In this document: one piece after another, positions 1 through 64,000 of the stretch | Layout of the letters: the number at the start of each line of letters is the position of its first letter | Position numbering within the stretch: the stretch's first letter is position 1 | NCBI RefSeq assembly: GCF_000242435.1 | Contig: NZ_JH591187.1 | Span: 532,291 to 596,290 of the forward strand | Origin: Dialister succinatiphilus YIT 11850 | GTDB lineage: Bacteria > Bacillota > Negativicutes > Veillonellales > Dialisteraceae | Direction of reading: 5' to 3' | Length of the DNA: 64,000 nt | Position numbers and translations under genes: made by a program | Notes under the pieces: model-generated | Seen by the model: the letters and a program-made list of their open reading frames with translations, nothing else | Database searches by the model: none | Told to the model about the DNA's origin: nothing

Positions 1-633
1 AGCTGGTAAAAGTTATTAGAGATGTTTACCGAAATTCTTCGCCCGGGGTCAGGATGGTCTGTCGGCCAAATAAAAGGAAGGCCCCTCTGAATTTCTCGTT
101 TCCCCTTGAGGGGAAATGCCACGTAGTGGCAAAAGGGTGTACGAGGGTAAGCATACCAATGAAACTCACCATCGTTCTCCTCGGGAGGGCTTTGGCCGAC
201 TCGCGCATTCTATGCAGAATGCGCGCAAGTGAGGGCGGGAAGGGAAGCAGGTAACGCAGGCTCCTTTCTCAGAAAGGAGCTGGACAAAGCCCTGAGGAAC
301 ACCGAGTAATACACTTTATACTTATGAATCAAATCAGGCCATTTCAGGGCCTCGGATTTTTTACGAAAATCCGCTATCCTCCGTCGCCTAACGGCGTGCA
401 CAGCGAACACATTTTGTAGGAGCAAAGCGACGCACAAAATGTAGTGAGTCGTTTCCCCTTTAGGGGCCACCCCCTTCCAAAGGAAGGGGGCTATAAACTG
501 CCGCGCAGCGGCCACCACAACCCTCGGGCCAGGGGCCCGTCAAACCTAAGAACCTTTGGGCCCGAAGGGCCTATCAATCTTAAGAACCTTTCCCTCCGAT
601 CGCGCTCAAAGGGCGCTCCCCTGTAAATTTCAT
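1..633. repeat. Intergenic mosaic of dispersed palindromic modules
   Basis: No convincing gene is visible; the short open frames on both strands have no family resemblance and run through repeats. Contents include an inverted-orientation copy of the nested hairpin family: arms GTCGGCCAAA at 61-70 and TTTGGCCGAC at 191-200, followed by the palindrome at 203-224. There is a hairpin with arms ACATTTTGT/ACAAAATGT at about 411-440. Near 535-600 are GGCCCGAAGGGCC-type palindromes spaced by CTTAAGAACC. The same modules recur in most other gaps of the window. Confidence 0.7.
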
Positions 634-638
634 GCCAT

Positions 639-672
639 AAAAAAAGACAGCCCCGGGGCTGCCTTTTTTTAT
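639..672. terminator. Bidirectional intrinsic terminator downstream of rubrerythrin
   Basis: A GC-rich stem, CAGCCCC/GGGGCTG, is flanked by an A-run on the left and a T-run on the right. It can therefore end transcription of the minus-strand rubrerythrin gene and work from the other side too. Confidence 0.8.
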
Positions 673-678
673 TTGGTA

Positions 679-1251
679 TTAGTAGTTTTCAGCTTTGATA
701 GCAAAGAAGCTTCTTGGATGGCCGCAAACCGGGCATTCCTGCGGAGCTTCTACGGATTCTACGGTGTAGCCGCAGTTAGCGCACATCCACAGTTTCTTTT
801 CGCCCTTCTTGAATACCTGGCCGTTTTCTACGTTAGCAAGGAGCAGTTTGTAGCGGGCTTCATGGGATTTTTCGATTTCACCGACTTTGGAGAAGAGGAA
901 GGCAATCTGGGGGAAACCTTCTTTTTTAGCGGTTTCAGCGAATCCCGGATACATGGAGGTCCATTCATCGTGTTCGCCTTCAGCAGCCATCTTCAGATGT
1001 TCAGCGGTGGTCTTCTTCAGGTCGCCTACCAGCCAGAACCAGATTTTGGCATGAGCTCTTTCGTTGTTTGCAGTTTCACGGAAGAGGTCAGCAATCTGGC
1101 GGGAGCATTCCGGATCCTTTTCTGCTTCGTTGGCGAAGAGATTGTACTTTACATGAGCCTGGGATTCACCGGCATAAGCGGCACGCAGGTTCTTTTCAGT
1201 CTGGGTGCCTTTCAGTCTCTTCATTTCTTCTAATACTTTTGCTTCGTCCAT
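679..1251 (-). CDS. rbr: Rubrerythrin
   Basis: Non-heme di-iron peroxidase of the cytoplasm that reduces hydrogen peroxide in anaerobes. The 190-residue protein has the classical order: a ferritin-like four-helix domain with the iron-binding E and ExxH motifs (AGESQAH near residue 28, ERAH near 64, [10 protein letters not shown] near 125), then a C-terminal rubredoxin-like domain with two CxxC pairs (CANC and CPVC). Length matches the family. The start is the ATG of [10 protein letters not shown], which has an AGGAGG ribosome site 7-8 bases upstream; the open frame extends further upstream but without a better start. It is monocistronic with its own promoter and terminator. A 7-bp dyad overlaps the predicted transcription start, so a peroxide or redox repressor is plausible but not shown. 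Confidence 0.95.
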
Positions 1252-1296
1252 AATAAATCCTCCTTTTAATTTTGCAGGATAATTGATTGTTTTTTT

Positions 1297-1314
1297 GTGT
1301 GTGCCTGCACACAC
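1297..1314. promoter_or_regulatory. Perfect dyad at the rbr transcription start, candidate operator
   Basis: GTGTGTG-CCTG-CACACAC is a perfect 7-bp inverted repeat located 5-22 bases downstream of the -10 box on the minus strand. It could be a repressor site or the first hairpin of the leader; the sequence alone cannot decide. Confidence 0.4.
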
Positions 1315-1318
1315 TTTA

Positions 1319-1347
1319 AGTATATGGAGATTAATGAAAAAAGTCAA
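1319..1347 (-). promoter_or_regulatory. Sigma-A-type promoter of rubrerythrin
   Basis: Read on the minus strand: TTGACT, 17 bases, TATACT. It lies about 70 bases upstream of the rbr start codon. Confidence 0.75.
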
Positions 1348-1525
1348 ATGAAGAATATTGTATGACACTTACCTAAAAATTAGGATGATTACTTCTTAAT
1401 AATTTAGACATGGCGATAATAGAAATAAGGAATACTGAAATTCGGAAAGGACGCGGCTGATGGCGCAATTGAAATCGGGACTGGGGCGGTGCTTTTCCGT
1501 ATTTCCGCAGAGTCTGTGGCCCTTG

Positions 1526-1685
1526 GGAAGCACTGATTAATTCATAGAGTTTTCTTTTATAAGAATTTTTATGCACTGTTTCGTCATGGGCTTCCTTAAA
1601 TAGCTCGCTATTCGCGTCAGCCCATTCCTCGCATTGCATAAAAATTCAAGAATAAAAGCAAACAATGATTTAATCATCGCTTCCC
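1526..1685 (-). repeat. Long hairpin element, copy 1 (inverted orientation)
   Basis: About 160 bases that fold end to end as one imperfect palindrome, with outer arms beginning GGAAGC and an inner stem GGGCT/AGCCC. Two further copies (163 bases) lie at about 13.9 kb and 22.6 kb in the opposite orientation. The flanks at 1375-1525 and 1686-1800 hold nothing recognisable. Confidence 0.8.
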
Positions 1686-1811
1686 TTGAGTGAAGCGATG
1701 CAGCTCTTCTATACAACCTGCGGCGCAGCCGCATTACCCATTTCCAAAAATCATGAATTGAATTATAATGGGTATAAAGAACGCATTATTTCTTTATCTT
1801 TTCTCGACAAT

Positions 1812-1829
1812 CTTTACAAAACCTTTACA
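1812..1829 (+). promoter_or_regulatory. Pho-box-like direct repeat upstream of the phosphate transporter
   Basis: Two exact copies of CTTTACA separated by AAAC, an 11-bp period. This equals two TTTACA hexamers with a 5-base spacer, the form described for the Bacillus PhoP site, and has the 7+4+7 layout of the enteric Pho box. It lies about 55 bases before the first gene of the phosphate uptake pair. The second repeat could also act as a -35 box, with a weak CATATA near 1846. Confidence 0.55.
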
Positions 1830-1882
1830 TTCATGCGGTACCATACATATAGCAGTTTGTGCGTTTTTTACGGAGGACACCC

Positions 1883-2509
1883 ATGTTTAGTCTTGTCAAT
1901 AAGCACGAAGAGTTTTTTGATTTTCTCGTTACCAACGCAGAGTATTTCCACAAAGGGTCTCTCATGGCCAGGGAGGTGCTGCAGGATCCATCCAAGCTGG
2001 AGCGGTATGTAAAGGATGTAAAGGCCCTGGAGCATTCGGCGGATAAGGTGACCCATGAAATTTCCGCGAAGATGCGCCATGTGTTTATTACGCCCATTGA
2101 CCGGGAGGATTTCTTCCTGCTCACCACCACGCTGGATGACTGTGTGGATGATATCCAGGATGTGGTAATGTGCCTGAAGCTTTATCATGCCGGTATCGGG
2201 TCCAAGCTGCCTATGCGCATGGCGGATATTCTGGTGGAAATGTCTTCGGAGCTCATTGTCCTTTTCCGTCTCTTGAAGTCCATTGATAAGAATGAAACGG
2301 AAATCGGTGAGCGTACCCGTAAGATCAATGCTCTTGAAAGTGAAGGAGATGAAATTTACAGAAACGCAATTTCTGACTTGTTTGACGGCACCCATGAGGT
2401 GATGGAAATCATCCGCTGGAAGGAAATCATGGAGGCCATGGAGGATACGGCCAACAGGGCAGAGAAGGTGGGGAACCTGATTAAAGAGGTGGTCATGAAG
2501 TATGCCTGA
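1883..2509 (+). CDS. DUF47 / PhoU-like phosphate transport accessory protein
   Basis: A 208-residue, all-helical protein of the DUF47 (Pit accessory, PhoU-like) family. These proteins pair with Pit-type phosphate permeases and are thought to control them from the cytoplasmic side. Typical features are the N-terminal FFDFLVTNAEYF region, the central HSADKVTHEI segment and the ITPIDREDFF motif. The ATG at this start has GGAGG eight bases upstream; an in-frame GTG eight codons earlier lacks a good ribosome site and would overlap that signal. The gene overlaps the downstream permease gene by 8 bases, so the two are translationally coupled. The Pho-box-like repeat upstream suggests induction by low phosphate. 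Confidence 0.9.
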   Translation: MFSLVNKHEEFFDFLVTNAEYFHKGSLMAREVLQDPSKLERYVKDVKALEHSADKVTHEISAKMRHVFITPIDREDFFLLTTTLDDCVDDIQDVVMCLKLYHAGIGSKLPMRMADILVEMSSELIVLFRLLKSIDKNETEIGERTRKINALESEGDEIYRNAISDLFDGTHEVMEIIRWKEIMEAMEDTANRAEKVGNLIKEVVMKYA

Positions 2510-3494
2510 TATTTACATTATAGGCATCGTGATTGTCCTGGCGCTGTGTTTTGATTTCATCAATGGATTTCATGATACCGCCAACGCTATTGCCACCTGC
2601 GTGGCAACCCGTGCTTTAAGCCCTAAAGTGGCAATCATCATGTCAGCCATCCTGAATTTCGTGGGCGCCATGATTTCTACCGGCGTGGCCAAGACTATCG
2701 GCGGCGAAATCGTCACTTCTCCGCACATGGTGGACTCGGTGGTTCTTTCTTCTGCCTTGGCATCCGCCATTATCTGGAATCTTTTTACCTGGCGCATCGG
2801 CATGCCGTCCAGCTCTTCCCATGCTCTTATCGGTGGGGTCATTGGAGCGGTGATTATTTCCTACGGCACTGGCGCCATCCATCTGGCCGGGGTGCTCACC
2901 ATCGTCATCGGCCTGGTGCTTTCTCCGGTATGCGCCCTGGTAACGGGATATATAATGATGACCGTTCTTTATATTGCTTTCCGAAACGTGGGAAAATCGA
3001 GGGTAAACTATGTGGCTACCCATATCCAGATGGTATCTGCGGCACTCATGGCTTTCTCTCATGGTTCCAACGACGCCCAGAAGTCCATGGGCATCATTAC
3101 GCTGGCTCTTCTTTCAGGCGGCTACATTGGTCAGCTGGAGGTGCCCTGGGAAGTGAAGGTGGCCTGCGCCCTGGCCATGTGCCTTGGTACGTCTGTGGGT
3201 GGCTGGCGGATTATCCGTACTGTAGGAAATAAGATTTTCCGGATGCAGCCGGTCAATGGCCTGGCGGCAGATTTGAACTCGGCCATCACCATTTTCTCTG
3301 CCACCATGCTTCACCTGCCTGTTTCTACTACCCACGTGGTAACTGGCTCTATCATGGGCGTGGGCTGGGCGACCCGTTTCCGTGCTGTCCACTGGAGCGT
3401 GGCTTACCAGATGGTGTCCGCCTGGATTATGACCATCCCCTGTACCGCAGCGGTAGGGGCGCTGGTGTATCTTTTGATTAAACATGTATTGTAA
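2502..3494 (+). CDS. pit: PiT-family inorganic phosphate transporter
   Basis: Inner-membrane low-affinity phosphate (metal-phosphate) symporter of the PiT family. The 330-residue protein is strongly hydrophobic, with about ten membrane segments. It has the two inverted family signatures: GFHDTANAIA near residue 22 and a second GSNDAQKSMG segment near 190, plus MPSSSSHALIGG and LPVSTTHVVTGS. Length matches bacterial short-form members. The start ATG lies inside the end of the DUF47 gene, giving an 8-base overlap. A strong terminator follows directly, so this is a two-gene operon. Confidence 0.95.
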   Translation: MPDIYIIGIVIVLALCFDFINGFHDTANAIATCVATRALSPKVAIIMSAILNFVGAMISTGVAKTIGGEIVTSPHMVDSVVLSSALASAIIWNLFTWRIGMPSSSSHALIGGVIGAVIISYGTGAIHLAGVLTIVIGLVLSPVCALVTGYIMMTVLYIAFRNVGKSRVNYVATHIQMVSAALMAFSHGSNDAQKSMGIITLALLSGGYIGQLEVPWEVKVACALAMCLGTSVGGWRIIRTVGNKIFRMQPVNGLAADLNSAITIFSATMLHLPVSTTHVVTGSIMGVGWATRFRAVHWSVAYQMVSAWIMTIPCTAAVGALVYLLIKHVL

Positions 3495-3500
3495 TAAAAG

Positions 3501-3540
3501 AGGCTGTGAGAAATGCAAACCCATTTCTCACGGCTTTTTT
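3501..3540 (+). terminator. Intrinsic terminator after the phosphate operon
   Basis: Stem GCTGTGAGAAATG / CATTTCTCACGGC followed by six T residues. It belongs to the same sequence family as the GGGGCTGTGAAAAAATG terminators found at several other places in the window. Confidence 0.85.
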
Positions 3541-4031
3541 GCATGGTTCCGTTTGAGTAAACTATCCGGTCCTGCTGGCGAGATCGGGATCGGGACCGAG
3601 GGGGCACGCGCCTTTGGCGCGTAGGTTGTGGCCGCCTGATGGCGGCAGGTTGTGTTCGCTTCGCTCAGGGGGGCGACAGCGCCTACGGCGCTGAGGGTTG
3701 CGGTATCGCCCTATCGGGCGAAGAGTATTATAATGCCGCCTTTCGGCGGTCACGTCCCCATAGAGTATCATAATCATTCTTTCCTTCGTACATCCCTTCG
3801 CCACTTCGTGGCCCTCTTCCCCTAAAGGGGACGCAAGAACGTTACGGGATTGGCTGTCTGTGTCATATGTGACACAATATCCAGTGCCACCTATTTTCTC
3901 GTTTCCCCTTGAGGGGAACGCCTCGAAGAGGCAAAGGGTGTACAAGACAGAACGCCGATTTGACACCCCATCGCTATCCTGACCGCCAATCGGCGGCCCC
4001 CTGAACGAAGTGATGCACAGCAAACACATTT

Positions 4032-4396
4032 TGCACTATGCGAACTGGATTTGTAAGGGAGCATCAGCGACCTGAAAATCCAGTGAGTCAGTGACAGCAG
4101 TGGATGCACTATGCGAACTGGATTTGTAAGGGAGCATCAGCGACCTGAAAATCCAGTGAGTCAGTGACAGCAGTGGATGCACTATGCGAACTGGATTTGT
4201 AAGGGAGCATCAGCGACCTGAAAATCCAGTGAGTCAGTGACAGCAGTGGATGCACTATGCGAACTGGATTTGTAAGGGAGCATCAGCGACCTGAAAATCC
4301 AGTGAGTCAGTGACAGCAGTGGATGCACTATGCGAACTGGATTTGTAAGGGAGCATCAGCGACCTGAAAATCCAGTGAGTCAGTGACAGCAGTGGA
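4032..4396 (+). repeat. Five perfect 73-bp tandem repeats, each with an internal hairpin
   Basis: Units begin at 4032, 4105, 4178, 4251 and 4324 and are identical in sequence. Each unit contains an inverted repeat ACTGGATTT / AAATCCAGT around a loop with GGGAGCATCAGCGACCTG, followed by AGTGAGTCAGTGAC. Perfect identity points to recent expansion. The whole array is enclosed by ACATTTTGC and GCAAAATGT arms. Confidence 0.97.
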
Positions 4397-4500
4397 TGAA
4401 GGAGCACTAGCGACGCGCAAAATGTAGTGAGTCGTTTTCCCTTTTGGCGGCTATGCTTATGAAGTCAGCGTTACGGGAATTCCTTCCCGCCCTCACTTGC

Positions 4501-4583
4501 GCGCATTCTGCATAGAATGCGCGAGTCGGCCAAAGTTGGCCCTTAGCCTGCACATTAAAGGGCCTTCCTTTTATTTGGCCGAC
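4501..4583 (+). repeat. Nested hairpin element, forward copy
   Basis: A 22-base palindrome (arms GCGCATTCT/AGAATGCGC around GCAT) is followed by the arm GTCGGCCAAA, an inner stem GGCCCTT/AAGGGCC and the closing arm TTTGGCCGAC. At least seven related copies with different but complementary arms occur in the window. Confidence 0.85.
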
Positions 4584-5005
4584 CGACCATTCTGAGCCGT
4601 AGGCGAAGAATCTCGGTACATGTAGATAGTGACACTTACTAGTCCACTAGTTCACTAGCCCACTAGCTCACTAAAGAATCCCAGTCGGCGGGAAGTGCGC
4701 TTCAGGTACCAGGCCCCTGCATGAATTCCTATGGCTTCATATTCGCCAGGCACCGAGATTCTTCACTGCATTCAGAATGACAGAGTCAAGGGGCCATCCA
4801 ACGACCGGTACTGCCTCGATTTCTTCCCGCCTCCCCTTTGAACCTTACAAACCTTCCGGCCAAAGGCCGATCAATCCTAAGAAGCTTCACGCCCGATAAG
4901 GTGGTTCCCTTCATAGCGGATGATTCTCGAAGATATCCTATTTCTTTGGTTTATGTTAAAATAGGGTGCATAGGTAACCCGGGATGGGTATACCGGGAGG
5001 TGTAT

Positions 5006-5863
5006 ATGTTAATTCAATGGTTCCCAGGCCACATGACGAAGACGAAGCGGATGATCGAGGATCATCTGAAGGCGGTAGATGTGGTGGCTGAGCTGCTGGA
5101 TGCGAGGATTCCTGCTTCCAGCGCCAATCCTATGGTGGAAGAGCTGGTGAAGGGGAAACCCCGGATTGTCATACTGAACAAGGCGGATCTGGCGGATCCG
5201 CGGCAGACGGATCGGTGGGTTTCTTTCTACAGGAAGAGAAATATCCCTGTGGTGCCCATGAGTGTAGGCAACGGGAAGAATAAAAAGAAGCTTTTGTCTC
5301 TTATTCGGGAGACGGCGAAACCGATTCTGGACAAGTGGTACAGGAAAGGGCTGAAGAACCGGTCGGTGCGGCTCATGATTCTGGGTATTCCCAATGTAGG
5401 AAAGTCGTCGCTTATCAATTTTCTGGCAGGCACGGCTGCGGCCAGAACGGCGAATACGCCGGGCCATACCCGGGGGAAGCAGTGGGTCCGTCTGTCGGAG
5501 GGACTGGATCTTCTGGATACGCCGGGGGTGCTGTGGCCCAAGTTTGATGACCAGACTGCGGCCCTTCGCCTGGCGGCTACCGGGGCCATTGCAGGGGATG
5601 TATTTAATCCCGACGAGGTGGTGCCGGTGCTTCTGTCGTCTCTGGCGGAAACGGAACCGCAGGTTCTGAAGGAGGTTTACCACATCGATGATGTAAACCA
5701 GGATCCCCAGCTGCTTCTGGAGGCAGCGGGGCGAAGGAGGGGATGTCTTCTTCCCGGAGGGGCCATCGATTATGACCGGGCGGAAACAGCGGTGCTTCAC
5801 GATTTCCGCAGCGGCAAGCTGGGGAAGATTACCCTGGATCCGGTGCCGGAGGAGGAGCCATGA
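5006..5863 (+). CDS. rbgA: Ribosome biogenesis GTPase RbgA (YlqF)
   Basis: Circularly permuted GTPase that acts late in assembly of the 50S ribosomal subunit in the cytoplasm. In the 285-residue protein the G motifs appear in permuted order: LNKAD (G4) near residue 55, then GIPNVGKSS (G1, Walker A) near 125 and DTPGVLWP (G3) near 170. The N-terminal MLIQWFPGHMTKTKRMIE stretch is typical of the family. The ATG chosen has GGGAGG five bases upstream; the frame runs 56 codons further 5-prime through repeat DNA with no ribosome site. It overlaps rnhB by four bases (ATGA), so the two are coupled. Confidence 0.95.
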   Translation: MLIQWFPGHMTKTKRMIEDHLKAVDVVAELLDARIPASSANPMVEELVKGKPRIVILNKADLADPRQTDRWVSFYRKRNIPVVPMSVGNGKNKKKLLSLIRETAKPILDKWYRKGLKNRSVRLMILGIPNVGKSSLINFLAGTAAARTANTPGHTRGKQWVRLSEGLDLLDTPGVLWPKFDDQTAALRLAATGAIAGDVFNPDEVVPVLLSSLAETEPQVLKEVYHIDDVNQDPQLLLEAAGRRRGCLLPGGAIDYDRAETAVLHDFRSGKLGKITLDPVPEEEP

Positions 5864-6627
5864 CGATTTCTGAAATCCGGGAGATCCTGAAAAAGGATGA
5901 TGTGCCGGAGGAGGTATTAAAGGAAATCCTTTCCGATGAGCGTAAGGGGGTCAGGAATCTGGCTGCTTCCTATATGCGCCGGCTGGAGCGGGAAAGTAGG
6001 GAACGCATGCGGGTAGAGGCTCTCTATGAGGTGGAGAGCGAATTTTACAAAAGAGGCATGACCCACATCGTAGGTATCGACGAGGTGGGGAGAGGCCCTC
6101 TGGCCGGGCCGGTGACGGTGGCGGCGGTAATTCTGAAACCCCATTGGTTTGCACCGGGCCTGAACGATTCCAAAAAAGTAACGCCAAAGCACCGGGAGGC
6201 GCTTTCTGCAAGGATTCATGAGGAAGCGGTGGACCTGTCTATCGTGAGCATGCCGCCTTCGGAAATCGACGCGGTGAATATTTACCAAGCCACCATGGAG
6301 GCCATGTACCAGGCGGTGAAAAATCTTCATGTGAAGCCTGACGCTGTCATTGTAGACGCCATGCCTCTCCATTTCTCCTGTCCCACCATTTCCATGATTC
6401 ACGGCGACGCCAGAAGCGCTTCCGTAGCAGCGGCGTCCATTGCAGCCAAGGTATACCGGGATCATCTGATGGATGAGTACGACAAGAAATACCCGGGCTA
6501 CGGCTTTGCCCAGAATAAGGGCTACGGCACAGCCGAGCACATCGAAGCGCTCCACCGGCTGGGGATTACGCCTATCCACAGGAAAAGTTTTGAGCCCGTA
6601 AAGTCTATGATTTATGAGGGCTGGTAA
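5860..6627 (+). CDS. rnhB: Ribonuclease HII
   Basis: Endonuclease that cuts the RNA strand of RNA-DNA hybrids and removes misincorporated ribonucleotides. The 255-residue protein carries an extra N-terminal helical stretch of about 70 residues, as in Bacillus RNase HII, followed by the catalytic domain. That domain has GIDEVGRGPLAGPV (the DE pair of the active site), LNDSKKV, AVIVDAM (catalytic Asp) and a later DH in YRDHLMDEY. Translation starts at an ATG overlapping the rbgA stop. The rbgA-rnhB order is common in Firmicutes. Confidence 0.95.
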   Translation: MTISEIREILKKDDVPEEVLKEILSDERKGVRNLAASYMRRLERESRERMRVEALYEVESEFYKRGMTHIVGIDEVGRGPLAGPVTVAAVILKPHWFAPGLNDSKKVTPKHREALSARIHEEAVDLSIVSMPPSEIDAVNIYQATMEAMYQAVKNLHVKPDAVIVDAMPLHFSCPTISMIHGDARSASVAAASIAAKVYRDHLMDEYDKKYPGYGFAQNKGYGTAEHIEALHRLGITPIHRKSFEPVKSMIYEGW

Positions 6628-6642
6628 TAGAGGAGGAAAAGT

Positions 6643-6918
6643 ATGAAACAATGTATGGATGCGGACAATCTTCACCGAAGGCTGAAGAAAATTATCGGCC
6701 AGGTGCAGGCCATCGACCGCATGGTGGATGAAGATGTACCCTGTGAAGACATTATTACGCAGGTAAACGCAGCAAAATCGGCGCTTCACAAGGTGGGGCA
6801 GATCATTCTGGAGGGCCACCTGCAGCACTGCGTCAGGGATGGCATCGAGCAGGGAGATGCGGAAGAAACCATAGCGAAATTTGCGAAAGCCGTGGAGCGG
6901 TTCTCCAATATCATTTAA
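6643..6918 (+). CDS. CsoR/FrmR-family metal-sensing transcriptional repressor
   Basis: A 91-residue helical repressor of the CsoR/RcnR/FrmR (DUF156) family, which releases DNA when it binds metal or a reactive small molecule. The N-terminal HRRLKKIIGQVQAIDRMV helix is diagnostic. Cys34, His59 and Cys63 have the 25- and 4-residue spacing of the Cu(I)-binding C-H-C site of CsoR. Cu(I) sensing is therefore possible, but the family also senses Ni, Co, sulfide and aldehydes. A good AGGAGG site lies 7 bases before the ATG, and the gene follows rnhB by 15 bases. No copper or cobalt exporter is adjacent, so its target is unknown. Confidence 0.85.
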   Translation: MKQCMDADNLHRRLKKIIGQVQAIDRMVDEDVPCEDIITQVNAAKSALHKVGQIILEGHLQHCVRDGIEQGDAEETIAKFAKAVERFSNII

Positions 6919-7103
6919 ACTTTTCCGCTCTTCAGGGCGCGAAATGGTAGCAGCCGGATTTCAGAAATCAAAGCAGGAGGCCTCGAATCAATGCTTTCCT
7001 AAGGCACTCTTGTACAAAATCATATAATTGAATAGAGATAAATGAATAAAAATTATATACATATTAGGCTGCATTAGAACTATCTTTTACATATCCGCTT
7101 TTG

Positions 7104-7132
7104 TTGTCACTGGACTTCTGTGGTGTTACAAT
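7104..7132 (+). promoter_or_regulatory. Promoter of the tetrapyrrole operon
   Basis: TTGTCA, 17-base spacer, TACAAT, about 50 bases before the first start codon. The stretch from 6919 to 7103 shows no gene. Confidence 0.75.
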
Positions 7133-7184
7133 TTTAAGTGCGGTATAAGTTTTAGCGTGCCGCTTGTTATATAGGGAGGCTTTT

Positions 7185-7823
7185 TTGTATCCTGTGAATT
7201 TAAAAATGAAGGGACTTCCCTGTCTTGTGATTGGCGGAGGGCATGTTGCTGTCCGTAAGGTGAAGAAGCTGCTTCTGGAAGACGCAGAGGTGACTGTGCT
7301 GGCTCCGGAGATTTCGCCGGAACTGATGCAGTACTTCAGGGAAAAGCGGATTTCCTGGCAGCAGGCTTCCTACCGGAAAGGGGACGCGAAGGGGTATCGC
7401 TTTGTGGTTACTGCCTGCGGTATCCGCCAGGTGGCGGAGTGGGTGCATGAAGAGTCCCTTCTTCAATCCTTTTTGTATAATGCGGCGGATTTTCCGCCTT
7501 TGGGGAACTGTTCTCTTCCTGCCGCTTTTGAAACGGGAGGCATTCACTTTGCCATTTCTACCGACGGAAGGTCGCCGGCCATGGCGAAATATGTGAAGAA
7601 CTGGCTGAAAGGCAGGATTCCTCCTGCTTTTGGTGTGTGGCTGGACAAGGCGGCCCTTCTCCGGGAGGAGCTCAGGAATGAAATCGCTGACAGCCGGGAT
7701 CGGGAACGTTTCTGGCATATGGTATTTGATGATGAGATTATGAATCTTGTTATTACAGGGAAATTAGACGAAGCAGAGGAGCGTGTGCGTAATGCAGTTG
7801 GTTGTTTTAGGTCTGAATCATAA
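7185..7823 (+). CDS. Precorrin-2 dehydrogenase / siroheme synthase N-terminal-type protein
   Basis: NAD-dependent oxidation of precorrin-2 to sirohydrochlorin (CysG N-terminal or Met8-like), the step between the general tetrapyrrole pathway and siroheme or anaerobic cobalamin synthesis. The 212-residue protein has an N-terminal Rossmann fold with CLVIGGGHVAVRKVKKLL, and SLPAAFETGGIHFAISTDGRSPAMAKYV in the middle, which is typical of the family. The start is taken as TTG at 7185 (MYPVNLKMKG), five to six bases after GGAGG; an earlier in-frame TTG at 7164 would precede that ribosome site. It overlaps hemA by 32 bases. The C-terminal methyltransferase half of CysG is absent and is supplied by the cobA-hemD fusion downstream. 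Confidence 0.88.
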   Translation: MYPVNLKMKGLPCLVIGGGHVAVRKVKKLLLEDAEVTVLAPEISPELMQYFREKRISWQQASYRKGDAKGYRFVVTACGIRQVAEWVHEESLLQSFLYNAADFPPLGNCSLPAAFETGGIHFAISTDGRSPAMAKYVKNWLKGRIPPAFGVWLDKAALLREELRNEIADSRDRERFWHMVFDDEIMNLVITGKLDEAEERVRNAVGCFRSES

Positions 7824-9075
7824 GACCGTTTCCGTAGACATACGGGAGCAGTTTGCTATTTCTGAGGAAAGCGCCAGGAGTGGTCTTCGCCATCTGGATG
7901 AACAGGAGGGAATCGAGGAAGCGGTGGTTCTTTCCACCTGCAACCGGACAGAAATCTATGCGGTGCTAAAAAATGGCGCTGCTAAAAAGACGCTCTACCA
8001 GTTCTTCCTGGCCCTTTCGGGAAACAGCGAGGCGAAGAAGGAATATTTCTTCTATTTTGAAGGAGAAGCCTGCATCCGCCATCTCTTCGAAGTAGCATCA
8101 GGGCTGGATTCCATGGTGATCGGTGAAAGCCAGATCCTGAACCAGATTAAAACGGCCTATACCATGGCTCTTTCTGAAAAGGCCACGAAAACTATTCTGA
8201 ATACCCTTTTCCATCGGGCCATTACCACGGGGAAACGGGTGCGCACGGAGACCCGCATTTCCTATAGCGCTGTGTCCGTGAGCTACGCTGCCGTCAAGCT
8301 GGCTGAAAAGATTCTGGGCGGCCTGGACGACCGGACGGCCATGGTTTTCGGCGCCGGGGAAGCAGCGGAGCTTCTGGTGAAGAACCTCATGGGCAAGGGC
8401 CTCAAGAAGGTGATCGTCACCAACCGCCACATGGATAAGGCGGAAGACCTGGCTTCGAAAATCCACGGGGAAGCGGTACCTTTCCACAGCGCCCTGTCTC
8501 ACGCCGACGATGTAGATATCATCGTCACCGCCACCGGCGCTTCCCAGTACATTGTGAAAGCCTGGGATGTAAGGAATCTCATGATGCGTCGGGGCAGCCG
8601 CCCTCTGGTGGCCATCGATATCGCCGTGCCCTGTGATATTGAGCCGGAAGTGGGGAATATCCGGAATGTGACCCTTTACAATATTGATGACCTCCAGGAA
8701 ATCGTGGCCAATAACATCCGTTTCCGTGAAGAGGAAGCACAGCGGGCGGAAGTCATCGTACAGGAGGAAATCGAATCCATTGAGGATCGCTTCAAATATT
8801 TAAGCACCCGTCCCGTTATGGTATCCCTGTCCGATAAGGCAGAGGAAATCCGTCAGCGGGAGCTCCGCCACGGCCTCTCTAAAATTGAAGGACTCACTGA
8901 TGAGGATAAGAAGGTGCTGTCCCATATGACCCATATGATTGTGCGGAAAATCCTTCGGGAACCCATGATCCATCTGAATGAATACGCCGGCACGGAATGG
9001 GAGTCGGAGGATAAGTCCGCCGTTGCCCGCCTGTTCAAGCTGGATGTAAGAAAGGGGCAGGAACTTGAAAAATAA
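7792..9075 (+). CDS. hemA: Glutamyl-tRNA reductase
   Basis: Reduces glutamyl-tRNA to glutamate-1-semialdehyde with NADPH, the first committed step of the C5 tetrapyrrole route. The 427-residue protein shows LGLNHKTVSVDIRE at the N-terminus, the catalytic cysteine in STCNRTEIY near residue 50, GESQILNQIK near 117, the nucleotide-binding segment MVFGAGEAAELL near 185 and a C-terminal helical dimerisation domain. The start is the ATG of MQLVVLGLNHK, with GAGGA about 11 bases upstream; a GTG three codons earlier is less likely. It overlaps both neighbours, consistent with a coupled operon. Confidence 0.96.
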   Translation: MQLVVLGLNHKTVSVDIREQFAISEESARSGLRHLDEQEGIEEAVVLSTCNRTEIYAVLKNGAAKKTLYQFFLALSGNSEAKKEYFFYFEGEACIRHLFEVASGLDSMVIGESQILNQIKTAYTMALSEKATKTILNTLFHRAITTGKRVRTETRISYSAVSVSYAAVKLAEKILGGLDDRTAMVFGAGEAAELLVKNLMGKGLKKVIVTNRHMDKAEDLASKIHGEAVPFHSALSHADDVDIIVTATGASQYIVKAWDVRNLMMRRGSRPLVAIDIAVPCDIEPEVGNIRNVTLYNIDDLQEIVANNIRFREEEAQRAEVIVQEEIESIEDRFKYLSTRPVMVSLSDKAEEIRQRELRHGLSKIEGLTDEDKKVLSHMTHMIVRKILREPMIHLNEYAGTEWESEDKSAVARLFKLDVRKGQELEK

Positions 9076-9991
9076 AATTACCATTGCCACCAGGGAAAGC
9101 CTTCTGGCTCTCTGGCAGGCCCATTATGTGGAAAACCGTCTGAAAGAACAGTATCCCGGTCTTTCGGTGGAGCTTCTTCCTGTCACCACTAAGGGAGACC
9201 AGATTCTGGACAGGCCGCTGGTGGAAATCGGAGGCAAGGGCCTTTTCATTAAGGAACTGGAAGTGATTCTTCTGGAGAAAAAGGCGGATATTGCAGTCCA
9301 CTCCCTGAAGGATATGACCGCTAAATGCCCTGATGGGCTCACCATTGCGGCAGTCACCAAAAGGGAGGACCCACGGGACGCCTTCGTTTCCAATACCTTT
9401 AAATCTCTGGATGAGCTGCCTCACGGCGCCAGAGTGGGCACATCCAGCCTGCGCCGCCAGGCCCAGCTTCTCCATTGGCGGCCGGACCTTACCATCCGCT
9501 CTCTTCGCGGCAATGTGCAGACAAGGCTGCGCCATCTGGATGAGGGGGATTTTGACGCTGTCATTCTGGCAGCGGCGGGCCTCAAGCGGCTGGGACTTGG
9601 AGACAGGATCACTTCCTATATTTCTACGGAAGACAGCATTCCTGCTGCCGGCCAGGGCGTCATGGCGGTGGAAGCCAGAAGTGATGACCAGGAAACCCTG
9701 GACCTTCTTTCTTTCCTCCATGACGAGGAAGTCGCTTCCTGTATCCGTGCCGAACGGACCTTCCTGGCCAGGGTAGGGGGCGACTGCAAGGTGCCGGCCG
9801 GCATTTATGCGGTGCCGGAAAAGGGACATATATCTGTGAAGGCTTTCATTGCTTCCCCTGATGGAAAGAAACTGTATCGGGGCAGCACGGAAGGTCCCAT
9901 TTCCCGGGCGGAAGACCTTGGCAGCGCTATGGCCGGCAGGCTTCTTGACGAAGGCGGCCGGGCAGTGCTGGAAAAACTGCAGAAAATCTGA
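9065..9991 (+). CDS. hemC: Hydroxymethylbilane synthase (porphobilinogen deaminase)
   Basis: Condenses four porphobilinogens into hydroxymethylbilane in the cytoplasm. The 308-residue length is normal. Diagnostic parts are ITIATRESLLALWQA at the N-terminus, VHSLKDMTAK near residue 80, GTSSLRRQAQLL near 128 and the cofactor-carrying cysteine in GGDCKVPAGIY near 240. The start is a TTG eleven bases before the end of hemA; AGGGGCAGG lies just upstream. The window has several such TTG starts. Confidence 0.95.
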   Translation: MKNKITIATRESLLALWQAHYVENRLKEQYPGLSVELLPVTTKGDQILDRPLVEIGGKGLFIKELEVILLEKKADIAVHSLKDMTAKCPDGLTIAAVTKREDPRDAFVSNTFKSLDELPHGARVGTSSLRRQAQLLHWRPDLTIRSLRGNVQTRLRHLDEGDFDAVILAAAGLKRLGLGDRITSYISTEDSIPAAGQGVMAVEARSDDQETLDLLSFLHDEEVASCIRAERTFLARVGGDCKVPAGIYAVPEKGHISVKAFIASPDGKKLYRGSTEGPISRAEDLGSAMAGRLLDEGGRAVLEKLQKI

Positions 9992-10014
9992 CAAATGAAT
10001 TGAGGAGAATATAC

Positions 10015-11535
10015 ATGAAACAAGGGAAAGTCTATTTAATCGGCGCAGGCCCAGGAGATCCGGAACTTTTGACACTGAAAGGGAAGCGGTGCCTGGAGGA
10101 AGCGGATGTCATCGTAGGTGACTACCTGGCGGACAAGCGGCTCCTTCGGTATGCCCGGCCCGATGCGGAGTATGTGTACGTGGGCAAGAAGGCCGGATGC
10201 CACACCATGAAGCAGCATGAAATCAGCCTCCTTCTGGCGGAAAAGGGAAAGGAAGGGAAGATTGTGGCCCGCCTCAAAGGCGGGGATCCCTTCGTTTTCG
10301 GCAGGGGAGGAGAGGAAATCGAGGTGCTTCGCGAGGCAGGCGTCCCCTTTGAAGAAGTGCCCGGCGTGACCAGCGCCATCGCAGCGCCGGCTTATGCAGG
10401 TATTCCGGTGACCCATCGCGGCGTGGCTGCTTCCTTTGCGGTGATTACCGGCCATGAGGATCCCAATAAGGACAGGTCTTCCATTCACTGGGACAAACTG
10501 GCCGGCGGCGTGGATACCCTTATTTTCCTTATGGGCGTAGGCCATACTGCTCTCATTGCTTCCCAGCTTATGAAGTATGGAAAAAGCGCCGATACGCCGG
10601 CTGCTTTTGTCCGCTGGGGTACTCGTCCTTACCAGGAAACCTATACCACCACCCTGGGAAAGGCGGCGGAAGATGTGGTTAAAATGGGAATCAAGCCGCC
10701 GGCGGCCTTTGTGGTAGGCAATGTGGTGAAGCTGAGAGAAAAAATGCGGTGGTTTGACAACCGTCCGCTCTTTGGGAAACGAATCATTGTCACCCGTTCC
10801 CGGAGCCAGGCTTCCCGGCTGGTGACCGTACTGGACCAGAAGGGCGCTGAAACCTTGGAAATCCCTACCATTGCCATCAGGGATCCCTCTGATGATTTCA
10901 AAGGCATGGATGAAGCGCTGGACCGTCTGGAAATGTATGACTGGCTTATTTTTACCAGCCAGAACGGGGTAGATTCCTTCTTCCGGCGTCTCTACCAGTC
11001 CGGTCGGGACACCCGAGCCCTGGGCCACATGAAAATCGGGGCCATCGGACCGGCCACCGCTCGCCAGCTCACCCGTCACGGCCTTCATGCCGACTGCGTG
11101 CCGGCAAAGTACAAGGCGGAAAATCTGCTTTCCGAGATGAAGCCTCTCCTGAAAGGCTATGAAAAGGTGCTTATCCCCCGGGCCAAAGTGGCCAGAAGCG
11201 TCCTTCCTGAAGGCCTTCGGGACCTGGGATGCCGGGTGGATGTGGTGGAAGCTTACCGCACGGAAGCGGACACCGCCCACAAGGAAGAGCTGCTGGACGT
11301 GCTGGAGCATCACGGAGCTGATATCATCACCTTCACCAGCTCCTCCACCGTGTATAACCTCATGAACCAGATCGACGGGAGGACGGATCTTCTGAAAGGC
11401 GTTACCCTGGCATGCATCGGACCCATTACCGCCGCTACATGCCGTAAATATAATCTGGAACCATCTATCATTTCTGATATCTATACGATTGATGGCCTTG
11501 TCAATGCAATTGAAAAAGGAGTCGAAAAGAAATGA
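10015..11535 (+). CDS. cobA-hemD: Fused uroporphyrinogen-III C-methyltransferase / uroporphyrinogen-III synthase
   Basis: A two-domain enzyme of 506 residues. Residues 1 to about 245 are a SAM-dependent methyltransferase (SUMT/CobA) with [33 protein letters not shown] and the [19 protein letters not shown] segment. Residues from about 255 form a HemD domain that closes hydroxymethylbilane to uroporphyrinogen III ([20 protein letters not shown] and [10 protein letters not shown] are visible). Fusion channels uroporphyrinogen III directly to precorrin-2, and this arrangement is common in Clostridia and Negativicutes. The ATG has a TGAGGAG site; it overlaps hemB by four bases. Confidence 0.96.
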
Positions 11536-12518
11536 AATTAAACACACTTCGTCCAAGAAGACTGAGAAGAACGGAAGCCATCCGCTCCATGGTCAGGGAA
11601 AACTCCCTGGAACTCAATGATTTCGTCTATCCGATTTTCGTAGTGCCCGGCACTAACGTGAAGGAAGAAATCCCCAGCATGCCTGGACAGTACCACCTTT
11701 CTGTGGATAATGCGGTGAAAGTGGCGGAAGAAATTTACAAAATGGGCATTCCGGCAGTGGAAGTCTTCGGCCTTCCGGAATACAAGGACGACATTGGCTC
11801 CTCTGCCTGGGATATGAAGAGCCCCGTGCAGCGGGCTATCCGGGCCATCAAGGAAGCGGTGCCGGACCTTGTCATCGTAGGTGACGTATGCCTCTGTCAG
11901 TACACAAAGAGCGGCCACTGCGGCGTGCTCAAAGGTCATGAAGTGGATAACGACCCCACTTTGGAACTTATTGCCAAAGTCGCACTTTCCCAGGCCGAAT
12001 GCGGCGCCGACATCGTGGCACCTTCCGATATGATGGATGGCCGTGTGGCTAAAATTCGTGAAACCCTGGATGCCAACGACCTTTCGAACGTTTCCATCAT
12101 GTCCTACGCCGTGAAATACGCTTCCGGCTACTACGGTCCCTTCCGTGACGCCGCTGACTCTGCGCCTCAGTTCGGAGACCGCAGAGGCTACCAGATGGAC
12201 CCGGCCAACAGCAGGGAAGCCATGAAGGAAGTGGATCTGGATATGGCTGAAGGCGCCGACATTATCATGGTGAAACCGGCCCTGGCTTATCTGGATATCG
12301 TCCGCCAGGTGAGAGACCATATCAACCGTCCCGTAGCAACCTACAATGTATCCGGTGAATACGCCATGGTGAAAGCCGCTGCCGCTAAAGGCTGGATTGA
12401 CGAAAAGAGAATCGTCATGGAATCCCTCCTCTGCATGAAGAGAGCCGGCGCTGATATCATCATTTCCTACCATGCTCCCGATGTGGCTAAATGGATGAAG
12501 GAGGAAGCAGGGAAATGA
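11532..12518 (+). CDS. hemB: Delta-aminolevulinic acid dehydratase (porphobilinogen synthase)
   Basis: Joins two 5-aminolevulinate molecules into porphobilinogen. The 328-residue protein has the family signature with both active-site lysines: [14 protein letters not shown] near residue 195 and [13 protein letters not shown] near 250. The cysteine-rich stretch [14 protein letters not shown] near 120 indicates the zinc-dependent form. The ATG overlaps the stop of the upstream fusion gene (ATGA), and the end overlaps hemL in the same way. Confidence 0.97.
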
Positions 12519-13816
12519 TCGACCTCACCAAGTCCAAAGCCGCTTTTGAAGAAGCTAAAAAATATATGCCCGGCGGCGTCAACAGCCCCGTGCGATCCTA
12601 TCCCCATATGGGCTGCCCGCCTCCTTTCATCCAGGAAGCCCATGGATCCCATATCACCGATATCGACGGCAACACTTACATTGACTATGTAGGCTCCTGG
12701 GGTCCCATGGTCCTGGGCCACGCCCATCCGGCTGTAATCAAAGCCATCCAGAAAGCCGCTGAAAGAAGCACCAGCTACGGCGCTCCTACAGTGATGGAAA
12801 CGGAAATCGCCGAACTTATCCACCAGGTTTATCCATCCATTGAAAAAATGCGCATGGTCAACTCCGGCACCGAAGCCACCATGAGCGCTCTCCGTGCCGC
12901 CAGAGGCTATACCGGCAGGGACAAGATCCTGAAATTTGAAGGCTGCTATCATGGACACGGTGACAGTCTTCTGGTGAAAGCCGGCTCCGGCGCTGCCACC
13001 TTCGGCAGCCCCGACAGCGCCGGTGTCACCAAAGGCACTGCCAAAGACACCCTGGTGGTTCCTTACAACGATATCCCCGCCTTCACAAAAATGATGGACG
13101 AAAAGGGCGATGAAATCGCCGCTGTCATCGTAGAACCGGTGGCAGGCAACATGTGCTGCGTACCTCCGGTAGAGGGATTTCTTGAAGCCCTCAGGAAAGA
13201 AACGGAAAAACACGGCACTGTCCTCATTTTTGACGAAGTCATGTGCGGCTTCCGTACCACCTTCCACGGTGCTCAGGCCCGCTATCATATCCACCCCGAT
13301 ATGACATGCCTTGGCAAAATCATCGGCGGCGGCCTCCCTGCAGCAGCCTACGGCGGCAGAAGAGAAATCATGAACTGCATCGCTCCCGACGGTTCCGTCT
13401 ACCAGGCCGGCACCCTGTCCGGCAATCCCCTGGCAGTCACCGCCGGCATCGAAACACTGAAACAGATGATGGCCATTCCGGACTTTGATAAAATTCTGGA
13501 AAAGAAAACAAAGGACCTCCTGACAGGCTGGAAACAGGCTGCAGACAAAGCAGGGGTACCCCTTGTATGCCACCAGTCCGGCTCCATGTTCGGTATTTTC
13601 TTCTCCGAAAAAGACGTGCTCAATTATCACGACGCCTGCAGCGCTAATGCGGCGCAGTTCAAAGCCTGGTTCCTCTCCATGCTGAACCAGCACATCTACC
13701 TGGCTCCCTCTCCTTTTGAAACCCTCTTCATGTCTTACGCCCACAGCGACGAAGACATTGAAAAGACCATCCAGGCAGCAGACAAAGCCATGGAAGAAGC
13801 AGCGAAAGTTAAATAA
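12515..13816 (+). CDS. hemL: Glutamate-1-semialdehyde 2,1-aminomutase
   Basis: PLP enzyme that converts glutamate-1-semialdehyde to 5-aminolevulinate. The 433-residue protein shows [12 protein letters not shown] at the N-terminus, [21 protein letters not shown] near residue 115, [16 protein letters not shown], the FDEVMCGFR aspartate near 238 and the PLP lysine in [17 protein letters not shown] near 262. The start is the ATG overlapping the hemB stop, with AAGGAGGAAG upstream; an in-frame ATG eight codons earlier lies before this ribosome site. Last gene of the operon; a terminator follows. No hemE, hemN or hemH follows, so the operon serves the uroporphyrinogen III branch only, as far as the window shows. 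Confidence 0.97.
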
Positions 13817-13825
13817 ATAAGTAAA

Positions 13826-13860
13826 AATCACGGTCTCCCTGCGGGGCCGTGATTTTTTTT
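13826..13860 (+). terminator. Terminator of the tetrapyrrole operon
   Basis: ATCACGG / CCGTGAT stem with a GC-rich inner part and eight T residues. Confidence 0.9.
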
Positions 13861-13939
13861 GCCTGTCTGCGGGAAAGTTTTTCCTTATGTCCTCTGGCTG
13901 CCTCGTGAGCAGAGAAAGGTCCGGCCCCTGGAGGAAATT

Positions 13940-14102
13940 AAGGAAGCGCTGATTAAATCATTGTTTGCTTTTATTCTTGAATTTTTATGCAATGCGAGGA
14001 ATGGGCTGACGCGAATAGCGAGCTATTTAAGGAAGCCCATGACGAAACAGTGCATAAAAATTCTTATAAAAGAAAACTCTATGAATTAATCAGTGCTTCC
14101 TT
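13940..14102 (+). repeat. Long hairpin element, copy 2
   Basis: 163 bases folding end to end. Outer arms AAGGAAGCGCTGATTAA and TTAATCAGTGCTTCCTT pair, then an AT-rich stem GAATTTTTATGCA / TGCATAAAAATTC, then an inner stem ATGGGCT / AGCCCAT. A 38-codon open frame runs through it but appears to be a by-product of the fold. It ends 29 bases before the ferritin promoter. Confidence 0.9.
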
Positions 14103-14131
14103 AAATATACAAAAAAATATATTTAATTTCC

Positions 14132-14160
14132 TTTACTTCGATAAATGTCTATGATATAAT
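14132..14160 (+). promoter_or_regulatory. Ferritin promoter with flanking TTCGAT repeats
   Basis: TTTACT, 17-base spacer, TATAAT. CTTCGAT at 14136-14142 and its reverse complement ATCGAAG at 14167-14173 bracket the -10 box, and a third TTCGAT lies at 14177. These could be sites for an iron or redox regulator; no known consensus is matched with confidence. Confidence 0.6.
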
Positions 14161-14223
14161 ATAAACATCGAAGGGGTTCGATAACGAGCCTCACAGTGTG
14201 AACGAAGCAAAGGAGAAACACCC

Positions 14224-14712
14224 ATGAAATTATCCGCAAAACTTTTAAAAGCCCTGAACAAACAGATCAATATGGAACTGGCTTCCGGTTATTTATACCG
14301 TTCCATGTCCCATGACATGAAGAACCTGGCTCTGAACGGCTATGCCAAATGGCTGGACAAGCAGTATGAAGAAGAAAGAGAACACGCTTTCAAAATCATT
14401 TCCTATGTAGAAGACAGAGATGGTGTAGTAGACTTTGACTCCGTAGAAGGCGTTAAGAAACATTACGACAAGCCGCTGGACGCTGCCAAAGATTCCCTGG
14501 CTCATGAAGAAAAAGTATCCGCTTCCATCAGAGACCTCTTCAAACTGGCCAGAGAAGAAGGGGACATTGAAACCGAAGTCTTCCTCCAGTGGTTCATCAC
14601 TGAACAGATTGAGGAAGAAGTCAATGCCCGCGACAACGTGGCAGGCTTTGAAAAAGCAAAGGATTGCGAAGGACTGCTCTTCATGTTCGATGCACACCTG
14701 GGCGGCCGCTGA
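14224..14712 (+). CDS. ftn: Bacterial non-heme ferritin
   Basis: Iron-storage protein that oxidises Fe(II) and stores it in a 24-subunit shell. The 162-residue protein is a four-helix bundle with the ferroxidase ligands of FtnA-type ferritins: an early Glu in NKQINMELASGYLY, the EEEREHAFK motif near residue 50, a mid-helix Glu near 94, and the FLQWFITEQIEEE segment near 120. Length is typical. The ATG has an AAAGGAGAA site. Single gene with its own promoter and terminator. Together with rubrerythrin it suggests defence against iron and peroxide stress in an anaerobe. Confidence 0.95.
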   Translation: MKLSAKLLKALNKQINMELASGYLYRSMSHDMKNLALNGYAKWLDKQYEEEREHAFKIISYVEDRDGVVDFDSVEGVKKHYDKPLDAAKDSLAHEEKVSASIRDLFKLAREEGDIETEVFLQWFITEQIEEEVNARDNVAGFEKAKDCEGLLFMFDAHLGGR

Positions 14713-14728
14713 TTTCTGATTCCTGTAA

Positions 14729-14757
14729 AGTACCTTCCTTTTGGAGGGTACTTTTTT
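14729..14757 (+). terminator. Ferritin terminator
   Basis: GTACCTTCC / GGAGGGTAC stem with TTTT loop and six T residues. Confidence 0.9.
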
Positions 14758-14759
14758 GT

Positions 14760-15183
14760 TTGGGAACGACTTAAGTCAGCACAAGGGTAAGCAGGTAACG
14801 TCAGGCTTCTTCCTTAGGTGGTAATTTTATGCAGAATGCGCACATGAGGGTTGACGGGGCTTCGCCCCGAAGGTTCTTAAGGGGCTTAAGTTTGACGCGC
14901 CTTTGGCGCGAGGGTTGTGGTGGCGCCTATGAATTTATAGAAGGCGCCCTCTTATGAAAAAACCTTTACAACCGGGCTTTCACCCGAGGGAAAACAGGCC
15001 AACCGCCCTGGCGGGCGTCGGAAATGCATCCCCCTTTGGTGGCTGGCGCCACCACCTTTCCCCCACTTCGTGGTGGCACTATAAAGCTCCGTTATGCTGT
15101 GAGCGACTTATGAAAGGAACGCTTCGCGGTGCTTTATTCTGCCCCCCTGCATAAGGGGAAGTCCGGCGCAGCCGGATAGGGTG
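14760..15183. repeat. Repeat mosaic, left exon side of the group II intron
   Basis: No gene. It contains the inverse GGGGCTTCGCCCC plus GGTTCTTAAGG module near 14857-14885, a GGCGCC/TTTATAG segment, and the TTTGGTGGCTGGCGCCACC palindrome at 15034-15056, which recurs near 31350, 40187 and 63168. The last 50 bases (CCCCCCTGCATAAGGGG, then TCCGGCGCAGCCGGA) are the left half of a repeat that the intron interrupts. Confidence 0.7.
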
Positions 15184-17071
15184 GTGCGCCCGGCATGGGT
15201 GTAATCTAATGGGTGAAAGTCCCTAGTGCGGTATGACCATAACAAGCACACAGCCAATGGCAAGGGGTCCACCGTGAGGTGGGGTCTGAAGGAAGCCGGA
15301 GGCAAAACCTTGGTCCGACGAATAGAAACTTTATACGAAGGCAGAGTCTGACAGGATGAGGCAGCCACCTATGCTGAAGTCCAACGATGGTCTTGGCCAG
15401 GCTTTGTAAATAAAGCGGATAGATGAGGTGAAAGATTACACTCTTACCCGGGGAGGTCTCATGGACGTCAAAGCAGTGATAGGTCGTATATCTGGACCGG
15501 GCGGAGACGGTTGGAAAAGATTTGTCATGAGAAGTCAGCAGAGGTCATAGTACCGCAAAAGCGGAAAGGACCGAACAATTCCGGCCAAAGTAAATCATGA
15601 AAGGAGGAACGTGTGATGAAAACAGAATACAGTTTACAAACTGGCTACCGGTTGGAAAATAGTGGAACTGACGAAGATACAACAAGGAGCGTCGAGCACG
15701 GTCCTCGGGAAATGGAAGAAATGGCAAGCAGAATCACACTGGAGCGCATTGTGAACAGAGGTAATCTCTACGATGCCTATCAGCGAGTAAAAGCCAATAA
15801 CGGGGCACCCGGCATAGACAATATGACTGTGAAGGAATACCCCGAATGGTACGCAGAGCATGGAGAGGAATGGATTGCAAGTATCCTGAACGGAACCTAC
15901 AAGCCACTCCCTGTGCGGCGAGTAGAAATCCCGAAGGACAACAAAGGAGGAAAGAGGAAGCTTGGAATACCCATTGTTAAAGACAGAGTATTACAACAGG
16001 CGACCGCACAAATCCTCATGCCCTTCTATGAGTGCAAATTTGCAGAATGCAGTTTTGCATACCGGCCTCATAGAGGGGCCCGGCAGGCAATGGAAGTGGT
16101 AAAGCGGAGTGTAGAAGAAGGATATGAATACGCATGCGTACTCGACCTTTCTAAATACTTCGACACCATCAACCATGAACTGCTGATGAATATGCTGAGA
16201 CAGGACATTTCGGATAAAAGAGTCATCGAACTCATCAAGAAATTTCTGAAAAGCGGAGTCATGGTCAAGGGATTGAAACAACGCACAGAAGAAGGCTCAC
16301 CGCAAGGTGGGAACCTGTCCCCATTGCTGGCAAATATCTATCTGACTCCATTCGACAAAGAGTTTGAGGGGAGAGGCGTACGTATCGTCAGATACGCCGA
16401 CGACATCCTCATACTGGCCAAAAGCCAAAGAGCGGCAGAAAGACTGCTGAAAAGCAGTACTAAGTATCTGGAAACCCGGCGGAGGCTTAAGGTAAACAGA
16501 GAAAAGAGCAAAGCAATCAGCATCTATAAAACGCCGGACTTTAAATTTCTTGGATTCTCGGTGACCAAAAGAGGGAAAGAGGTTAAACTAATGCCTCATC
16601 CGAACTCAGTAGCCAAGTTGAAGAGGAAATTGAAAAGTCTGACAGGTCGTAGCAAAGGCAGGGGCGCAAGAGAGATTATCCACAAAACGAATGAATATAA
16701 TCGTGGATGGGTTGGCTATTATGGAATAGCAGACCTGACACGGATAGCAGGTCTTGATGGATGGGTAAGGTCTCGTATACGAATGTGCATATGGAAGCAG
16801 TGGAAGAACATATCCACACGGATAGATGCACTGCTCCGACTGCATGTTCCATGGAGACTTGCATTCAAGTGGGGAAAGAGTCAGAAAGGATACTGGCGCA
16901 TAGCTCATAGCCAGATAATGATGACTTCAGTGACAAACAGGATACTGGAGAAAGCTGGATTCATCGGTCTAAAACAATGCTATGAGAATATAATCTGCCC
17001 AAGGAATTGAACCGCCGTATACCGAACGGTACGTACGGTGGTGTGAGAGGGATGAATAATCTCTACTCGAT
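15184..17071 (+). mobile_element. Complete group II intron with encoded maturase
   Basis: The 5-prime end reads GTGCGCCCGGCATGGGTG, a normal bacterial group II intron start. The 3-prime end has a domain V hairpin starting near 17010 (GAACCGCCGTA...ACGTACGGTGG), then a domain VI stem GAGAG/CTCTAC, ending CTCGAT. The ends are supported by comparison: joining the flanks gives CCGGATAGGGTGTGGCGAGCG, which matches an uninterrupted repeat near 31635-31656 with one mismatch. Size about 1888 bases. It is inserted in an intergenic repeat, not in a gene. Confidence 0.92.
15613..17010 (+). CDS. ltrA: Group II intron reverse transcriptase/maturase
   Basis: Intron-encoded protein that helps the intron splice and copies it into new DNA sites. 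Residues from about 45 to 290 are the reverse transcriptase domain, with LGIPIVKDRVLQQA, FAYRPHRGARQAM, GSPQGGNLSPLLANIYL and the catalytic VRYADDILI box (YADD intact). A maturase (domain X) follows, with the RMCIWKQWK segment near 400. There is no obvious HNH endonuclease domain at the C-terminus, so target-primed insertion would need another primer. Length (465) is normal for an endonuclease-free type, and no stop or frameshift is seen. Start: GTG or the next codon ATG, both after AGGAGG. Confidence 0.96.
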   Translation: MMKTEYSLQTGYRLENSGTDEDTTRSVEHGPREMEEMASRITLERIVNRGNLYDAYQRVKANNGAPGIDNMTVKEYPEWYAEHGEEWIASILNGTYKPLPVRRVEIPKDNKGGKRKLGIPIVKDRVLQQATAQILMPFYECKFAECSFAYRPHRGARQAMEVVKRSVEEGYEYACVLDLSKYFDTINHELLMNMLRQDISDKRVIELIKKFLKSGVMVKGLKQRTEEGSPQGGNLSPLLANIYLTPFDKEFEGRGVRIVRYADDILILAKSQRAAERLLKSSTKYLETRRRLKVNREKSKAISIYKTPDFKFLGFSVTKRGKEVKLMPHPNSVAKLKRKLKSLTGRSKGRGAREIIHKTNEYNRGWVGYYGIADLTRIAGLDGWVRSRIRMCIWKQWKNISTRIDALLRLHVPWRLAFKWGKSQKGYWRIAHSQIMMTSVTNRILEKAGFIGLKQCYENIICPRN

Positions 17072-17300
17072 TGGCGAGCGCAGCGAGCCAGTCAGCAGAA
17101 TGCGTATTAAGCTATATTACCCATAACGACAATCCCGTAACGCTGACTTTATAAGCATTGCCCGAAGGGCAATCCGCAACCCTCGGGGCCAAAGGCCCCG
17201 TCAAACTTAAGAACCCTCCGGCCCGAAAGGGCCGGTCCATCTTAAGAACCTTTTCCCTATGAACCCTGTGAACCCTCAAGCCGCAGCCGCGCTTCCATTT
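17072..17300. repeat. Repeat mosaic, right exon side of the intron
   Basis: Begins with GGCGAGCGCAGCGAGCC, the right half of the interrupted repeat. It continues with GCCCGAAGGGC, CGGGGCCAAAGGCCCCG and CCGGCCCGAAAGGGCCGG palindromes, the last two each followed by a (A/T)CTTAAGAACC spacer. Confidence 0.75.
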
Positions 17301-17309
17301 CAAATAAAA

Positions 17310-17340
17310 TTGACACTCCCAGTGCCGGCTATGATATAAT
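17310..17340 (+). promoter_or_regulatory. Promoter of the glycosyltransferase gene
   Basis: Consensus TTGACA and TATAAT, but the spacer is 19 bases, longer than the optimum. Confidence 0.6.
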
Positions 17341-17372
17341 TTATCGGAGAAGTAGAGAAAAGGGGAACTGCC

Positions 17373-18470
17373 ATGTCGGACAAACCACGCAAGTTTATTA
17401 TTTTGACAGCCAGCATAGGAACAGGGCACAGCCAGGCAGCCCGGGCGATTGCGGAGGCCATGCAGGCGTCCCATCCCTCCGATTCCGTCAGTGTCCTCGA
17501 TTTTGTATCCAATAACCGGCTTTCGGTGGACCATATTATCAAAGATACTTACTTGAAGATGATCGATGTATTTCCCTCCATGTATGACCACTTATACAGC
17601 GATTCCCAGAACAGCCGGTTCGGACAGATGTCCCAGCTCATGCTTTCCTTGACTTTCAAGCGCCGCATGAAGAGTCTGGTGAATACGCTGAAGCCCGATG
17701 CGGTCATTTTCACCCATCCTTTTCCGGCAGGCGCCGCGGATCTGCTGAAGGCGGAGGGAAAAATCAGCGTGCCTCTTCTGGGGGTTATTACAGATTTTGA
17801 TATCCACCAGCTCTGGGTGGACCATTATCTTGACGGTTTCTGTGTGGCTACGCCGGACCTGAAGACACTGATGGAAAGCTATGATGTGCCTGGTGATATC
17901 ATCCACGTCACCGGTATTCCCGTTCGCCGCTCTTTCTATGAGCAGGCGGCCAGGAAGAGGCCTTTTGAAAAGGGGACAGTTCTTGTCATGGGCGGCGGAT
18001 TGGGCCTTGGGAATGTGGTGGACAACATTCGCCGGCTGGACGAGGTGGATGAAATTTCCAAATTTATTGTCATCACCGGTAAAAACATCGATCTTTACGA
18101 AAAAGTAGCGGCCCTTTCCGACAAACTTCACCATCCCGTGGAGCTTCACAGCTACACCAATAAGGTGGCGGAAATCATGGCCCGAAGTGAAATCCTTGTC
18201 ACCAAGCCCGGGGCGCTGACCTGCACCGAAGCCATGGTGATGCACCTTCCCATGGTGCTGGTCAATACCCTGCCGGGGCAGGAGCGGGCCAATGCGCTCC
18301 ACATGAAGAACCGGGGCTGCGCCGAATGGGTGAAAAGGGGAGACTTGGCGGAAACAGCCAGGCGGATTTTAAGAAATCCCGATGTGAGAAGCGCCATGGC
18401 CGCTGCCTGCGGCGATGTGCACCCTGACAGCGCCAAAGATGTGGTGAATGTGCTGTACAGCCTCTTGTAA
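17373..18470 (+). CDS. Glycolipid glycosyltransferase, MGDG synthase/UgtP-like
   Basis: GT28-type glycosyltransferase with an N-terminal MGDG-synthase domain, the family that adds sugars to diacylglycerol at the inner face of the cytoplasmic membrane. In the 365-residue protein, the N-terminal ILTASIGTGHSQAARAIAEAM is the acceptor-side signature; FTHPFPAGAADLL and GVITDFDIHQLWV lie in the first half. The second half has VMGGGLGLGNVVDNI and the sugar-nucleotide-binding VTKPGALTCTEAMVMHLPMVLVNTLPGQERANA. The donor and exact lipid cannot be told; lipid glycosylation is inferred from the family. It has its own promoter and no obvious partner. Confidence 0.85.
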   Translation: MSDKPRKFIILTASIGTGHSQAARAIAEAMQASHPSDSVSVLDFVSNNRLSVDHIIKDTYLKMIDVFPSMYDHLYSDSQNSRFGQMSQLMLSLTFKRRMKSLVNTLKPDAVIFTHPFPAGAADLLKAEGKISVPLLGVITDFDIHQLWVDHYLDGFCVATPDLKTLMESYDVPGDIIHVTGIPVRRSFYEQAARKRPFEKGTVLVMGGGLGLGNVVDNIRRLDEVDEISKFIVITGKNIDLYEKVAALSDKLHHPVELHSYTNKVAEIMARSEILVTKPGALTCTEAMVMHLPMVLVNTLPGQERANALHMKNRGCAEWVKRGDLAETARRILRNPDVRSAMAAACGDVHPDSAKDVVNVLYSLL

Positions 18471-18580
18471 CAGGCTTCAAGGTGGAATATCTCGATTCTG
18501 GAATGGGGGAGAGAGCGAAGGCTTATCGTTCAGCAGCTTACAGAAGTTTCTTCCTTGTAAGATTCATTTGCAGAATGGCC

Positions 18581-18609
18581 TTGACAAATGGGCCAAGTCG
18601 TACTATAGT
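18581..18609 (+). promoter_or_regulatory. Promoter of the thrS T-box transcript
   Basis: TTGACA, 17 bases, TATAGT, just upstream of the T-box leader. Confidence 0.85.
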
Positions 18610-18613
18610 ATGA

Positions 18614-18835
18614 CCATACACGTGATGACGGAGACATGATGCATCCGGATATCTTTGAAGAGAGTCTGCGGCCGGTGCGAGCAGACAGGAAGATGGATGG
18701 GTTACCGCTCCCGAACAGAAGGATTGAAGTCCTTCCGGCCGGATGCCGTTATGAGCCATAGAGTGAAGCGTCATGCTTTATTTGGGTGGAACCGCGGAAG
18801 TTAACTTTCGTCCCTTAGGGACGGAAGTTTTTTTG
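18614..18835 (+). promoter_or_regulatory. T-box riboswitch, threonine-specific
   Basis: The conserved 14-base T-box GGGTGGAACCGCGG is at 18784-18797 and is followed by an intrinsic terminator (AACTTTCGTCCC/GGGACGGAAGTT plus T-run, 18803-18834). The upstream stem I region contains ACC at 18704-18706 as the probable threonine specifier codon. Uncharged tRNA-Thr would pair with ACC and the T-box and prevent termination, switching on thrS when threonine is short. Confidence 0.93.
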
Positions 18836-18897
18836 TGTCTTAGTTTCTACAGGGCTGTTCCCAGCGGCCTGGAAACAAATAGGAAAGGAAGATTTTC

Positions 18898-20805
18898 ATG
18901 ATTACAATCAAATTGAAAGACGGCAAGGAAAAGCAGTTTGAATCTGCCATTTCCCTGGCCGATGCTGCGAAAGCCATTTCCAACAGCCTTGGCAGGGATG
19001 CCATTGTGGCTAAGGTGAACGGTGAACTGACAGATCTCCGTGATCCCATTGTGGATGGCAGTGAAGTTGAATTTTTTACCAAGGAAGATAAGGAAGGCCT
19101 CTTTACTCTGCGCCATACCGCTTCCCATGTAATGGCCCAGGCTATCCAGCATCTGTTCCCGGGCACCAAGTTTGCCATTGGACCGGCTATTGATGACGGC
19201 TTCTATTATGATCTGGACTCTGACCATGTATTCAGCCAGGAAGATTTCGCAGCCATTGAAAAAGAAATGGCCAAGATTTCCAAAGAAAACATTCCTCTGG
19301 TCAAGAAAGTGGTAAGCCGCGGCGAAGCGCTGAAGTTCTTCCAGGACAAAGGCCAGGATTACAAGGTCATGCTTATCAATGACCTTCCTGAAGATGCACA
19401 GATTTCCCTCTACGAACAGGGCGATTTCACAGACCTCTGCGCAGGTCCCCATATGCGTTCCACCGGCAAGGTGAAGGTATTCAAGATTATGACCGTAGCC
19501 GGCGCTTACTGGCGCGGTGATTCCAAGAACAAGATGCTCCAGCGTATCTATGCTACCGCCTTCTTCAAGAAGGAAGATCTGGATCATTACCTCTTTATCC
19601 GCAGCGAAGCAGAAAAGAGAGATCACAGAAAGCTGGGCAAGCAGCTGGACCTCTTCTCCTTCCATGATGAAGGCCCGGGATTCCCCTTCTTCCATCCAAA
19701 GGGCATGGCTCTCAGAAATATGCTCATGGATTATGAAAGAGAACTGTTCAAGGAATTCGGCTATGTGGAAATCATGACACCGGTAATCCTTTCCAAACAG
19801 CTCTGGATTCAGTCCGGCCACTGGGATCATTACAAAGAAAATATGTACTTCACCAAGATCGATGATGAAGACTATGCCATTAAGCCGATGAACTGCCCCG
19901 GCGGAATTCTCTATTTCAAGACCCAGCAGCGTTCCTACAGGGATCTGCCTATGCGTGTCGGCGAATTCGGCCTCGTTCATCGTCATGAACTCCGCGGTGC
20001 GCTCCATGGCCTCTTCCGTGTACGCTGCTTCACCCAGGATGATGCCCACATTTTCATGACCCAGGACCAGATGAAGGAAGAAGTCATCAAGTGCATGGCC
20101 ATGTACAAGAAGATGTACGGCGTATTCGGACTGGAATACCATGTGGAACTGTCCACTCGTCCGGAAAATTCCATGGGAAGCGATGAACTGTGGGAAATTT
20201 CTACCAACGCTCTTCGCGAAGCCATCGAAAAGACCGGCGTTCCCTACCAGATTAATGAAGGGGATGGCGCTTTCTACGGCCCGAAGCTGGATTTCCACGT
20301 ACAGGACTCCCTGGGACGTACCTGGCAGTGCGGCACCATTCAGATGGATATGCAGCTGCCGGAACGGTTTGACGTCAACTATATCGGCGAAGACGGTGAA
20401 AAGCACAGAGCTGTCATGCTGCACCGTGCAGGTTATGGCTCCCTGGAACGTTTCATCGGCATCCTCATCGAACATTTTGCTGGCGCATTCCCCACCTGGA
20501 TCGCTCCGGTACAGGTCAAGGTTATTCCGGTAACTGAAAAGCATATGGACTATGCTAAATCCGTGGCCAAGACCCTTTCCGAATCCAATATCCGCGTAGA
20601 ACTGGAAGAGGCCAATGAAACTTTGGGCTATAAGATCCGCAAAGCCCAGATGGAAAAGGTTCCTTACATGCTCATCGTAGGGGATAAAGAAGAAAAGTCC
20701 CACACCGTTTCTATCAGAAGCCGCAAAGATGGCGACAAGGGCTCCATGATGGTTCCCATGTTCATTGCCGGCCTGATGCAGGAAATCAAGAGCAGGGAAT
20801 ACTGA
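18898..20805 (+). CDS. thrS: Threonyl-tRNA synthetase
   Basis: Class II synthetase that charges tRNA-Thr. The full-length 635-residue protein has a TGS domain (1-60), an editing domain with HTASHVMAQAIQHLFPG near residue 70 and the DLCAGPHM motif near 180, a catalytic core with MNCPGG (zinc Cys) near 332 and FRVRCFTQDDAHIF near 373, and a C-terminal anticodon-binding domain. The ATG follows AGGAAAGGA. Transcription is controlled by the T-box upstream. A HutP-family gene follows after one base. Confidence 0.98.
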   Translation: MITIKLKDGKEKQFESAISLADAAKAISNSLGRDAIVAKVNGELTDLRDPIVDGSEVEFFTKEDKEGLFTLRHTASHVMAQAIQHLFPGTKFAIGPAIDDGFYYDLDSDHVFSQEDFAAIEKEMAKISKENIPLVKKVVSRGEALKFFQDKGQDYKVMLINDLPEDAQISLYEQGDFTDLCAGPHMRSTGKVKVFKIMTVAGAYWRGDSKNKMLQRIYATAFFKKEDLDHYLFIRSEAEKRDHRKLGKQLDLFSFHDEGPGFPFFHPKGMALRNMLMDYERELFKEFGYVEIMTPVILSKQLWIQSGHWDHYKENMYFTKIDDEDYAIKPMNCPGGILYFKTQQRSYRDLPMRVGEFGLVHRHELRGALHGLFRVRCFTQDDAHIFMTQDQMKEEVIKCMAMYKKMYGVFGLEYHVELSTRPENSMGSDELWEISTNALREAIEKTGVPYQINEGDGAFYGPKLDFHVQDSLGRTWQCGTIQMDMQLPERFDVNYIGEDGEKHRAVMLHRAGYGSLERFIGILIEHFAGAFPTWIAPVQVKVIPVTEKHMDYAKSVAKTLSESNIRVELEEANETLGYKIRKAQMEKVPYMLIVGDKEEKSHTVSIRSRKDGDKGSMMVPMFIAGLMQEIKSREY

Positions 20806-20806
20806 T

Positions 20807-21241
20807 ATGCAGAGGGAATTTCAGAGCGCTGATGTGGCACGAGCCGCCGTGCGCATGGCTTTGTCGGAAACCAGGGCGGATGAAAACGAGCTGAAGGAAA
20901 AGCTGGCGGCCCAGGGCATCCGTTCCGTTGCTGTTAATTTTGGTGGTAAATTCACGGATATTCTTCCCAAGATTTTTGAATCTGCCATTGTGGCTGCCCA
21001 GAGGCAGCATGTCATTTCTGATACCCATGTAGGTGACGGCTCGGTGCTTGGCGCTATGGAATCCGCTATCGAACAGGTGAAGCTCATGGCCATTGGCATG
21101 AACGTAGGGGGCAAGATCGGTATTGCCCGCTGGAAAGAACATCTCTGCGTCGCCGTTTTCGTAGGGGTAGGGGTGCTTCACTTCAATGAAGTCACCATTG
21201 GCCTGGCTCACCGGGTTTTACGAAATGACTTGACAGACTGA
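20807..21241 (+). CDS. HutP-family RNA-binding protein
   Basis: A 144-residue member of the HutP family. Bacillus HutP binds UAG-rich RNA with L-histidine and Mg2+ and prevents termination in the histidine-utilisation operon. The match covers the whole length: ARAAVRMALSETR at the N-terminus, VNFGGKFTDILPKI, then GGKIGIARWKEHLCVAVFVGVGVLHFNEV with the histidines of the metal site. No hut genes are nearby. The gene lies between thrS and infC, and the infC promoter starts inside its 3-prime end. Its RNA target is unknown; an obvious candidate is the leader of the infC operon immediately downstream. Confidence 0.85.
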   Translation: MQREFQSADVARAAVRMALSETRADENELKEKLAAQGIRSVAVNFGGKFTDILPKIFESAIVAAQRQHVISDTHVGDGSVLGAMESAIEQVKLMAIGMNVGGKIGIARWKEHLCVAVFVGVGVLHFNEVTIGLAHRVLRNDLTD

Positions 21242-21258
21242 ATTTCATGATGTATTAT
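21230..21258 (+). promoter_or_regulatory. Promoter of infC-rpmI-rplT inside the end of the HutP-like gene
   Basis: TTGACA, 17 bases, TATTAT. The -35 box lies in the last codons of the upstream gene. Confidence 0.8.
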
Positions 21259-21264
21259 TGTTCA

Positions 21265-21400
21265 TGTGATTAATTGCAAGCAGAAGTCATCCGCTTCTCA
21301 CCTTACAAGGCGCAGGCTACTAAGGTTTACGTATGAACTCGGGGCGGACGGTGTATGCTGTCCGCCTTTTACTTGCAATGATTTCTTTTTCGGAGGTGAA
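21265..21400 (+). promoter_or_regulatory. infC operon leader with attenuator (L20-leader-like position)
   Basis: About 140 bases of leader. An early hairpin pairs GCAGAAG with CTTCT. A later one, GGCGGAC/GTCCGCC at 21343-21366, is followed by TTTT and resembles a terminator placed before the gene. In Bacillus the same operon is controlled by L20 binding to its leader; identity with that RNA family is inferred from position and fold only. Confidence 0.6.
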
Positions 21401-21404
21401 AAGA

Positions 21405-21914
21405 ATAGGTAAAGAACTGAGTATCAATGAACAGATTCGGGCCAGAGAAGTCCGTGTAGTCAGTGATACAAACGAACAGCTGGGGATCATGACGCTCCAT
21501 GAAGCAATCCGCATTGCGGAAGAAAAGGGACTTGATCTCGTAGAGGTGGCGCCTAACGGCCGTCCGCCGGTATGCCGTATCATGAATTATGGAAAATACA
21601 GATACGAGCAGCAGAAACGTGATAAAGAAGCAAAGAAGAAACAGAAGGTATTCCAGATTAAGGAAGTCAAACTTCGTCCAAACATTGAAGACCATGACTT
21701 CTTCGTCAAGCTGAAGAATGCCCAGCGTTTCCTCGGAGATGGTAACAAGGTCAAAGTGACCATCATGTTCCGCGGAAGAGAAATGAGCCATCCCGAATTG
21801 GGACAGGAAGTTCTTGATCGCTTTGCAAAAGAGCTCGGTGACTCCATTGTTCGAGAAAAGCCACCGAAATTAGAAGGGCGCAACATGACCATGGTCATCG
21901 GCCCGAAAGCATAA
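21405..21914 (+). CDS. infC: Translation initiation factor IF-3 (non-AUG start)
   Basis: Binds the 30S subunit and checks start-codon selection. The 169-residue protein contains the family sequence SINEQIRAREVRVV at the N-terminus, APNGRPPVCRIMNYGKYRYEQ near residue 60 and a C-terminal KVKVTIMFRGREMSHPELG domain. The likely start is ATA at 21405: it sits six bases after GGAGGTG and corresponds to the usual N-terminus, while upstream ATGs lie in the leader and the only other candidate, GTG, overlaps the ribosome site itself. IF-3 genes are known for AUU/AUA-type starts that let IF-3 repress its own synthesis. Confidence 0.95.
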   Translation: MGKELSINEQIRAREVRVVSDTNEQLGIMTLHEAIRIAEEKGLDLVEVAPNGRPPVCRIMNYGKYRYEQQKRDKEAKKKQKVFQIKEVKLRPNIEDHDFFVKLKNAQRFLGDGNKVKVTIMFRGREMSHPELGQEVLDRFAKELGDSIVREKPPKLEGRNMTMVIGPKA

Positions 21915-21929
21915 AAAGGAGAGACAGAT

Positions 21930-22127
21930 ATGCCGAAAATGAAAACCCGTCGCGCTGCGGCAAAACGTTTTACCGAAACAGGATCCGGTCAGTTCAAGAG
22001 AAATAAAGCCTTCAAGAGCCACATTCTTGAAAAGAAATCCCCGAAGAGAAAGAGAAACTTCAGGAAAGCAGCACTGGTTTCCAAGTCTGATTACAAACGT
22101 GTAGCAAGATTGCTTCCAAACGGCTAA
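21930..22127 (+). CDS. rpmI: 50S ribosomal protein L35
   Basis: Small basic protein of the large ribosomal subunit. The 65 residues include the family start [19 protein letters not shown] and the lysine/arginine-rich [13 protein letters not shown] region. The GGAGA ribosome site lies 8 bases before the ATG. Second gene of the operon, in the order conserved across bacteria. Confidence 0.98.
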
Positions 22128-22144
22128 TAAGGAGGATTTAAAGA

Positions 22145-22495
22145 ATGGCAAGAGTAAAAAGCGGCGTAACCGCCCATGCAAGACATAAGAAGATTCTGAA
22201 ACTGGCTAAAGGCTACAGAGGTGCCCGTCATACCCAGTTCAGAAAAGCAAACGAACTAGTCATGAAGGCTCTCTACTATGCAAGAAGAGACCGCAGATCC
22301 AAGAAGAGAGAATTCCGTAAACTCTGGATCGTTCGTATCAATGCAGCAGCTCGTCAGAATGGTCTGACCTACAGCAAGCTCATTGCAGGCCTGACCAAAG
22401 CAGGTATCGAAGTGAACCGCAAGATGCTGTCCGAACTGGCTATCAGCGATCCTGCAGGCTTCACCAAGATCTGCGAAGCAGCAAAGAACGCTTAA
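22145..22495 (+). CDS. rplT: 50S ribosomal protein L20
   Basis: Early-assembling 23S rRNA-binding protein and, in Bacillus, the translational or attenuation repressor of its own operon. The 116 residues show [27 protein letters not shown] at the N-terminus (basic tail) and the [17 protein letters not shown] core. AAGGAGG lies before the ATG. Last gene of the operon; a terminator follows 14 bases later. Confidence 0.98.
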
Positions 22496-22509
22496 TCAGC
22501 AGAAAGAAA

Positions 22510-22540
22510 ACACCGTTTCTCAGGAAGCGGTGCTTTTTTT
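22510..22540 (+). terminator. Terminator of infC-rpmI-rplT
   Basis: CACCG(TTTC) / (GAAG)CGGTG stem with seven T residues. Confidence 0.9.
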
Positions 22541-22605
22541 ATTGAGTAATTTATAAAGACGCCTCTGAGGCGCAGCCGGGACCAGGATCGGGGTGGAGGC
22601 CCGTT

Positions 22606-22768
22606 AAGGAAGCGCTGATTAAATCACTGTCTGCTTTTATTCTTGAATTTTTATGCAATGCGAGGAATGGGACGACGCGAATAGCGAGCTATTTAAGGAG
22701 TCCCATGACGAAGCAGTGCATAAAAATTCTTATGAAAGCAGACTCTATGAATTAATCAGTGCTTCCTT
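22606..22768 (+). repeat. Long hairpin element, copy 3
   Basis: Same 163-base fold as the copies near 1.6 and 13.9 kb. The inner stem reads ATGGGAC/GTCCCAT instead of ATGGGCT/AGCCCAT, and the outer AT-rich stem carries GTCTGCTTT/AAAGCAGAC, so both sides have changed together. Confidence 0.92.
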
Positions 22769-22816
22769 AACCTTCCCTGCTGAACTTTCTAAACCTTTTA
22801 TACAAAAATACAAACA

Positions 22817-22866
22817 AAAAAGGGGCTGTGAAAAAATGTTTGAACATTTTTTCACAGCCCCTTTTT
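22817..22866. terminator. Bidirectional terminator between rplT and fba
   Basis: AAAAAGGGGCTGTGAAAAAA with its near-perfect reverse complement; A-run and T-run on the two sides. It serves the minus-strand aldolase gene. One of a family of near-identical terminators in this window. Confidence 0.9.
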
Positions 22867-22890
22867 ATTCACAATGAGTGGTCAAATGGT

Positions 22891-23823
22891 TCAAATGGTA
22901 TGAGCGGATCCGAGGACGGCTTCAATCTTATGCTTGACCATTTCTTTTACTGCATTTCTGGCTGGTTTCAGGTAGTTCCGGGGGTCAAAGTTGGAGGGAT
23001 CTTTGTAGAGAGCTTCTCTGATGGCGCTGGTCATGGCCAGACGGATATCGGTGTCGATATTAATTTTGCAGACTGCCATGGTGGCAGCTTTTCTGAGCAT
23101 GTCTTCCGGCACGCCTTTGGCACCGAGCACTTTGCCGCCGTACTGGTTGCATTTTTCTACAAATTCCGGAATTACCGTGGAGGCACCGTGGAGGACGATG
23201 GGGTAGCCGGGCAGGAGTTTTCCTACTTTTTCCAGTCTTTCATAGTCCAGATAGGGGTCGCCTTTGTATTTATAGGCGCCGTGGCTGGTGCCGATAGCAA
23301 TGGCCAGGGAGTCGCAGCCGGTCCGTTCTACAAATTCCGCAGCCTGGTCGGGGTCTGTGAAGATGGCATCTTTGGCATCTACACTGACCATATCTTCCAC
23401 GCCGGCCAGACGGCCCAGTTCTGCTTCTACGACTACGCCTTTGTCATGGGCATATTCTACGATCTGCTTTGTGACTTTGACGTTTTCTTCAAAGGGATGC
23501 TTGGAGCCGTCATACATGACAGAGGAGAATCCGCCGTCAATGCAGGCTTTGCAGATTTCATAAGAGGAACCGTGATCCAGGTGAAGGGCGGTGGGGATTT
23601 CCGGATAATCCTGCAGCGCAATTTTTACGAGGCCTACGATGTATTCCTGCCCTGCATAGTTGCGGGCGCCTTCGGAGGCCTGAAGAATGACCGGAGATTC
23701 TTCTTCCTTGGCAGCTTCCATAATGCCCTGGATGATTTCCATATTGTTCACATTGAAAGCACCGATGGCATAATGACCTTTATAGGCTTTCTTAAACATT
23801 TCAGTAGTTCCTACAAGCGGCAT
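22891..23823 (-). CDS. fba: Class II fructose-1,6-bisphosphate aldolase
   Basis: Zinc-dependent aldolase that interconverts fructose-1,6-bisphosphate with dihydroxyacetone phosphate and glyceraldehyde-3-phosphate. The 310-residue protein has YAIGAFNVNNMEIIQGI at the N-terminus, the metal-binding ALHLDHGSSYEICKACIDGGFSSVMYDGS near residue 85, and IAIGTSHGAYK and VLHGAST motifs later on. The start (MPLVGTTEMF) was chosen because AAGGAAGG lies 8 bases upstream and it matches the family N-terminus; the frame continues 36 codons further without a good ribosome site. Monocistronic, on the strand opposite its neighbours. Confidence 0.95.
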   Translation of the reverse strand: MPLVGTTEMFKKAYKGHYAIGAFNVNNMEIIQGIMEAAKEEESPVILQASEGARNYAGQEYIVGLVKIALQDYPEIPTALHLDHGSSYEICKACIDGGFSSVMYDGSKHPFEENVKVTKQIVEYAHDKGVVVEAELGRLAGVEDMVSVDAKDAIFTDPDQAAEFVERTGCDSLAIAIGTSHGAYKYKGDPYLDYERLEKVGKLLPGYPIVLHGASTVIPEFVEKCNQYGGKVLGAKGVPEDMLRKAATMAVCKINIDTDIRLAMTSAIREALYKDPSNFDPRNYLKPARNAVKEMVKHKIEAVLGSAHTI

Positions 23824-24227
23824 AGTGATGACCTTCCTTTCAAATTGATTCATATGAATTGAATGCATGGTTTTCATGGGATTATGCATGTATCTGATTT
23901 CATTATACTGAATGGGGGAGCGGATTTCCACCGGAAAATGATGGGAGATTTTAAGCTATGGGAGGGTAAGGCTCTATTCCCGAATGAAAGAGGGCTGATA
24001 CCTGGCGAGTGGTAAAAAGTTGGACTTCTTTTCGCTTGTTGAAATGCAGCCTGTCTGCTGCTGAGTCATCCTCGTCCTGGCCGTCATGGTGAGCTTTTAA
24101 TTTTTTCATAAAAATTCCTCATTTTTCCCGCCGCATATGGTAAAATGAAATGGTGTAATCAATTTCATTTACAAGGAAGTGGAAAGTCACAGATTTCTGT
24201 GGATTCCTGCCGGAGTAGGAGGACAGG
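23824..24227. other. Divergent gap between fba and yajQ
   Basis: About 400 bases with no gene and none of the palindromic repeats. Near 24138 there is TAAAAT, a possible -10 box for the downstream operon. A small hairpin CACAG(ATTT)CTGTG lies at 24189-24202, followed by the ribosome site. I see no cobalamin riboswitch here. Confidence 0.5.
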
Positions 24228-24719
24228 ATGGCTAAGGATTATTCTTTCGATGTGGTGTGCCGTACGGATCTGCAGGAGGCACAGAATGCGGTGAATCAGG
24301 CGGCCCGGGAAATCGGGACCCGTTATGATTTCAAAGGAAGCAAAAGTTCTGTGTCTCTGGAAGATGGCAGAATCACTCTCATCGGTGATGATGATTTCAA
24401 GCTTCGTCTGGTGAGGGATATCCTGAATACGAAGCTGGTGAAGCGGGGGATTTCCCTGAAGAATATCAGGGAGGAAAAGAAGGAGCCTGCTGCCGGCGGC
24501 ACGGTGCGTCAGGTGTTGGAGCTGACGAACGGCATTTCTTCGGACATGGCAAAGGATATCGTGAAGCGGGTGAAAGCATCTAAAATCAAGGTGTCTGCTA
24601 AAATCAACGGTGACGAAGTGAGGGTCAGCGGAAAGGATAAGGATGCCCTGCAGGCCTGCATTGCTTTCCTGAAGCAGCAGGATCTTCCCATGGACTTACA
24701 GTTTGTGAATTACAGATAA
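24228..24719 (+). CDS. yajQ: YajQ-family protein (DUF520)
   Basis: A 163-residue protein of the YajQ family, which binds nucleotides or RNA; in Xanthomonas a member binds cyclic di-GMP. The N-terminal YSFDVVCRTDLQEAQNAVNQAAREIGTRYDF and the C-terminal KVSAKINGDEVRVSGKDKDALQ are typical, and the length is that of the family. AGGAGGACAG precedes the ATG. It is followed by cbiD after 16 bases, so it probably heads the cobalamin operon transcript; a functional link with cobalamin synthesis is not known. Confidence 0.9.
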   Translation: MAKDYSFDVVCRTDLQEAQNAVNQAAREIGTRYDFKGSKSSVSLEDGRITLIGDDDFKLRLVRDILNTKLVKRGISLKNIREEKKEPAAGGTVRQVLELTNGISSDMAKDIVKRVKASKIKVSAKINGDEVRVSGKDKDALQACIAFLKQQDLPMDLQFVNYR

Positions 24720-24735
24720 AAGAGATGAAGGGATA

Positions 24736-25851
24736 ATGAAACCAGAGGAAATGATTGGCAAGGTGCTCCGCGAGGGCCATACCACCGGTGCTACGGCGGC
24801 AGGGGCCATGAAAGCGGCAGTGCTGGCTATGAGAGGAGAATTTCCAAAGACTGTCACCGTCCTTTCTCCCCAGCGGCAGGAAATCGTGATTCCTGTGGAC
24901 CATGCAGAGGCAGACGGCGAGAAGGGATGTGCCACCTGCCTGAAGGATGCGGGGGATGATCTGGACTGCACCAATGGCACCCCCATTGTGGTGACAGTAG
25001 AACTTAAAAGGGAGCCGGGCATGGAGCTTCGCGCCGGGAAGGGTGTGGGCATTGTGACCCGTCCGGGCCTGCAGGTGGCGGTGGGAAAGCCGGCCATCAA
25101 TCCGGGACCCCAGATTATGCTCCGTTATGTGTATGAAGAGTTCTTTACAAAGGATGACGGCATCATCGTCACCGTTTCTATCCCCAAGGGGGAGGAGCTG
25201 GCGAAACAGACGCTCAATCCTTCCATCGGCGTGAAAGGCGGCATTTCCGTTCTGGGGACCACAGGCATTGTAAAGCCTATGAGCGAGGACGCCTACAAGC
25301 GGTCTCTGGCGCCCCAGGTGCCGGTGGTTTGGGCGTCGGGGTTCCGCACGGCGGTACTCTGTCCTGGACGGATCGGCGAAAATGCGGCCAAAATCATGGG
25401 CATCCCGGAAGGGGCCATCATTGAGACCAGCAATTTCATCGGCTTCATGATGGAGCAGTGCATTGCCCGGGGCTTCGACCGCATGCTTCTCATCGGCCAC
25501 ATGGGGAAATTGGTGAAGGTGGCGTCCGGCAGTTTCCATACCTATAACAGGAACAGCGACGGCCGCATGGAAACCATGGCTGCCTATGCCGCCATGAACG
25601 GCGCTTCCCCTGCTGTGGTGAAGGAAATCATGGACTGCAATACCACTGACGGCGCTGCCATCATTATCCACCGGGAGCATCTGGATATGGTGTATGGTCA
25701 GATGGCTGAACGGGCCCAGGTGCGTTCGGAGCGTTACATTTTCGGTAAAGCGAAGGTGGGCGTTATTTTTGCCGCCATGGACGGCACCATCCAGGCCATG
25801 AGCAGTCATGCAAAGGAGATTTTAGAGGAAAACAAATGGATCATACATTAA
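24736..25851 (+). CDS. cbiD: Cobalt-precorrin-5B (C1)-methyltransferase
   Basis: SAM-dependent methylation of C-1 of the corrin ring in the anaerobic cobalamin route. The 371-residue protein has the diagnostic REGHTTGATAAGAMKAAVLA N-terminus, a cysteine-containing GCATCLKDAGDDLD segment, GVGIVTRPGLQVAVGKPAINPGP-type sequence around residue 95-120 and the RMLLIGHMGKLVKVASG motif near 250. First cbi gene of the series; it overlaps cbiE by 16 bases. Confidence 0.96.
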   Translation: MKPEEMIGKVLREGHTTGATAAGAMKAAVLAMRGEFPKTVTVLSPQRQEIVIPVDHAEADGEKGCATCLKDAGDDLDCTNGTPIVVTVELKREPGMELRAGKGVGIVTRPGLQVAVGKPAINPGPQIMLRYVYEEFFTKDDGIIVTVSIPKGEELAKQTLNPSIGVKGGISVLGTTGIVKPMSEDAYKRSLAPQVPVVWASGFRTAVLCPGRIGENAAKIMGIPEGAIIETSNFIGFMMEQCIARGFDRMLLIGHMGKLVKVASGSFHTYNRNSDGRMETMAAYAAMNGASPAVVKEIMDCNTTDGAAIIIHREHLDMVYGQMAERAQVRSERYIFGKAKVGVIFAAMDGTIQAMSSHAKEILEENKWIIH

Positions 25852-26462
25852 TCGTTGCAGGCATCGGACCGGGGGGACGGGACTACATCCTTCCCAAAGC
25901 CCTTGAGGCCATTGAAAAGGCCCACTACCTGGTGGGCGGCAGGCGGGCGCTCCATGACTATGCCAAAGAAGGACAGGAGACTTATCCGGTGACGGGAAAG
26001 CTGTCCCTCCTTTCTGACTGGCTTACAGAAAAGCTCGCTTTGGGCGATGTGGTGGTTATGGTGAGCGGGGATCCCGGGTTCTACAGCCTTCTTCCCTGGC
26101 TGAAGAAGAAGTTTCCCGAACATCCGGTGAAGGTGATTCCCGGTATTTCATCGGTGCAGGCCGCATTCTGTCTGATTTCCGAACCCTGGCAGGGAGCCAG
26201 ATGGCTTTCCTTCCACGGAAGGGTGCCGGAAACGAAGGATACGGCCTATGAAAAAGGCAGAAAGCTGGCATTTCTGACGGATTATGAACATAATCCTGCC
26301 TATATTGCCGGTTATCTGATAAAACAGGGGTGGCCGAAGAATACAAGGGCCGCAGCCTGCGAACATATTTCCTATGAGAACCAGCAGGTGGAGGAGTCTA
26401 CTCTGGAAAAACTGGCCTCTCTGGAAGGATTTGGTGAATCAGTAATGGTGGTGATAGGCTAA
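25836..26462 (+). CDS. cbiE: Precorrin-6Y C5,15-methyltransferase, CbiE subunit
   Basis: SAM-dependent methyltransferase of the tetrapyrrole methylase superfamily; with CbiT it adds methyl groups at C-5 and C-15 and removes the C-12 acetate. The 208 residues begin LIVAGIGPGGRDYILPKALE and contain VVMVSGDPGFYSLLP near residue 70, the usual SAM-binding elements. CbiE and CbiT are separate proteins here; in CobL they are fused. Confidence 0.93.
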   Translation: MDHTLIVAGIGPGGRDYILPKALEAIEKAHYLVGGRRALHDYAKEGQETYPVTGKLSLLSDWLTEKLALGDVVVMVSGDPGFYSLLPWLKKKFPEHPVKVIPGISSVQAAFCLISEPWQGARWLSFHGRVPETKDTAYEKGRKLAFLTDYEHNPAYIAGYLIKQGWPKNTRAAACEHISYENQQVEESTLEKLASLEGFGESVMVVIG

Positions 26463-26463
26463 G

Positions 26464-27036
26464 ATGCAGACATTTGGTATTCGTGATGAGGAGTTTATTC
26501 GGGGAAAGGTACCGATGACGAAGGCGGAAATCCGGGCCATGGTAATGGTGAAGGCGGGAATCCGTCCCACTGACAGGGTGGCGGACATCGGTGCAGGAAC
26601 GGGATCCATTTCCATCGAGGCGGCATTGGCTGCTTCCGAGGGGGATGTGTATTCCATTGAAAGAAATCCGGAAGGCATTCGGCTGATTGAGGAAAACGCT
26701 GAAAAATTCGGATTGAAGAATATCCATACTATACAGGGGACGGCGCCGGAGGCCATGGACGGCCTGCCGCCTCTTAATGTGGTAATTATCGGCGGTTCCA
26801 GCGGTAATATGCATGCTATCCTTGACAGGGCGGAGGAGCTTCTGCCCAAGGGCGGGCGCATGGTGCTCACCGCTGTGACTGCCGAAACCACAGGCGAAGT
26901 GGTGCGGGAATTTCAAGGCCGCCCCTTTACCCTGGAAGGTTTCCAGATGCAGATTAACAGGCTCAGGAAATTGGGAAGGTATCATCTCTATGATCCCCTG
27001 AGCCCTGTATTCATATTTACTGCAGAAAAAATTTGA
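26464..27036 (+). CDS. cbiT: Precorrin-8 / cobalt-precorrin C15-methyltransferase, CbiT subunit
   Basis: Decarboxylating methyltransferase that pairs with CbiE. The 190-residue protein has a Rossmann-type SAM site, DRVADIGAGTGSISIEAA near residue 38, and GIRDEEFIRG and PMTKAEIRAMVMVK at the N-terminus, which are typical of CbiT. The ATG is one base after the cbiE stop. Confidence 0.93.
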   Translation: MQTFGIRDEEFIRGKVPMTKAEIRAMVMVKAGIRPTDRVADIGAGTGSISIEAALAASEGDVYSIERNPEGIRLIEENAEKFGLKNIHTIQGTAPEAMDGLPPLNVVIIGGSSGNMHAILDRAEELLPKGGRMVLTAVTAETTGEVVREFQGRPFTLEGFQMQINRLRKLGRYHLYDPLSPVFIFTAEKI

Positions 27037-27047
27037 GGAGGTTTTTT

Positions 27048-27824
27048 ATGGCAAAATTATATTTTATCGGTGCAGGCCCCGGAGATCCGGAGCTCATTAC
27101 CCTGAAGGGAAAGAGACTGATCAGCGAAGCGGATGTCATTATTTACGCCGGCTCCCTGGTGAATCCGGAAATTCTGAAATACGGTAAAGAAGGAGCTGCC
27201 ATTTATAACAGCGCCACCATGAATCTGGACGAAGTGCTTCAGGTGGAAATTGAAGCGCTGAAAGCGGGCAAAAAGGTGGCCCGGGTGCATACCGGGGATC
27301 CCGCCATTTACGGCGCCATCCAGGAGCAGATGGATGGACTCCGCGCTGCCGGTATTCCTGACGAGGATTTCGAAGTGGTGCCGGGGGTGAGCTCTTTCCT
27401 GGCTACCGCGGCTGCTCTGAAGCAGGAATATACACTGCCCGGGATTTCCCAGACTGTCATTATTACCCGCATGGAAGGCAGAACGCCGGTGCCGCCTAAG
27501 GAAAAACTGTCCCTTCTGGCAGCCCACCAGGCCACCATGTGCATCTTCCTTTCTGTCCATGCCATTGAAAAGGTGATGGAAACCCTGAAGGAAGGCGGCT
27601 ATCCGGGTGATACACCGGTGGCCATCGTCGCAAGAGCTACCTGGCCGGACCAGCGGATTTTCCGCGGCACCATCGATACCATTGCCGATATTCTCCATAA
27701 AGCCGGCGTGGTGCGCCAGGCCATGATTGTGGTAGGCAAGGTGCTGGATACGGACTATGACCTGTCCAAGCTTTATGACAGCAAATTCACCACCATGTTC
27801 CGTAAAGGAACTGACGAAAAATGA
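27048..27824 (+). CDS. cbiF: Precorrin-4 C11-methyltransferase
   Basis: Adds the C-11 methyl group (CobM/CbiF). The 258-residue protein shows [51 protein letters not shown] near residue 88 and the PGVSSFLATAAAL segment, all typical of this methylase. The ATG has GAGGAGG seven bases upstream; a TTG five codons earlier would sit on that ribosome site. It overlaps cbiG by four bases. Confidence 0.95.
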   Translation: MAKLYFIGAGPGDPELITLKGKRLISEADVIIYAGSLVNPEILKYGKEGAAIYNSATMNLDEVLQVEIEALKAGKKVARVHTGDPAIYGAIQEQMDGLRAAGIPDEDFEVVPGVSSFLATAAALKQEYTLPGISQTVIITRMEGRTPVPPKEKLSLLAAHQATMCIFLSVHAIEKVMETLKEGGYPGDTPVAIVARATWPDQRIFRGTIDTIADILHKAGVVRQAMIVVGKVLDTDYDLSKLYDSKFTTMFRKGTDEK

Positions 27825-28915
27825 AGTACGCAGTGATTTCAGTCTCCCGGGAAGGAGCCCTGCTTGGCCGGCGGGTGAAAGATGGAATTTCCGGAGAAGG
27901 AACGCTGTATGAAAGAAAGGGAGCAGAAAGTGGGGGAGAAGCGGTGTATTTCAACCGCACCCTGGCTCTCACTTCGGACATTTTCACAAAGTATGATGGC
28001 CTCCTCTTTATTATGGCCTCCGGCATTGCGGTGCGGGCTGTGGCTCCCCATGTGGTGAGCAAAGCTTCGGATCCGGCAGTGCTGGTGATGGACGAATGCG
28101 GAAAGCACTGCATTTCCCTTCTCTCCGGCCATCTGGGCGGTGCCAATGCCTGGGCCCGGGAGGTGGCGGCAGCGGCAGGAGCGGATCCCGTCATTACCAC
28201 AGCCACCGATGTCCATGAACGAAGGGCCCCCGATGATGTGGCCCGGGAGCTCATGATGCGGGTGGAGCCTTTAGGGGCCCTGAAACCGGTGAACAGCTTT
28301 ATTGCCGAAGGGAAAAGAGTGTGCTGGTTCCTCGATATGGAAACAGAGGGAGCGGTATCTATAGGAAAGCGGCTTTCTGAAAAAGGCATTTCCTTCCTGC
28401 CCCTGTCAGACCTTCCAAAGGAAGAGTTTGAAGGCTGCGTCATCATTTCCAATGAAAAAGTCCATGCGGACAAACCTTTTGTCAGACTCATACCGAAGAA
28501 TCTGTATGTGGGCATAGGCTGCAAACGGGGAACAGCGGAAGCGCTCATTGAAGACGCTTTCCAAAAAGCTCTTTTCCAGGCCCGGGCCTATGAATACCAG
28601 GTGGCGTCCCTGGCCAGTGTGGATGCCAAGGCCGATGAAAAAGGCCTTCTTGATTTTGCTATGCACCATCATCTTCCCATTCATTTCTATAAGGCAGAGG
28701 AACTTAGGAAAGTGACGGAAGATTTTGGTTTACCGATTTCAAAATTTGTAGAAAACACGATAGGAGTGGGAAACGTATGTCAATCAGCAGCGTTAATGGA
28801 ATCAATGAAGGGAAAAACGCTTCTGCCGAAAACGAAGTTTGCAAGTGCCACGGTGGCCATTGCCCTGGGATTATCCGGGTCATCGGCATTGGACCGGGTC
28901 ACGAGGAGGAAATGA
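27821..28915 (+). CDS. cbiG: Cobalt-precorrin-5A hydrolase
   Basis: Opens the delta-lactone and releases acetaldehyde in the anaerobic corrin pathway. The 364-residue protein contains an N-terminal domain (FIMASGIAVRAVAPHV near residue 65; ISLLSGHLGGANAWARE near 95), a linker, and a C-terminal domain starting LYVGIGCKRGTAEALI near 228 and ending with VGNVCQSAALMESMKGKTLLPKTKFA-type sequence. The reading frame overlaps the next gene by 139 bases in a different frame, and the overlapped part still looks like genuine CbiG. Confidence 0.93.
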   Translation: MKYAVISVSREGALLGRRVKDGISGEGTLYERKGAESGGEAVYFNRTLALTSDIFTKYDGLLFIMASGIAVRAVAPHVVSKASDPAVLVMDECGKHCISLLSGHLGGANAWAREVAAAAGADPVITTATDVHERRAPDDVARELMMRVEPLGALKPVNSFIAEGKRVCWFLDMETEGAVSIGKRLSEKGISFLPLSDLPKEEFEGCVIISNEKVHADKPFVRLIPKNLYVGIGCKRGTAEALIEDAFQKALFQARAYEYQVASLASVDAKADEKGLLDFAMHHHLPIHFYKAEELRKVTEDFGLPISKFVENTIGVGNVCQSAALMESMKGKTLLPKTKFASATVAIALGLSGSSALDRVTRRK

Positions 28916-29601
28916 CTCCCAAAGCCGTAAAGGCGCTGGAAGATTCTGATATTATCGTAGGCTACAACACCTACATCGCCCTGGTGAGAGACCTCATCGG
29001 GGATAAGGAAGTGGTAGGAAATGGCATGCGTCAGGAAGTGGACCGCTGCCAGAAAGCAGTAGACCTGGCTGTAGAAGGTCACAAGGTGGCTGTCATTTCC
29101 TCCGGCGATCCCGGCGTCTACGGCATGGCCGGCCTGGTACTGGAACTGGTAGAGAAGGTTGACAGAGAAAAGCGGCCCTCCTGTGAAATCATTCCAGGCC
29201 TCACCGCTGCCAATACAGCCGCTGCTGCCCTGGGAGCGCCGCTGATGCACGACTATGCAGTCATCAGCCTCTCCGACCTCATGACTCCCTGGGATCTCAT
29301 TAAGAGGAGAGCCCGCCTGGCAGCAGAAGGGGACTTTGTCATTGCCATTTACAACCCCAAGAGCCGTGGCCGTGCCACCTATCTGGACCAGATCCGTGAC
29401 ATTGTGCTGGAATATCGCAAACCTGAAACACCGGTGGGTATCGTAAGAAAGGCCGGCCGTCCAGGCATGAGCACCACCGTTACCACTCTGGAAAAACTGC
29501 CGGAAGCGGATGTGGACATGCAGTCCACCGTCATTATCGGCAACAGCAACACCTATGTGGCTGATGGTATCATGATTACACCAAGGGGGTACAAGGTTTG
29601 A
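28777..29601 (+). CDS. cbiH: Precorrin-3B C17-methyltransferase with N-terminal extension
   Basis: Ring-contracting methyltransferase (CobJ/CbiH). The core starts at about residue 32 with IRVIGIGPGHEEEMTPKAVKAL and contains VGYNTYIALV, AVISSGDPGVYGMAGLVLE near residue 110, and IYNPKSRGRATYL. The extra first 31 residues include CKCHGGHCPG, with three cysteines. The ATG has TAGGAGTGGG upstream and no other ATG, GTG or TTG lies in frame before the core, so the long overlap with cbiG appears real. The extension is not part of the usual enzyme; it could bind a metal, but that is a guess. Confidence 0.92.
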   Translation: MSISSVNGINEGKNASAENEVCKCHGGHCPGIIRVIGIGPGHEEEMTPKAVKALEDSDIIVGYNTYIALVRDLIGDKEVVGNGMRQEVDRCQKAVDLAVEGHKVAVISSGDPGVYGMAGLVLELVEKVDREKRPSCEIIPGLTAANTAAAALGAPLMHDYAVISLSDLMTPWDLIKRRARLAAEGDFVIAIYNPKSRGRATYLDQIRDIVLEYRKPETPVGIVRKAGRPGMSTTVTTLEKLPEADVDMQSTVIIGNSNTYVADGIMITPRGYKV

Positions 29602-30416
29602 TCTGGATTATTTCTGGTACCCAGGATGGCAGGGAAATCGGCGCAGAATTGGCTGACCGGGAAATGGCCAAGCCGGAAGAAAGCCGCCGGGAAATCCTCA
29701 TGACTGTGGTGAGCCAGTACGGCAAGGTGCTGGCTGCCCATAAGGGCCTTGACATCGAAGTGGGCCGTTTCAAAAAAGAAGACATGGTGCGGGTCATTAA
29801 GGAAAAGGGCGTGACCCTCATCCTTGACGCCAGCCATCCCTACGCCGCCATCGTGTCTGAAACAGCCCTTGCCGCTTCCAGGGAAACGGGCATCGACTAT
29901 GTGCGCTATGAACGGGCGGAAATTCCCCTTCCCGATTATGACAAACTCTATCATGCCAAAGATGAATACGAAGCAGCGAAGCTGGCAGGCAGCCTGGGGA
30001 AGAGCGTTCTTCTCACCACCGGCTCCAAAACCCTTCCCGTTTTCGTCCACGAACCTTCCCTTCAGGACAAAACCATCTGGGCCAGGGTGCTTCCCGTATC
30101 CAATGTGATAAAAATGTGTGAAGACCTGGGCATGAAAGCCAAAAACATTCTGGCCATCCAGGGACCTTTTTCCTATGAAATGAACCTGGCCATGATCCGC
30201 GATTATCACTGCGACGTCATGGTGACCAAGAACAGCGGACTCATCGGCGGAAGCGACACCAAACTGAAAGCAGCCATGGACAGCGGTATTTCCGTCATCG
30301 TTATCGATAAACCAAAAGCAGATTTGAAAGGCGTCCCGGTCTTTGATACCACCGAAGGCGTTTTGAAATATATGGAGGAACATTATGGATTTCATCAAAA
30401 ACCCGAGAGCCATTGA
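29598..30416 (+). CDS. cbiJ: Precorrin-6A / cobalt-precorrin-6A reductase
   Basis: NAD(P)H-dependent reductase of the corrin macrocycle. The 272-residue protein begins IWIISGTQDGREIGAEL (nucleotide-binding), with LILDASHPYAAIVSETA near residue 78 and the C-terminal VMVTKNSGLIGGSDTKLKAA segment typical of CobK/CbiJ. Start is a TTG that overlaps the cbiH stop (TTGA), with AAGGGGGT upstream. It overlaps cbiC by 32 bases. Confidence 0.93.
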   Translation: MIWIISGTQDGREIGAELADREMAKPEESRREILMTVVSQYGKVLAAHKGLDIEVGRFKKEDMVRVIKEKGVTLILDASHPYAAIVSETALAASRETGIDYVRYERAEIPLPDYDKLYHAKDEYEAAKLAGSLGKSVLLTTGSKTLPVFVHEPSLQDKTIWARVLPVSNVIKMCEDLGMKAKNILAIQGPFSYEMNLAMIRDYHCDVMVTKNSGLIGGSDTKLKAAMDSGISVIVIDKPKADLKGVPVFDTTEGVLKYMEEHYGFHQKPESH

Positions 30417-31044
30417 AGAAAAAAGCATGGATCTCATTGATCCCTTTATCAGCGACATCGACCTCACTCCGGAAGAAGTGACCGTATACTCCCGCATGAT
30501 TCACGCCTCCGGCGACGTGGACTATGGTCATCTCATCCGTACCAGCGAAGGCGCTGTAGAAGCAGGCATCAAAGCCCTCGCCGGCGGCTGCAATATTTAC
30601 TGCGACGTGAACATGGTCAAAGCAGGCATCAACAAAAGAGCTCTTTCCGCTCTGGGAGGCGAAGTATTCTGCCGCGTAGCGGACCCGGAAATTGCCAGGA
30701 TTGCCAAAGAAAAGAACATTGCCCGCTCCATGGCAGCCATGAACTCTTTCGGCACCGACCTGAACGGCTCCATCATTGCCGTAGGCAACGCTCCCACAGC
30801 CCTCTATGAAGCTATTCGCATGGTAGAAGAAGACGGCATCCGCCCGGCCCTCATCATCGGCATTCCTGTAGGATTCGTAGGCGCTGCGGACTCCAAGGAA
30901 CAGCTGGTACGCCGCGCTCCCTGCCCCTACATTACCGTGAGAGGCACCAAAGGCGGCAGTTCCATCGTGGCATCCTGCGTGAACGCTCTCATGTACAACC
31001 TGGTCAAAAGAGATAATATGCTCTACGTGCAGGGAAAGAAATAA
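30385..31044 (+). CDS. cbiC: Precorrin-8X / cobalt-precorrin-8 methylmutase
   Basis: Moves the methyl group from C-11 to C-12 to give hydrogenobyrinate or cobyrinate. The 219-residue protein shows SRMIHASGDVDYGHLIR near residue 36 with the catalytic histidine, GCNIYCDVNMVKAGI, and IIGIPVGFVGAADSKEQL near 155. GGAGGAAC precedes the ATG. Last gene of the cluster; cbiL, cbiA, cbiB and a chelatase are not in this operon. Confidence 0.95.
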   Translation: MDFIKNPRAIEEKSMDLIDPFISDIDLTPEEVTVYSRMIHASGDVDYGHLIRTSEGAVEAGIKALAGGCNIYCDVNMVKAGINKRALSALGGEVFCRVADPEIARIAKEKNIARSMAAMNSFGTDLNGSIIAVGNAPTALYEAIRMVEEDGIRPALIIGIPVGFVGAADSKEQLVRRAPCPYITVRGTKGGSSIVASCVNALMYNLVKRDNMLYVQGKK

Positions 31045-31850
31045 GACGGTGAGCTGGCGGGTTCTTAGTGATGCATATGAGGCAGGAGTCTGCACTCATT
31101 AAAACTTATGCCCCTGCTTGTCAGGTGGCAGGCGCCATATGAACAAGCCCCTTTGGGGTTTGAGGGTTGACGGCCCGCTGGGCCGAAGGTTCTTAAGGGG
31201 CTTAAGTTTGACGCGCCTTTGGCGCGAGGGTTGTGGAGGGCGCCTCTAAATTTATAGAAGGCGCCAGTTTGTATAAAACCTTCACAACCGGGCTTTCGCC
31301 CGTCGGAAAACAGGCCAACCGCCCTGCGGGCGTCGGAAATGCATCCCCCTTTGGTGGCTGGCGCCACCACCTTCTCGCCCCGTTGGGAAGCGTGTCACTG
31401 GATTCTCAGTCGCCTACGGCTCCCTGCGAATCCAGTTCCCTTGCCACCGCGGTTCGGTGGGGCGGCAAAAGGAAAGCGCCTTAATGGGCAGGCTAGGCGC
31501 CTTACTTCGCCCCACTTGGAGGTCCTATGCAGGACCTCCACAGTGGGACTATGGGTGCTTAGCCATGGAGCCATGTCTCTGCAGGAAAGCATAGAAACCT
31601 ATTCTGCCCCCTGAACAGGGGGAAGTCCGGCGCAGCCCGGATAGGGGGTGGCGAGCGCAGCGAGCCAGTCAGCAGAATGCGTATCAAGCTATATGACCCA
31701 TAACGACAATCCCGTAACGCTGACTTCATAAGTATTGCCCAACGGGCAATCCGCAACCCTCGGCCCGAAGGGCCGTCAAACTTACGAACCCTCCGGCCCA
31801 TGGGGCCGGTCCATCTTAAGAACCTTTCCCCTGGGCGCCCGCGCGGCGTC
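31045..31850. repeat. Repeat mosaic between the cbi and ABC importer operons
   Basis: No gene. It holds GGTTCTTAAGG modules in the inverse orientation, the TTTGGTGGCTGGCGCCACC palindrome (31350-31372), a hairpin ACTGGATTC/GAATCCAGT (31399-31438), a nested hairpin element with arms GTGGGGCG/CGCCCCAC (31457-31539), the uninterrupted version of the repeat that the group II intron split (about 31600-31735), and direct TAAGAACC modules up to 31830. Confidence 0.75.
31457..31539 (-). repeat. Nested hairpin element, inverted copy with different arms
   Basis: Arms GTGGGGCG/CGCCCCAC enclose AAAGGAAAGCGCC and TGGGCAGGCTAGGCGC. A palindrome with arms GGAGGTCC/GGACCTCC around TATGCA follows. Same plan as the copy at 4.5 kb with almost entirely different stem bases. 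Confidence 0.8.
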
Positions 31851-31858
31851 TATACCTC

Positions 31859-31886
31859 TTGTATTAATATCTGAAGATGCTATAAT
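31859..31886 (+). promoter_or_regulatory. Promoter of the ABC importer operon
   Basis: TTGTAT, 16 bases, TATAAT. Confidence 0.6.
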
Positions 31887-31921
31887 TAAATAGTACTGAT
31901 ATTTTGATACTGTTCCATTAG

Positions 31922-31964
31922 AGAAGCAGCGGGTGATTGAAAGAATCAGCACTGCTTCTTTTTG
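31922..31964 (+). terminator. Leader hairpin with T-run before the permease gene, possible attenuator
   Basis: AGAAGCAG/CTGCTTCT outer stem with an inner TGATT/AATCA stem and a T-run. It lies between the promoter and the start codon of the permease gene, so it may act as an attenuator. Confidence 0.6.
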
Positions 31965-31991
31965 TATTTTCTCTTTTGAAGGAGTGGGTGT

Positions 31992-32996
31992 ATGGAAGAG
32001 AAAAGAAACGAAACCGGGAAGAGCAGGGGCCTTCGCATTTTCATTATCTTTATTTTTGCCGCCTTTACTGCATTTGCCATGGTTTTCAGCCTGATTTTCG
32101 GTTCTGCCGATATTTCCTTCGCCTCCATCATGCATACCCTGATGGGCCATGTGGAAACGACGGATGACATGGTTATCTGGAATATCCGGTTCCCAAGAAA
32201 TATAGTGGGCGCCCTGGTGGGTGCCAATCTGGCTGTATCCGGCGCTATTCTGCAGGCGGTGATGAAGAATCCCCTGGCGGATCCCGGCATTGTAGGTGTT
32301 TCCAGCGGTGCAGGCCTGGCAGGTGTGATGATGCTGATTTTCATGCCGGAGGCATCCCTTCTTCTGACACCGGTGGCCTTTGTGGGCGCCATGCTTTCGG
32401 CAGCGGCGGTCTATGCCCTGGCCTGGAAGAATGGCATTCGTCCCAGCCGCATTATTCTGGCTGGTGTGGCAGTGAGCGCTTTTCTGGGAAGCGGGATTTC
32501 CGCCCTTCTTGTTTTCTATTCCGATAAAGTGCAGGGCGCCCTTCTGTGGATGGTAGGCGGTCTCTCGGCCAGAAGCTGGCCCCAGGTGGAAGCCCTCTTT
32601 CCTTACACCGTTCTTGGTCTGGTTCTGGCACTGGCAGGCTGCAAGGCCCTCACCATCCTGAGTCTTGGCGATGAAACGGCCCGGGGCCTGGGAGTGCCGG
32701 TAGAAAAGGTACGGTTCTCTATGACCGCCGTGGCGGCCCTTCTGGCTGCCGGTGCCGTCAGCATTGCAGGACTTATCGGTTTTGTAGGACTGGTGGTGCC
32801 CCATATTGTACGTCTCATCATCGGTACGGACTATAAGTATGTGGTGCCGGGCTCTGCCATTCTGGGGGCCGGGGTGCTTGTATTCTGCGATACCTTGGGA
32901 CGGGTGCTCTTTTCGCCCATTGAAATCCCGGCCGGGATTATCATGGCCTTTCTGGGTGCGCCTTTCTTCCTGTATCTCTTAAGGAGGAGCGCATGA
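31992..32996 (+). CDS. FecCD-family ABC transporter permease
   Basis: Inner-membrane permease of the iron-siderophore, heme and cobalamin importer class (BtuC/FecCD fold). The 334-residue protein has about ten membrane segments and the family signatures RFPRNIVGALVGANLAVSGAILQAVMKNPLADPGIVGVSSGAG near residue 65 (in parts), and GLIGFVGLVVPHIVRLIIG near 255. The ATG follows AAGGAG. It overlaps the ATPase gene by four bases. Substrate is not determined by sequence; context (a secreted CbiK and a lipoprotein binding protein on the facing strand) points to a metal chelate or tetrapyrrole. Confidence 0.9.
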   Translation: MEEKRNETGKSRGLRIFIIFIFAAFTAFAMVFSLIFGSADISFASIMHTLMGHVETTDDMVIWNIRFPRNIVGALVGANLAVSGAILQAVMKNPLADPGIVGVSSGAGLAGVMMLIFMPEASLLLTPVAFVGAMLSAAAVYALAWKNGIRPSRIILAGVAVSAFLGSGISALLVFYSDKVQGALLWMVGGLSARSWPQVEALFPYTVLGLVLALAGCKALTILSLGDETARGLGVPVEKVRFSMTAVAALLAAGAVSIAGLIGFVGLVVPHIVRLIIGTDYKYVVPGSAILGAGVLVFCDTLGRVLFSPIEIPAGIIMAFLGAPFFLYLLRRSA

Positions 32997-33799
32997 TGAG
33001 TACGAACGATATAGCCATTAAAATTTCGGACATTCATGTTTCCTTTGGAAACCATCACGTTCTACGAGGTGCCAGCGGCATCATCAGAAGGGGGAGTATT
33101 GTTACCTTTTTAGGAAGAAACGGCTGCGGCAAATCGACCCTTTTGAAGACGGTGACCGGAAATCTGAAGCCCCAGCAGGGTTCCATTGAAATCGACGGCA
33201 GGCCCCTTTCTTCCTACAGTTCCGACGAAATGGCCCGGGTGGTGGCCTTCCTGCCCCAGTTCCACGACGTGCCCAAAGACATGACGGCAGAAGAACTGGT
33301 TTCCTGCGGCCGCTATCCTTATCAGCACTGGTGGAGCGGCGTTTCCACCAGGGACCGGGAAGTGGTGGCGGAGGTTATGAAAAAAACAAACACCACCCAC
33401 CTGAAAGACCGCCTTGTGGCCAGCCTCTCCGGCGGTGAAAGGCAGAGAGTGTGGATCGCCATGGCTTTAGCCCAGGAACCTAAAATACTGATTCTCGACG
33501 AACCCACCACCTATCTGGATGTGTGCCACCAGCTGGAAGTGATGGAACTGGTGTCCAGGCTGAACCGGGAAGAAAATCTGACGGTGGTCATGGTGCTTCA
33601 TGAGATCAACCAGGCTGTCCGCTATTCTACGGATCTTCTGGTCCTTGAAAACGGCATCATCCAGCGCCATGGCCCGCCTATGGAAGTCATGACCCATGAA
33701 GCCATAGCTGAAGTCTTTGACGTAGATGCGGATGTGGAAATGAGAAAAGGAAGGCCCATGATCTGCATCAACGGGCTTCTTGATAAATCGCATACATAA
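32993..33799 (+). CDS. ABC transporter ATP-binding protein, FecE/BtuD type
   Basis: Cytoplasmic ATPase of the same importer. The 268-residue protein has Walker A GRNGCGKSTLLK near residue 42, Q-loop, signature LSGGERQRVW near 143, Walker B ILILDEPTTYLD near 162 and the H-loop MVLHEINQA. The start overlaps the permease stop (ATGA); a second ATG three bases on is equally possible. GGAGGAGC lies upstream. Confidence 0.93.
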   Translation: MMSTNDIAIKISDIHVSFGNHHVLRGASGIIRRGSIVTFLGRNGCGKSTLLKTVTGNLKPQQGSIEIDGRPLSSYSSDEMARVVAFLPQFHDVPKDMTAEELVSCGRYPYQHWWSGVSTRDREVVAEVMKKTNTTHLKDRLVASLSGGERQRVWIAMALAQEPKILILDEPTTYLDVCHQLEVMELVSRLNREENLTVVMVLHEINQAVRYSTDLLVLENGIIQRHGPPMEVMTHEAIAEVFDVDADVEMRKGRPMICINGLLDKSHT

Positions 33800-33857
33800 G
33801 TGCCGGGCACCCCATAGGGCCGGTGCACCTGAGGATTTTCCCCTGTGGCGGGACAAT

Positions 33858-33907
33858 AAAAAAGGGGCTGTGAAAAAATGTAAATCATTTCTTCACAGCC
33901 CCTTTTT
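33858..33907. terminator. Bidirectional terminator after the ATPase gene
   Basis: AAAAAAGGGGCTGTG / CACAGCCCCTTTTT stem. Member of the repeated terminator family. Confidence 0.9.
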
Positions 33908-34150
33908 GGTGTCTTTTTTTGTGTCAATGACAGTAAGGGGCTTGTCCTCATTGTCATCTCGAGCGGAGCTCCATGTCGTTAGCAGGACAAAGGGTTCCAG
34001 GCACTATAGAGACTCTGAGTCGAGAGATCTCCTGCCACCGTCCTCCTGTTACCATTAGGAAGTGAGATTTCTCCACTACGCAACGCTTTCGTCGAAATGA
34101 CGGTGGGGCAGGGTAGCATCTGTGTCATTTCTTCACAGCCCCTTTTTTTG
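33908..34150. repeat. Composite repeat, copy 1
   Basis: Between a full terminator hairpin and a second half-terminator (TTCTTCACAGCCCCTTTTT at 34131-34149) lies a segment bounded by CATTGTCATCTCGAG and TCGAAATGACGGTG. A related unit with the same parts in the same order is at 44.07-44.38 kb. No gene is seen. Confidence 0.7.
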
Positions 34151-34156
34151 TTTCCT

Positions 34157-35083
34157 TTATTCTCCATAAGCCAGCTGGTAAAGCTTTTCCATGGCTTCCG
34201 GTGTCCGTATGCCGGGGTTCATGAGGAAGAGGTCCGGTTCCAGGAAGTAGACCCGGTTGTTCTGCACCGCTTTCAGGTGGGCCCAGGAAGGGTTGCTTCT
34301 CATGGATTCGTCCAGTTTCTTGTTGATTTCATTCTGCTTGCCCATGGTGACAATGAAGATGGTGTCGGGATCATCAGCAGAGAGCTGTTCCAGAGAGTAG
34401 GGGACGGTTTTGCTGTCCAGTTTGATGTCTTTATGATTGGTGATGACGTTGTCCATTTTCAGCATTTCCACCATGGAGGCGCAGATGGATTTCGGTGTTT
34501 CTGCCGTCACATCCTTGCCGGTGGCGCGAAGGACAGCGACTTTGGCCGGCGTCTTGGAAGCGGCTTTATCTTCCACCGCCTTTACTCCTTCTTCATAGGT
34601 TTTGATCACGTTGTCCGCTTTGGCCTGCTGGTCATAGAGCTGACCCATAAATTTCAGGAGGGGTACATTATCAGTAATGCCGTCGTATTGGACGAGGAGG
34701 TAGGGGATTTTGTTGCTCTTTAAGAGTGACTCCAGTTTGGAATTCTGGTTCTTTTCACCGAGCACCAGGTCTGGTTTCATACCGACCAGGGTTTCCATAT
34801 TAATGTTCTGTACGTGGCCCAGGGTAGGGAGGGATTTGGCTTCTTCCGGAATGGGGCTTGTCGTTTCCGGCCGGGCTGCGGAAGTGCCGCCTACAGCATA
34901 GGCCATGTTGAGAAGGGGAGCGGACAGTTCAATTATTCGCTTGGGCGGCGCCTTCATGGTAATGGTCTGGTCTTTGTAGGTGTAGGTGACGCCGTTCCCG
35001 TTTCCTTCCTGCTTGGACGTGCCGCAGGCGGATAGGGAAAAGCAGAGGATGGCAGCGGCAGCTGCTGCTAGTACTTTTTTCAT
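34157..35083 (-). CDS. ABC transporter substrate-binding lipoprotein, FecB/BtuF type
   Basis: Periplasmic, lipid-anchored binding protein for an iron-siderophore, heme, metal-chelate or cobalamin importer. Residues 1-20 are a lipoprotein signal peptide with lipobox LSAC. The mature part has the two-lobe plan: PPKRIIELSAPLLNMAYAVGG near residue 50, ETLVGMKPDLVLGEKNQN near 105 and PDTIFIVTMGKQNEINKK later. The start (MKKVLAAAAAAI) has AAAGGAG upstream. It is on the minus strand, downstream of the cbiK-like gene and convergent with the permease-ATPase pair, so the importer is split over two facing transcripts. Confidence 0.9.
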   Translation of the reverse strand: MKKVLAAAAAAILCFSLSACGTSKQEGNGNGVTYTYKDQTITMKAPPKRIIELSAPLLNMAYAVGGTSAARPETTSPIPEEAKSLPTLGHVQNINMETLVGMKPDLVLGEKNQNSKLESLLKSNKIPYLLVQYDGITDNVPLLKFMGQLYDQQAKADNVIKTYEEGVKAVEDKAASKTPAKVAVLRATGKDVTAETPKSICASMVEMLKMDNVITNHKDIKLDSKTVPYSLEQLSADDPDTIFIVTMGKQNEINKKLDESMRSNPSWAHLKAVQNNRVYFLEPDLFLMNPGIRTPEAMEKLYQLAYGE

Positions 35084-35116
35084 CAGATTCTCCTTTATTT
35101 TTATTAATATGAAATA

Positions 35117-35145
35117 GACCCCTTCGCCGAGATGACGAAGGGGTC
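35117..35145 (-). other. Intercistronic stem-loop between the secreted CbiK and the binding lipoprotein
   Basis: Perfect 10-bp inverted repeat GACCCCTTCG/CGAAGGGGTC without a T-run on the minus strand. It may set the relative amounts of the two proteins by stabilising or ending part of the transcript. Confidence 0.6.
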
Positions 35146-35186
35146 CAATGCAGAGACAAATCATCTCTTACATATCATACCACAAA

Positions 35187-36176
35187 TTATTTCTGCAGTG
35201 CTGCCAGTGCTTCATCAGCGCGCTGTACATAGATATCTCTGACAGCTTTGTTTTCACCAAGGCCGTGGATGTAGGTGGAAACTTTGAAGCCCTGTGCTTC
35301 CAGCTGGCTCTTGTGGGAGTCCGGTTCAGATCCGGCCATATCGTTATTTGCATGGTCGCCGGCAACCATCATGATCGGCATGAGGGTTACATGATTGAAG
35401 CCGCCTGCTTTCAGTTTCGGAATGACGTCTTCCAGGTTCGGACGGCCTTCAACGGAGTAAACGAATACATTGTTCATGCCCAGTTGATGGAGTCTGTCCT
35501 GGATAACGCTGTAGTAAGCGTTGCCGGGATGCGGAGTGCCATGAGCCATGATAAGGGTAGCATCGTGAGCGCCCATCTTCGGGAACTGGGTGGAAACGGC
35601 TTTCAGGAAATCAACAACCTGGTCCGGTTCGCCTTCGGTGCCCTGGAAATACATGAGTGGGGTAGCAAGGGAAATCTTCTTGAAGTTAGGAGCCTGCATC
35701 TTGGTGACTACGGAGTCATAGCTGTATTCCATGCCCGGAATGACGTCCAGGGAAACAACAGCTACGCGGGTGTAGCCGTCAGCTTTCAGCTTGGCAAAAG
35801 CTTCTTCCGGAGTCAGCTTGGTGATGCCTTCTTTAGCTTTTACGCGGTCAATAATGATGTGGGAAGTATAGGCTTCGTATACCGGTACGTTCGGGTTCGC
35901 TTCCTGGATAGCTTTTTCTACGGCATCAATGGTCTTATGACGAGTATCGGTAAAAGTGGTGCCGAAGGTCATAACCAGGATGGCATCTTTATCCGGTGCG
36001 TTTTTCATTGCCGGGTTTTCATGTGTCCATACACCTACAGTGGAAGCTTCACGAAGGGCCGGAGTTACGTCTTTTACTTCCGGGTTCAGTTCGTACGCAT
36101 TGACGGACATACCCATTCCCATAACGCAGAGAGCTGCCATAGATGCAGTTAAAACACTTTTAATACTTCTTTTCAT
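35187..36176 (-). CDS. cbiK: Secreted CbiK-type sirohydrochlorin cobaltochelatase
   Basis: Class II chelatase fold of CbiK, which inserts Co2+ (or Fe2+) into sirohydrochlorin. The 329-residue protein starts with a clear signal peptide (MKRSIKSVLTASMAALCVMG..., predicted cleavage after VNA at residue 27). The chelatase part follows: ILVMTFGTTFTDTR near residue 65, the catalytic histidine in LIMAHGTPHPGNAYY near 210 and a second in MMVAGDHANNDMAG near 267. A periplasmic CbiK is known in Desulfovibrio, where it binds heme and is linked with iron or heme uptake. AAAGGAG precedes the ATG. First gene of a minus-strand pair with the binding lipoprotein. Confidence 0.93.
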   Translation of the reverse strand: MKRSIKSVLTASMAALCVMGMGMSVNAYELNPEVKDVTPALREASTVGVWTHENPAMKNAPDKDAILVMTFGTTFTDTRHKTIDAVEKAIQEANPNVPVYEAYTSHIIIDRVKAKEGITKLTPEEAFAKLKADGYTRVAVVSLDVIPGMEYSYDSVVTKMQAPNFKKISLATPLMYFQGTEGEPDQVVDFLKAVSTQFPKMGAHDATLIMAHGTPHPGNAYYSVIQDRLHQLGMNNVFVYSVEGRPNLEDVIPKLKAGGFNHVTLMPIMMVAGDHANNDMAGSEPDSHKSQLEAQGFKVSTYIHGLGENKAVRDIYVQRADEALAALQK

Positions 36177-36219
36177 GAAAAATCACTCCTTTGAAAATTT
36201 CCCTGGAATGCAGGGTTAT

Positions 36220-36307
36220 GTACAGTCCAAACCCGAAAGTACAAGATGTTTCCCAGGTACTTGTACATTCTTCATGCGCTGTACTTTACATGACTTAAGT
36301 TTAGTAC
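36220..36307. promoter_or_regulatory. Cluster of six GTAC motifs upstream of cbiK
   Basis: GTAC occurs at 36220, 36239, 36257, 36263, 36281 and 36304. Two nested inverted repeats are built from them: GTACAAG/CTTGTAC (36239-36266) and AAAGTACA/TGTACTTT (36236-36287). Less than one GTAC is expected by chance in this length. A minus-strand TTGACT-N17-TAAACT overlaps the far end, so this may be an operator region. Confidence 0.45.
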
Positions 36308-36309
36308 AA

Positions 36310-36532
36310 CATTATGGCAAAGTCAATAAGTTTTTTGACAATTTCTAATAATTGGACATGAAATATTAACGTGCCTTACTCATATTTTTGAAAAAGATGA
36401 ATCAAAAGTTAGAAACGAAGACTTCCTTGGAAAAGGGGTAAAACCAGGGACTGGAAACATGTATTTGTACCTTATGTCTTCAGGTTCTGGCACAAAAGCG
36501 AAAGAGCAGGGGACTTTTTCTAAAATTATCCC
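36310..36532. other. Gap between cbiK and rpmE2
   Basis: AT-rich DNA with no gene, hairpin or repeat that I can support. Confidence 0.5.
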
Positions 36533-36561
36533 TTGCATTCGATGGGATCGTTTGTTATAAT
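36533..36561 (+). promoter_or_regulatory. Promoter of rpmE2
   Basis: TTGCAT, 17 bases, TATAAT. Confidence 0.7.
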
Positions 36562-36601
36562 AGCAAAGAATTATCTATGTATTTGAAATGAGGTGCAACA
36601 A

Positions 36602-36853
36602 GTGAAGAAGGGAATCCATCCGGATTATCATCCAGTCGTTTTCCGTGATATCGGTGCTGACTACTCTTTCCTGACCCGTTCTACAGCTACTTCCAACCAG
36701 ACTGTGAAATGGGAAGATGGCAATGAATACCCGCTGATCAATATTGATATCAGCAGCAAATCCCATCCGTTCTATACAGGACAGCAGCGTTTCGGAAAGG
36801 CTCGCGGCCGTATCGAAAAGTTCAACAAACGTTACGGAAAAACATCCGACTGA
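36602..36853 (+). CDS. rpmE2: 50S ribosomal protein L31 type B (zinc-independent)
   Basis: Large-subunit ribosomal protein. The 83 residues begin [27 protein letters not shown] and contain the type-B insert ending [12 protein letters not shown]. There is no cysteine, so the zinc-binding site of type A is absent; in many bacteria such copies are induced by zinc shortage through Zur, but no Zur site was recognised here. Start: GTG at this position, six bases after GAGGTG; an in-frame GTG three codons earlier overlaps the ribosome site. Confidence 0.93.
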
Positions 36854-36855
36854 GA

Positions 36856-36880
36856 AACAGGGCGCAAGGCCCTGTTTTTT
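36856..36880 (+). terminator. rpmE2 terminator
   Basis: ACAGGGC(GCAA)GGCCCTGT stem with six T residues. Confidence 0.9.
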
Positions 36881-36959
36881 ACTGCCCATTTTCACCCTGT
36901 GATATACTTTATACATATTAAAGAAGGATTTCTTACATTTCATATAAAGGAGTAATCAT

Positions 36960-38042
36960 ATGCAGACGAGTAAACTGGAGGGCATGGAAGCCCGTTATGT
37001 GACCCTGGAGGACCAGCTCAGCGACCCCTCTGTCATTGCGGACCAGAACAGATGGCGGACCCTGTCCAAGGAACATGCGGAACTGGGGGACATTGTAGCC
37101 AGGTACCGGGAATACAAGGAAGCGGACCAGGCTGTCAGGGATGCGAAGGACATTCTGGAAGACAAGTCCCAGGCGGACCTCCACGAGCTGGCCAAGGAAG
37201 ACCTGAAGGAAAATGAAAAGAAAATGGAAGAGCTGGACCTGGAAATCCATAAAATGCTCATTCCCAAGGACCCCAATGATGGCAAGAATGTCATTCTTGA
37301 AATCCGTGCCGGCACTGGCGGTGAAGAGGCAGCCCTCTTTGCAGCGGACCTTCTCAAGATGTACATCAAGTTTGCAGAACGGAAAGGCTGGAAACTGGAG
37401 ATTGCCAATGCCAATGAAACGGACCTGGGCGGTTTCAAGGAAGTGACATGCACCATTGAAGGAAAGAATGCCTACTCCATTCTGAAATTTGAAAGCGGCG
37501 TGCACCGGGTGCAGCGCATTCCTGAAACCGAAAGCCAGGGCAGGGTACACACCTCCGCTGTTACCGTAGCCGTGCTTCCGGAAGCGGAAGATGTGGATGT
37601 GGATATCCGGAGAGAAGACCTTCGCATCGATGTGTACCGTTCCTCCGGCGCCGGCGGACAGCATATCAATAAAACCTCCTCGGCCATTCGTATTACCCAT
37701 CTGCCCACGGGCATGGTGGTGACCTGCCAGAATGAAAGAAGCCAGCGGCAGAACAAGGAAAAGGCACTGCAGATTCTGAAATCCCGTCTCTATGACCAGG
37801 CTCTCCGTGCATCTATCAGCAAGGAAGCTGCCGACAGGAAGAGCCAGGTAGGCTCCGGCGACCGGTCTGAACGTATCCGTACCTATAATTACCCCCAGGG
37901 ACGTGTGACGGACCATCGGGTGAATATGAGCATTTACCAGCTGGATGATTTCATGAACGGAAATATGGACCCCATTCTGGACAGACTCATGGAAGAGGAT
38001 CTGGCAAGACGGATGAAAGAAGGGGAAGCCAATGGCCGGTAG
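36960..38042 (+). CDS. prfA: Peptide chain release factor 1
   Basis: Recognises UAA and UAG stop codons and triggers release of the finished chain. The 360-residue protein has the GGQ loop in SSGAGGQHINKTSSAIRI near residue 230 and the codon-recognition tripeptide as PET in HRVQRIPETESQGRVHTSA near 185. Its GGQ glutamine is the methylation target of PrmC, encoded next with an 11-base overlap. AAAGGAGT lies before the ATG. Confidence 0.97.
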   Translation: MQTSKLEGMEARYVTLEDQLSDPSVIADQNRWRTLSKEHAELGDIVARYREYKEADQAVRDAKDILEDKSQADLHELAKEDLKENEKKMEELDLEIHKMLIPKDPNDGKNVILEIRAGTGGEEAALFAADLLKMYIKFAERKGWKLEIANANETDLGGFKEVTCTIEGKNAYSILKFESGVHRVQRIPETESQGRVHTSAVTVAVLPEAEDVDVDIRREDLRIDVYRSSGAGGQHINKTSSAIRITHLPTGMVVTCQNERSQRQNKEKALQILKSRLYDQALRASISKEAADRKSQVGSGDRSERIRTYNYPQGRVTDHRVNMSIYQLDDFMNGNMDPILDRLMEEDLARRMKEGEANGR

Positions 38043-38907
38043 TACCATTTGGACCATTAAAAAGCTCCTTCTATGGACAACTCATTACTTTCAGGAACAT
38101 CATCTGGATTCTCCCCGTCTGGATGCCGAACTCCTTCTGGCCCATGTGCTCCATAAGCAGCGGATTTACCTTTACACCGACTTCGACCTCATCGTGGAGC
38201 CCTCGGAGCTTTCCCTGTACCGGGAATATATCAAAAAGCGGGTGAGTGGTATTTCTACAGCCGCTATTATTGGAGAAAAGGAATTCATGGGTCTCACCTT
38301 CAAAGTGAATGAAGACGTGCTCATTCCCCGGCCTGATACGGAAACCTGGCTGGAAAAGGTGATCCAGTATCATAGAAATGAACAGGGCCTTACAGTGGCG
38401 GACCTGGGTACCGGCAGCGGCGCCATTCTTTTAAGTTTCCTCTATTACTGCAGGGAAGATACAGGGGTGGGCGTAGATATTTCAGAAAAGGCCCTGGCCC
38501 TGGCAGAAGAAAACGGCAGGAACCTCAAAATGGATGACCGGGTCACCTGGCGCAGGGGAGACTACCTCAACGCCTTGGAAGAAGGGGAACTCTTTGACGG
38601 CATCCTCACCAATCCGCCCTACATTCCCACAGGAGACATCAGAGGCCTTGCCGAAGAAGTGCGCCATGAACCGATGAATGCCCTGGATGGCGGGGCTGAT
38701 GGACTCACCTTCTACCGGAAACTGGCGGAAGGAGCTGCAGAACATTTGAAAGATGGCGGTTTTCTGGCGGCGGAATTCGGCATCCATCAGGCTGCTGATG
38801 TGGTGAACCTTTTGAAAGAAACAGGGAAATTTGATTCCTTTGAAGTAATTACCGATTACGGCGGCATTGCAAGAGCCGTATACTGCAGGAAGAAGGCAGA
38901 ACCATGA
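38032..38907 (+). CDS. prmC: Release factor glutamine N5-methyltransferase
   Basis: Methylates the GGQ glutamine of release factors using SAM. The 291-residue protein has an N-terminal helical domain, then VADLGTGSGAILLSFLYY (SAM site) near residue 123 and the catalytic LTNPPYIPTGD near 195. The prfA-prmC order and overlap are typical. The start is at an ATG inside the end of prfA, and the gene overlaps the next by four bases. Confidence 0.95.
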   Translation: MAGSTIWTIKKLLLWTTHYFQEHHLDSPRLDAELLLAHVLHKQRIYLYTDFDLIVEPSELSLYREYIKKRVSGISTAAIIGEKEFMGLTFKVNEDVLIPRPDTETWLEKVIQYHRNEQGLTVADLGTGSGAILLSFLYYCREDTGVGVDISEKALALAEENGRNLKMDDRVTWRRGDYLNALEEGELFDGILTNPPYIPTGDIRGLAEEVRHEPMNALDGGADGLTFYRKLAEGAAEHLKDGGFLAAEFGIHQAADVVNLLKETGKFDSFEVITDYGGIARAVYCRKKAEP

Positions 38908-39950
38908 CCACGGACATCGTACCGGTGAATGAAGAATATTTCAAAAAAAGAGTATTTGAACTGGGAAAAATCATCAGAGAAGGGGGCCTTGTTTCCTTTC
39001 CTACGGAAACAGTGTACGGCCTGGGTGCCAATGCCCTGGATGCAGAAGCAGCCAGGAAAACATATGCCGCCAAAGGACGGCCCTCAGACAACCCCCTCAT
39101 TGTTCATGTGGCGGATAAGAAAGAAGTGTCCCGCTATGTGAAAGAAGTGACACCGCTGGAAGAAAAACTGATGGACGCCTTCTGGCCGGGACCTCTGACC
39201 ATCGTATTTCCAAAGAAAGACATCATCCCCAAAGCCACCTCCGGCGGCCTTGACACCATTGCCATCCGCTGCCCGGCCAACGAGGCCACCAGAGCCCTCA
39301 TCCGCGCAGCCGGTGTCCCCATCTCCGGCCCCAGCGCCAATCTTTCCACAAAACCCAGTCCGACCACGGCGCAAGACGTATACCATGACATGAAAGGCCG
39401 CATCGAAGCCATTATCGACGATGGCCCCTGCCGCATCGGCGTGGAATCCACAGTCATCGGCATCGAAAAGGGAAAAATCATCATCTACCGCCCCGGCGGC
39501 ATTACCCTTGAAATGCTCTCCGCCTTTGCTCCCACCGTAGTAGACAGCGCTCTGGCCAAAGGAAATGCCCATCCCAAAGCGCCGGGCATGAAATACCGCC
39601 ACTACGCACCTTCTGCCCCCCTCACCGTGTACACGGGAAACAGGGAAGAAGTGGAAAAAGAAATCCTTTCCTTCGCAGGCAGGAAAGACAAGACCTACGG
39701 CTTCTTCGTGAGCCGTGAAATCGCAGACAAACTGGACAGAAACCTTCCCGTCTTCGTCTGGGGCAGCCGTGACAGCAAAGAAAGCTTCGCCCACAACCTC
39801 TTTTCCGGCCTCCTCTATTTCAACAAACATCCGGTGGACCAGATCATAGGAGAAGGCACCGATGATAAAGGCCTGGGCCTGGCCATCATGAACCGCCTCA
39901 CCAAAGCATCGGGGTACCATATCGTGGTGGAAAAGAAAGAGAAGGACTGA
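38904..39950 (+). CDS. Threonylcarbamoyl-AMP synthase, long Sua5 form
   Basis: Makes threonylcarbamoyl-AMP from threonine, bicarbonate and ATP for the t6A modification of tRNA position 37. The 348-residue protein has the SUA5/YciO/YrdC domain (VSFPTETVYGLGANALD near residue 30, KGRPSDNPLIVHV near 57, ISGPSANLSTKPSPT near 143) and the extra C-terminal Sua5 domain, so it is the YwlC/Sua5 type and not the short TsaC. It follows prmC by overlap, the usual Firmicutes order. Confidence 0.95.
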   Translation: MTTDIVPVNEEYFKKRVFELGKIIREGGLVSFPTETVYGLGANALDAEAARKTYAAKGRPSDNPLIVHVADKKEVSRYVKEVTPLEEKLMDAFWPGPLTIVFPKKDIIPKATSGGLDTIAIRCPANEATRALIRAAGVPISGPSANLSTKPSPTTAQDVYHDMKGRIEAIIDDGPCRIGVESTVIGIEKGKIIIYRPGGITLEMLSAFAPTVVDSALAKGNAHPKAPGMKYRHYAPSAPLTVYTGNREEVEKEILSFAGRKDKTYGFFVSREIADKLDRNLPVFVWGSRDSKESFAHNLFSGLLYFNKHPVDQIIGEGTDDKGLGLAIMNRLTKASGYHIVVEKKEKD

Positions 39951-40560
39951 GACTCTGGTACTTTGTCACGCACCACTGGGGACACAAAGGGAAGCACGTA
40001 ACGTCAGTCCCTTCCTCAGGCGGCGATTCTGCATAGAATTGCCAAGTCGGGCAAAGCTGGTCCGCGGTGAATGATGGTGAGTTCCATTGGTATGCTTACC
40101 CTCGTACACCCTTTTGCCACTACGTGGCATTTCCCCTCAGGGGCACTATAACCCGTGCTTACTGTAGAGCGAGGGAATGCACCCCTTTTGGTGGCTGGCG
40201 CCACCACCTTCCCCCCGGCGGGGGGACTTTATTCTTCGCTATGCGTTGAGCGGTGAAGGGGTAGACGAGGGGAAGAATGATTATGATACTCGATGTGGAC
40301 GTGACCGCCGAAAGGCGGCATTATAATACTCATCGCCCAGCGGGCGATACCACAACCCTCGGCCCGAAGGGCCGTCAAACTTAAGAACCCTCCGGCCCGA
40401 AAGGGCCCATCAATCCTAAGAACCTTTTTCCGCAACCCTTCTACACAACCCGCGGCGTCAGCCGCCCCTTTTTTTATCTGCGGCGAAGCCGCCACCGCCC
40501 TCTGCCTCCTGGACCCTTTTTCCTTTACATCCCTGCCAATTCTGATGTACAATGAGTCCG
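39951..40560. repeat. Repeat mosaic between sua5 and rpiB
   Basis: No gene. It contains the palindrome GGCGATTCT/AGAATTGCC around GCAT (40022-40043, with one G-T pair), the TTTGGTGGCTGGCGCCACC palindrome (40187-40209), GCGGGCGAT-type hairpins, and GGCCCGAAGGGCC plus CTTAAGAACC modules from 40360 to 40430. Confidence 0.7.
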
Positions 40561-40597
40561 TGTGGAAGTTCTATTGTTCATGGAAAGGATGAGTCCT

Positions 40598-41050
40598 ATG
40601 AAGATTGCCATTGCCAGTGATCATGGCGGATTTGAGCTGAAAGCGTCTTTGAAGAAACATCTGGATGAAGAAAAAATCGAGTACATCGACTGCGGCACCG
40701 ATTCCACAGAGTCCTGCGATTATCCGGACTTTGCGGAGAAAGCCTGCCGGCTGGTGCAGAAAGGGGAAGCCACCTATGCCTGCCTCATCTGCGGCACCGG
40801 TATCGGCATGTGTATTGCAGCCAACAAGATGAAGGGCATTCGCGCAGCCCTCTGCGGTGATACCTTCTCTGCCCATTTCACCAGAGCCCATAATGATGCC
40901 AACGTCATTACCATGGGCGCCCGGGTCATCGGACCGGGGCTGGCTGAATTTATTCTGGATGAATTTCTGAAGACCCCCTTTGAGGGCGGCCGTCATGCCA
41001 GAAGAATCGGCAAGATTGCCAAAATAGAAGAAGATGAATCCCATGTATGA
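40598..41050 (+). CDS. rpiB: Ribose-5-phosphate isomerase B
   Basis: Interconverts ribose-5-phosphate and ribulose-5-phosphate in the pentose phosphate pathway. The 150-residue protein has IAIASDHGGFELK at the N-terminus, the catalytic cysteine in LICGTGIGMCIAANK near residue 70, and NVITMGARVIGPGLA near 105. The start at MKIAIASDHGG has AAAGGATG upstream and matches the family; the frame extends 12 codons further. It overlaps the next gene by 17 bases. Confidence 0.95.
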   Translation: MKIAIASDHGGFELKASLKKHLDEEKIEYIDCGTDSTESCDYPDFAEKACRLVQKGEATYACLICGTGIGMCIAANKMKGIRAALCGDTFSAHFTRAHNDANVITMGARVIGPGLAEFILDEFLKTPFEGGRHARRIGKIAKIEEDESHV

Positions 41051-41606
41051 AGATTTGAAGAAAGAAGCGGCGGAAGCCTTTGAAGAACTGCTGAGCCAGT
41101 CCCATTTCAGAAAGGGAAGCCTCATCGTCATCGGCGGCTCCTCCAGCGAAATCCGGGGCGGCCGTATCGGTAAGGACAGCTCCTACGAAGTGGGCACCGC
41201 CGTGGTGGAAACGCTGATGGAGATCGCGGAAAAGAATGGCCTTCGTCTGGCTTTTCAGTGCTGCGAGCATTTGAACCGTGCCCTTATTGTGGAAAGGGAG
41301 ACTGCAGAGAAATATGGCTATGAAGAAGTGACCGTCGTGCCCTGGCTTCATGGCGGCGGCTCTTTTGCCACCAATGCCTACTACCATTTCAGGGATCCTG
41401 TGGCAGTGGAAGAAATCAAAGCCGATGGGGGTCTGGATATCGGTCTGACTTTGATCGGCATGCACTTGAAACGGGTGGCTGTGCCGGTCCATCTGACCCA
41501 TAACAGGGTGGGCGAAGCCATCGTCACCGGTGCCCGCACAAGACCGCCCCTCATTGGCGGCGAAAGGGCCCGTTATAAAAAAGATGACAACAGAGGTGCT
41601 TTCTGA
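41034..41606 (+). CDS. UPF0340 / TIGR01440 family protein (YwlG-like)
   Basis: A 190-residue conserved protein of unknown function found mostly in Firmicutes, usually between rpiB and glyA as here. Family sequence is seen throughout: SLIVIGGSSSEIRGGRIGKDSS near residue 28, LAFQCCEHLNRALIVE near 72, VPWLHGGGSFATNAY near 100, and DIGLTLIGMHLKRVAVPV near 140. The cysteine pair QCCEH is a plausible functional site, but no activity is known to me. Two close ATGs (41034, 41043) could serve. Confidence 0.85.
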   Translation: MNPMYEDLKKEAAEAFEELLSQSHFRKGSLIVIGGSSSEIRGGRIGKDSSYEVGTAVVETLMEIAEKNGLRLAFQCCEHLNRALIVERETAEKYGYEEVTVVPWLHGGGSFATNAYYHFRDPVAVEEIKADGGLDIGLTLIGMHLKRVAVPVHLTHNRVGEAIVTGARTRPPLIGGERARYKKDDNRGAF

Positions 41607-41642
41607 TATAATTGCATAAAAGCTGTATATGACTCAAAGCTG

Positions 41643-41693
41643 AGGTTTGAAAAGGAGAGGCGAAAAGCGTCTTCTCCCTTTCAGACCTTTTTT
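41643..41693 (+). terminator. Terminator after the rpiB operon
   Basis: Long stem AGGTTTGAAAAGGAGA / TCTCCCTTTCAGACCT with a GCGAAAAGC loop and six T residues. Confidence 0.85.
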
Positions 41694-41703
41694 ATTTCAT
41701 CTA

Positions 41704-41731
41704 TGTACCACGGCCATGGGTATGGTACAAT
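41704..41731 (+). promoter_or_regulatory. Dyad overlapping the -10 box upstream of glyA, candidate operator
   Basis: TGTACCA and TGGTACA form a perfect 7-bp inverted repeat with a 12-base spacer. TACAAT at 41726-41731 is a good -10 box preceded by TATGG; no good -35 is seen. A repressor bound to the dyad would cover the promoter. Confidence 0.45.
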
Positions 41732-41824
41732 GAAACTGTTGATACCTGAACATATTCAGCTATCTATAGATTTGGGAGAGTGCCGCATAGAGGCGGCAGG
41801 TTTTGCAGGAAGGGAGTTTATTGT

Positions 41825-43063
41825 ATGAACCATTTAAAAGATGACAAACAGGTATATGAAGCCATTCAGGAAGAACTGAACAGACAGAGAAATAAGCTGG
41901 AAATGATTGCTTCTGAAAATATTGTCAGCTACGCAGTGATGGAAGCCCAGGGAAGCGTCCTTACAAACAAGTACGCTGAAGGCTATCCGGGCAAGAGATA
42001 CTACGGCGGCTGCGAATTTGTAGACAAGGTGGAACAGCTGGCCATTGACCGGGCCAAAGAACTCTTCGGCGCCGAACACGTCAATGTACAGCCCCATTCC
42101 GGCTCCCAGGCAAACTTTGCCGTATACTACGGTCTCCTGAAACCGGGAGATACCATGATGGGCATGAACCTCACCGACGGCGGCCATCTGTCCCACGGCA
42201 GCCCTGTCAATATTTCCGGCAATTACTTCAATGTCGTTCCCTACGGTGTCCGTAAAGAAGATGAACTCCTGGACTACGAAGCTATGGAAAAGACAGCCAA
42301 AGAAGTCCGCCCGAAGCTCATTATCGGCGGCACCAGTGCTTACTCCAGAATCATCGACTTTGAAAGAATGGCAGCCATTGCCCACGAAGTAGGGGCCCTC
42401 TTCATGGTGGATATGGCTCACTTCGCAGGCCTCGTAGCCGGCGGCGAATATCCAAGCCCCGTGCCCTATGCCGATATCGTAACCACCACCACCCACAAGA
42501 CCCTCCGCGGCCCCAGGGGCGGCATCATCATGTGTCGTGAAAAATATGCCAAAGCCATCGACAAGGCCGTATTCCCCGGCATGCAGGGCGGCCCCCTCAT
42601 GCACGTCATTGCAGCTAAGGCTGTAGCCTTCGGCGAAGATCTTACCGACGACTTCAAGCAGTACGCAAAGCAGATCAAGAAGAACGAAAAAGTCCTCTCT
42701 GACGAACTGCAGAAACAGGGCATCCGCGTCGTATCCGGCGGCACTGATACCCACGTCCTCCTGGCCGATATGAAAGCCATCGGCATTACCGGCAAAGTCG
42801 CCCAGAACGTACTGGATGAAATCGGCATCACTGCCAACAGGAACACCATCCCCTTCGAAACCCTCTCTCCCTTCGTAACCAGCGGCATCCGCCTCGGATC
42901 CCCGGCCCTCACCACCAGAGGCCTCAAGGAAGATGACTTCAAGGAAGTGGCAGACATCATCGCTACGGTTGTAAAGAACCCTGAAGACGCAGCCATCAAG
43001 GCATCCTGCGCCGACAGAGTAGCGGCCCTCTGCAAGAAATATCCGCTTTACGAAGACTTATAA
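41825..43063 (+). CDS. glyA: Serine hydroxymethyltransferase
   Basis: PLP enzyme that converts serine and tetrahydrofolate to glycine and methylene-tetrahydrofolate. The 412-residue protein has [21 protein letters not shown] near residue 20, [19 protein letters not shown] near 95, and the PLP lysine in [15 protein letters not shown] near 225. The start [10 protein letters not shown] has GGGAG upstream; 15 extra upstream codons lack support. Single gene with a terminator behind it. Confidence 0.97.
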
Positions 43064-43076
43064 TCCAGCGGATTCA

Positions 43077-43126
43077 AAAAAGGGGCTGTGAAGAAATCAT
43101 TTAGATTTTTTCACAGCCCTTTTTTC
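43077..43126. terminator. glyA terminator
   Basis: AAAAAGGGGCTGTGAAGAAAT / TTTTTTCACAGCCCTTTTTT; member of the repeated terminator family. Confidence 0.9.
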
Positions 43127-44073
43127 ATGGGCGAAATCGGGACGCCAAGCCTTTGGACCTTTTGGAAGAAATCATGCAGATACCGCAATCATTGGCCTGG
43201 GGGAGGCACCGGGTTTCTTTGTGATGAAAAAGACAGCACAAAAACACGGATACAAATCCGTGCCAGACAGTATTGCGGGCCTCTCAGAATCAGGCGTCAA
43301 CGCTGAGCATACAGGAAAGTCCTGCAGCCGCCTTGAACTTGTCGTCCGGGAATGCGGGCTCATGCTGCAAGGGATGGTATCCGTGTTTTTGATGTTATCT
43401 TGCTTTAACTTATTCTGCAGAATCCGTTTTGCTTCCCAGGCGCCTGGGGAGCCGGAGAGAGGAAGCAGGAAATCTGTATACAGGGATTCTTTATTTCCTT
43501 CTGCCAAAGCTGCATTCCGGCCGGAATATTCGCGATATACATAGCAGAAAGGAAAATGGAATCCTTCCATGGAAAGATTCCTGCTTTGTCTCTCCATACA
43601 TTTATATTGCATAAGCCCCCTCTTTTTACAACCTGCCTTTGAAATTTTATGAATCACTAAGGAAAGAGTGCGCTCTGACGATATATATCAATTAGCAGAA
43701 GGGAATATGAGAATATCATTAAACTTTTCGTTTTCGCGTTCACAAAAACGCGATTTTTTCGATTTATATAGTAGAGGGATGTGAAAGACCTGCAGAATGG
43801 AAAGAAGTCATCCATAAATTCCCAAGATGGCCATAGGGGATGCAAGTATGGAAGGAAGGCGTCCATGGGTTAACCTCTTTTACCCCCCTCCCTGATCAGG
43901 TAAAAAGAAAACGCAGAGAAATCCGTAACTTCCTCATCTATCACGGCAGAAATGACGGGAGACTCATGCCTGGCTCGCGCCGTCGTGTCATAACACAGCA
44001 GCGGCCGTAGACCATGCAGACACCGAACTCATTGGGCATAGGGGATGGGAGGGCACCGGGTTTCTTTGTGGTG

Positions 44074-44381
44074 AAAAGGGGCTGTGAAAAAAATGATTTA
44101 CATTTTTCACAGCCCTCCTTTTGTATACATAAATTTCCATGGAAATTGGCTAAATGACAGTCTGCTTCCTGCCTCTACGTCATTTCGAGCGATGCTGCAT
44201 GTGGTTATGAATGATAATGCCTTTCGTTCTATTGAGGCTCTGAACTCCGAAATCTCCCGCCGCAATGAGGTTTATACTATCGTGGAATGAGATTTCTCCA
44301 CTCCGCTTCCGACCGTCGAAATGACAGTGAGGTGGAGTGGCAACGGTGTCATTTCTGTATTTTTTCACAGCCCCTTTTTGT
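44074..44381. repeat. Composite repeat, copy 2
   Basis: Full terminator hairpin (44074-44122), then a segment between GTCATTTCGAGC and GTCGAAATGAC with GAGATTTCTCCACT inside, then a half-terminator TTTTTTCACAGCCCCTTTTT. Same order of parts as at 33.86-34.15 kb. Confidence 0.75.
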
Positions 44382-44438
44382 TTTTATGAAGGCTCTAACA
44401 CTACGGCACGTGCCGAACTGTCATTTCGAGTGCAGCCG

Positions 44439-44520
44439 GTCAGCCGCCAATAGGAAAGCCTCTTATTGGGCAGGCTATAGGCCAACTTCGGCTGACTTGG
44501 AGGTCCTATGCAGGATCTCC
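44439..44520 (-). repeat. Nested hairpin element, inverted copy
   Basis: Arms GTCAGCCG/CGGCTGAC around TAGGAAAGCC and TGGGCAGGCTATAGGCC, then a palindrome GGAGGTCC/GGATCTCC around TATGCA with one G-T pair. Confidence 0.8.
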
Positions 44521-44922
44521 ACAGAGCCCCGAAATCTCCTACCGCTATGCTCCCCGCTCTATTGGCCTCATATCATAGAACGTAACGCAGGCTCCTTCCT
44601 TTGGAAGGAGTTGGGCGGAGCCTTGAGTATAGGTCCAAGAAATTTTCTGAATTTTTTTCTTCCAGGGGGTAAAAAAATCGAACCTCAAACGATATTAATA
44701 ATAGAGGGATGAAAAGACCTCATGAGATGATGAATCCCATTTCCTAAATGCCTTTTTCCACATCCGCGGTAGAGAAGAGGGCAGGGGAGAGGGGAGACAT
44801 CAGGGAATTCCACTTTTCATCCTTCCGCTTCTGAAAGCCCGGGAAAACAGAAGAAAGCAGAAAAACAAAAGACAGAAAAGCAATAAGGAAGAGCGATCGC
44901 AGGACTTTCCTCTCTCTGATGT

Positions 44923-45005
44923 GCGTATCCTGCATAGGATACGCAAGTCGGGAAAAGTTGGCCCTTAGTCTGCACATAAAAGGGCTTTCCTTTTAATTTC
45001 CCGAC
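44923..45005 (+). repeat. Nested hairpin element, forward copy with altered arms
   Basis: Palindrome GCGTATCCT/AGGATACGC around GCAT, then arms GTCGGGAAA/TTTCCCGAC enclosing GCCCTTAGTCTGCACATAAA and AGGGCTTTCC. Confidence 0.85.
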
Positions 45006-45274
45006 CGTCCAAGTATCGAGCAGCACCCATGCGAATGGGAGGGCCAAGGCGCAGACGCCTGATTCATTGGTTGAACTTACCTGGATACTCCCCCTGATAG
45101 GCTTTTCTGCTTTTTGCGTGGCTGGATTCGAGACATCATCACTTTGAAACGTTTTATAACCATAGAATTCTCACTTGCGGGAGCGGATTTCTTCTATTCG
45201 CTCCCTTTTTTCATTGCCTGTTATGGATAAAAAATTCCTGAGAAAATTATGGGATTTCGTGGGGCTGGTTTATA

Positions 45275-45527
45275 GAATAATACGATTCGTTTTTTACCAA
45301 TAATACTGCACAGCTGTTTAATCACAAAATAGATGACGTAAATACAGAAAAATATCAAGAACAAAGGAAAGAATATGAGGTATTTATATAGTTAATTTGA
45401 AATATATGATGAAATGATATAGATGATGTACTGAAATAACGGAATTTTACCATATTCATGTATTATCAGATTTTTGTTTATATTCCTGTATGCAATTTGA
45501 CCTTCCTGTAACATTACGTCCTATTCT
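45275..45527 (+). promoter_or_regulatory. Upstream regulatory module of adhesin gene 1
   Basis: GAATAATACGATTCG at 45275 and a promoter-like TTGACC-N19-TATTCT at 45497-45527, followed by AATGAATCTAATCT. The same parts in the same order precede adhesin genes 2 and 3. Confidence 0.65.
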
Positions 45528-45617
45528 AAGAAAAAATGAATCTAATCTTGGCTTCAGGCTCTATGTGTTTCTTGAAATTTTCAGAATGCATTTGATTTAT
45601 CTTCAATGGAGGAAATC

Positions 45618-47234
45618 ATGAAAAAGAGGACGTATCTAGCCATCATCGCATTGCTTTCTCTAATGTACGGACAGGCCATGGTTTTTGCCGCAAATAATAC
45701 GACTGGCAGCGCTGGTATTGTTATCAAGGGCGATAATAACACCGTTTCCAGTTCAAATTCCATCACCCTTGGCAATGAAATCAGTTCTCTTGGTGGGGCG
45801 AATGTTGCCATTGGATACAAGAGCAAGGCAGGAAATCAGGAACATCCGCTGGGCCCGAACCAAGCGAACGGTGCAACGGCAGTTGGCACCGGGGCCCAGG
45901 CAACTAACTACAGGGCAACGGCCCTTGGCGATTATACAGTTGCTTCCGGGAAAGATTCTCTTGGATTGGGAACTACTGCCAAGGCGACTGGTGAACGTTC
46001 TTTAGCAGCAGGGCTTTCATCACAGGCATCCGGAGTGAATGCTATAGCCATTGGGGATGGAGCGAAATCTACTAGTAATGACACTGTGGCCATTGGTGAA
46101 AAAGCCGATGCGTCGGACAGCCAGGCCATTGCCATTGGCAGCGCTTCTTCCGCTTCCGGAAAATACAGCGTGGCCATTGGGCTGAATGCAAAAGTACGCA
46201 AGAATGATAATTGGTCTGTTGCCCTGGGAAACAGTTCGGAAACTGCAGAAGCTGTTTCAACTGCAAGTATGACAGTAGGAGGAAAAACGTATCGAACCGC
46301 CGGTGGAGTGGCAAAGGGTACGGTAAGTATAGGAAATAACAACATCAAGCGCACGATTACAAATGTTGCAGCAGGCCGTGTGCTTGATACTTCCACCGAT
46401 GCAGTGAACGGCAGTCAGCTGTATGCAACGAATCAGAGCGTTGCCTCGAATACTGAAAACATTGCCTTGAATGCTAAAAATATTGCGAAAGGAATGAATT
46501 TTGCGGCAGATACAGGAAACCCCTATAATGCACAGCTGGGCGATACCATTTCCATCAAAGGTGACGGGAAAAACCTGTCCACTTCTATGGATAAAGGAAC
46601 GATTACCGTACATATGTCAGATACGCCCGTGTTTAAGACAGTGACAGCAGATACGGTTGCCGGAAAAACCATAAAAGCCGGTGATACCGTTACCATCAGC
46701 AAAGAGGGAGCTGATTTTGGCGGGACAAAGATTACCCATTTAAAGAAAGGCGAAATTTCTCCCACATCCACCGATGCAGTGAATGGAAGTCAGCTGTATG
46801 GCACAGAAGTCCGTATCAATCAGCTGGGCGATCGCATCAACAAGGTGGGCGCCGGCGCCGCCGCTCTGGCTGCCCTTCATCCGCTTGACTTCGACCCGGA
46901 AGATAAATGGAACTTCGCCGTGGGCTATGGCAATTACCGCAATGCCAACAGCACAGCCGTCGGTGCATTCTACCGTCCGAATGATGACACTATGCTCAGC
47001 GTCGCAACTAACTTCGGCAATGGCGAGAACATGATTAATGCCGGCGTCAGCTTCAAACTCGGCGGGTCGGGCAAGTCCCCAGCCCGCCTGGCCTCCCTGC
47101 AGGAAATCAAAGAACTGCGAGAAGTCGTCGCCCGTCAGGACGACCAGCTCAAAAAGCAGGACAAAGAAATCAGGGAACTCAAAACCCTGGTCCATCAGCT
47201 CCTTGCCGCACAGGGAAATAAGACAGCTGATTGA
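45618..47234 (+). CDS. Trimeric autotransporter adhesin 1 (YadA-like)
   Basis: Outer-membrane trimeric adhesin (type Vc secretion). The 538-residue protein has a plain signal peptide (MKKRTYLAIIALLSLMYGQA, cleavage near AFA/VFA at residue 24), then YadA-head repeats of the AIGxxAxAxG type (residues 45-200), a neck and stalk with two DAVNGSQLY motifs, and the four-strand anchor near 415-490 (GAGAAALAALHPLDFDPEDK ... NAGVSFKLGG). About 45 residues follow the anchor and form a charged heptad coiled coil (LREVVARQDDQLKKQDKEIR). The ATG at this start has GGAGG; a second ATG lies four codons earlier, before it. Shorter than its two neighbours and without an extended signal peptide. Confidence 0.92.
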   Translation: MKKRTYLAIIALLSLMYGQAMVFAANNTTGSAGIVIKGDNNTVSSSNSITLGNEISSLGGANVAIGYKSKAGNQEHPLGPNQANGATAVGTGAQATNYRATALGDYTVASGKDSLGLGTTAKATGERSLAAGLSSQASGVNAIAIGDGAKSTSNDTVAIGEKADASDSQAIAIGSASSASGKYSVAIGLNAKVRKNDNWSVALGNSSETAEAVSTASMTVGGKTYRTAGGVAKGTVSIGNNNIKRTITNVAAGRVLDTSTDAVNGSQLYATNQSVASNTENIALNAKNIAKGMNFAADTGNPYNAQLGDTISIKGDGKNLSTSMDKGTITVHMSDTPVFKTVTADTVAGKTIKAGDTVTISKEGADFGGTKITHLKKGEISPTSTDAVNGSQLYGTEVRINQLGDRINKVGAGAAALAALHPLDFDPEDKWNFAVGYGNYRNANSTAVGAFYRPNDDTMLSVATNFGNGENMINAGVSFKLGGSGKSPARLASLQEIKELREVVARQDDQLKKQDKEIRELKTLVHQLLAAQGNKTAD

Positions 47235-47760
47235 TAACCTATCCATCAGCAGATTAACTTAGCTGCAATTTGTATCGTTCTTACAAGGCTGCTGAGGTGG
47301 GGCCTTTCTGGAGACGCCATGCGGACGTGAGGATGGTGGGGCGACTTAAAAAATAATGGGCGCCCTCTTATGATAAACCCTGGAAGCCGCCCTTGCGGGC
47401 GAGGGGAAAGCCACTGGAGGCGGCTAATCCATCGCAATGATTAGCGGGACTTAATCAGAAAAAGGTAAATCCCGTAACGTAGGCTCCTTCCCCAGGTGGC
47501 AATCCTGCATAGGATTATCAAGTCGGGCGAAGTAAGGCGCCTGGCCTGCCCATAAGGGCGCTTTCCTTTTGTCGCCCGACCGTCAGCAGCTGGGCGAAGC
47601 CCTGAGGATAGGTCCGAATAAATAGCAGGTACATAAAGATTCACATTATGGGGGCCTTGGCTTTTCAAAGAAAGGCCTGCTATTTTCCATCGCCTTCGTG
47701 CCTTTAAAACATCTTATCTCCATAGCATTCCCACATAAGGAAGCGGAATTCCTCTATCCA
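47235..47760. repeat. Repeat segment between adhesin genes 1 and 2
   Basis: No gene. A forward nested hairpin element lies at 47498-47580: palindrome AATCCTGCATAGGATT, then arms GTCGGGCGA/TCGCCCGAC. A GGGCGCCCTCTTATGATAAACC segment near 47360 resembles one at 14.94 kb. Confidence 0.7.
47498..47580 (+). repeat. Nested hairpin element, forward copy
   Basis: Palindrome core AATCCTGCATAGGATT, then arms GTCGGGCGA/TCGCCCGAC with inner GCGCC/GGCGC stem; the CTTTCCTTTTG bridge is conserved with the other copies. Confidence 0.8.
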
Positions 47761-47834
47761 CTTCCATTTTTTTGCTCATATATGAAATAAAAACTATGTA
47801 AAAAACCTTATGACACTTTGAAATTATGATTCAT

Positions 47835-48111
47835 GAAATAATACGTTTTGCTATTTAACCATATTAATACAGGAATGTTTAAACATAAAATCAACGGCAC
47901 ATATATGGAAAAAAGCAGCAGAAGTGACGAAAAGTCATAATCTATTTCTATAGAATAACTGAGGAAACATGAGAAAGTGGCATAAACAATACACTGGAAT
48001 GACGGAAATCAGCTATAATTATGAATCCGCTCTCTCTTATTCTTATTTCCATATGTAAATTTCTTATTTCCATATGTAAATTGACCTTCCTCTTACATCA
48101 TGCCCTATTCT
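47835..48111 (+). promoter_or_regulatory. Upstream regulatory module of adhesin gene 2, with a 21-bp duplication at the -35 box
   Basis: GAAATAATACGTTTTGCTATT at the left end and TTGACC-N19-TATTCT at 48081-48111. A perfect 21-bp tandem duplication (units 48040-48060 and 48061-48081) ends exactly at the first base of the -35 box. Confidence 0.65.
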
Positions 48112-48221
48112 TAAAAATACAAATCTAATTTTTGCTTTTGGTTCTATGCATCTCTTAGTATTCTCGGATTACATAGATTTACGGTCCGTTGTAATAGAGC
48201 GTTTTTGGAGGGAGAATTGAA

Positions 48222-50798
48222 ATGAATCGAATCTACAAAGTCATTTACAGCAAAGCACGGCAGTGCGCCATGGTCGTGTCTGAGCTTGCAAAAAGCAGCC
48301 ATAAAAAAAGCCAGAAAGAAGCCGGCCACGCCAGTACACCGGCCCTGGCCCGCATCATCGCCACAGTCCTCGCCGCTGGTGCTTTGACCTGGGGAATCGC
48401 GCCGGGAGTCAGCTGGGCGGCACCGGGTAATGACCAGAGTGCTGTTGTTTTTGATGACAAGGGTTCTTTGATGAGCACTGATGCGACAATTGATCATAAT
48501 CATGAAGACGGTTTTGGAATCACAAATGTATCTAAAGGGATGGCTTTGGGGCATAATGCTTATGTTTTTAACCAAGGTGGCAGAAAGGCCAATGCAATGT
48601 TATTCGGTAGTCCTACTTATACCAGCGGTATTGCCATTGGTGAAAATGCATATGCTTTGGAAGATTCTATTGATTTAGGCAATAAAATCTATAAAGGTGC
48701 AATGGGTGATGTATTAGATCTTTCTAAATACGATGCGCAGACATCTTCGGGAACTGGTCGATTATTAATTGGCAACAACTCGTATAGCTCTGGTACACTT
48801 TCTACGTTAATTGGCAATCATTCTATTATGACTACGAATTACTTAAATGGTAGTGGGAACGCAATGCAGAATGCGGGGGCTGTTTCTATTGGTGCTTTAA
48901 ACAGTATCGAATCTTATAGCTCGGAAAGCAGTATGTCTGGGGTTGCTAATAGTATTATCGGTTTAGCAAATAAAACTACTAATGCAAATGGTGCTTTGAT
49001 TTTAGGTGCTGGTAACGAAATCAAGAATTCAATCACAGATATTACGGTGAGTGGATCAGCAAGTACAGATGTAGCAACTGCATCTCAAGATATTCGCGAT
49101 AGTATGGCCGATGGATATGCTGGCGGTGCTACTTTGATTATTGGCGGCGGTAATAAAACGGATTATACACAAAGCAGCCAGATTATTGGTGTAGGCAGCA
49201 GCATTACCGGGACGAAGGAAAATCCTGCACAGTTCAATATGCTCAATGGTGTTCAGAGCCATATCAGTAATTCCTCTAGTGTTTATGCGATTGGCTACCA
49301 GAATACCATTGGAAATTCAAACAAATCCATTGTGGTTGGTGATTACCACAAGCTGGATGGTGGCAATAATAACGTCATCATCGGTTCGATGGATTCTGTG
49401 AAAAAAACAGAAAAAATTGAAAAGCATTTTTGGGGATACACTTGGACAGAAGAAGTAACAACTGAAACACCAGTAGAACACGCAGCTGATCTTGCCGATG
49501 CCGTCATGATTGGCCATAATGCGGATGTACTGAAAAATGGCGGCGTAGCTCTGGGCAGTGGTTCTATAGCCGATACCAAAGCCGAAGTATTTGGCTGGGA
49601 CCCTAAAACGAAAATTGCAAGTACTATTGATAAGAAAGATTGGAAATCTTCCTGGGCGGCTGTGTCTGTCGGTGATAGCACTCACACCCGCCAGATTACC
49701 AATCTGGCTGCCGGGTTGAATGATACCGATGCGGTGAACGTGGCCCAGCTGAAAGCAGCTATGGAGAATGCGGCACCGAAAATTGACTTCGTCGCCGGTG
49801 ATGGTATCCAGATTGAAAAGGATTCCACTGGCACCAAGTACACTATCAAGGCCAACATTACAGGCGGCAAGACGGATACAGATACAACTAAGGTGATAAC
49901 AAAAGAAGAAGGAAGCAGCTCCGGCACCGGTTCTTCCGTCACTTCCGGCAGTGGAAAAGCGCTGGAAATCACGACGGAAACAAATCCTATTTCCTTTGCT
50001 GCCGATGAGGGAACTGCTGCAAAAGTCAAACCTTCTGAAACATTGGGAATCCTTGGCGATGAGACCAATATTTCCACAAAGGTGGATGGTTCCAGTATTA
50101 CTGTAAGCCTCAAGAAGGATATTACCGTAGACAGTGTGAAAGCGGGGAACACTACGGTAAACAATGAAGGTGTTACCATTGCCGGCGGGCCGTCCATGAC
50201 TGTTAATGGCATCAATGCAGGCGGAAAGAAAATTACCAACGTAGCAGATGGTACTGACGCTTCTGATGCGGTGAACTATGGGCAGCTGCAGAATGTAGAA
50301 AATCAGGTGACTTCCAATACCCAGAATATCAACTACCTGAACGGCAGAGTAGGGGAACTGGGCGATCGCATCAACAAGGTGGGCGCCGGCGCCGCCGCTC
50401 TGGCTGCCCTGCATCCGTTGGATTATGATCCGGAGGATAAATGGGACTTCGCTGCCGGCGTAGGCAATTACCGTAATGCCACCGCTGCTGCTGTGGGACT
50501 CTTCTATCGTCCTAACGAAAGGACCATGTTTAACCTGGGATGGACCATGGGTGATAACCGTAACATGGTAAATGGTGGGTTCTCTTTGAAATTTGGAAAG
50601 AGCAATAAGTATATCAAGTATTCTAAAGCGGAAATGGCATCTGTCATTGACAAGCAGAGCAGGGAAATTGCCGAGTTGAAGGCCAGGGATGTGCAGAATG
50701 CAAAGGATAAAGCTGAAATGAAAGCGGACAATGCAGAAATGAAAGCAGAAATCGAAGCACTCAAAAAACAAGTGGAGGCTCTGGCTGCAAAGAAGTAA
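48222..50798 (+). CDS. Trimeric autotransporter adhesin 2 (YadA-like)
   Basis: 858-residue outer-membrane trimeric adhesin. It opens with an extended signal peptide region (MNRIYKVIYSKARQCAMVVSELAK) followed by a normal signal segment and cleavage near SWA at residue 66. The passenger has head-type repeats (IAIGENAYALED, LIGNHSIMTTN, IGYQNTIGNSNKSIVVG), a stalk with NAVN/DAVNVAQLKAA necks, and the anchor near residue 715-790 (GAGAAALAALHPLDYDPEDKW). About 60 residues after the anchor form a lysine/glutamate-rich coiled coil (SKAEMASVIDKQSREIAELK at its start). A 53-base stretch of its anchor region is identical to gene 1. GGAGGGAG precedes the ATG; a long terminator hairpin follows. Confidence 0.94.
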   Translation: MNRIYKVIYSKARQCAMVVSELAKSSHKKSQKEAGHASTPALARIIATVLAAGALTWGIAPGVSWAAPGNDQSAVVFDDKGSLMSTDATIDHNHEDGFGITNVSKGMALGHNAYVFNQGGRKANAMLFGSPTYTSGIAIGENAYALEDSIDLGNKIYKGAMGDVLDLSKYDAQTSSGTGRLLIGNNSYSSGTLSTLIGNHSIMTTNYLNGSGNAMQNAGAVSIGALNSIESYSSESSMSGVANSIIGLANKTTNANGALILGAGNEIKNSITDITVSGSASTDVATASQDIRDSMADGYAGGATLIIGGGNKTDYTQSSQIIGVGSSITGTKENPAQFNMLNGVQSHISNSSSVYAIGYQNTIGNSNKSIVVGDYHKLDGGNNNVIIGSMDSVKKTEKIEKHFWGYTWTEEVTTETPVEHAADLADAVMIGHNADVLKNGGVALGSGSIADTKAEVFGWDPKTKIASTIDKKDWKSSWAAVSVGDSTHTRQITNLAAGLNDTDAVNVAQLKAAMENAAPKIDFVAGDGIQIEKDSTGTKYTIKANITGGKTDTDTTKVITKEEGSSSGTGSSVTSGSGKALEITTETNPISFAADEGTAAKVKPSETLGILGDETNISTKVDGSSITVSLKKDITVDSVKAGNTTVNNEGVTIAGGPSMTVNGINAGGKKITNVADGTDASDAVNYGQLQNVENQVTSNTQNINYLNGRVGELGDRINKVGAGAAALAALHPLDYDPEDKWDFAAGVGNYRNATAAAVGLFYRPNERTMFNLGWTMGDNRNMVNGGFSLKFGKSNKYIKYSKAEMASVIDKQSREIAELKARDVQNAKDKAEMKADNAEMKAEIEALKKQVEALAAKK

Positions 50799-50826
50799 TC
50801 TGACATCCAAAAAATAACGAAAAAAT

Positions 50827-50906
50827 AGCAGATGGTATGCTCCTTTCGGAGCAGGCAGGTGAAACAAAAAATCTGTCTGCTCGGAAGGGAGTATACCGTC
50901 TTTTTT
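50827..50906 (+). terminator. Long terminator hairpin after adhesin gene 2
   Basis: Roughly 30-bp arms (GATGGTATGCTCCTTTCGGA ... TCGGAAGGGAGTATACCGTC) around an A-rich loop, followed by six T residues. Confidence 0.85.
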
Positions 50907-50964
50907 ATGGCTATAGAAGAAATGAAAAGGAGAAATTTTACATTCATTCAATCAATCGAATCAT

Positions 50965-51229
50965 GAAATAATACGTTTTGTTATTAAGCCTTTTGTTATA
51001 CACGAATGTTTATTCATTAAATAGGTGAAGTTTATCAAGGGAGGGATTTAAAATCTGAAAAGGCTTATGAGCTGATAGTATGAATTGTTGGTGCAATATG
51101 AGGTAATAGTATAGATGATATATTGTATCAACAATAATTTGACGTAAATTTACCGTATTTATTAGTTTAGGATTCTTATTCATATTTTGATAGTCAATTT
51201 GACCTTACTGTGACAGCAGGCCCTATTCT
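50965..51229 (+). promoter_or_regulatory. Upstream regulatory module of adhesin gene 3
   Basis: GAAATAATACGTTTTGTTATT at the left end and TTGACC-N19-TATTCT at 51199-51229, then AAATGAATCTAATCT. Spacing between the two parts is 234 bases, versus 222 and 246 in the other two genes. Confidence 0.65.
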
Positions 51230-51295
51230 AAGGAAAATGAATCTAATCTACACATTAGATTCGAAGTCTTTTTAGAATACAGGAGGCAGGGTCAC

Positions 51296-54200
51296 ATGAA
51301 CAAAATCTATAAGGTCATGTACAGTAAAGTGAAGCAATGCTGTGTTGTTGTTTCCGAAATCGCCAAGAGTCATAGTCATAACGGGGAGAGCAGCGGTGTG
51401 AAGAAGCATGCTGCTTTGACGGCTGCTGTATTGATTGCACTGGGAAGTCTTTCCTTTACAACTGCATTTGTGCCTATGACGGCAGAAGCTGCTGTTAAAA
51501 CCAGGACAGACGGTTCTAACTTTGTTGGCGTAGAGCGTACTGATGATGGGCTTGATGAAGGCAAATTTGAGAATTCTGGTGGTAAAGGAGCGAATGGTGC
51601 AGACTCCATTACGATTGGCCTGAAAGCTCAAGCTGGAGCAGGAACGATAACAATCGGTGATCGAAGGGCAAGTGCTTCTATGGGAAGTGTCTATGTAGGC
51701 CAGGGCGATATTGCTAACCCGAAAGTTGATACCGGTGGTTGGGCCACATCGATTGGGTATAACTCCGATGCTACTGGATATGGCTCTATTGCTTTAGGCT
51801 CCAATGCAGTAGCTAAAAATTCTTATGCAAAAGATTCGAAAGGCGAAAGCCTGGTCTACCAGCAGACTGTTGTCGAAAATGGAAAACAAAAAGTACGCTT
51901 GGTTACAAAGCCAGATATCCAGCGCGCATCCGTCGCCATTGGTTATGGTGCCAGCGCCGATAATGGCAATATCGCCATTGGTTCTTATTCCGATGCTTCT
52001 ACGGACCTTCGTACGGTCGAAGATGATTCCGCAAAAGCATATTTGACAGGAAACACAGCTGATTCCTATGTATCTGTCGGTAAAACAGGTGCCCTGCGGC
52101 GCATTTCCAACGTCGCCGACGGTGCCAGCGTCTCTGATGTTGCTACGGTTGGTCAGTTGCAGGCTTTGTCTAAGGAACTCGGTGGGTACAAGCCAGGTTT
52201 CGGCATCCAAATTGATCCTGATAGCACAGACAAGACAAAGAATACCATCAGCCTGAACCGCAACCTGGGCAGGGATGCAGATAATAAAGATAAAGCCGTT
52301 CTTAAAGCTGATGAAAACAAGAGTGCTTTGGTTATTGGTGGTCGTGTTAATCCCGGCGATGCCACAGGTGGACAAACGGCTGAAAAGGATTATGGTGCTT
52401 TAGGCCAGGATTCTGTCACGGTTGGTGGTGCAGATAATACCGTTAGAGAAAATGGTGATGCAGCTGTCGTTGTCGGTGGGGTATCCAATACAGCATCTGC
52501 ACAGTACTCTACGGTGATAGGTGGTTCCGCAAACGATGCTCTGGGCAATCAGTCCTCTGTATTTGGCGGTCATGATAACGATGCTCATGGTACGTATTCA
52601 ACAGCAAGTGGTGGCAGTATGAATAGAGCCTATGGCGCAGCTGCTTCTGTTTTCGGCGGTGGGGTGAATAGTGCCCTTGGAGATTCCTCTGTAGCTGTTG
52701 GCGGCTTGCAGAGCACAGTAAATGGAACTTTTGCCGTCGGTATTGCTGGTGGCTCTACAAATGCTGATTATGCACTGGCAGCAGGTAATGGTGCAAATGT
52801 AACTGTGGAAAATGGTACGGCCATCGGCTATCAGGCTACAACTGATGAAGCAGGCACAATTGCATTTGGTCATGATGCTGGAGATGCATATTATTCGTCT
52901 ACGACTTGGCCACAAAAAGCGACGAAACAAAATGGAAAATATTATGATGCTAACAATAAGGAAATCAGTAAAGCTAGATACGATGCTTTGAAAAATTCTG
53001 ATGGTACATGGAATGATTACAGCAAGACCCCGACAGTTGTAGAAAAAACGTATGATAAAGCTGCTTACAACCGCCTCGTCAAAGTCGCCGATGGTATTGA
53101 TGACCACGACGTCGTTGTCATGGAACAGTTGAAACAGTACGCTGAAAAAGATGCATCAAATCTTGGCAACAACATCGAGGTCTATAAGACAGATAAAAAT
53201 GGCAACGTGCAGCTTGATGAAAATAAAAAGCCTGTCAAGGATGAAGCCGCCACGACAACGGCTCAGCAGAAGAGCAAAGATGACTGGGGCAAGGCTCTTG
53301 GTGCAGAACCGTTTACTACAGGTACAGATACTACTGTCACAAATGCTTCTACTTCCGACCAGCTGGTAACGGGCAAGACGCTGTACAACTATGATGCGCC
53401 GGTTGCAGAAACTGGCAAGAAATTGAATTATGTGTCGGCAAACAATACGACTGGCCAGAACCTGAGTGCTCTCGATGCACAGGTCAAATCCAATGCTGAC
53501 ACGCTGAATGATAAGACTCATAACATCAAGTACTATTCGGTATCTGATAATGCACCTATGCTTGGATTTGACAGCTATAGCAATGCAGGTAATGACGGTG
53601 CTAAAGGCAAGGGCAGCCTGGCCGCAGGTTTTGTTACGCATGCAGACGGCATCGCTTCGACCGTTGTCGGCTCGTACTCTGGCGTCATGAATACGGGCAC
53701 TGCTTTGGGACCTTGGGGACTTGATTATCGTGGGGCTACTGCTGTTTCTTTGGGTACTGTCAACGTTAACAACAATACAGATACAAGCAAGCTTTACAGC
53801 GGTGTAGCTAACAGCATTGTCGGCCAGGCAAATATGACGACTGACTCCAATGCAGCTATTATCGTCGGTGCAGGCAACACCGTTACGAATTCCTACCGTC
53901 CCATTGATACGGATAAAGCTTTGGCTATCTTAGGAAGTGTATCCGATTCGACCGATCCGACAAAACTCAGTAAGGCTATGCAGGATGCCGTCAAGGAAAG
54001 CGGCGGACAGGTCATGGTCATGGGCGGCGGCAATAACGTCGAAAGTGCCTATATGAGCCAGGTTGTCGGTGTCGGAAATACCGTCAAAGGTAATCAGGTG
54101 AAGAACGATAAGGGCGAATGGGTTACTGATACTTCCACTGATACTTCCACTGATACTTCCAATACTGCCATTCAGGATTATGATCCTAAAAAGTCTTCGC

Positions 54201-57200
54201 AGTACAACTACGTCGATGGCTTCAACAATGAGGTCATTAACGGCAAGCATGATTATGTCATCGGTGCCAACAATAAACTTTCCGGCGACAGCTATGATGA
54301 CAAAGAGGCCAAAAAGTATTCTAATGAGTCCAATATTGTCTTTGGCGACAACCATACTCTGACAAATACGAAAAACGCCGTTATTATTGGCTCGTCTGAT
54401 ACTCAAATGCTCTTGGACAAAGGTGATAACGCAACTGCCATTGGCCATAATGCCAGCGCACAGAGAGATGCATTGGCTGTAGGCGTTAATACCGAGGCTC
54501 GTGGCAATGCAGTAGCATTAGGTACGAGTACAACAGCGCATAATAACAGTATTGCTATTGGTACAAAGGCTACAGCCGTTTCCAGTCAGAACTTAGCTAT
54601 TGGTTGGGAAGCGCATATTGGTAATATCCAAAAAGACGATGAAAAGATTAAGAACGCCGTAGCTTTAGGTTCCGATAGCCAGGTAAAAGTTAAAGATCTT
54701 CTGGAAAGCGATAATGACCGTGGTGTCCTTTCCATCGGTGATGATAATAAGGAACGCCGTATCATCCATGTCAGAGCCGGTGTCAATGATACAGACGCAG
54801 TCAACGTAAGCCAGCTGGAATCTGTTCAGTCCGATTTGACAGTCAAGGGACTGAAATTCGCAGCTAACTCTGGCGATAAATACACGGCTGAGTTGGGCAG
54901 CACGGTGACGATTCAGGGCACTAAGAAGACAGAGGGCCATGAATACACGGCTGATAACCTGACCACGGAGATCGATGAAAAAGGCAACATCACAATCCTC
55001 ATGGACAAGGATATGTCCGTGGAAAAGCTGGCTGTAAACGGCAAGAATGGCAAAGATGGTGCTCCCGGTACTCCCGGCAGCATCGGCATCAGTGGCCAGG
55101 ACGGCCAGTCCAGTGTTGGTATTGACGGCAAAGACGGTATCTCCATCAAAGGCAGAGATGGCAAAGATGGTGTGACCATGAAAGCTGTCGATGGTGAAAA
55201 TGGTACAGAAGGCCATATCGGCCTGACAGGCCCTGCTGGCACCAATGGCATAAATGGTGCAGATGGAAAGCCGGGAACTTCCATTGATATCACCGTCAAG
55301 AATGGTTATGATGGAAAAGCTGGAACAGATGGCAAGGATGGTGTCAAAGGTGAAAAAGGCGTCGATGGTACAAGCCTGACACGTATCGTCTACAAAGATG
55401 GTGCTGGCGAACATCAGGTAGCTACTATGGAAGACGGCTTGAAATTTGCCGGCGACGATGGCCAGACCAGTGCTGATAAAGTCATTGCCAAGAAACTGAA
55501 TAACACTGTCGATATCATCGGTGGCGCCGACAGCACGAAACTGACCGCCAACAACATCGGCGTGAACAATGTGGATGGCAAGCTGAAAATCCAGCTGGCC
55601 AAGAATCTTGCAGGCATTACATCCATTGCCAACCAGACAACAACTGGCAAAGGTGATGCCCAGACTACTACTGGTGCAAAGATTGACCTGAAGGACGATG
55701 GCAGTATCAGTGTCAATAGCGGTAAGATTACTGATGTTAAGAGCGGCCTTACTGCAACTGACGGAACCTATGCAGATACAGATAAGAACAATGCCGCCAA
55801 CATTGGTGACGTCCACAGCATGATTGAAAAAGAAGCTGGCAATACGGATGACAAGCTGGCGCTGAAGGCAAATGTGGCTGCTGACAATATCGGTACCCAT
55901 ATCACTGATACAACAGCACAGAAGACAAATCTGGATAATTGGGGCGAAGCCATTGGTACGGGCAAGATTGCTGATCCGGACGCCTCGGATAAAGAAACGA
56001 ACGGCAGCAAGCAGCTGGTCACCGGCGGCACGGTGTACAATGAAGTACGGCCGTCCAAAGATGGGAAATATGTGAAGATTGCCCAGACCACCGGCGCAAA
56101 CCTGATTGCACTGGATGATCAGGTGAAGCAGAACGCTCAGAATATTTCCGATAACACCTATGCCCAGGGCGACGGCATCCTCATGGATAAGACGAAGAAG
56201 ACCATTTCCGTCAACAAAGGTGACGGACTGAAATTCACCGAGGACCATAAGCTGGCCGTCTATACCGGCAATGGCCTGAAAATCGACAATGGGGCTGTAG
56301 CCATCAAGACTTCTGACAGCAACCTGAAGGTGGACTCCAACGGCATCGGCCTGAGCGACAAGATTACCATTGGTTCGGACAAGACCAAACAGGTCACCAT
56401 TGACGGGACGAAAGGTGAAATTTCCGGCCTGACCAACACGACCTGGGATTCGAAAGCCGATTACTCCCAATCCACGAAGGCCGCAACCGAAAGCCAGGTG
56501 GACGCGGCTGTGAAGGATGCTGTCAAGCAGGCCGGGGAGAACGATATCCATGTAGCAGCTGGTTCCTATGCAGTAAATGATCAGAATCAGGTTTCCATGA
56601 ATCTTGTTGATAAGAATAACGATACAAAAGGTACCGTTATCATTACCGACGTAGCCAAGTCCAGCGAAATGGGCGATGTTTCCAAGCTGGCTGACGGTGT
56701 GAAGAACGCTGGTGGCAAAACGACTACGGTGGTGGATGCCATCAACAACGTGAATACCAGTATGAATACCAAGATTGGCGACCAGAACTACAGCAATACC
56801 AGCGGCACCAACAAATATGTGAGCGATGGTGACAGCATCACCAGTGCCATCGGCAAGCTGGATGGCGCGGTGCAACAGGCAACCACGGCGGCCGGTCAGC
56901 ATTCCACCGTTTCTGCAGGTAGCAACATCACGGTAACGCCGGCGAAACAGACGGATGGGCATACTGATTACCAGGTGGCCCTGAACAAAGATATTATCGT
57001 AGACAGCGTGACTGCTACGACTGCGACTACGGATACCCTGACTGTGAACAACAGCGCCACCATCGGCGGTGTGACCATTGCCAATAAGACCATCAGCGGT
57101 CTGGACGATACCAAGATAGAAAAAGATTCCCCGAATGCTACCAATGCGGTGAATGAACGTACGATTTATAACGAACTTCGTCCGACGTCCGATGGCTCGT

Positions 57201-57904
57201 ACATCAAGCAGACCAACACCACGGCCCAGAACCTGACGTCCCTCGATACCCAGGTCAGGGCAACCCACGACCTCATCAACAGCGACGGCAAGACCATCAA
57301 GATTGGCGGTTCCGACGCTGCGACGAAGATTGATGTCAATGGCAAGGATGGCAAGGGCCGCGTGATCACGGGTGTTGTCAGCGATGCTAACGACCCCACC
57401 AGCGCTGCTAATGTTGGCTATGTGAACGGCGTCACCGCTGCCAATACCCAGCAGATTTACCGGGATATGAACAATGCTTACGGCAGGCTCAACAATAATA
57501 TCAATAAGGCTGCAGCTGGAAGCAACGCTTTGGCCGCTCTCCATCCGCTGGACTATGATCCCGACGACAAGGCCGACTTTGCTGTAGGCTATGGCCATTA
57601 CCGCAATGCCAATGCCGCCGCTGTAGGTGCCTTCTATCATCCTAATGAAAATACTATGGTGAACGTAGGCGTTTCCATGGGTAACGGAGATCCCGGCTTC
57701 AATGCAGGCGTTTCCTTCAAGGTAGGACGCGGCGGCGCAGGACGCGAGGCCATGTCCAAGACAGAAATGGCAAAAGTCATCAACAGTCAGTCTAAGGAAA
57801 TCGATGCCCTGAAGAAGGACAATGCAGACAAGGATAAACGTATCGATGCTCTTGAGCAGAAAATGGCGGAAATCCTGGCTAAGCTGGATAAAAACGGAAA
57901 ATAG
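51296..57904 (+). CDS. Giant trimeric autotransporter adhesin 3 with collagen-like segment
   Basis: 2202-residue surface fibre. Extended signal peptide region MNKIYKVMYSKVKQCCVVVS, cleavage near AEA at residue 65. At least two long head regions follow (about 90-560 and 770-1160) with AIGxxA and VGGxxN repeats, separated by stalk and VAVN/DAVNVSQLE necks. Residues about 1249-1360 are Gly-X-Y triplets of collagen type (GKDGAPGTPG, GLTGPAGTNG, GVKGEKGVDG). A long stalk with repeated TGxNLxALDxQVK motifs leads to the anchor near 2075-2145 (ALAALHPLDYDPDDK). A coiled coil of about 50 residues follows the anchor (SKTEMAKVINSQSKEIDALK). A short in-frame 12-base repeat encodes TDTS units near residue 945. 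A small XRE regulator gene follows after 8 bases. Confidence 0.94.
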   Translation: MNKIYKVMYSKVKQCCVVVSEIAKSHSHNGESSGVKKHAALTAAVLIALGSLSFTTAFVPMTAEAAVKTRTDGSNFVGVERTDDGLDEGKFENSGGKGANGADSITIGLKAQAGAGTITIGDRRASASMGSVYVGQGDIANPKVDTGGWATSIGYNSDATGYGSIALGSNAVAKNSYAKDSKGESLVYQQTVVENGKQKVRLVTKPDIQRASVAIGYGASADNGNIAIGSYSDASTDLRTVEDDSAKAYLTGNTADSYVSVGKTGALRRISNVADGASVSDVATVGQLQALSKELGGYKPGFGIQIDPDSTDKTKNTISLNRNLGRDADNKDKAVLKADENKSALVIGGRVNPGDATGGQTAEKDYGALGQDSVTVGGADNTVRENGDAAVVVGGVSNTASAQYSTVIGGSANDALGNQSSVFGGHDNDAHGTYSTASGGSMNRAYGAAASVFGGGVNSALGDSSVAVGGLQSTVNGTFAVGIAGGSTNADYALAAGNGANVTVENGTAIGYQATTDEAGTIAFGHDAGDAYYSSTTWPQKATKQNGKYYDANNKEISKARYDALKNSDGTWNDYSKTPTVVEKTYDKAAYNRLVKVADGIDDHDVVVMEQLKQYAEKDASNLGNNIEVYKTDKNGNVQLDENKKPVKDEAATTTAQQKSKDDWGKALGAEPFTTGTDTTVTNASTSDQLVTGKTLYNYDAPVAETGKKLNYVSANNTTGQNLSALDAQVKSNADTLNDKTHNIKYYSVSDNAPMLGFDSYSNAGNDGAKGKGSLAAGFVTHADGIASTVVGSYSGVMNTGTALGPWGLDYRGATAVSLGTVNVNNNTDTSKLYSGVANSIVGQANMTTDSNAAIIVGAGNTVTNSYRPIDTDKALAILGSVSDSTDPTKLSKAMQDAVKESGGQVMVMGGGNNVESAYMSQVVGVGNTVKGNQVKNDKGEWVTDTSTDTSTDTSNTAIQDYDPKKSSQYNYVDGFNNEVINGKHDYVIGANNKLSGDSYDDKEAKKYSNESNIVFGDNHTLTNTKNAVIIGSSDTQMLLDKGDNATAIGHNASAQRDALAVGVNTEARGNAVALGTSTTAHNNSIAIGTKATAVSSQNLAIGWEAHIGNIQKDDEKIKNAVALGSDSQVKVKDLLESDNDRGVLSIGDDNKERRIIHVRAGVNDTDAVNVSQLESVQSDLTVKGLKFAANSGDKYTAELGSTVTIQGTKKTEGHEYTADNLTTEIDEKGNITILMDKDMSVEKLAVNGKNGKDGAPGTPGSIGISGQDGQSSVGIDGKDGISIKGRDGKDGVTMKAVDGENGTEGHIGLTGPAGTNGINGADGKPGTSIDITVKNGYDGKAGTDGKDGVKGEKGVDGTSLTRIVYKDGAGEHQVATMEDGLKFAGDDGQTSADKVIAKKLNNTVDIIGGADSTKLTANNIGVNNVDGKLKIQLAKNLAGITSIANQTTTGKGDAQTTTGAKIDLKDDGSISVNSGKITDVKSGLTATDGTYADTDKNNAANIGDVHSMIEKEAGNTDDKLALKANVAADNIGTHITDTTAQKTNLDNWGEAIGTGKIADPDASDKETNGSKQLVTGGTVYNEVRPSKDGKYVKIAQTTGANLIALDDQVKQNAQNISDNTYAQGDGILMDKTKKTISVNKGDGLKFTEDHKLAVYTGNGLKIDNGAVAIKTSDSNLKVDSNGIGLSDKITIGSDKTKQVTIDGTKGEISGLTNTTWDSKADYSQSTKAATESQVDAAVKDAVKQAGENDIHVAAGSYAVNDQNQVSMNLVDKNNDTKGTVIITDVAKSSEMGDVSKLADGVKNAGGKTTTVVDAINNVNTSMNTKIGDQNYSNTSGTNKYVSDGDSITSAIGKLDGAVQQATTAAGQHSTVSAGSNITVTPAKQTDGHTDYQVALNKDIIVDSVTATTATTDTLTVNNSATIGGVTIANKTISGLDDTKIEKDSPNATNAVNERTIYNELRPTSDGSYIKQTNTTAQNLTSLDTQVRATHDLINSDGKTIKIGGSDAATKIDVNGKDGKGRVITGVVSDANDPTSAANVGYVNGVTAANTQQIYRDMNNAYGRLNNNINKAAAGSNALAALHPLDYDPDDKADFAVGYGHYRNANAAAVGAFYHPNENTMVNVGVSMGNGDPGFNAGVSFKVGRGGAGREAMSKTEMAKVINSQSKEIDALKKDNADKDKRIDALEQKMAEILAKLDKNGK

Positions 57905-57912
57905 AGCAATCG

Positions 57913-58155
57913 ATGGAAAAGGATGTGATGCCTATGAAAAATGCTGATGCTGTTTGGCCAGAGCGGCTGAAATTCCTTCGAAAATCCAATAATCTGTCAC
58001 AGACCGATGTGGCCGGTGTGCTTCACTGCAGCCAGGCTGCCTATGGTATGTATGAGCTGGGCAAGAGAAAAATATCGGCAGATAAGCTGCTGATACTGGC
58101 ACAGTATTACCATGTGTCCGTTGATTATCTGGTAGGACTTCGGGACGAAGTGTGA
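57913..58155 (+). CDS. Small XRE-family DNA-binding regulator
   Basis: An 80-residue protein that is nearly all helix-turn-helix domain of the Cro/CI (XRE) type: ERLKFLRKSNNLSQTDVAGVLHCSQAAYGMYELGKRKISADKLLILAQYYHVSVDYLVG. Such regulators bind short operators as dimers. It lies 8 bases after the giant adhesin gene with its own AAGGATGTG-like site, so it is probably made from the same transcript, and a terminator follows directly. Control of the adhesin genes is a reasonable guess from position only. Two further in-frame ATGs lie five and seven codons on or so. Confidence 0.88.
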   Translation: MEKDVMPMKNADAVWPERLKFLRKSNNLSQTDVAGVLHCSQAAYGMYELGKRKISADKLLILAQYYHVSVDYLVGLRDEV

Positions 58156-58158
58156 TTA

Positions 58159-58197
58159 AAAAAAGCAGTGCAGATTCATGATCTGCACTGCTTTTTT
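58159..58197. terminator. Terminator after the XRE gene
   Basis: AAAGCAGTGCAGAT(TCATG)ATCTGCACTGCTTTTTT, a perfect 14-bp stem with A- and T-runs on the two sides. Confidence 0.93.
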
Positions 58198-58330
58198 ATT
58201 ATGGTTGAAGGATTTAGTGCATATGGTAGAAACATCATTATTTTCTGAATTTGTCGAAAAATCATTCTACTAATAAAGTAAATATCTTGTTAAAAACAGA
58301 AAGAATTAATCTTTTAATCCAAATCGTTTA

Positions 58331-58360
58331 TTGACCTTTATGCTAATGATGGTTTATGAT
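58331..58360 (+). promoter_or_regulatory. Promoter of the small unknown gene
   Basis: TTGACC, 18 bases, TATGAT. The gap from 58198 to 58330 is AT-rich with no other feature. Confidence 0.6.
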
Positions 58361-58397
58361 AAATATAATAAGTAAGTAAAGTATGGGAGGTTTATAA

Positions 58398-58652
58398 ATG
58401 CTTTATCAAAATCCGGAAATGGGTCCCATAGCTCCTGTGTACGTTTCCAGTGGACAATTAGAGGAAATGTACCCCGGGGGGGAAAAAAAAACTGTCAGAA
58501 AACATTTTGATTTATCTGGAGAATTCTGTTTCAAAATGAGTCATATCTCCATGGTTTTATGGAAATATATGTACGCTCTGCATCCTTTGAAAATAGGTTT
58601 CCAGCAGGAAGGCGGGGTATTCATTTCTTTTAGAAGGATTGCAATGAGCTGA
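58398..58652 (+). CDS. Small hypothetical protein with a G7A9 tract
   Basis: An 84-residue frame that I do not recognise. Support for a real gene is a good promoter and GGGAGG eight bases before the ATG. The start reads MLYQNPEMGPIAPVYVSSGQ; the rest is mixed with no signal peptide or clear membrane segment. Codons 27-32 are made of a run of seven G and nine A residues, a likely slippage site: one base more or less gives stops within about 20 codons. It may be a leader peptide, a decayed gene or a phase-variable one. It precedes the MerR gene by 50 bases and may share its transcript. Confidence 0.5.
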   Translation: MLYQNPEMGPIAPVYVSSGQLEEMYPGGEKKTVRKHFDLSGEFCFKMSHISMVLWKYMYALHPLKIGFQQEGGVFISFRRIAMS

Positions 58653-58702
58653 CAAGACCAGCTTTGAGGTGTTTATGACAGCATTGCTGCTTGGAGGGAA
58701 TC

Positions 58703-59557
58703 TTGAAAAATAACAGACTGTTAATCGGGCAGATGGCCAAACTGAATCACACTACTCTTGCTACACTTCGTCATTATGACAAAGTGGGTATCCTTTCTCC
58801 TGTTTATGTAAATCCGGAAACGGGATATCGCTATTATGATGTTCAGCAGTGTCTGGTATTTCATATGATACAGCATCATAAAGCACTCAATATGAGCTTG
58901 AAAGAGATAAAAGAAATATTGAGACGGAATGACTATGATTTTCTCGAACAGATATACAAAAAGAAGCTAGATGAGGTGAATCAGGCGCTGGCTGAATTTG
59001 AATTTCGGAAAGAGGAGCTGGAGCGGATGATGAAAGGGGCTGACCATTTCTGCCATCGCCCGCCCAATGGATTCATTCAGATGGGCTTTATTACAGCCGA
59101 ATATGTATATGAAAAAAAGGCAGTTAGAAATTATGTGCTTGAAGATATAGGCAGTGTGATTTATGATGCATCCTCCATTGAAGGACAGTTGATTAAGAGT
59201 GGATTTACAGAGGGATATCTGAATTTTCCATTTGTCACACTGAGTCTTGATGATATCAAACATCAGCGGTACCGGACAGAAAAACTGGGAATCATTGTAC
59301 AGGGAAAAAATAGAAAAATCGCTGGAGTAAAACAGCTGCCCAGCAGTACAAGCGTTTTTGTTTACTTCGAAGACTTCAGCAAGCTTTGCATATATACGGA
59401 ACAGATTATCGCTTTCTGCCATGCCCATAATTATACCCCTGCCGGCGATATGATATGCCGTCTTATGGGAGTCCTGCACCTGGATGATTTCAAGAAGACT
59501 ACAGAAGTTTTCCGCCTGTCCATACCGGTGGAGGCCGGAAATATCATTCAAGTCTGA
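58703..59557 (+). CDS. MerR-family transcriptional regulator
   Basis: A 284-residue regulator with the MerR winged helix at the N-terminus (LLIGQMAKLNHTTLATLRHYDKVGILSPVYVNPETGYRYYDVQQ), a linking coiled coil (residues about 75-115) and a C-terminal domain of about 165 residues that probably binds a small molecule, as in BmrR-type activators. No metal-binding cysteine cluster of the MerR/CueR kind is seen. Start: TTG five bases after GGAGGG; an in-frame TTG four codons earlier overlaps that site. No transporter gene is next to it, so the target is unknown. Confidence 0.88.
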   Translation: MKNNRLLIGQMAKLNHTTLATLRHYDKVGILSPVYVNPETGYRYYDVQQCLVFHMIQHHKALNMSLKEIKEILRRNDYDFLEQIYKKKLDEVNQALAEFEFRKEELERMMKGADHFCHRPPNGFIQMGFITAEYVYEKKAVRNYVLEDIGSVIYDASSIEGQLIKSGFTEGYLNFPFVTLSLDDIKHQRYRTEKLGIIVQGKNRKIAGVKQLPSSTSVFVYFEDFSKLCIYTEQIIAFCHAHNYTPAGDMICRLMGVLHLDDFKKTTEVFRLSIPVEAGNIIQV

Positions 59558-59883
59558 GGGACGTTAATGGCAGGAGGAAGGATAGAGGCAAAGGTCCTTC
59601 CTGCATGAGGGTTTCTAAAGGAAATCACTGAAAAGGACTGTGAAAAAATGGAAATCATTTCTTCGCAGTCTTTTTTACATGAAAATTTTCTGATGGCAAG
59701 ATGCCTGCCATGCATCATCTTGAGCAGGGAAATAGGAAGAAAGGGGCATTCCGTGGACTCACGGTTTTTTCATCAGCAGGTCCCGGGGATTTTATAGGAA
59801 AAACTGGCGGAAAGAGGAGTGATGTTGTACAATGAAACATGCGCAGAGGGATTTTACATTTTCAGATAGATGAAGGAGAGTTT
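59558..59883. other. Gap between the MerR gene and lepB
   Basis: Holds one terminator hairpin (see next entry) and otherwise nothing I can support. Confidence 0.5.
59630..59678. terminator. Terminator after the MerR gene
   Basis: AAAAGGACTGTGAAAAAAT / ATTTCTTCGCAGTCTTTTTT; a diverged member of the repeated terminator family. Confidence 0.75.
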
Positions 59884-60438
59884 ATGCACGAAGTTTTAGA
59901 TTGGGTCTATTCTATTGTGGTGGCCCTGTTTCTGGCCATGCTGATTCACATTTTTTTGTTTGTACCCACCAAGGTGTCCGGTGAATCCATGTATCCTACC
60001 CTCACCAACGGGGAATATCTCATTGTTTCGAAAATCAGTCATGTCCTTAGAGAAATGCCGAATTACGGAGATATCGTCATTATCGACAGCCGGACCCACA
60101 GGGAGCGTTCCTGGATGGATGATCTGGATGAACCGATGAAGAATTATATTGCCATTTTCGACAAATCTTCCCAGGGTCATAATGTATGGGTTAAACGGGT
60201 CATCGGCAAAGGCGGCGATAAGCTGGAGTTCAAGAACGGCCATGTCTATCGCAATGGCAGCGAGCTGGATGAGCCTTATATCAATGAACCTATGGAATTT
60301 TCCATGGATGGCTCCTATACGGTTCCCGAGGGCATGGTGTTTGTGATGGGGGACAACCGCAACCACAGCTCCGACAGCCGGTTTATCGGCCCTGTGCCGG
60401 TGGACCATGTGCTGGGCAAAGTGGTATTTCAATTCTGA
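59884..60438 (+). CDS. lepB: Signal peptidase I
   Basis: Membrane-bound serine protease that removes signal peptides of secreted proteins. The 184-residue protein has one N-terminal membrane helix (WVYSIVVALFLAMLIHIFLF), the catalytic serine in VSGESMYPTL near residue 37 and the general-base lysine in VWVKRVIGKGGDKLE near 105; FVMGDNRNHSSDSR is the conserved box near 158. The ATG follows AAGGAGAG; 15 codons further upstream in frame lack a site. Single gene with terminator. Confidence 0.95.
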   Translation: MHEVLDWVYSIVVALFLAMLIHIFLFVPTKVSGESMYPTLTNGEYLIVSKISHVLREMPNYGDIVIIDSRTHRERSWMDDLDEPMKNYIAIFDKSSQGHNVWVKRVIGKGGDKLEFKNGHVYRNGSELDEPYINEPMEFSMDGSYTVPEGMVFVMGDNRNHSSDSRFIGPVPVDHVLGKVVFQF

Positions 60439-60440
60439 TC

Positions 60441-60473
60441 AAAAGCTTCCTGAGAAATCGGGAAGCTTTTTTT
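60441..60473 (+). terminator. lepB terminator
   Basis: AAAAGCTTCC / GGAAGCTTTT stem with a T-run. Between it and the tRNA promoter are a GGGGCCGAAGGCCCATCCATC repeat fragment and AT-rich DNA. Confidence 0.9.
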
Positions 60474-60601
60474 GCGCGCTCACAGGACCCATAATGCCAC
60501 TCCAACCCTGGGGCCGAAGGCCCATCCATCTTAAAAACCTTCCCTTTGAACCCTATGGACCCTCATTTTCTTATTTTCCAAATAGAAATGTAAAATTTCT
60601 C

Positions 60602-60630
60602 TTGACAAATCTCTCTTCATTGTGTATCCT
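60602..60630 (+). promoter_or_regulatory. tRNA-Pro promoter
   Basis: TTGACA, 17 bases, TATCCT, about 20 bases before the tRNA. Confidence 0.75.
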
Positions 60631-60648
60631 ATTATTTGTAACCGATGT

Positions 60649-60725
60649 CGGGACGTAGCTCAGTTTGGTAGAGCGCTACCTTGGGGTGGTAGAGGTCGCA
60701 TGTTCGAATCATGTCGTTCCGACCA
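60649..60725 (+). tRNA. tRNA-Pro (anticodon GGG)
   Basis: Full cloverleaf: acceptor CGGGACG/CGTTCCG, D-arm AGCTCAGTTTGGTAGAGC, anticodon arm CTACC-TTGGGGT-GGTAG (anticodon GGG, reads CCC and CCU), T-arm with TTCGAATC, discriminator A and an encoded CCA end. Confidence 0.97.
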
Positions 60726-60785
60726 CTTTTTTTATTTCAACATATTCATAAATTTCTATTTATTGCGTAAAGTGAGGTCTTTTCT

Positions 60786-61649
60786 TTGAACAGAGTCAAA
60801 TCGGTGATGCTGCTGACACTGCTCAGCGTGATTCTCATGGCAATCGGCGGTGTCGTGGGCGGCAGGAGTGGTGCTTTCACCATGCTTCTTATTTCATTCG
60901 CCATGAATTTCTATACTTACTGGAATTGCGATAAAATGGCGCTTCGCGCCTATAATGCCCAGCCTTTGTCGGAGTCCGATGTGCCGGAGCTGTACCAGCT
61001 GGTGCGGGAGCTGACGGAGAAGGCCCATATGCCCATGCCCAGGCTCTATGTGATTCCTACGGATGTGCCCAATGCTTTTGCTACGGGCCGGAATGAAAAT
61101 CATGCGGCTGTAGCTGTGACAGAAGGGATTCTTTCCATGCTGGACCGGGATGAGCTGGCAGGAGTTTTAAGTCATGAGTTGTCACATATCCGTCATCGTG
61201 ATACACTGATAATGACGCTGGCTGCATCTATTGCTACAGCCATCAGCTACATTGCCAATATTGCCCAGTGGGCTGCCATTTTCGGCGGCGGCCGGGACGA
61301 GGAGGGGAGAAGTGCAAACCCCATCGCTCTTCTGGTGACCATCGTGGTGGCTCCGCTGGCGGCGACTCTGATCCAGCTAGCTTTGTCAAGGTCCCGGGAA
61401 TTCATGGCTGACGCTTCGGGCGCTGAGATTTCCGGTAAACCTCTGGCGCTGGCCAATGCGCTTCTGAAGCTGGATGCCTATGCCCATCATAAGGTAATGG
61501 CTGATGCAAAACCGGCTACCAGCGGGCTTTTCATTATTAACCCGCTGGCCGGTGTCGGCGGAATGGCAAATCTGTTTTCAACGCATCCTTCTACGGAGGA
61601 GCGGGTGGAAAAGCTGCGTGAGATCGCAGCACAAATGCATTCTTATTAA
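60786..61649 (+). CDS. htpX: M48-family membrane zinc metalloprotease HtpX
   Basis: Heat-shock-linked protease that degrades damaged membrane proteins. The 287-residue protein has two membrane helices at the N-terminus, the zinc site HELSHIRHRD near residue 130, two further membrane stretches around 140-200, and the third zinc ligand in SRSREFMADASGAE near 205. Length is typical. The start is a TTG with GTGAGGT upstream. It is followed by ndk after 14 bases. Confidence 0.95.
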   Translation: MNRVKSVMLLTLLSVILMAIGGVVGGRSGAFTMLLISFAMNFYTYWNCDKMALRAYNAQPLSESDVPELYQLVRELTEKAHMPMPRLYVIPTDVPNAFATGRNENHAAVAVTEGILSMLDRDELAGVLSHELSHIRHRDTLIMTLAASIATAISYIANIAQWAAIFGGGRDEEGRSANPIALLVTIVVAPLAATLIQLALSRSREFMADASGAEISGKPLALANALLKLDAYAHHKVMADAKPATSGLFIINPLAGVGGMANLFSTHPSTEERVEKLREIAAQMHSY

Positions 61650-61663
61650 GGAGGGTCATATTT

Positions 61664-62083
61664 ATGGCTGACATTCAGAAAACTCTTGTACTTGTAAAAC
61701 CGGACGGCGTGAAGAAACACATCTGCGGCGAAGTGATTTCCCGTTTCGAAAGAAAGGGTCTTTCCATTCACGCAATCAAAATGATTAATGTTCCTGTAGA
61801 ACTGGCGGAAGAACATTATGCTGAACATAAGGGCAAAGGCTTCTTCAAGGCTCTCATCGATTTCATCACTTCCGGTCCTGTACTGGCTATGGTTATCGAA
61901 GGTGAAAATGCAGTAGCAGCAGTTCGCCAGATCAACGGCGCTACCAACCCGCTGGAAGCTGTACCCGGCTCCATCCGCGGCGATTTCGCTACTTCCATCG
62001 ATGAAAACGTAGTTCACGCTTCCGATGCTCCGGAAACAGCAGCAAGAGAAATTGCTCTCTGGTTCCCTGAATTGAAGAAATAA
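61664..62083 (+). CDS. ndk: Nucleoside diphosphate kinase
   Basis: Transfers the terminal phosphate between nucleoside triphosphates and diphosphates through a phospho-histidine. The 139-residue protein shows KTLVLVKPDGVKKHICGEVISRFERKGL at the N-terminus, AMVIEGENAVAAVRQINGATNP near residue 72 and the active histidine in ENVVHASDAPETAAREI near 117 (the usual HGSD is HASD here). AAGGAGGGT precedes the ATG. Confidence 0.96.
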   Translation: MADIQKTLVLVKPDGVKKHICGEVISRFERKGLSIHAIKMINVPVELAEEHYAEHKGKGFFKALIDFITSGPVLAMVIEGENAVAAVRQINGATNPLEAVPGSIRGDFATSIDENVVHASDAPETAAREIALWFPELKK

Positions 62084-62093
62084 GGTGATTGTC

Positions 62094-62597
62094 ATGGCAA
62101 AGGTATATACACGTACAGGTGATAAGGGACAGACCAGCCTCTATACCAATCAGAGGGTATCGAAAGGCAGTCTTCGCGTTGAAGCTTATGGTACAGTGGA
62201 CGAAGCGGACTCCGTTCTGGGAATGGCCCGCGCTTTTGCGGCTCATGACAATGTGAAGGAAACGATTTACAAGCTCCAGAAGGAACTGTGGCTTCTGATG
62301 GCTGATGTGGCCAGCCTGGACCAGGAACCGAACATTACGCCGGAACATGTGACCAACCTGGAACACATCATCGACCAGTATACTGAATCCCTGGCACCTC
62401 TGGACCATTTCCTGGTGCCCGGAGCTACAAAGGGTTCCAGTTTCCTGGATGTGGCCAGATCCGTGGTACGCCGCGCTGAAAGATGTATGTGGCGTCTGGC
62501 AGAAGCAGAAGATGTACATGATGTGGATATCCGCTATCTGAACCGTCTCTCTGACCTCTGCTTCACTCTGGCCCGCTATGAAGCGGAAGTGAAATAA
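62094..62597 (+). CDS. ATP:cob(I)alamin adenosyltransferase, PduO type
   Basis: Attaches the adenosyl group to reduced cobalamin to give coenzyme B12. The 167-residue protein has the PduO-family ATP site VYTRTGDKGQTSLYTNQRVSKGSLRVEAYGTVDEADS-type N-terminus (seen in parts), the LWLLMADVAS segment and FLDVARSVVRRAER near residue 120 with ..NRLSDLCFTLAR at the end. The ATG has AAGGTG upstream and lies 10 bases after ndk. It complements the cbi genes earlier in the window. Confidence 0.94.
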   Translation: MAKVYTRTGDKGQTSLYTNQRVSKGSLRVEAYGTVDEADSVLGMARAFAAHDNVKETIYKLQKELWLLMADVASLDQEPNITPEHVTNLEHIIDQYTESLAPLDHFLVPGATKGSSFLDVARSVVRRAERCMWRLAEAEDVHDVDIRYLNRLSDLCFTLARYEAEVK

Positions 62598-62611
62598 TCG
62601 ATTCCTGATTT

Positions 62612-62650
62612 GGAAGGAGATATTCATGGCGTTGAATACCTCCTTCTTTT
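62612..62650 (+). terminator. Terminator after the adenosyltransferase gene
   Basis: GAAGGAG/CTCCTTC stem with inner ATTC/GAAT pairing and a T-rich tail. Confidence 0.75.
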
Positions 62651-63533
62651 ATTTTATAATTTTATGGAAAGGACACACGAAGACGTCATTATGGACAAGC
62701 CCTGTCTGGCTTGAGGGTTGACGGCCCGATGGGCCGAGGGTGGCTGGTGGCTGGGGAGCCACGCCTCCCACTCGTCATCCTGAGTGAAACGAAGGAACGT
62801 CGGTCGACCAATTGAAAGGAAGGCCCTTTTATGGGCAGGCTCCTTCCTGCCTCCCACCGTCATCCGGGGTCGGTCAGCCGACAATAGGAAGGCCCTTTTA
62901 TGGGCAGGCTAAGGGCCAACTTTGGCCGACTCGCGCATTCTATGCAGAATACGCGCAGTAAGAATAGTAAGTGAGAGGAGTGCCGGTAAATACCAGTCGG
63001 CGGGAAGTGTGCTTTCCTGTATTCCCACAGGGGCCTGCGCCTTATGGACAAGCCCTGTCGGGCTTGAGGGTTCAGGTGCCTTTCGGCGCCCCACTTGGAG
63101 GTCCTATGCAGGACCTCCACAGGGGCACTATAACCCGTGCTTACTGTAGGGCGAGGAAATGCACCCCTTTTGGTGGCTGGCGCCACCACCTTCCCCCCGG
63201 CGGGGGGACTTTATTCTTCGCTATGCGTTAGCTTTATTCTTCCCCCGCTTGCGGGGGAAGTCCGGCGTACCCGGATAAGGGGGAGGCGAGCGCAGCGAGC
63301 CAATCAGCAGAATGCTTATTACGTCCTATGACACAGAAAGGCAAATCTCGTAACGCTGACTTCATACTCATCGCCCGTAAGGGCGATACCATAACCCTCG
63401 GCCTGAAAGGCCGTCAAACTTAAGAACCCTTGGGCCGAAGGCCCATCCATCCTAAGAACCTTTCTCTCTGAACCAGCCTGCCGAAGGCCGGTCTAACTTA
63501 AGAACCCTTTTTATCATACACAGGAGGAATACC
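62651..63533. repeat. Repeat mosaic before the U32 peptidase gene
   Basis: No gene. It contains half a nested hairpin element near 62795-62850, a fuller inverted one at about 62871-62954, a lone GGAGGTCC/GGACCTCC palindrome near 63090-63115, the TTTGGTGGCTGGCGCCACC palindrome (63168-63190), another copy of the repeat that the intron interrupts elsewhere (63226-63370; CCCCCGCTTGCGGGGG, GGCGAGCGCAGCGAGCC), and several TAAGAACC modules to 63500. Confidence 0.75.
62871..62954 (-). repeat. Nested hairpin element, inverted copy
   Basis: CAGCCGACAATAGGAAGGCC, TGGGCAGGCTAAGGGCC, TTTGGCCGAC and the palindrome GCGCATTCT/AGAATACGC follow in the family order; one stem base pair is mismatched. Confidence 0.75.
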
Positions 63534-64000
63534 ATGGAATTACTGGCACCGGCAGGATCGCCGGAACATTTGAGAGCAGCCCTGGATGCAGGGGCTGATG
63601 CGGTCTATCTGGGTGGCAAACTTTTCAGCGCCCGCCGGTTTGCCGGTAATTTTTCCAATGAGGAGCTGAAGGAGGCGGTACGGGAGGCCCATCTCCATGG
63701 GGCCTGTGTCTATGTGACGCTGAATACCCTCATTGGCGATGTGGAAATGAAGGATTTACGGGACTATCTTTCTTTCCTCGATACCATCAAGTTGGACGGG
63801 CTTCTGGTGCAGGATCTGGGAGTGGCGGCCCTGGCCCGCAGGCTGGCGCCTTCCATTCCTCTCCATGCTTCCACCCAGATGACTATTTCAAATCTGGATG
63901 GTGCCCTGTTCATGAAGTCCCTGGGATTCCAGAGGGTGGTGCTGTCCCGGGAGCTGTCCCTTCCGGAAATTAAAAACATTGTGGAAAAATCGGGCGTGGA
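63534..64000 (+). CDS. Peptidase U32 family protein, 5-prime part
   Basis: The first 155 residues of a U32 peptidase-like protein (YrrO/YhbU/RlhA group); the frame is open to the window edge. The N-terminus MELLAPAGSPEHLRAALDAG followed by ADAVYLGG and FSARRFAGNFS is the family signature, with TLNTLIGDVEM, DGLLVQDLGV and HASTQMTISN after it. Members act in collagen degradation or in hydroxylation of tRNA (TrhP) or 23S rRNA (RlhA); which applies cannot be told from this part. CAGGAGGAAT precedes the ATG. Confidence 0.92.
   Translation, partial: MELLAPAGSPEHLRAALDAGADAVYLGGKLFSARRFAGNFSNEELKEAVREAHLHGACVYVTLNTLIGDVEMKDLRDYLSFLDTIKLDGLLVQDLGVAALARRLAPSIPLHASTQMTISNLDGALFMKSLGFQRVVLSRELSLPEIKNIVEKSGV

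Follow-up and report, generated by a model that had tools for sequence, protein, structure and literature searches.

The 64,000-nt stretch of the Dialister succinatiphilus YIT 11850 genome analysed here (hereafter the window) contains three copies of a hairpin-forming element, at 13940-14102, at 22606-22768 and, inverted, at 1526-1685, as the initial annotation of the sequence had placed them. The first copy sits between genes that we take, from their translations, to be hemL and a ferritin gene, and the second lies downstream of a gene that presumably, again from its translation, is rplT (ribosomal protein L20). The annotation had described a 163-nt element; the hairpin stands, and its boundaries have been redrawn. 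The core measures 159 bp, from GGAAGC to GCTTCC (GGAAGCGCTGATTAA...TTAATCAGTGCTTCC), and is a hairpin between exact 4-bp target-site duplications, to which the outer AA/TT of the longer version belongs. All three copies carry such duplications (TTAA, TTAA and CTTG), contrary to the earlier remark that none was obvious; they had been missed because half of each TTAA was counted as terminus. The features are as follows.

13942..14100, plus strand: copy 1, 159-bp core, with terminal inverted repeats at 13942-13956 and 14086-14100
13938..13941 (left) and 14101..14104 (right): target-site duplication of copy 1, TTAA/TTAA
14008..14033, plus strand: apex of copy 1, GACGCGAATAGCGAGCTATTTAAGGA, the most conserved part
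22608..22766, plus strand: copy 2, second subfamily, 159-bp core, downstream of putative rplT
22604..22607 (left) and 22767..22770 (right): target-site duplication of copy 2, TTAA/TTAA
22674..22699, plus strand: apex of copy 2
1526..1684, minus strand: copy 3, in inverse orientation, 159-bp core
1522..1525 (left) and 1685..1688 (right): target-site duplication of copy 3, CTTG/CTTG, non-palindromic
1593..1618, minus strand: apex of copy 3

Ends of the GGAAGCRCTGATTAA type, with at most one mismatch, are present in all three copies. Copies 1 and 3 belong to one subfamily and copy 2 to another, and the window therefore offers a single independent contrast between copies.

Two further features were observed in the window. 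Just downstream of the ferritin-like gene, at 15268-17010, Rfam identifies RNA domains of a group II intron (RF02001 and RF01998); behind them lies an open reading frame of 465 aa, probably that of the intron-encoded reverse transcriptase. At ~22817-22870, a hairpin of ~50 nt (AAAAAGGGGCTGTGAAAAAATG...) resembles the end AAAAGGGGCTGTGACAAAATGG of ~1.8-kb DUF772/DDE_Tnp_1 elements in another genome of the order (G004), and a similar one flanks copy L007; it may represent another miniature family or else a terminator.

Copy number and distribution

The D. succinatiphilus genome (G000, 2.50 Mb) yielded 40 matches, given in query orientation, of which 39 are genuine copies, well beyond the three first counted; ten loci are 100% identical to the query over 159-163 nt. 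The remaining match (C1:532095-532190) is an artefact that duplicates the copy at 1526. To the left of the window (C1:531000-532290), the contig is identical to window positions 431-1621 and ends in the hairpin, followed by 100 N and then window position 1. The assembly had broken inside the hairpin at 1526, and scaffolding that break twice produced the duplicate.

An order-wide comparison of 40 genomes, G000 included, gave matches in G000, in a sister Dialister species (G005, 33 matches) and in G004 (one partial match) only; 37 of the 39 others lacked any match. Exact terminal repeats occurred 34 times forward and 31 times reverse in G000 and 106 and 90 times in G005, with none for a reversed-pattern control. 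Among GTDB genome contigs, the apex pattern was confined to Dialister sp. UBA1703 and a single contig that bears the label Firmicutes bacterium UBA1702, and no match to the element was found in plasmid and phage collections. Our literature search returned no paper pairing Dialister with such elements, and a text search of papers for the terminal repeat sequence returned no match.

Family members of 42-110 bp also exist, their lengths in G005 being unreliable where scaffolds hold N runs. In G000, shorter hairpins of 43-86 bp with the same ends (L076, L085, L086, L087 and L094) are probably internal-deletion derivatives, and L086 has an exact 4-bp duplication. At loci L045-L052 and at many contig ends of G005, contigs stop inside hairpins with ~128 bases of the element, and scaffold gaps (N) lie at hairpin centres, indicating that the element fragments assemblies. 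Six copies (L017, L024, L029, L036, L044 and L051) are embedded in minisatellite-like CCAGCTCACTAGCCCACCAG-type repeats; these contain one of the element's targets, CTAG, and form a local insertion hotspot.

Target-site duplications and empty sites

We compared the flanks of 114 distinct insertion sites, drawn from G000 and half of G005, where many copies contain N runs; 99 sites had good ends. The last four bases before the element equalled the first four after it at 51 of the 114 sites, or 51 of the 99 with good ends. Comparison of 5, 6, 7 or 8 flanking bases gave no match, and shifted comparisons gave 0-2. At the good-ended sites the flank consensus was C/T-T-A-A/G (YTAR); from base composition, we estimate that an independent preference shared by both flanks would yield ~11 matches in 99, against the 51 observed. 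Of the 51 duplications, 22 are non-palindromic (CTAA 10, TTAG 5, ATAG 3, CAAG 2, CTAT 1 and CTTG 1) and so cannot be explained by an inverted repeat that merely reaches further out. Non-identical flanks at the other 48 of the 99 sites need decay or recombination as an explanation.

Three clean empty sites, each with a single copy of the target, were found in G005, corresponding to L021 (TTAA), L025 (TTAG) and L026 (CTAG). In G005, the syntenic gap between the putative hemL and ferritin genes lacks the copy at 13942 and differs in other respects too. The left flank of the copy at 22608 recurs beside a copy in G005 (L047 vs L023), suggesting that this insertion probably predates the split of the two species. 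With one insertion absent from G005 and another common to both, insertions are polymorphic between the species. Short members of 72-108 bp still have exact duplications, and the full hairpin is thus probably not required for insertion, unless these members shrank after inserting.

A hairpin mobilised as single-stranded DNA, in the manner of REP/REPIN or IS200/IS605 elements, would match the whole-length fold, the mostly intergenic placement and the dispersal of palindromic DNA that REPINs and other RAYT-mobilised hairpins share with the Dialister element. REP/REPIN-like, RAYT-mobilised and IS200/IS605-like elements, however, are not known to duplicate their target on insertion, whereas the Dialister element shows clear 4-bp duplications and empty sites that match them, making such an origin very improbable.

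The element is short (159 bp) and lacks a transposase gene, has terminal inverted repeats, duplicates its target and shows empty sites and insertion polymorphism. Because of the terminal inverted repeats, the 4-bp target duplications and the empty sites in the sister species, we assign it with near certainty to the miniature inverted-repeat transposable elements (MITEs), as a non-autonomous DNA transposon and a new family of an established kind. The initial annotation had wavered between a non-autonomous mobile element and a structured RNA, and had proposed looking for flanking duplications and empty sites; what these revealed bears out the former.

Folding, covariation and coding potential

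The suggestion that the copies fold end to end was confirmed, well beyond shuffled sequences. The region 13940-14102 folds at -72.1 kcal/mol (z -10.1) and 22606-22768 at -84.8 kcal/mol (z -12.95), with no shuffle as stable in either case; copy 1 also folds as single-stranded DNA (z = -8.35). The apical loop is identical in the three window copies, as had been noted, and the inner stem reads GGGCT/AGCCC in the copies at 13940 and 1526 and GGGAC/GTCCC in that at 22606, again in agreement. A switch reported for the AT-rich stem held in part: alignment columns 24/138 change as a pair from T-A to C-G, but columns 26/136 are a G.A mismatch in the 13940 copy vs G-C in the 22606 copy.

Covariation, proposed earlier as a check, was examined in an alignment of 29 distinct full-length copies. 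Pairing was retained in 96.8% of cells, compared with 91.8 in shuffled and 37-46 in slid controls, and 19 of 55 pairs had changed on both sides (10.4 +/- 1.7 shuffled, 2-8 slid); the covariation score was 0.207 vs 0.116. Single departures comprised 33 G-T and 22 A-C (p = 0.18); counted on the RNAalifold structure, from which several A-C pairs are excluded by design, they were 33 and 18. Conservation, measured for the main copy against divergent copies, was 91% in the apex, 88% in the terminal repeats and 76% in the arms.

A short gene in repeated copies was a further candidate reading, as the main subfamily has an open frame of 38 codons (MQCEEWADANSELFKEAHDETVHKNSYKRKLYELISASL). Several subfamilies, amplified ones included, have in-frame stops (L013/L031; L030/L032/L043; L039/L055), and variable columns fall 17/10/15 by codon position, with no third-position excess. 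Conservation thus lacks the codon phase that the annotation had named as grounds for doubting a structural element, and we give a coding gene practically no credence.

The covariation is real but does not alone show RNA function, since the pattern is also what template switching from one arm to the other produces (PMC8794818). Selection could nonetheless be acting on a dispersed structured RNA, or on a regulatory or processing hairpin in mRNAs, spread as a MITE and kept for its fold and apex. The excess of two-sided changes over both controls is what such selection would leave, the apex is conserved more than any other part, and single departures lean towards G-T over A-C. This lean is not significant, however, and amplified copies retain A-C, A-G and G-A mispairs. 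Orientation relative to neighbouring genes shows no bias by a rough ORF caller (same/opposite 21/17 for the upstream and 22/16 for the downstream gene); no Rfam family reaches its gathering threshold at the element, which also sets aside a known RNA family; and the 72-108-bp members with exact duplications are too short for the full hairpin. We therefore consider selection on fold and apex unlikely. The structured-RNA half of the annotation fares unevenly, with significant covariation and a non-coding 38-codon frame in its favour, while the non-significant G-T lean and the unbiased orientation lend it no specific support. Slightly less likely still is the more specific proposal that the 26-nt apex is a functional motif on a maintained hairpin, which a transposase would spread as a regulatory or processing module. 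A transcript role for the element is possible but unsupported.

Template switching between the arms of a quasi-palindrome could instead have produced the compensatory changes with no selection on structure, a process compatible with the MITE assignment. It has been described for RNA hairpins (PMC8794818) and in E. coli (PMC7202029). Adjoining pairs change together on one branch; examples are columns 67/98 with 68/97 (main subfamily) and 46/119 with 47/118 (L278), and mismatched intermediates other than G-U are common. Against this, the tree is small and its ancestral states are parsimony guesses, and template switching leaves the conserved apex, most of it located beyond the long arms, unaccounted for. 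We put the chance that switching is the source at about even; it accounts for the covariation at least as well as RNA function does. Conservation of the apex beyond that of the terminal repeats is not required by transposition alone, and one possibility is that the apex mutates more slowly than the template-switching arms. For the MITE as we understand it, the main mechanism that preserves arm pairing is most likely template-switch correction when the quasi-palindrome is replicated, and selection on transcripts may perhaps also contribute.

Candidate transposase

A transposase supplied in trans would bind the ~15-20-bp terminal repeats (GGAAGCGCTGATTAA) and insert the element into YTAR targets with a 4-bp duplication; the element itself is a 159-bp non-coding transposon, each half an inverted copy of the other. 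YTAR is the duplication motif of IS5 (PMC10359306). The YTAR target with its 4-bp duplication and ends of the GCTGATTAA form indicate that the transposase is probably of the IS5-family DDE type, an assignment that draws on the target motif and a weak similarity of the ends. IS5-family homologues in other genomes have ends AGGG(n)TGCTGAATAA, vaguely like the GGAAGC-GCTGATTAA of the element, and the best IS5-family relatives appear to duplicate other 4-bp sites (AATT, ATTT and AAGT).

The genus was searched for DUF772 and DDE_Tnp_1_2 genes as candidates for the parent transposase, and none was retained. The whole G000 genome contained no pair of terminal repeats at IS distance and no match to PF05598 (DUF772), PF13586 (DDE_Tnp_1_2) or an IS5 query, and the half of the G005 genome that was covered contained no pair 450-3500 bp apart. 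No autonomous IS5 element with GGAAGCGCTGATTAA ends was found in genome samples of the phylum, and an IMG/VR scan gave 70 terminal-repeat stretches, none forming a pair around a transposase.

Several transposase genes were considered as the parent and rejected. Two DDE_Tnp_1 genes in G000 have no terminal repeat nearby, and DDE_Tnp_1 in G004 (40 matches) belongs in its two main groups to ~1.8-kb elements with other ends. The sole G004 copy adjoins an IS5-family gene (NF033578, 391 bits vs a cut-off of 275), but this IS element has different ends, and its second copy stops at the same base in unrelated DNA without element sequence. From this shared end base, we infer that in G004 the IS most likely landed in the apex of an existing MITE copy. 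At positions 2000-3766 of L342 (G004:C1:1992000-1997500), the IS5-family element accordingly appears as an insertion in the apex of the sole copy, whose other half seems to have been lost. The second IS copy (L343) is truncated at its 5' end, and a further insertion, which carries an integrase-type transposase gene, interrupts it. G000 now seems to be without an autonomous partner, and its copies are probably stranded or dependent on a lost or incoming element.

Relation to known elements and significance

ERIC, BOX, RUP and QMITE elements have other hosts, termini and targets, and Correia elements use a TA target, unlike the 4-bp YTAR target in Dialister; in both cases the separation is by description. 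The Correia/NEMIS elements of Neisseria resemble the Dialister element in being small, high-copy, intergenic and hairpin-forming, and their transcripts are cut by RNase III (PMC10969869). As described in two papers (PMC10969869 and PMC3049150), ERIC, BOX, RUP and QMITE are likewise interspersed, hairpin-forming miniature elements of similar size. MITEs derived from the IS5 family are also short, non-coding and mostly intergenic, with terminal inverted repeats and a 4-bp YTAR duplication (PMC10359306); the Dialister element differs in being an inverted repeat throughout, and the searches found no matching autonomous IS5 element. The hairpin is unusually complete, and as far as searched the family is new and specific to Dialister.

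Collectively, these observations describe a compact mobile family in a common human-gut genus that is, as far as searched, undescribed; it is numerous in D. succinatiphilus and one sister species only, with one broken copy in a third genome. Dozens of full-length copies at known sites provide a natural test of whether RNA selection or template switching lies behind compensatory changes, a question that bears on any use of covariation as proof of RNA function.
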